A DNA stretch of 14,855 bases from JACPSX01 sp035288405 [NCBI: bacterium] (GTDB taxonomy: Bacteria > JACPSX01): assembly GCA_035288405.1 (NCBI GenBank), contig DATEAK010000172.1:1-14855 (forward strand), written 5' to 3'. The position numbers and the translations under genes were made by a program. The stretch's first letter is position 1. Each line of letters begins with the position of its first letter. The notes under the pieces were generated by a model. It ran no database searches. It was not told the origin of the DNA and was given only the letters and a program-made list of their open reading frames with translations. This document shows, piece after piece, positions 1 to 14,855 of this stretch.

Positions 1-537
1 AACGGAGCTGCAGCCATATCGCTGATTACGGACTACCGGTTTTTTGCGGGTCGCAGAGAAGACCTGCCCCTGCTGCGCCGGGAGGTGTCCATTCCAATTT
101 TCCGCAAGGACTTCATCATTGATGAGTACCAACTGGTTGAGAGCCGGGTCTTGGGCGCAGACGCTGTTCTCTTAATTGTCGCAGGGCTGCCTCCGAAACG
201 ACTGGAGGCTCTGCACCGGTTTGCCCTGTTTTTGGAGATGGAAGTTCTCGTTGAGGTGCATACGAGAGAGGAGATGGAGAAGGCTTTGGATCTCGGAGCC
301 CGGGTCTTAGGAATCAACAATCGGAATCTGCATACTTTTGTTACGGACCTGCAGGTGACCCTTGATCTGGTCACAATGGTTCCGCCGGGCCGCGTCGTGG
401 TCAGTGAGAGCGGCATCCGGAACCGGGATGAGATCGAACAGCTCGAGAGAGCGGGAGTCCACGCGTTTCTGGTGGGGGAATCCCTCATGAGATCGGAGGA
501 CGCGGCTGGAAAGTTGAGGGAGCTCGTCGGTGGTTAG
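1..537 (+). CDS. trpC: Indole-3-glycerol phosphate synthase, C-terminal part (5' end outside window)
   Basis: The frame is open from base 1, so the gene begins upstream; 178 codons are visible of a family length near 260. The enzyme closes carboxyphenylamino-deoxyribulose phosphate to indole-3-glycerol phosphate in the cytoplasm. Visible family signatures are the GAAAIS start of a barrel strand, the F-R-K-D-F segment (visible residues 34-38) whose lysine matches the catalytic general acid, the E-V-H-T strand, G-I-N-N-R-N-L, and V-S-E-S-G-I near the phosphate site. The stop TAG at 535-537 overlaps the trpF start by 8 bases, which suggests translational coupling. No damage is seen in the visible part. 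The identity is firm; only the start is unknown. Confidence 0.96.
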   Translation, partial: NGAAAISLITDYRFFAGRREDLPLLRREVSIPIFRKDFIIDEYQLVESRVLGADAVLLIVAGLPPKRLEALHRFALFLEMEVLVEVHTREEMEKALDLGARVLGINNRNLHTFVTDLQVTLDLVTMVPPGRVVVSESGIRNRDEIEQLERAGVHAFLVGESLMRSEDAAGKLRELVGG

Positions 538-1150
538 AGTTAAGATTTGCGGGATCACACGGCTGGAAGATGCCCTGGTTGCCTGCGAAGCAGGAGCCGA
601 CGCGCTGGGATTTGTCTTTTACGAGCCGAGTCCCCGCTACATTGAACCGCGGCGTGTTAGGGAAATTATCTATTCTCTCCCTCCGTTTGTAACTCCCGTG
701 GGAGTTTTTGTGAATAAGAACGCCGAAGATGTGAACCGGATCGTGGCGGAGTCCGGTGTTACGCTGGTCCAGTTACACGGGGAGGAGCCTCCGGATCTGG
801 TCCCGCAGCTCACGGCTCCGGCGCTCAAGGCGGTCAGAGTCCGGGGAGAAGAAGATCTTGCGACGTTACGCGAGTACCAAGTGCAGGCCTACCTCCTGGA
901 CAGCCATGTCCCTGGGAAATACGGGGGAACGGGAATTTCTTTCCAATGGGAACTGGCCGTAAAGGCCAAGGCCCATGGCCGGATCATCCTGTCCGGCGGG
1001 ATCACCGTGGAAAACGTCTACGAGGCGCTTCGCACGGTAGCTCCTTTCGGACTCGACGTCAGTACGGGTGTTGAAGTCTCGCCCGGCATCAAAGATCACG
1101 GCAAAATGAAGATGCTGCTTCAGAAGGTGAGGGAAGCCCATGGACTCTAG
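530..1150 (+). CDS. trpF: Phosphoribosylanthranilate isomerase
   Basis: A 206-residue protein, the usual length for a monofunctional TrpF. It isomerises phosphoribosylanthranilate to the substrate of TrpC. The GTG start at 530 places the K-I-C-G-I-T motif at residues 5-10 with the catalytic Cys7; the general acid is Asp124 in L-L-D-S-H. Other signatures are Q-L-H-G-E (81-85), the G-G-T-G loop (132-135), S-G-G-I (155-158) and the phosphate-binding D-V-S-T-G-V-E segment (176-182). A GAGGGAG ribosome-binding site (516-522) lies 7 bases ahead of the GTG and supports this start. It overlaps trpC by 8 bases and trpB by 11, so it sits in one transcription unit with them. trpC and trpF are separate genes here, not fused as in E. 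coli. Confidence 0.97.
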
Positions 1151-2333
1151 ATCTCCGAGTGCGGACGGCCATTATGGAATTTTCGGGGGCCGGTATGTTC
1201 CGGAGACATTGATGCCTGCTTTGGATACGCTGGAAAAAGCTTTTCAAGAAGCTTGGGGCGATCATCGATTTCAGAAAGAGTTTCAGGACCTTTTGAGTCA
1301 CTACGTGGGCCGTCCCACTCCCTTGTACCATGCGCGCAGGCTCAGCCAGCATCTGGGTGGAGCCCGAATTTATCTGAAGAGGGAAGATCTCAGCCATACG
1401 GGGGCTCACAAGATCAATAACACGGTGGGGCAGGCCCTTCTCGCACGGAAGATGGGCAAGACCCGTCTCATTGCGGAAACCGGTGCAGGACAGCACGGAG
1501 TTGCCACAGCCACGGTGGCCGCCCTCTTCGGGATGCGCTGCGAAGTGTACATGGGGACGGAAGACATGGAGCGCCAAGCGCCCAACGTTTTTCGGATGAA
1601 GCTCCTGGGAGCCCGGGTACGGCCGGTAGACACGGGCAGCCGGACACTCAAGGACGCCATGAACGAGGCCCTACGGGACTGGGTCACCAATGTTCAGGAC
1701 ACGGCCTACGTGATCGGCACAGTGGCCGGCCCCCATCCGTACCCGATGATGGTGCGCGAATTTCAATCCGTCATCGGGCAGGAAACCCGCCGCCAACTCC
1801 AGGAACAGGAAGGAAAGCTGCCGGATCTTCTCCTGGCTTGCATCGGTGGAGGAAGTAATGCCATGGGGCTTTTCGCTCCCTTCCTGTCACTGCCCTCCGT
1901 CTCCATGATCGGCGTCGAGGCGGCCGGTGAGGGAGTGGAAACGGGCCGCCACGCAGCTTCTATCGGGGCCGGTAGTGTCGGCGTCCTCCATGGCAGCAAA
2001 ACCTTCATCTTGCAGGATGCCGATGGGCAGATCCTTACGACCCACTCCATTTCCGCCGGCCTGGACTATCCAGGGGTAGGCCCCGAGCATAGCTACTTGG
2101 CTGAAACCGGGAGGGTCCGTTATGTATCCGTTACGGACCGGCAAGCGTTGGAGGGATTTTCCCTTCTCTGTCGGAGGGAAGGGATTATTCCTGCATTGGA
2201 AAGTGCCCATGCCATTGCCTATTTAAACGAAATTGCGCCTACGTTGAGCCCGGAGCAGATCATCGTCGTTAACCTCTCGGGCCGCGGTGACAAGGATCTC
2301 GACACGGTCTCAAAAGAACTCGGGGGAAAATAG
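1140..2333 (+). CDS. trpB: Tryptophan synthase beta chain
   Basis: A 397-residue PLP enzyme that condenses indole with serine to give tryptophan in complex with TrpA. The N-terminal [12 protein letters not shown] (12-23) is typical of the standard TrpB1 class that pairs with TrpA. The PLP Schiff-base lysine is Lys91 in the H-T-G-A-H-K-I-N-N motif; the catalytic glutamate is Glu113 in A-E-T-G-A-G-Q-H; the cofactor phosphate loop is G-G-G-S-N (236-240); Ser380 in L-S-G-R-G-D-K-D contacts the pyridine nitrogen. The ATG at 1140 overlaps the end of trpF by 11 bases and has a GAGGGA site (1129-1134) 5 bases ahead. It is complete, with no missing key residue. Confidence 0.98.
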
Positions 2334-2338
2334 CATTC

Positions 2339-3151
2339 ATGTCACGCATCGAGGAAACATTTCAGAGGCTGCGGGTGCGGGGAGAAAAGGCGTTCATCCC
2401 GTACCTGACGGCAGGCGATCCGGACTTGCGTTGGACCGGACGCTTCATTAAAGCTCTAGCCGGCGGGGGAGCAGACCTGATTGAAATTGGAGTTCCATTT
2501 TCCGATCCGATTGCCGATGGACCGACCATTCAAAAGGCAAGTCAGCGGGCGCTGCGAAGCGGGGCGACGTTGGGGAAGGTGATTCGACTCGTCGGAGAGA
2601 TCAGAGCCGAAGTCAGCACTCCCCTTGTTCTCATGGGCTATTACAACCCGATCTTTAAGATGGGAGTGGAAGTTTTTGCCCGTGAGAGTTCCCGCTCCGG
2701 GGTGGACGGGCTCATCGTCCCCGACTTGCCGCCGGAAGAAGCCGCACCGCTGATTTCTGCCTGTCGCGAGTGGGGGATCGATACGATCTTCCTGGTGGCT
2801 CCCACAACTCCCCTGGAACGTTTGCAGCAGGTGGCTGAGGTAGCCCGTGGATTCCTTTATTATGTGTCCTTAACCGGGGTTACCGGGGCCCGGGAACAGT
2901 TGGCCGCAGGAATTCGGGAGGCCGTTGCCGGAATTCGCACCCAGACATCACTGCCAATCGCCGTCGGTTTCGGGATTTCAACTCCCGATCAGGCCCGTCT
3001 CGTGTCTCAGTGGGCCGATGGAGTTGTGGTCGGGAGTGCTCTCGTTGATCTGATTGATAAAACAAATGATAAAGAGGAATTAGAAGTATCTCTTTCCAGT
3101 TTTGCATTAAGTTTTAAACAAGCTCTGCAGGATCCCCCGTCCCCTCTCTAA
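2339..3151 (+). CDS. trpA: Tryptophan synthase alpha chain
   Basis: A 270-residue TIM-barrel enzyme that cleaves indole-3-glycerol phosphate to indole, which it channels to TrpB. Catalytic residues sit at the E. coli positions: Glu49 in L-I-E-I-G-V-P and Asp60 in P-I-A-D-G-P-T-I-Q. Other signatures are P-Y-L-T-A-G-D-P (21-28), the M-G-Y-Y-N-P strand, V-P-D-L-P-P-E-E, S-L-T-G-V-T-G-A and the phosphate loop V-G-F-G-I. It starts 5 bases after the trpB stop, with a GGGGGA site (2322-2327) ahead. The last ~25 codons are far more AT-rich than the rest of the gene. This is the last trp gene; the next gene is unrelated and begins after a 191-base gap, so the trp unit probably ends here, although no terminator is evident. 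Confidence 0.98.
   Translation: MSRIEETFQRLRVRGEKAFIPYLTAGDPDLRWTGRFIKALAGGGADLIEIGVPFSDPIADGPTIQKASQRALRSGATLGKVIRLVGEIRAEVSTPLVLMGYYNPIFKMGVEVFARESSRSGVDGLIVPDLPPEEAAPLISACREWGIDTIFLVAPTTPLERLQQVAEVARGFLYYVSLTGVTGAREQLAAGIREAVAGIRTQTSLPIAVGFGISTPDQARLVSQWADGVVVGSALVDLIDKTNDKEELEVSLSSFALSFKQALQDPPSPL
3045..3073 (+). promoter_or_regulatory. Weak sigma-70-like promoter candidate inside the end of trpA
   Basis: TTGATC (3045-3050) and GATAAA (3068-3073) are separated by 17 bases, each matching 4 of 6 consensus positions. The pair lies at the start of an AT-rich patch in the last part of trpA, about 270 bases upstream of the pilus operon. It could help drive the downstream genes, but matches this weak arise by chance in AT-rich DNA. 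Confidence 0.18.
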
Positions 3152-3182
3152 TTGCGGATTTCCTTTTCTGTCCGAAAAAATC

Positions 3183-3224
3183 CTTGGCTAAATTCCAAGA
3201 AGTGGGGTTTTCCGCTAGTAAGCG
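3183..3224 (+). other. Two small hairpins in the trpA-pil intergenic region
   Basis: CTTGG (3183-3187) pairs with CCAAG (3195-3199) around a 7-base loop. CGCT (3213-3216) pairs with AGCG (3221-3224) around AGTA. Neither is followed by a T-run, so they are not convincing terminators; they could be protein-binding sites or chance. The rest of the 3152-3342 gap shows no clear promoter, sigma-54 site, known riboswitch or small ORF. Confidence 0.25.
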
Positions 3225-3326
3225 ATCTTTATGGGTTTCGGATTGTTCCCCATCTCTCGCAGCGGTCCGGGCGAAAACCACGTTATGAAAACAAGTTATC
3301 AGGCCGATGAGGCGTATGTACGTTTC

Positions 3327-3343
3327 TGCCACGGGAGGTGGTA
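3327..3343 (+). promoter_or_regulatory. Shine-Dalgarno displayed in a hairpin loop before the REC-STAS gene
   Basis: CCAC (3329-3332) pairs with GTGG (3338-3341), extendable by one G-U and one T-A pair, leaving the loop GGGAG (3333-3337). The loop plus the next G makes the ribosome-binding site GGGAGG, 4 bases before ATG 3343. It decides the chosen start over the in-frame ATGs at 3307 and 3316, which have no such site. A GGA exposed in a short hairpin loop is also the general form of a CsrA/RsmA target, but the flanks are not an exact consensus. Confidence 0.45.
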
Positions 3344-4143
3344 TGGGCACGGAAGAAAAAAGGACGGGTACGCCCAGTTGGGGACCGACGACTCTCCTGA
3401 TTTTGGAAACCGATGGAGAGATCGGTGCTCTTGTAGAAGATCGTCTAAGTCCTTTCAAGTTCTCGATTCTCCAAGCCCGTAGCCCGGATGAGGTCCGCGG
3501 CGTGGCCTCCGGAACGTTTCCCGACATAGCGATCATTGGACAACCGGCCTCCTCCGCAGGTGTAATTCTGTGGGGTGAGAAGCTTCTCGCCCAAGCTGCC
3601 GGCCGGGAAACGAGTCTGCTTTTGGCTTGTCAGGAGATGGATCCCGATCTTCGCAAGAAGTGCTTTGCCACGGGGTTCTACGAATTGCTCGTCAAGCCTT
3701 TGAACATTTCCGAGGTGGTCGAACTTCTTTTATTCCATCGAGAAATGCTGTTCTGGCAAAAAACCTTGCGAACCCACGGGGTCCAGGTGCGGATAAAGCG
3801 CCAGGAGGAAGGATGGCTGGTGAGCCTTCACGGGGCGCTTACGATTGAACTCTTCCCGGCCATTGGTCAGGCACTTTCGGTTTTCCTCCGGCGCGGCGAG
3901 CTTTCCTGCTGCCTTGATCTGGATGGCATCACTGAGATTGATAGCGCTGGCCTCGGTGCTCTGTTCAACTTCTGGGCTCAGGGCCGCCAGTCCAGGAGAT
4001 CCCTGAAAATCATTGCCAATTCCCGGGAGGTGCGGGAAGCGCTCGAACTGGCCAAGCTGGATCGGGTCATTTTGGGTGAAGGGGAAGAAGTGGGTTCTCT
4101 GGGCGAACTGCGGATCACCCGGGATCTTCGGGAGACGGAATAG
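3343..4143 (+). CDS. Degenerate receiver domain fused to STAS domain, regulator at head of pilus operon
   Basis: A 266-residue cytoplasmic protein with no signal peptide or membrane segment. Residues ~17-135 have a receiver-like pattern (L-L-I-L-E-T-D near 18-24, P-D-I-A-I-I-G-Q-P at 60-68, L-V-K-P-L at 116-120). The phosphoacceptor Asp position is Gly66 and the acidic pocket is reduced to Glu22/Thr23/Asp24, so aspartyl phosphorylation is unlikely; Lys118 is kept. Residues ~148-250 form a STAS domain with D-L-D-G-I-T-E-I-D-S-A-G-L-G; Ser201 aligns with the phosphorylated serine of SpoIIAA-type anti-anti-sigma factors. The stop lies 2 bases before pilM, so the two are probably cotranslated and the protein is likely tied to pilus control. 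No partner kinase or sigma factor of the SpoIIAB type is in the window. The domain calls are from motifs; the function is inferred. Confidence 0.8.
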   Translation: MGTEEKRTGTPSWGPTTLLILETDGEIGALVEDRLSPFKFSILQARSPDEVRGVASGTFPDIAIIGQPASSAGVILWGEKLLAQAAGRETSLLLACQEMDPDLRKKCFATGFYELLVKPLNISEVVELLLFHREMLFWQKTLRTHGVQVRIKRQEEGWLVSLHGALTIELFPAIGQALSVFLRRGELSCCLDLDGITEIDSAGLGALFNFWAQGRQSRRSLKIIANSREVREALELAKLDRVILGEGEEVGSLGELRITRDLRETE

Positions 4144-4145
4144 CG

Positions 4146-5210
4146 ATGGGGATCTTGGGACAAACTGCGCTGGGGATCGATATTGGAACCCATTCCATTA
4201 AAGTCGTGAAGGTTGCACGCAGAGGAAAGAAGGCGTCGCTCCTGGGGTTTGCCATTGAGGAAATTGAATTTCCCGAGGACTACAATCCCGCCCGCTCCGA
4301 GACGATAGCCTCGGGAGTTGAAGCCGGGACGGAGATGGAAGGGAGAGAGAACGCCCTGGCTGCCGCGCTGAGTCGCAGCATGTCTTCCCTGAGCCACAAA
4401 GGGTGTCACATTAGGGGGGCCTTGAGTGGTCCTGGCGTTCTCATCAAGCAGATCCCCTTTCCCGATCTTGGAGACCGGCAGATTGAGGCCGCCCTCAAGT
4501 ACGAAGCCAGGAAGTTTGTCCCCTGGAGCGTTGAGGAGATGGTCGTTGATTTCCAAGTGCTCAGCGAGGATCACCAGGCAGGGACGTGCGAGTTGCTGCT
4601 GGTGGCGGCAAGGATGCAGCAAAAGGAAACCTTGCTGCGCTTGCTTGAGACCGGGTGCAACATTTCACCTGTAGTCCTGGACGTCGAACCCCTGGCGATC
4701 GTGAACGCTTTGTTCGCCAGCAAGCGAGAGCCAGTGGAGGGACTTCAACTCATTGTCGACGTTGGCCACAGCTACACGACGCTATGCTTCTATAAGCCCG
4801 GCGCTCCGTTCTTTTCCCGCCATCTTTCCAATTCGGGGATGGATTTCAGCGCCCAGATCATGCGGCAAGCCGGAGTTGACTACTTGCGGGCCGAGGAAAT
4901 GAAAAAGGGCAAGACCGATGTCGCGGTGAGCCTTGATGTGTATCGCCCGGTCTTCAATGATCTCCTGCAGGAAATCCGGCGCTCACTGATCTATTACGGA
5001 AACCAGACCGCGGTGAGCGCTGACAAGACCAAAGTCCACGTGTGCGGGGGAGGGGCTCGCTTGGTCCCGATGGTCGACTATTTTCGCGAGGGTCTGGATC
5101 TCTCTGTTGAAGTTTTGGATCCTCTTTCCGGGCTGCAAAGCTCGGCTAGCGACGAGACGGATGGAATTGGACCTCAAATGGCCATGGCCGTGGGGCTTGC
5201 CTGGCGATGA
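4146..5210 (+). CDS. pilM: Type IV pilus assembly actin-like protein PilM
   Basis: A 354-residue cytoplasmic protein of the FtsA/actin-like fold, the usual PilM size. PilM binds nucleotide and the cytoplasmic tail of PilN, linking the inner-membrane complex to the motor. Visible motifs are phosphate-1 G-I-D-I-G-T-H-S-I-K (10-19), the PilM-typical I-P-F-P-D...A-L-K-Y-E-A-R-K-F-V-P segment (103-125), phosphate-2 I-V-D-V-G-H-S-Y-T-T-L (203-213), and the adenosine motif V-C-G-G-G-A-R-L (299-306), ending in the usual A-V-G-L-A. The region at 40-75 is somewhat longer than usual before the first helix. The ATG at 4146 follows a GGGAG (4130-4134); the stop overlaps the pilN start as ATGA. Confidence 0.96.
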   Translation: MGILGQTALGIDIGTHSIKVVKVARRGKKASLLGFAIEEIEFPEDYNPARSETIASGVEAGTEMEGRENALAAALSRSMSSLSHKGCHIRGALSGPGVLIKQIPFPDLGDRQIEAALKYEARKFVPWSVEEMVVDFQVLSEDHQAGTCELLLVAARMQQKETLLRLLETGCNISPVVLDVEPLAIVNALFASKREPVEGLQLIVDVGHSYTTLCFYKPGAPFFSRHLSNSGMDFSAQIMRQAGVDYLRAEEMKKGKTDVAVSLDVYRPVFNDLLQEIRRSLIYYGNQTAVSADKTKVHVCGGGARLVPMVDYFREGLDLSVEVLDPLSGLQSSASDETDGIGPQMAMAVGLAWR

Positions 5211-5764
5211 GGAACGAATCCTTCGTCTTCCAAATTAACTTCCAGCGCCGGGGAAAGCGTCGGCGGAAGCTGCTGGGGCGCAAAGATAAGAGGCTCCTGG
5301 CGGTCGGAATTGGATTGCACGTGCTTCTCGTGGGAGCAGGTTTCACCTTGTTGACCGGTCCGCTACGGCATGAAGGGAGGATTGAAAACCTTCGCCTGGC
5401 ACGTCTGGAAAAATCACTTCAGGATGCGCAAGGAGAACTCAGGCGTTACGAGGGCAAGATCACCAAGATCGAAGAGTTCCGGCGAACCAAGGTTCGCTGG
5501 AGTGAAATTCTCAGGAACTTAGCGAATTTGAGCCCCGGGGGAATTTTGCTCACGACTTTGGAAGACAAAGGAAAGGGACAATTGATTCTGAAGGGCGTGG
5601 CATCGACTTCGAGACGGGATGGTGGACCCGAGCAGGTCGCGGAGTTTGTCGCCCGGCTGGGAGCGCAGGGCTCGGGATTCTCGGGGGCCCGGCTCGTTTC
5701 CACTCAAAACCTAAAGACCGGTGATGTGGAGGTTGTTCAGTTCGAGGTGGAATGTGCGCTTTAA
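5207..5764 (+). CDS. pilN: Type IV pilus inner-membrane protein PilN
   Basis: A 185-residue bitopic membrane protein. Residues 1-29 are a very basic cytoplasmic tail, 30-49 a single transmembrane helix, ~58-92 a charged coiled coil, and ~100-185 the periplasmic ferredoxin-like core. PilN pairs with PilO in the periplasm and with PilM through its N-terminal peptide. The usual I-N-L-L-P peptide is represented only by Q-I-N-F-Q-R (9-14), a partial match, although the asparagine that is central to PilM binding is kept (Asn11). The start is fixed by the ATGA overlap with pilM, and the end overlaps the next gene by 11 bases. Position between pilM and pilO plus topology make the call; the primary sequence of this family is poorly conserved. 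Confidence 0.9.
   Translation: MRNESFVFQINFQRRGKRRRKLLGRKDKRLLAVGIGLHVLLVGAGFTLLTGPLRHEGRIENLRLARLEKSLQDAQGELRRYEGKITKIEEFRRTKVRWSEILRNLANLSPGGILLTTLEDKGKGQLILKGVASTSRRDGGPEQVAEFVARLGAQGSGFSGARLVSTQNLKTGDVEVVQFEVECAL
5744..5756 (+). promoter_or_regulatory. Ribosome-binding site and GTG start chosen for pilO
   Basis: GAGG (5744-5747) lies 6 bases before GTG 5754, giving a protein that begins M-R-F-N-P-K-E-L. The in-frame GTG 5721 and ATG 5724 lie deeper inside pilN and lack a clear site. The resulting 11-base overlap with pilN matches the overlaps seen at trpF/trpB and kinase/regulator. Confidence 0.6.
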
Positions 5765-6692
5765 CCCGAAAGAGCTGTTGAGCAGAAAACGGAGAATTCC
5801 AGTAACTCCATTTCTGACGGCAGGGATCGTAGCTTCTCTGGTCGCCTTGTCTCTATTTTTCTGGGGGAGTTACCGTCTCGATCGTCGACAAGCTCGTGCG
5901 CAGTCTCAGAAATTGCGAGAGGTCTCCCAGAAGGTCGTGGAAGTGCAGCAGTCTGCCCGTCAGAAGCAGGCAGACTTGCAGAAGATCCTCAATGAGGGAA
6001 CGCTGCCCATCGGGAACGGCGATCTGACACGGGAGCGGGAAATTCCCCATTTTCTTCGGGCAATTATCTCCTTGTCATCTGATCTCGGCGTGAAGGTCGT
6101 GGGATTCAAAACGAACTCTGCCCCGAGAAAAACTGGAGGCCCTGCCCTGAGCAAGGCCGACGGGTTGGTGGTGGAAAATAAGGACTCCCCGGTGCGGAGC
6201 TTTGATCTGCGCTTCCGGGGGCGATTTGGGGACCTCATGAACCTGGTGAGTCTATTGGAAAGGGCGAGTAAGCCGATGACGATCGAGAACCTCACGATCA
6301 GTTTAGAGGGAGTGGATGGCGTAGAGGGAGGCCAGGTTGCCATGCAATTTACTTTAAATGTATTGGAAGTAAGTGAGGGAGAAGTTTCAGGATCTCGCCG
6401 GGACTCGGCATCAACGGCCAGGGTTAACCTTCCCGCCTCGATCATCGCTGTCAGAGATCCATTCCGTTTCGGCGCGAGCCCTTCCGCATCGCGGGAAAAC
6501 CGTGAAGACGGAGTTTTCCGGCTTTCCGCAATTCTGAAGACCCCTAAAGGACCTATAGCGATCATAGGCAGGGAGGTTGTGGGGGTTGGAGAACGCGTCG
6601 GGAATCTGGTGGTGGTGGGAATCAGCGGGAGCCAAGTGCAGCTTCGTGGTGGAGGCAAGAGGGTGACTCTCGACTGGAAAGCAGCGGAGTGA
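5754..6692 (+). CDS. pilO: PilO with a C-terminal PilP/GspC-like domain (PilO-PilP fusion)
   Basis: A 312-residue protein, well above the ~200 usual for PilO. Residues 1-18 are cytoplasmic and basic, ~19-40 a transmembrane helix, ~41-80 a coiled coil and ~95-206 a PilO periplasmic core. A serine-rich linker (~207-232) leads to a compact beta-rich domain (~233-308) with R-D-P-F, L-S-A-I-L-K-T-P-K-G-P-I-A-I-I-G and a closing V-Q-L-R-G-G-G-K-R-V-T-L. That pattern is the homology-region domain of PilP and GspC, which docks to the secretin. No separate pilP lipoprotein gene lies between this gene and pilQ, where one is normally found. The reading frame is continuous across the junction, so this looks like a true fusion. 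It would tie the PilN/PilO dimer directly to PilQ. The PilP assignment is from pattern and position only. Confidence 0.85.
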   Translation: MRFNPKELLSRKRRIPVTPFLTAGIVASLVALSLFFWGSYRLDRRQARAQSQKLREVSQKVVEVQQSARQKQADLQKILNEGTLPIGNGDLTREREIPHFLRAIISLSSDLGVKVVGFKTNSAPRKTGGPALSKADGLVVENKDSPVRSFDLRFRGRFGDLMNLVSLLERASKPMTIENLTISLEGVDGVEGGQVAMQFTLNVLEVSEGEVSGSRRDSASTARVNLPASIIAVRDPFRFGASPSASRENREDGVFRLSAILKTPKGPIAIIGREVVGVGERVGNLVVVGISGSQVQLRGGGKRVTLDWKAAE

Positions 6693-6708
6693 TGGGAGAC
6701 AGACACTC

Positions 6709-8874
6709 ATGAGAACTAGGAGAGTCGTGGGAATCGCCGGAATCCTCGGAATGATCCTGTTCGCAGCTGCTTCCGGCTGTACCGGAGTAGGGAGAAGGAT
6801 TTCCGAGCAGAACCTCGCTCCTCTCAGTGAGCGTCATTTCCTCTTGAGTGTGGGAGCTCTCAGCTTTCCCCGGGTGACTCGGATCATTTTACGGGGAAAC
6901 CAGACCTTTGAGACGGTAAATGAGCAGACTGGCCCGGAAAGGAATTCGATCTCGCTGAATTTAGTCGGGGTCCGATCCCTCGTTACGTCCCCCCGGATAC
7001 TCATCGACCAGGGATCGGTTCGGTCGATTACCGTAAGCCAGGAGGAAGAAAACGTCCGTGTCTTGCTGGAGTTGAAGCAGTCCAGACCCTACGAGTTGTT
7101 CCGAAGTGGATCGCTGTTCTGGGTCGATGTGGAGGAGCCCGAACCGGCTTCCGGGGAAGCCGCCGCGGGGGATGTTCCCGGCGCCCCACAGCCGGAGCAA
7201 TCCTCGGGAGAAAAGACGAAGGGAAAACCGGAGGAGAAGATTCCACCGGTGAAGGAACCCGATCTTTTCTCGGAGATGGCTCTCCTTAACCGTACCGGTC
7301 GGCTTGATCAGCCGATCTCGCTCAAGGCCCGTGATACGGAAATGAAAGACCTCCTCCGGTCCGTAAGTAAACTGATCGGAATCGGACTTGTGGTAGACGA
7401 GGGGGTTAAAGATCGGGTGACCCTGGAAGTGGACAAGGTTCCCATCCGGGATTTGCTCACGATGTTGGTTAGAGATTATGCCTTGAGCATACAGCAACGT
7501 GGTGAAATGATATCCATCCGCAAGCTTAAGTTTGACAGTCGTGTGGTGTTCCTTCGCCATGCGAGTGCCGAACGGCTGAACCAGACCATCAAGGAATTGA
7601 AAGTAGCGGGAGACACTTCAATCTCTGCGGATCCTCGCACGAATGCTCTCGTCTTGCAAGGGGACCCGGAGGAGCTGAACCGGCTCTTGGGATTGATCCG
7701 CGCCCTGGATGCGGAAGGAACCTCCGCCTCGAGCAAGCTGAAGACAAAGATTGTGTACCTGAAATACGCCAGGGTCGGCGAGTTCCAGCGCAAGATTCTC
7801 GATCAGACGGTGACGGAGAAAGGTTTCGACGAGACCTTGAAATCCCTTCTTACGGCCGTGAGCAAAGGGGGGACGGACAGTTCTGGGAAGGGAGAGTCGG
7901 ATGGAGGCGACATCCTGTCCAGCAGGATCGCCTTTGACAAAAGGACGAATGCCGTCATTATCCGGGATCTTCCGGAGGTGGTCGATCGGATCGTCCCTCT
8001 CATTGAGGAGATGGATAAACCGCTGCCGCAAATCTCCATTGAAGCACGGATCGTGCAAACGGATGTGACATTTGCCCGGGAGCTGGGAATCCAGTGGGGC
8101 GGGAAGTACACATCAGCGGGGAATAATGGAAACACGGTGATCCAAGGGGGTCTGGTGCCGCTTGCGAATACTGCGGGAGGAATTGTCGGAACGACTCCAG
8201 GGGGCGGGAACATGGTGGTTGATCTTCCTGCTGCCGCCGGGCGGGGGGCAGGTGGAGCCGCAGGAGTGTCTCTGGGGAACCTGGCGCGTGGACTGGTTCT
8301 GGACCTGCAGCTCTCGGCGCTGGAGGCGGAAGGCAAGGCGCGGGTGATCTCGCGTCCCAGTATCGTGACACTCGCCAACCAGGAAGCACTCATTGAGAGC
8401 GGCACGGAATTCAATGTGCGGGTGAGAACCGAGGGCGCCCAGGGGACCATCTCGTCGGATCTCAAGGTAGTTGATGCCACACTGCGCCTGCGGGTGCGGC
8501 CCTACATTACCCCGGAGGGAAAGATCTTTATGGATATTCAGGCGGAGCAGCGCGAGCCCGACTTTAGCCGGGTTGTGGATGGGATTCCCGCCATCCAGAA
8601 GAACAGCGCCTTTACCCAACTGATGGTCGATGACGGGGCGACCGCGGTAATTGGCGGTCTTTTCCGACAAAAAAGCACCGATGGTTCCAATCAGGTTCCC
8701 GGGATTTCCAAGATTCCTATTTTGGGCTGGTTGTTTCAGAACCAGAACCGCACAGAGGCCCTCACGGAACTTATGATTTTCATCACTCCGAAAGTTCTGG
8801 AAGGCGAGGATGTCCGGAAAGTTCGGAAGGGAACGGATCGCGGCTCCGGAGTCAAGGGGAGCGCAGCTCCATAG
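6709..8874 (+). CDS. pilQ: Type IV pilus secretin PilQ with lipoprotein signal
   Basis: A 721-residue outer-membrane secretin through which the pilus exits. Order: basic n-region, hydrophobic stretch (6-20) and lipobox-like A-A-S-G-C with Cys24; an AMIN-like domain (~45-142, peptidoglycan binding in PilQ); a Pro/Glu/Lys-rich linker (~143-182); a STN/N0 domain (~203-271); two secretin N-repeats (~277-336 and ~346-436), the second with a Gly/Ser-rich insert (~387-400); and the secretin channel (~441-697) with a Gly-rich gate insert (~465-525), V-I-S-R-P-S-I-V-T, and the late V-P-G-I-S-K-I-P-I-L-G-W-L-F and L-M-I-F-I-T-P-K motifs. No Asp follows Cys24, so outer-membrane sorting is expected. A GGGAG (6694-6698) precedes ATG 6709. 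The AMIN domain favours PilQ over MshL or GspD. Confidence 0.95.
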   Translation: MRTRRVVGIAGILGMILFAAASGCTGVGRRISEQNLAPLSERHFLLSVGALSFPRVTRIILRGNQTFETVNEQTGPERNSISLNLVGVRSLVTSPRILIDQGSVRSITVSQEEENVRVLLELKQSRPYELFRSGSLFWVDVEEPEPASGEAAAGDVPGAPQPEQSSGEKTKGKPEEKIPPVKEPDLFSEMALLNRTGRLDQPISLKARDTEMKDLLRSVSKLIGIGLVVDEGVKDRVTLEVDKVPIRDLLTMLVRDYALSIQQRGEMISIRKLKFDSRVVFLRHASAERLNQTIKELKVAGDTSISADPRTNALVLQGDPEELNRLLGLIRALDAEGTSASSKLKTKIVYLKYARVGEFQRKILDQTVTEKGFDETLKSLLTAVSKGGTDSSGKGESDGGDILSSRIAFDKRTNAVIIRDLPEVVDRIVPLIEEMDKPLPQISIEARIVQTDVTFARELGIQWGGKYTSAGNNGNTVIQGGLVPLANTAGGIVGTTPGGGNMVVDLPAAAGRGAGGAAGVSLGNLARGLVLDLQLSALEAEGKARVISRPSIVTLANQEALIESGTEFNVRVRTEGAQGTISSDLKVVDATLRLRVRPYITPEGKIFMDIQAEQREPDFSRVVDGIPAIQKNSAFTQLMVDDGATAVIGGLFRQKSTDGSNQVPGISKIPILGWLFQNQNRTEALTELMIFITPKVLEGEDVRKVRKGTDRGSGVKGSAAP

Positions 8875-8890
8875 AAGACTTGCAATTCCA

Positions 8891-8908
8891 GAGGTGACAG
8901 CGGAAATG
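8891..8908 (+). promoter_or_regulatory. Ribosome-binding site and start codon chosen for pilB
   Basis: GAGGTGA (8891-8897) is 8 bases before ATG 8906. The longest open frame reaches back to 8810 inside pilQ, but its first 32 residues are arginine-rich, unlike the family. The chosen start puts the MshEN motif at residue 10, as expected. Confidence 0.7.
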
Positions 8909-10624
8909 GGCAGTGTCCGGATCGGCTATGAGCGACTCGGAGATATCTTCCTCAGGCAAGGGAAACTCACCCAGGACCAGCTTGAACAGGCCCTCTCCCG
9001 GCAGCGGGAATCAGGGGAACGTCTGGGATCGGTCCTGGTGAAGATGGGGTTTGTCTCTGCTTACGAACTTCTCAACGTTCTGGGCAATCAACTGCGAATT
9101 CCCCTGGCGAACGAGGATACCTATAAGACTTTGGACCGTGGGGTGCTTCACTTGGTCCCCGAAGAATTCGCCCGGCAGCATGCATTGATCCCTTTATGGA
9201 AAGAGGAATCCGTTTTGCTCGTGGCGATGATCGATCCGTTCGACATCATGGTCACGGATCGTCTCAAATTCCTCACCGGTTGCCAGATTGCTCCTTTCAT
9301 CGGCGTGGCTGAGGAAATCGAGGTTGCGCTTGGAGAATATTACCGTGGTGGAGACACTTTGGAGGAAGTGGTCCGAGACATTTCTGCCACGGAGCGGTCC
9401 TCTCTTGAGGGGGAAGGGGAGGGCTCCGATGCGGAGCTGATCATTCAATCCGAGGGAAGCCCTGCCAGCAAGTTTGTCTCTCAGATGATCGTGGAAGCCA
9501 TCGAACGGCGCGCCAGCGATATTCACGTGGAACCTACCAAAGACGGAATCGACGTACGCTACCGGATTGACGGAGTTCTTCATCACGTGGTTTCACCTCC
9601 GTCCCACTTCCGGAGCGCGATTTTGTCACGTATCAAGGTCCTCGCCAACATGGACATCGCTGAAAAGAGGCTTCCCCAGGACGGCCGCTTCTCGATCAAG
9701 CTTTCGCGGAAAATCATCGATATTCGGGTCTCCTCGTTGCCTACGGTTTTCGGAGAAAAGATCGTCCTGCGCCTCCTAGAGAAGGAGGCGTTTGCCCGGG
9801 ATCTCTCCTCCCTCGGAATGGATCCGCGTCTACTGGAGCTTTATAAGGAAGAAGTAAACCTCCCGCACGGATTGATTTTGTTCACGGGACCTACGGGGAG
9901 CGGGAAAACGACCACCCTGTATTCAACCCTCGATTTTGTGAAAAGCCCGGAAAAGAACCTGGTCACGGTAGAGGACCCCGTCGAATACCAGATCCCCGGC
10001 ATTTTCCAGGTGCAGGTCAACTACAAAATCGGCTTCACGTTTGCCGCCGCCATGCGCTCCATCCTTCGCCAGGACCCTGACATCATCATGGCCGGTGAGA
10101 TCCGCGACTTGGATACCGCGGAGATGGTGATCCGTGCAGCGCTGACAGGACACCTGGTGCTCTCGACACTACACACGAACGATGCCGTCGGTTCCATTGT
10201 GAGGCTCATGAACATGGGGATCCCCGGCTTTCTTGTAGCCGATGTGGTGTCCCTGGCCGTTGCTCAGCGGTTGCTCCGCAAGATCTGCACCGAATGCAAG
10301 GCCTCCTATGTTCCTTCGGTCTCTGAGTTGAAGTGGATCGGTCAGTCGGAAAATGCCCGCGAAAGGATCCTGTTTTTTCGGGGGAAGGGCTGCGAACATT
10401 GCAATCACACGGGCTACTTCGGCCGGGAGGGAGTCTTCGAGTATATGGTGATTGGGGACGAACTACGACAGATGATCGTCGGCAACAAGCCTGCCAATCT
10501 CATCAAGGAGAAAGCCGCAAAACTTGGAATGGTGCCGCTTATGGAAAGCGGCATCAAGAAGGTCTTGGAAGGGGTAACGACCATTGAAGAGGTTTACAAG
10601 TACATTCACCGTGCGAACCGTTGA
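8906..10624 (+). CDS. pilB: Type IV pilus extension ATPase PilB with N-terminal c-di-GMP-binding MshEN domain
   Basis: A 572-residue hexameric cytoplasmic motor that powers pilus extension. The N-terminus carries two exact 24-residue MshEN motifs (10-33 and 39-62, each R-L-G...G...L...Q) spaced by 5 residues, the layout known to bind c-di-GMP in MshE. A second N-terminal region (~70-150) is followed by the linker and N2 domain (~187-300). The ATPase core has Walker A G-P-T-G-S-G-K-T (328-335), the Asp box V-E-D-P-V-E-Y (355-361), Walker B D-I-I-M-A-G-E (392-398), the His box (416-427), and four zinc-type cysteines (461, 464, 496, 499). The catalytic glutamate is present. It starts 31 bases after the pilQ stop. 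It is closer to PilB/MshE than to PilT because of the zinc motif and N-terminal domains. Confidence 0.96.
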   Translation: MGSVRIGYERLGDIFLRQGKLTQDQLEQALSRQRESGERLGSVLVKMGFVSAYELLNVLGNQLRIPLANEDTYKTLDRGVLHLVPEEFARQHALIPLWKEESVLLVAMIDPFDIMVTDRLKFLTGCQIAPFIGVAEEIEVALGEYYRGGDTLEEVVRDISATERSSLEGEGEGSDAELIIQSEGSPASKFVSQMIVEAIERRASDIHVEPTKDGIDVRYRIDGVLHHVVSPPSHFRSAILSRIKVLANMDIAEKRLPQDGRFSIKLSRKIIDIRVSSLPTVFGEKIVLRLLEKEAFARDLSSLGMDPRLLELYKEEVNLPHGLILFTGPTGSGKTTTLYSTLDFVKSPEKNLVTVEDPVEYQIPGIFQVQVNYKIGFTFAAAMRSILRQDPDIIMAGEIRDLDTAEMVIRAALTGHLVLSTLHTNDAVGSIVRLMNMGIPGFLVADVVSLAVAQRLLRKICTECKASYVPSVSELKWIGQSENARERILFFRGKGCEHCNHTGYFGREGVFEYMVIGDELRQMIVGNKPANLIKEKAAKLGMVPLMESGIKKVLEGVTTIEEVYKYIHRANR

Positions 10625-10641
10625 GAGCAGGAAAGCTCTCA
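10622..10641 (+). other. Hairpin overlapping the pilB stop codon
   Basis: TGAGAGC (10622-10628, including the pilB TGA) pairs perfectly with GCTCTCA (10635-10641) around a 6-base loop. There is no T-run after it, so it is not a standard terminator. Its right arm abuts the larger inverted repeat that follows and could compete with it for pairing. Confidence 0.5.
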
Positions 10642-10726
10642 GCGATCAGCGGTCAGCCCTCAGCCAGAAAGAGAGGATGTGGAATTTCTCCTCCGTTCTC
10701 CGGCTGATTGCTGGTTGCTGATCGCT
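10641..10726. repeat. Long imperfect inverted repeat made of TCAGC-type heptamers, between pilB and pilC
   Basis: The left arm (10641-10665) pairs with the right arm (10702-10726) at 20 of 25 positions. Each arm is a run of 7-base units of the form GCnnTCA (one unit on the right arm is GCAACCA); the left side has one more unit (10635-10641) than the right, after which pairing resumes with GAAAGC (10631-10636) against GCTTTC (10724-10729). The inner segment (10666-10701) is also partly self-complementary. It looks like an interspersed REP-like element of the GATCAGC heptamer kind, inserted in the only sizeable gap of the pil cluster. It may form a strong mRNA hairpin affecting the PilB:PilC ratio. 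No transposase is present. Confidence 0.7.
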
Positions 10727-10740
10727 TTCGGGAGAATGTG

Positions 10741-11973
10741 ATGCCGACCTTCCATTATAGAGCCATGGCGTCCGATGGAAAAACTTTGAACAACTGGGTC
10801 TACGGAGTCAGCGCGGATGCCTGTGTGGAAGATCTCCACAAACAGGGTCTCACCATTTTGTTTCTCCGGGAGGAGAAATCCTCGAGAGCGGTCGGAAACA
10901 GGAAAGAACGAGGCCCATCCTGGAAGACCCTGGGTAAGAGGGTTAAGGACCAGGATCTGATCAGCTTCACCGAGCAATTTGGCGCCATGATTGAAGCGGG
11001 GGTACCCATCACCGTATGTCTTGATAATTTAACCCGGGAAACTCACAACAAAGCCCTTCAAGAGATCATCCGGGAAACACAAAAAAAAGTCCAGGGAGGA
11101 GAATCTCTGTGGGCTGCCTTTGGGGCCCATCCCGAGGTGTTCGGACAGCTTTTCGTCCAAATGGTGCGTGCCGGCGAAGCTAGCGGCCAGCTCGGCGCGA
11201 TTCTCCAGCAGCTCTCCGTCTATCTCGAGGCAACCCACGCATTGAAGCAGAAACTCTACACGGTGCTGGCCTATCCCGTGTTTCTTCTGGGGCTATCCGT
11301 GACTGCCATGTTTTTTCTAGTGGTCAAGATCCTTCCCATCTTCAGCGGCATTTATCAGAAATTCGGGGCCAAGCTTCCGCCGTTGACCCTGATGTTGCTT
11401 CATCTAAGCGACACGGTGCGGGCCCACCTGGGGGGATTTTTCCTGGGCGCCGGAGTGATCGGCGCGGTCGTCCTCTATTGTGCGCGGAGTGAACGCGGCA
11501 GGGATGTGATTGATCGGGTCCGCCTCGATCTTCCGATCGTAGGTGATCTGATGCGGAAGACGATTTACTCCCGGTTTGCCAGGGCCATGGGCGTTCTCCT
11601 GCGCAGCGGTGTGCCGATACTGGAAGCATTGAAAATCGTCAGCCGGGTGTCCGAGAACCGACTCATTGAAAGGGAACTGATCGAATGCACCCGGAAGATT
11701 TCGGAAGGCAGCACGGTATCCGAGGCGTTGAAAGCGAGCAGGCAATTTCCCGACATGCTTGTGAACATGATCGCCACGGGAGAAGAGGTGGGGAGGCTCG
11801 ATGAGCTGATGGTCAAAGTGGCCACCTACTACGAGCGTCGTACGGAAGCAGTCATTAAGACCTTTTCATCCCTGGTGGAGCCCGCGTTGATTGTTTTCAT
11901 CGGAGGAATCGTCGGAGTGATCCTTTTTGCCATGTTCATACCCATTTTTCAAATGGGCAAGACCTTCCGCTGA
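10741..11973 (+). CDS. pilC: Type IV pilus inner-membrane platform protein PilC
   Basis: A 410-residue polytopic membrane protein of the PilC/GspF family; the platform on which PilB acts to add pilins. The N-terminus M-P-T-F-H-Y-R-A is typical. Two homologous GspF cytoplasmic domains (~72-172 and ~275-372) each contain the F-x-x-x-(L/M) and G-V-P-I motifs and the matching G-E-A-S-G-Q-L and G-E-E-V-G-R-L signatures (145-151, 347-353). Hydrophobic segments at ~173-200, ~230-248 and ~380-404 fit the usual three membrane helices. ATG 10741 has GGGAG (10730-10734) 6 bases ahead, just outside the repeat; the adjacent GTG 10738 is an alternative. It is separated from pilB by 116 bases filled by hairpins, and from the kinase gene by 7 bases. 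Confidence 0.95.
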   Translation: MPTFHYRAMASDGKTLNNWVYGVSADACVEDLHKQGLTILFLREEKSSRAVGNRKERGPSWKTLGKRVKDQDLISFTEQFGAMIEAGVPITVCLDNLTRETHNKALQEIIRETQKKVQGGESLWAAFGAHPEVFGQLFVQMVRAGEASGQLGAILQQLSVYLEATHALKQKLYTVLAYPVFLLGLSVTAMFFLVVKILPIFSGIYQKFGAKLPPLTLMLLHLSDTVRAHLGGFFLGAGVIGAVVLYCARSERGRDVIDRVRLDLPIVGDLMRKTIYSRFARAMGVLLRSGVPILEALKIVSRVSENRLIERELIECTRKISEGSTVSEALKASRQFPDMLVNMIATGEEVGRLDELMVKVATYYERRTEAVIKTFSSLVEPALIVFIGGIVGVILFAMFIPIFQMGKTFR

Positions 11974-11980
11974 GGTTGCC

Positions 11981-13432
11981 ATGAAGGTACGATTTCTAAT
12001 CGCAGTTCAAGTGTTCACAGCCCTTGTCGTCCTCGTGGTGGGGCTTCTGGCCCTGGAGGAGGGACGCCGGGGACTTCTTGGATCACCGGGAGGACCCAGC
12101 GTGAGCCAGGTCTACCAGGTTTTGCAGGCCATGCGGATTTACATCCTGGCCGGAGCCGGCCTGGCGGGTCTAGCTGGAGTGGTTCTGGCCTTGGGCGTCG
12201 CTCGTCCTCTTCTGGGGATTCGACAGGAGGTTCAATCGATTTCCCGAGGAAACCTGAGGCTGCGCAGCGACACCCATGTGGATTACGAAGTCGTCCCATT
12301 GAAAGGCGCCGTGGAAAACATGATCGGTGCTCTCAGTGACTACATACTGAAAAGCATGACCGGAGGCGCTTTTTGTCTGAACGCGACCGGAGAAATTACC
12401 TACTTCAGCCCCACGGCGGAAATTGTCTTCGGCCGGGATGCCTGGGAGATGGTCGGAAAAAGCTATACCCAGGTACTTCCACCGACCCCGAGGAACCAGG
12501 GTCTGGTGTCCACGATAGGCCAATGTTTAGAGAAGCTCCAGGGGGTTACCGGGAATCCGGTCCTCATGGAGAACGCGGCAAAGGAACAGCTTCCGGTCCG
12601 ACTCACGACGGCCGTACTGGAAGGAGAAAAAGAAGTGCTCCTCGGCGTGGTGGTGAACCTGACTGATCCCACGCAGGTCAAGGAATTACAGGAGCGTCTT
12701 TTACGTCGGGATCGCCTGGCCTCCCTGGGATTTCTTGCGGCCGGGACCGCTCACGAGATTCGAAACCCCCTGGGATCTCTGAAGGGACTCACCCAACTCC
12801 TGCAGGAAAACATGGAGGCCGGTGATCCTCGCAGGTCCTACATCGATGTGATTGTGCGTGAGGTCGATCGCCTGAATGTGTCCGTTGAGAAACTAATCCG
12901 GTTTGCCGAGCCTGACGATGGCGCTCGCGTTCTGGAGAGTATCACCAAACTGATGTCTCATGAAGTGCAGAAGGTCCGCAGTGTAGCAGCCTTGCGGGGG
13001 ATTTCCCTGGTTGAACACTACCAGACCGACGTTCCGGACATCGAGGTCTCCGGTCTGTCTCTCGCGGAAGCCTTTGCTCACCTGCTAGCGGATGCCGTGG
13101 AAAGATCTCCCCGGGATTCGATGGTCTCGATCCAAGTAATCTTCGAGTCCGACCAGGTTGTCCAGAGGAACACCCCATCGGGGCGGATTGTAATGGAGAT
13201 CGGCAATACCGCTGTCCTCCTTCCAGGGGCAGAGCGAAAAAGGCTTTTCGATCCTTTCTACGGCTCCCGGAAAAGTGACTTTGGCCTGGAGTTGGCGATT
13301 GCTCATCAAATCATTTCCCATCACAGGGGAACCCTGGATTCGGTGACCAATGCGGATGGGAATATGGCCATCCGGATCTGCTTGCCGGTCCACGCGATTC
13401 CGGCAAAGACAGGAGCGCTTTATGGAGCCTGA
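11981..13432 (+). CDS. PilS-like sensor histidine kinase with degenerate ATP-binding domain
   Basis: A 483-residue membrane sensor. ATG 11981 follows TGAGG (11971-11975), which includes the pilC stop. Helices at ~5-25 and ~53-74 flank a short periplasmic loop (~26-52); then HAMP (~75-127), PAS (~129-232) and a HisKA dimerisation domain with H-E-I-R-N-P and the phosphorylatable His258. The C-terminal domain is clearly CA-related (F-D-P-F at 423-426) but the N-box asparagine is Asp371, the G1 motif D-x-G-x-G reads N-T-A-V-L (409-413), and the G2 motif reads D-F-G-L-E-L-A (433-439). ATP binding is therefore doubtful. The gene overlaps the response regulator by 11 bases, so the two are partners. 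It may act as a phosphatase or signal scaffold. Canonical PilS has six helices; this has two, so I give no symbol. Confidence 0.88.
   Translation: MKVRFLIAVQVFTALVVLVVGLLALEEGRRGLLGSPGGPSVSQVYQVLQAMRIYILAGAGLAGLAGVVLALGVARPLLGIRQEVQSISRGNLRLRSDTHVDYEVVPLKGAVENMIGALSDYILKSMTGGAFCLNATGEITYFSPTAEIVFGRDAWEMVGKSYTQVLPPTPRNQGLVSTIGQCLEKLQGVTGNPVLMENAAKEQLPVRLTTAVLEGEKEVLLGVVVNLTDPTQVKELQERLLRRDRLASLGFLAAGTAHEIRNPLGSLKGLTQLLQENMEAGDPRRSYIDVIVREVDRLNVSVEKLIRFAEPDDGARVLESITKLMSHEVQKVRSVAALRGISLVEHYQTDVPDIEVSGLSLAEAFAHLLADAVERSPRDSMVSIQVIFESDQVVQRNTPSGRIVMEIGNTAVLLPGAERKRLFDPFYGSRKSDFGLELAIAHQIISHHRGTLDSVTNADGNMAIRICLPVHAIPAKTGALYGA
13411..13424 (+). promoter_or_regulatory. Ribosome-binding site and start chosen for the response regulator
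   Basis: AGGAG (13411-13415) lies 6 bases before ATG 13422 and gives a protein beginning M-E-P-E-T-I-L-V-V-D-D-D, where receiver domains normally start. The open frame extends 24 codons further upstream inside the kinase gene, which is not expected to be translated. Confidence 0.75.
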
Positions 13433-14789
13433 GACGATCCTCGTCGTGGACGATGACGAGCACATGGGGTTTACCTTCAAGGAAGTCATGACCAGCGAGG
13501 GATACCGCGTCGTAATGGCCCGGGATGGTCTGGAAGCCCTGGAGCGCGTGAAAGCCGATCACCTGGACCTCGTCCTCATGGACGTCCGGATGCCCAAAAT
13601 GGATGGCATCGAAGCACTCAAGCAGATGGTGAACATCGTACCTGATTTGCCGGTCATCATGGTCACGGCCTTCGGTTCGAAGGATATCGACGTAGAAGCC
13701 CTCAAACTAGGTGCCTATGACTACTTTACGAAACCCGTGGACATCCACGAGATCCGCATCGTCGTTCGCCGGGTTCTGGAGAAAGCCAAACTTCAGCAGG
13801 AGGTGGACCGCCTCCGGCGCCTGGTGGCGGGGAATCAACCCTTCGGCGGGATCGTCGGCACCAGCGCTCCCATGATGGAGGTCTTCAATCTCGTGCGGTC
13901 GATCGCCGACAGCAACGTGGAAGTCCTGATCTGTGGCGAAAGTGGAACAGGGAAAGAGCTTGTAGCCAAAGCGATTCACCAGAACAGCTCTCGCCTCGAA
14001 AAACCATTTGTCAAGATTAACTGCGCGGCGATTCCGGAAACCCTTCTGGAGAGCGAACTTTTCGGTTACGAGAAGGGCGCCTTTACCGGTGCCACTCACG
14101 GGAAGCCGGGTAAGTTCGAAATGGCTCACGAGGGCACCTTGTTGCTGGACGAGATCGGGGATATGAGCTTGTCGACGCAGGCCAAAGTGTTGCGGGTGAT
14201 CCAGGAGAAGGAGCTGGAACGCCTGGGGAGCACGAGCACGACGTCAGTGGACGTGCGCATCCTGGCTTCCACGAACAAAGATCTGCCGGAAGCGATTTCG
14301 TCCGGTCAGTTTCGCGAAGACCTGTTTTACCGCCTCAATGTCATTACGATGCATCTTCCTCCTCTGCGAGATCGGCGTGAGGATATTCTTCTTCTGATGG
14401 AGCATTTCATCGAAAAGTTCAATCAAATCCACAACCGCCGCGTGTCCGGGATCTCGGATAGCGTGGCGGAGCGCTTTCTGTCCTACCGATGGCCCGGAAA
14501 TGTGCGGGAGTTGGAGAACGTCGTACAGCGCGCACTGATCCTTACGAAGGACACGGTAATCGGGATCAGGGATTTGCCGGAACAGATTGCCGGGGATCCT
14601 CTCGGAGGCGGCAACAGTGAGAATCCACTTCTGCTGAGCGCGGTGGACGGGATTGCCGACCAGGCCGAAAAGAAAATGATTCAAGAGGCCCTGGAGAAGA
14701 TGGGAGGGCACCGCCAGAAAACGGCGGAACTATTAGGAATCAGCCGCAAGACCCTTCATAACAAAATGCGGAAGCATGGGCTGCTGTGA
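13422..14789 (+). CDS. NtrC-family sigma-54-dependent response regulator (PilR-like)
   Basis: A 455-residue transcriptional activator. The receiver domain (~5-120) is intact: acidic pocket Asp10-12, phosphoacceptor Asp54 in L-M-D-V-R-M-P, Thr82 and Lys104. The AAA+ domain (~140-370) has Walker A G-E-S-G-T-G-K-E (172-179), the sigma-54 contact loop G-A-F-T-G-A (219-224), Walker B L-L-L-D-E-I-G (240-246) and the arginine-finger region R-E-D-L-F-Y-R-L-N-V (298-307). The C-terminus is a Fis-type helix-turn-helix (~430-455). It should therefore activate sigma-54 promoters when phosphorylated. Position next to pil genes suggests a PilR role such as pilin gene control, but NtrC-class proteins cannot be assigned targets by sequence alone, so no symbol is given. 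Confidence 0.95.
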   Translation: MEPETILVVDDDEHMGFTFKEVMTSEGYRVVMARDGLEALERVKADHLDLVLMDVRMPKMDGIEALKQMVNIVPDLPVIMVTAFGSKDIDVEALKLGAYDYFTKPVDIHEIRIVVRRVLEKAKLQQEVDRLRRLVAGNQPFGGIVGTSAPMMEVFNLVRSIADSNVEVLICGESGTGKELVAKAIHQNSSRLEKPFVKINCAAIPETLLESELFGYEKGAFTGATHGKPGKFEMAHEGTLLLDEIGDMSLSTQAKVLRVIQEKELERLGSTSTTSVDVRILASTNKDLPEAISSGQFREDLFYRLNVITMHLPPLRDRREDILLLMEHFIEKFNQIHNRRVSGISDSVAERFLSYRWPGNVRELENVVQRALILTKDTVIGIRDLPEQIAGDPLGGGNSENPLLLSAVDGIADQAEKKMIQEALEKMGGHRQKTAELLGISRKTLHNKMRKHGLL

Positions 14790-14855
14790 GTAGCCATCAT
14801 CTTGCGTATGGGATTACCCAGGTTGTGTAAGGGCATGCGCAGTTTGCTGGAACAA
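14790..14855. other. Downstream end of window, no feature recognised
   Basis: These 66 bases after the response regulator show only a 4-base hairpin (TGGG/CCCA, 14809-14820) without a T-run. No gene start, clear promoter or terminator can be called before the window ends. Confidence 0.5.

Follow-up and report, generated by a model that had tools for sequence, protein, structure and literature searches.

The question raised by this locus is what role is left to a membrane histidine kinase-like protein whose phosphoacceptor site is kept while the motifs of its ATP site are altered, and whose gene runs into that of an NtrC-type response regulator beside a set of pil genes. The whole stretch of DNA analysed, 14,855 nucleotides in length, is referred to here as the window.

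The kinase gene and its neighbours

All genes of the window lie on the + strand, in the order trpC (partial), trpF, trpB, trpA, a STAS-domain gene, pilM, pilN, a gene in the pilO position, pilQ, pilB, pilC, the kinase gene and the gene for the NtrC-type regulator. The features from the STAS-domain gene onward were assigned as follows.

3307-4143, + strand: STAS-domain gene between trpA and pilM (STAS domain C-terminal)
4146-5210, + strand: pilM (ORF, Pfam, NCBIfam)
5207-5764, + strand: pilN (ORF, Pfam, NCBIfam)
5721-6692, + strand: gene in the pilO position (Pfam, no family above cutoff)
6709-8874, + strand: pilQ, secretin (ORF, Pfam, NCBIfam)
8810-10624, + strand: pilB, ATPase (ORF, Pfam, NCBIfam)
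10708-11973, + strand: pilC, T2SSF inner-membrane protein, immediately 5' of the kinase gene (ORF, Pfam, NCBIfam)
11981-13432, + strand: membrane histidine kinase-like protein of 483 aa, with a TM segment, HAMP, PAS, HisKA (DHp) and degenerate HATPase (CA) domain in that order (ORF, Pfam)
13422-14789, + strand: response regulator of the NtrC family, 455 aa counted from its likely ATG (Pfam; alignment to E. coli NtrC and the sister locus L153)

The N-terminal half of the STAS-domain protein (3307-4143) looked receiver-like by eye, with the phospho-Asp lost and the K-P kept, and matched no Pfam family even at E values up to 1. The end of pilQ and the start of the listed pilB ORF share 65 bases (8810-8874), and a later codon may be the true start of pilB.

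The kinase frame opens at an ATG at 11981, 7 bases after the pilC stop codon (11971-11973), which is overlapped by a GAGG, and runs through 483 residues without an internal stop to a TGA at 13430-13432. The likely ATG of the regulator, at 13422, lies inside the 3' end of the kinase gene the two genes sharing 11 bases, and has AGGAG ahead of it, so the two proteins are probably translated together. The regulator consists of a receiver domain with Asp54, a sigma-54 AAA+ domain with GAFTGA and a Fis-type HTH. The sequence-only reading had described it as an intact partner, and this was borne out by Asp54, the receiver Lys, the Walker motifs and GAFTGA, all of which are present. The best NCBIfam score of the regulator was to AtoC, with 507 bits against an equivalog cutoff of 714, and the scores of the kinase were likewise below the cutoffs for AtoS (215.8 of 646 bits), ZraS (123 of 479) and NtrB (89.8 of 240).

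Within the kinase, the domains and motifs were placed at the following positions.

11981-12334, + strand: N-terminal membrane part and HAMP domain, residues 1-118 (Pfam HAMP weak, 20.6 bits against a 25-bit cutoff)
12338-12688, + strand: PAS domain, residues 120-236 (Pfam PAS, 30.7 bits)
12707-12934, + strand: DHp domain, residues 243-318, HEIRNP with phospho-acceptor His258, Glu259 and Asn262 (Pfam HisKA, 49.6 bits)
12962-13390, + strand: CA domain, residues 328-470, with a predicted Bergerat-type fold and lost ATP-site motifs (Pfam HATPase_c, 31.4 bits, cutoff 26.4)
13079-13096, + strand: N-box remnant H-L-L-A-D-A, residues 367-372 (alignment)
13205-13219, + strand: G1 remnant N-T-A-V-L, residues 409-413 (alignment)
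13247-13258, + strand: F-box F-D-P-F, residues 423-426, kept (alignment)
13262-13294, + strand: TTK and G2 region G-S-R-K-S-D-F-G-L-E-L, residues 428-438 (alignment)

The phosphoacceptor motif required of HisKA proteins is present as HEIRNP at residues 258-263, with the His258 codon at 12752-12754. The residue that follows the H-box Glu and marks phosphatase activity, Thr or Asn, is found here as Asn262. Alignment with the E. coli MG1655 sequences placed Asp371 (codon 13091-13093) against EnvZ N347 (numbering of the MG1655 gene), NtrB N248 and AtoS N510. Both Asn residues of the N-box are replaced, the first by His367 and the second by Asp371; the N-box Asn serves as the Mg ligand of the ATP site. 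The G2 box reads D-F-G-L-E-L, with Asp433 (13277-13279) and Glu437 (13289-13291) at the first and third glycines of the G-T-G-L-G-L of E. coli EnvZ, NtrB and AtoS, and with Gly435 kept. The conserved T-T-K ahead of G2 (428-430) is G-S-R. The N-box Asn, the D-x-G-x-G of G1 and the G-x-G-L-G-L of G2, which together characterise a functional HisKA kinase, are thus all absent, and the protein combines a predicted histidine kinase fold with lost catalytic motifs, as a pseudokinase is defined. The residues singled out by the sequence-only reading (His258, Asp371, 409-413, Asp433, Glu437 and F-D-P-F) are all present and correctly numbered from the ATG at 11981; its list was incomplete, having missed His367, where the first N-box Asn is lost, and the G-S-R in place of T-T-K.

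The DHp-CA part was modelled with AlphaFold2 from an alignment of only 8 rows. The model contained the expected helices and sheet with a mean pLDDT of 77.7; its weakest parts were the two ends and residues 181-200, near the lid and G2. Its top fold matches lay within 1 Z unit of each other, namely the ThkA CA domain (Z 21.6, rmsd 2.4 over 150), DivL (Z 21.5, rmsd 5.0 over 206) and ZraS (Z 21.3, rmsd 4.0 over 215); RetS was also among the matches (Z 18.9, rmsd 4.3 over 210), and ZraS was also the PDB sequence that best matched the family profile. The CA fold is therefore predicted to persist, a prediction with no bearing on nucleotide binding.

ATP-site motifs among the relatives

A direct scan of genome contigs with the kinase gave 18 pattern matches, none of them a relative. 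TrpB was used as an entry to genomes, with the best 80 of 593 loci taken, and the two top summed trpCFBA scores belonged to Nitrospiria MAGs. The kinase searches covered 1536 sampled genomes (overlapping counts, phyla sampled, often with the top 4-16 candidates per genome scored), and no relative more than 37% identical over most of the protein was found among these candidates. In the phylum to which a Syntrophobacterales MAG belongs, four genomes, all of one class of 23, contained the nearest full-length relatives (33-37% identical), and the closest PilC (39-40%) and PilB (48-50%) matches seen came from the same class. Residues 1-75 of the kinase were 44-47% identical to three of these relatives (L148-L150) and 33% identical to the fourth (L151). 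For the DHp-CA part only, tblastn gave identities of up to 38% (L099, L132, L133), and 66% over a short fragment of the partly masked L111. A search of IMG/VR with the kinase returned seven weak matches; tblastn against plasmids matched 351 records, none at 60% identity or more, and the best-ranked place was 28% identical.

The motifs were tabulated over 59 distinct DHp-CA sequences, identical ones having been removed and L111 being partly masked. A row was counted as beside pilC if tblastn put a hit to that gene in its locus, which spanned about 4.5 kb at most. This applied to 32 rows (L081, L093-L100, L111-L124, L126, L127, L129, L132, L133, L148-L151) and left 27 others; 28 of the 32 come from the phylum of a Nitrospiria MAG. 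All 59 were retrieved with either the kinase itself or the profile of its family as query, so that the counts below describe a non-random sample in which related rows are not independent.

Both N-box positions, 367 and 371, were Asn in 58/58 readable relatives (31/31 beside pilC and 27/27 others, with one row masked), and the three G2 positions, 433, 435 and 437, were Gly in 59/59 (32/32 and 27/27). The loss of both N-box Asn residues and of two of the three G2 glycines is private to the window kinase. The G1 box gave a different result. None of the 32 pilC-adjacent kinases kept the Asp of this box, 21 having Asn there and 11 Ser, whereas the 27 kinases not beside pilC had Asp in 25 cases and Asn in two. 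The second G1 glycine was found in 0/32 pilC-adjacent kinases, and the first, absent from the window kinase, was likewise absent from 22 of them. Asn409 of the window kinase fits this pilC-adjacent trait, in which the G1 Asp gives way to Asn or Ser. The same column holds Asn in ThkA, whose CA domain was, by the title of the structure, solved with ADP-Mg. Since Asn at this position occurs both in ThkA and in 21/32 pilC-adjacent kinases, it is probably an inherited and tolerated state and not in itself a loss.

The sequence-only reading had called the ATP site dismantled at all three boxes. This holds for the N-box and G2 and fails for the change of the G1 Asp to Asn, which is a trait of pil-locus kinases and of ThkA; the rule that a G1 Asn means a dead kinase was dropped on the same grounds. 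That reading had also allowed that relatives with canonical boxes would make the protein an ordinary kinase or a local artefact. The relatives proved canonical in the N-box and G2 and not in G1, which indicates that the window kinase is a derived member of the family, not an artefact. A local (double) frameshift was rejected, as the altered stretches align to the nearest relatives without gaps in the window; together with the absence of internal stops, this upholds the earlier description of a clean frame up to the regulator overlap.

Departures at G1 went further in some relatives. The twelve sequences L113-L124 had no recognisable G1 box, and their F-box position 426 was not Phe in 12/12, with Phe423 kept. 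Asn409 was also found in L135 and L140, which were not assigned as beside pilC and on whose contigs (10.2 and 3.9 kb, respectively) tblastn detected no pil gene, and L125 and L143 lay near pilB- or pilQ-like hits, yet had a canonical G1. Judged by these motifs, erosion of ATP binding is possibly widespread in pilus-locus sensors. The phosphatase position of the H-box was Asn in 54 of the 59 relatives, Ser in three (L148-L150, H-E-I-R-S-P) and Thr in two.

Divergence of the DHp and CA domains

Mean identities were calculated against 15 of the 32 family members and eight kinases not beside pilC, three of these from E. coli. The DHp domain of the window kinase was 53% identical on average to the 15 members, within the members' own means of 49-60%, whereas its CA domain was 26.5% identical, below their 32-50%. 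Against the eight other kinases, the values were 39% for DHp (members 38-43) and 22% for CA (members 29-35). Among the columns shared by 70% or more of the other sequences, with L111 omitted, the window kinase kept 24/26 in DHp and 11/25 in CA (Fisher p = 2e-4, a descriptive value given the sampling). Its CA fraction of 0.44 was the lowest in the leave-one-out table, from which L111 and L098 were omitted, on a scale that is not absolute, since EnvZ itself reached 0.64.

Trees built from 33 of the 59 relatives, which also addressed whether the pilC-adjacent kinases form a single clade, had support values of 33-51% near the window kinase; its fixed-topology terminal branch was 0.72 for DHp and 2.20 for CA. 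The relative L112 came close to it, with a CA distance of 3.71 versus 3.97 and a CA/DHp ratio of 1.59 versus 1.87, and L095-L097 had ratios of 1.54-1.58. All four of these relatives keep the N-box and G2, and the near-equal CA rate of L112 means that a fast CA domain alone is no proof of a dead one. Overall, the comparison makes a strong, not final, case that the regulator-contacting part has been kept and the ATP-holding part has drifted, with the low tree support near the window kinase and the similar CA rate of L112 as the reservations. Decay of the whole gene is disfavoured, because it should affect DHp and CA alike, whereas DHp is normal and CA diverged. The codon-position GC of the CA segment (0.62/0.41/0.66) was similar to that of the neighbouring genes.

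The earlier claim of an intact phosphoacceptor domain is thus confirmed by HEIRNP and by the 24/26 conserved DHp columns. The claim that the protein is a pseudokinase gains from the contrast between DHp and CA and loses the argument drawn from G1.

Candidate functions and known systems

We consider, with about even confidence, that the window protein is a pseudokinase derived from an NtrB/AtoS-like bifunctional sensor of a type IV pilus locus, and that it most likely acts as a transmitter phosphatase on the adjacent regulator. The CA domain would probably no longer bind ATP-Mg well enough for autophosphorylation, while DHp would still dimerise and dock the NtrC-type regulator. A signal received through the membrane, HAMP and PAS parts would then lead to removal of phosphate from Asp54 of the regulator, the phosphate having been supplied by another kinase or a small phosphodonor, and the pilus genes, as the putative target, would be kept off or their expression trimmed.

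Transmitter phosphatase activity is favoured because Asn262, the HisKA phosphatase residue, is kept, and its retention beside a lost ATP site fits this function. According to excerpts of a study of CrdS, the residue equivalent to Asn262 (N375) is needed for phosphatase and dispensable for kinase activity, and the equivalent of Glu259 (E372) is needed for kinase and dispensable for phosphatase activity (PMC3510030). Against a purely phosphatase role stand the retained Glu259 and, in the CA domain, the remaining G2 glycine, the F-box and the HATPase_c score above cutoff. The phosphatase of HisKA kinases is often stimulated by nucleotide, and an empty CA domain might lower it.

Two known cases come closest to the proposed phosphatase. 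In EnvZ, the same N-box change of Asn to Asp at the aligned position (D371 of the window kinase), N347D, reportedly yields a kinase-minus/phosphatase-plus protein, going by the title of the 1996 work of Dutta and Inouye. EnvZ-N347D is a single engineered change in an otherwise intact kinase. In the window kinase the losses extend to the first N-box Asn, to the G1 glycines and to two of those in G2, and its highest scores are to NtrB/AtoS-like families. RetS of Pseudomonas aeruginosa, as portrayed in excerpts, has a degenerate HATPase domain without G-boxes and a retained HisKA domain, does not autophosphorylate, and acts by transmitter phosphatase activity and other routes (PMC5992135). RetS differs in being a hybrid with receiver domains that targets another kinase, GacS. 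The window protein lacks a receiver, and its gene overlaps that of its own NtrC-type regulator.

A rather doubtful alternative is that the window protein works as a partner subunit, with His258 phosphorylated in trans by an intact related kinase and the phosphate passed to the regulator, or with the partner tuned allosterically. The retention of both His258 and Glu259 suits a protein that accepts phosphate from another kinase, and the sister loci supply a possible model. In L153, a distance of 1.5 kb separates the orthologue (HK1) from another kinase (HK2), which has D-K-G-I-G as its G1 box, G-T-G-L-G-L as its G2 box and a canonical N-box, and the N-terminal parts of HK1 and HK2 are 57% identical (67/117), indicating that their membrane parts are paralogous. 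The order of hits in L154 and L155 is the same as in L153, and these second kinases make a partner kinase plausible, by analogy, for the window kinase. Pairing of this kind has precedents in excerpts on the ChrS pseudokinase, which acts through HrrS (PMC9491836), and on RocA, which acts on CovS (PMC7028121). However, no second kinase was found in the 14.9-kb window, the locus of the nearest relative, L152, gave no hit to a second kinase or regulator in 19 kb, and HK1 of the sister loci is not degenerate in the N-box or G2. The phosphatase position in the four sister orthologues is Ser in three and Thr in one, so that, on these residues, they may lean away from phosphatase activity.

Some further features of the sister loci were noted. 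In L153 (8213-14267), and also in L154 and L155, the two membrane kinases stand on either side of a gene with a receiver domain, next to the pil genes and convergent to pilC; the NtrC regulator is on the other strand in all three, and in L153 pilin-like genes follow it, by eye. The receiver protein near HK1 of L153 is HD-GYP-like, as read by eye from its end sequence, and the regulator of L153 is the closest match there to the window regulator, at 53%.

Among the systems with two kinases, ChrS resembles the window protein, as a candidate, in lacking a working CA domain and steering its system through a paralogous kinase, and native ChrS-HrrS heterodimers were detected by BACTH, according to the same excerpts (PMC9491836). 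The pseudokinase form of ChrS is a CA truncation produced by a frameshift during laboratory evolution of Corynebacterium glutamicum, whereas the CA domain of the window kinase is full length and its loss natural. In the NmpRSTU system of Myxococcus xanthus, compared here by description, an NtrC-like regulator that modulates type IV pilus-dependent motility likewise has two sensor kinases upstream of it; the system differs in that, in the excerpted account, both Nmp kinases had autokinase activity and NmpS is a hybrid (PMC6211767).

It is unlikely that the protein is an unusual active kinase which binds nucleotide through its altered motifs and autophosphorylates. The CA fold is kept in the model, with the CA domain of ThkA as top match, that domain, which itself has Asn in G1, was solved with ADP-Mg, and HATPase_c remains above the Pfam cutoff. 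However, the predicted fold is silent on nucleotide binding, and T-T-K is replaced, as are the N-box Asn and two of the G2 glycines, positions at which the readable relatives show no variation.

Quite unlikely is an allosteric switch in the manner of DivL, in which DHp would read the phosphorylated regulator and inform another protein without catalysis. The conserved DHp domain and the place of DivL, a pseudokinase of this kind in excerpts of PMC4211667, among the tied top structural matches speak for such a switch, whereas DivL has lost its His (Tyr550) and the window kinase keeps His258, Glu259 and Asn262, which suggests retained phospho-chemistry. More generally, RocA of group A Streptococcus and DivL of Caulobacter are, by the excerpted descriptions, naturally occurring pseudokinases of the histidine kinase type, each of which modulates a partner protein (PMC7028121, PMC4211667). 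Both differ from the window protein with its intact H-box His, Glu and Asn, as Tyr replaces the His in DivL and RocA works through CovS without its His.

A pseudogene or sequencing artefact is very unlikely: the N-box and G2 losses do occur in one sequence only, with no close relative for dN/dS, yet the frame is full length and ungapped at the altered motifs, the conservation of DHp equals that seen in intact relatives while CA has diverged, the codon-position GC of CA is like that of the neighbouring genes, and four residues invariant in the readable relatives are changed at four separate codons.

To return to the phosphatase reading, its setting resembles that of PilS/PilR and of AtoS/AtoC-type NtrB/NtrC pairs in that a kinase stands beside pil genes and a sigma-54 regulator; the NCBIfam scores far under the equivalog cutoffs and the altered ATP site set the window pair apart. 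PilS of Pseudomonas has six membrane helices. Histidine-kinase pseudokinases are already known in RetS, DivL, RocA and evolved ChrS. Among the titles found in the open-licence literature, none linked a histidine pseudokinase to a pilus locus, one pseudokinase paper proved to concern a tyrosine kinase, and no paper on NtrB N248D/D287N came up. The excerpts consulted mentioned neither the G1 pattern of kinases next to pilC nor a pilus-locus pseudokinase whose gene overlaps that of an NtrC regulator partner.

For the family as a whole, it may tentatively be proposed that pilus-locus sensors shed the ATP site stepwise, as a bifunctional sensor splits into kinase and phosphatase specialists. The G1 Asp and second glycine would have been lost first, in two phylum-level groups, and the window kinase would then have lost the N-box and G2, giving a natural dedicated phosphatase or a trans-phosphorylated subunit that carries the change of EnvZ-N347D. 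The sister orthologues would represent the other course, keeping the N-box and G2 while their phosphatase residue is Ser or Thr, with a second kinase nearby in 3/4 loci (the paralogous membrane part being measured in one). Automatic annotation would name the window protein an ordinary kinase, as it still passes the Pfam HATPase_c cutoff. The G1 change beside pilC is a countable pattern that can be checked in other genomes, and the combination of a drifted ATP domain with a constrained regulator-facing domain offers a test of whether a phosphatase or scaffold function alone is selectable.
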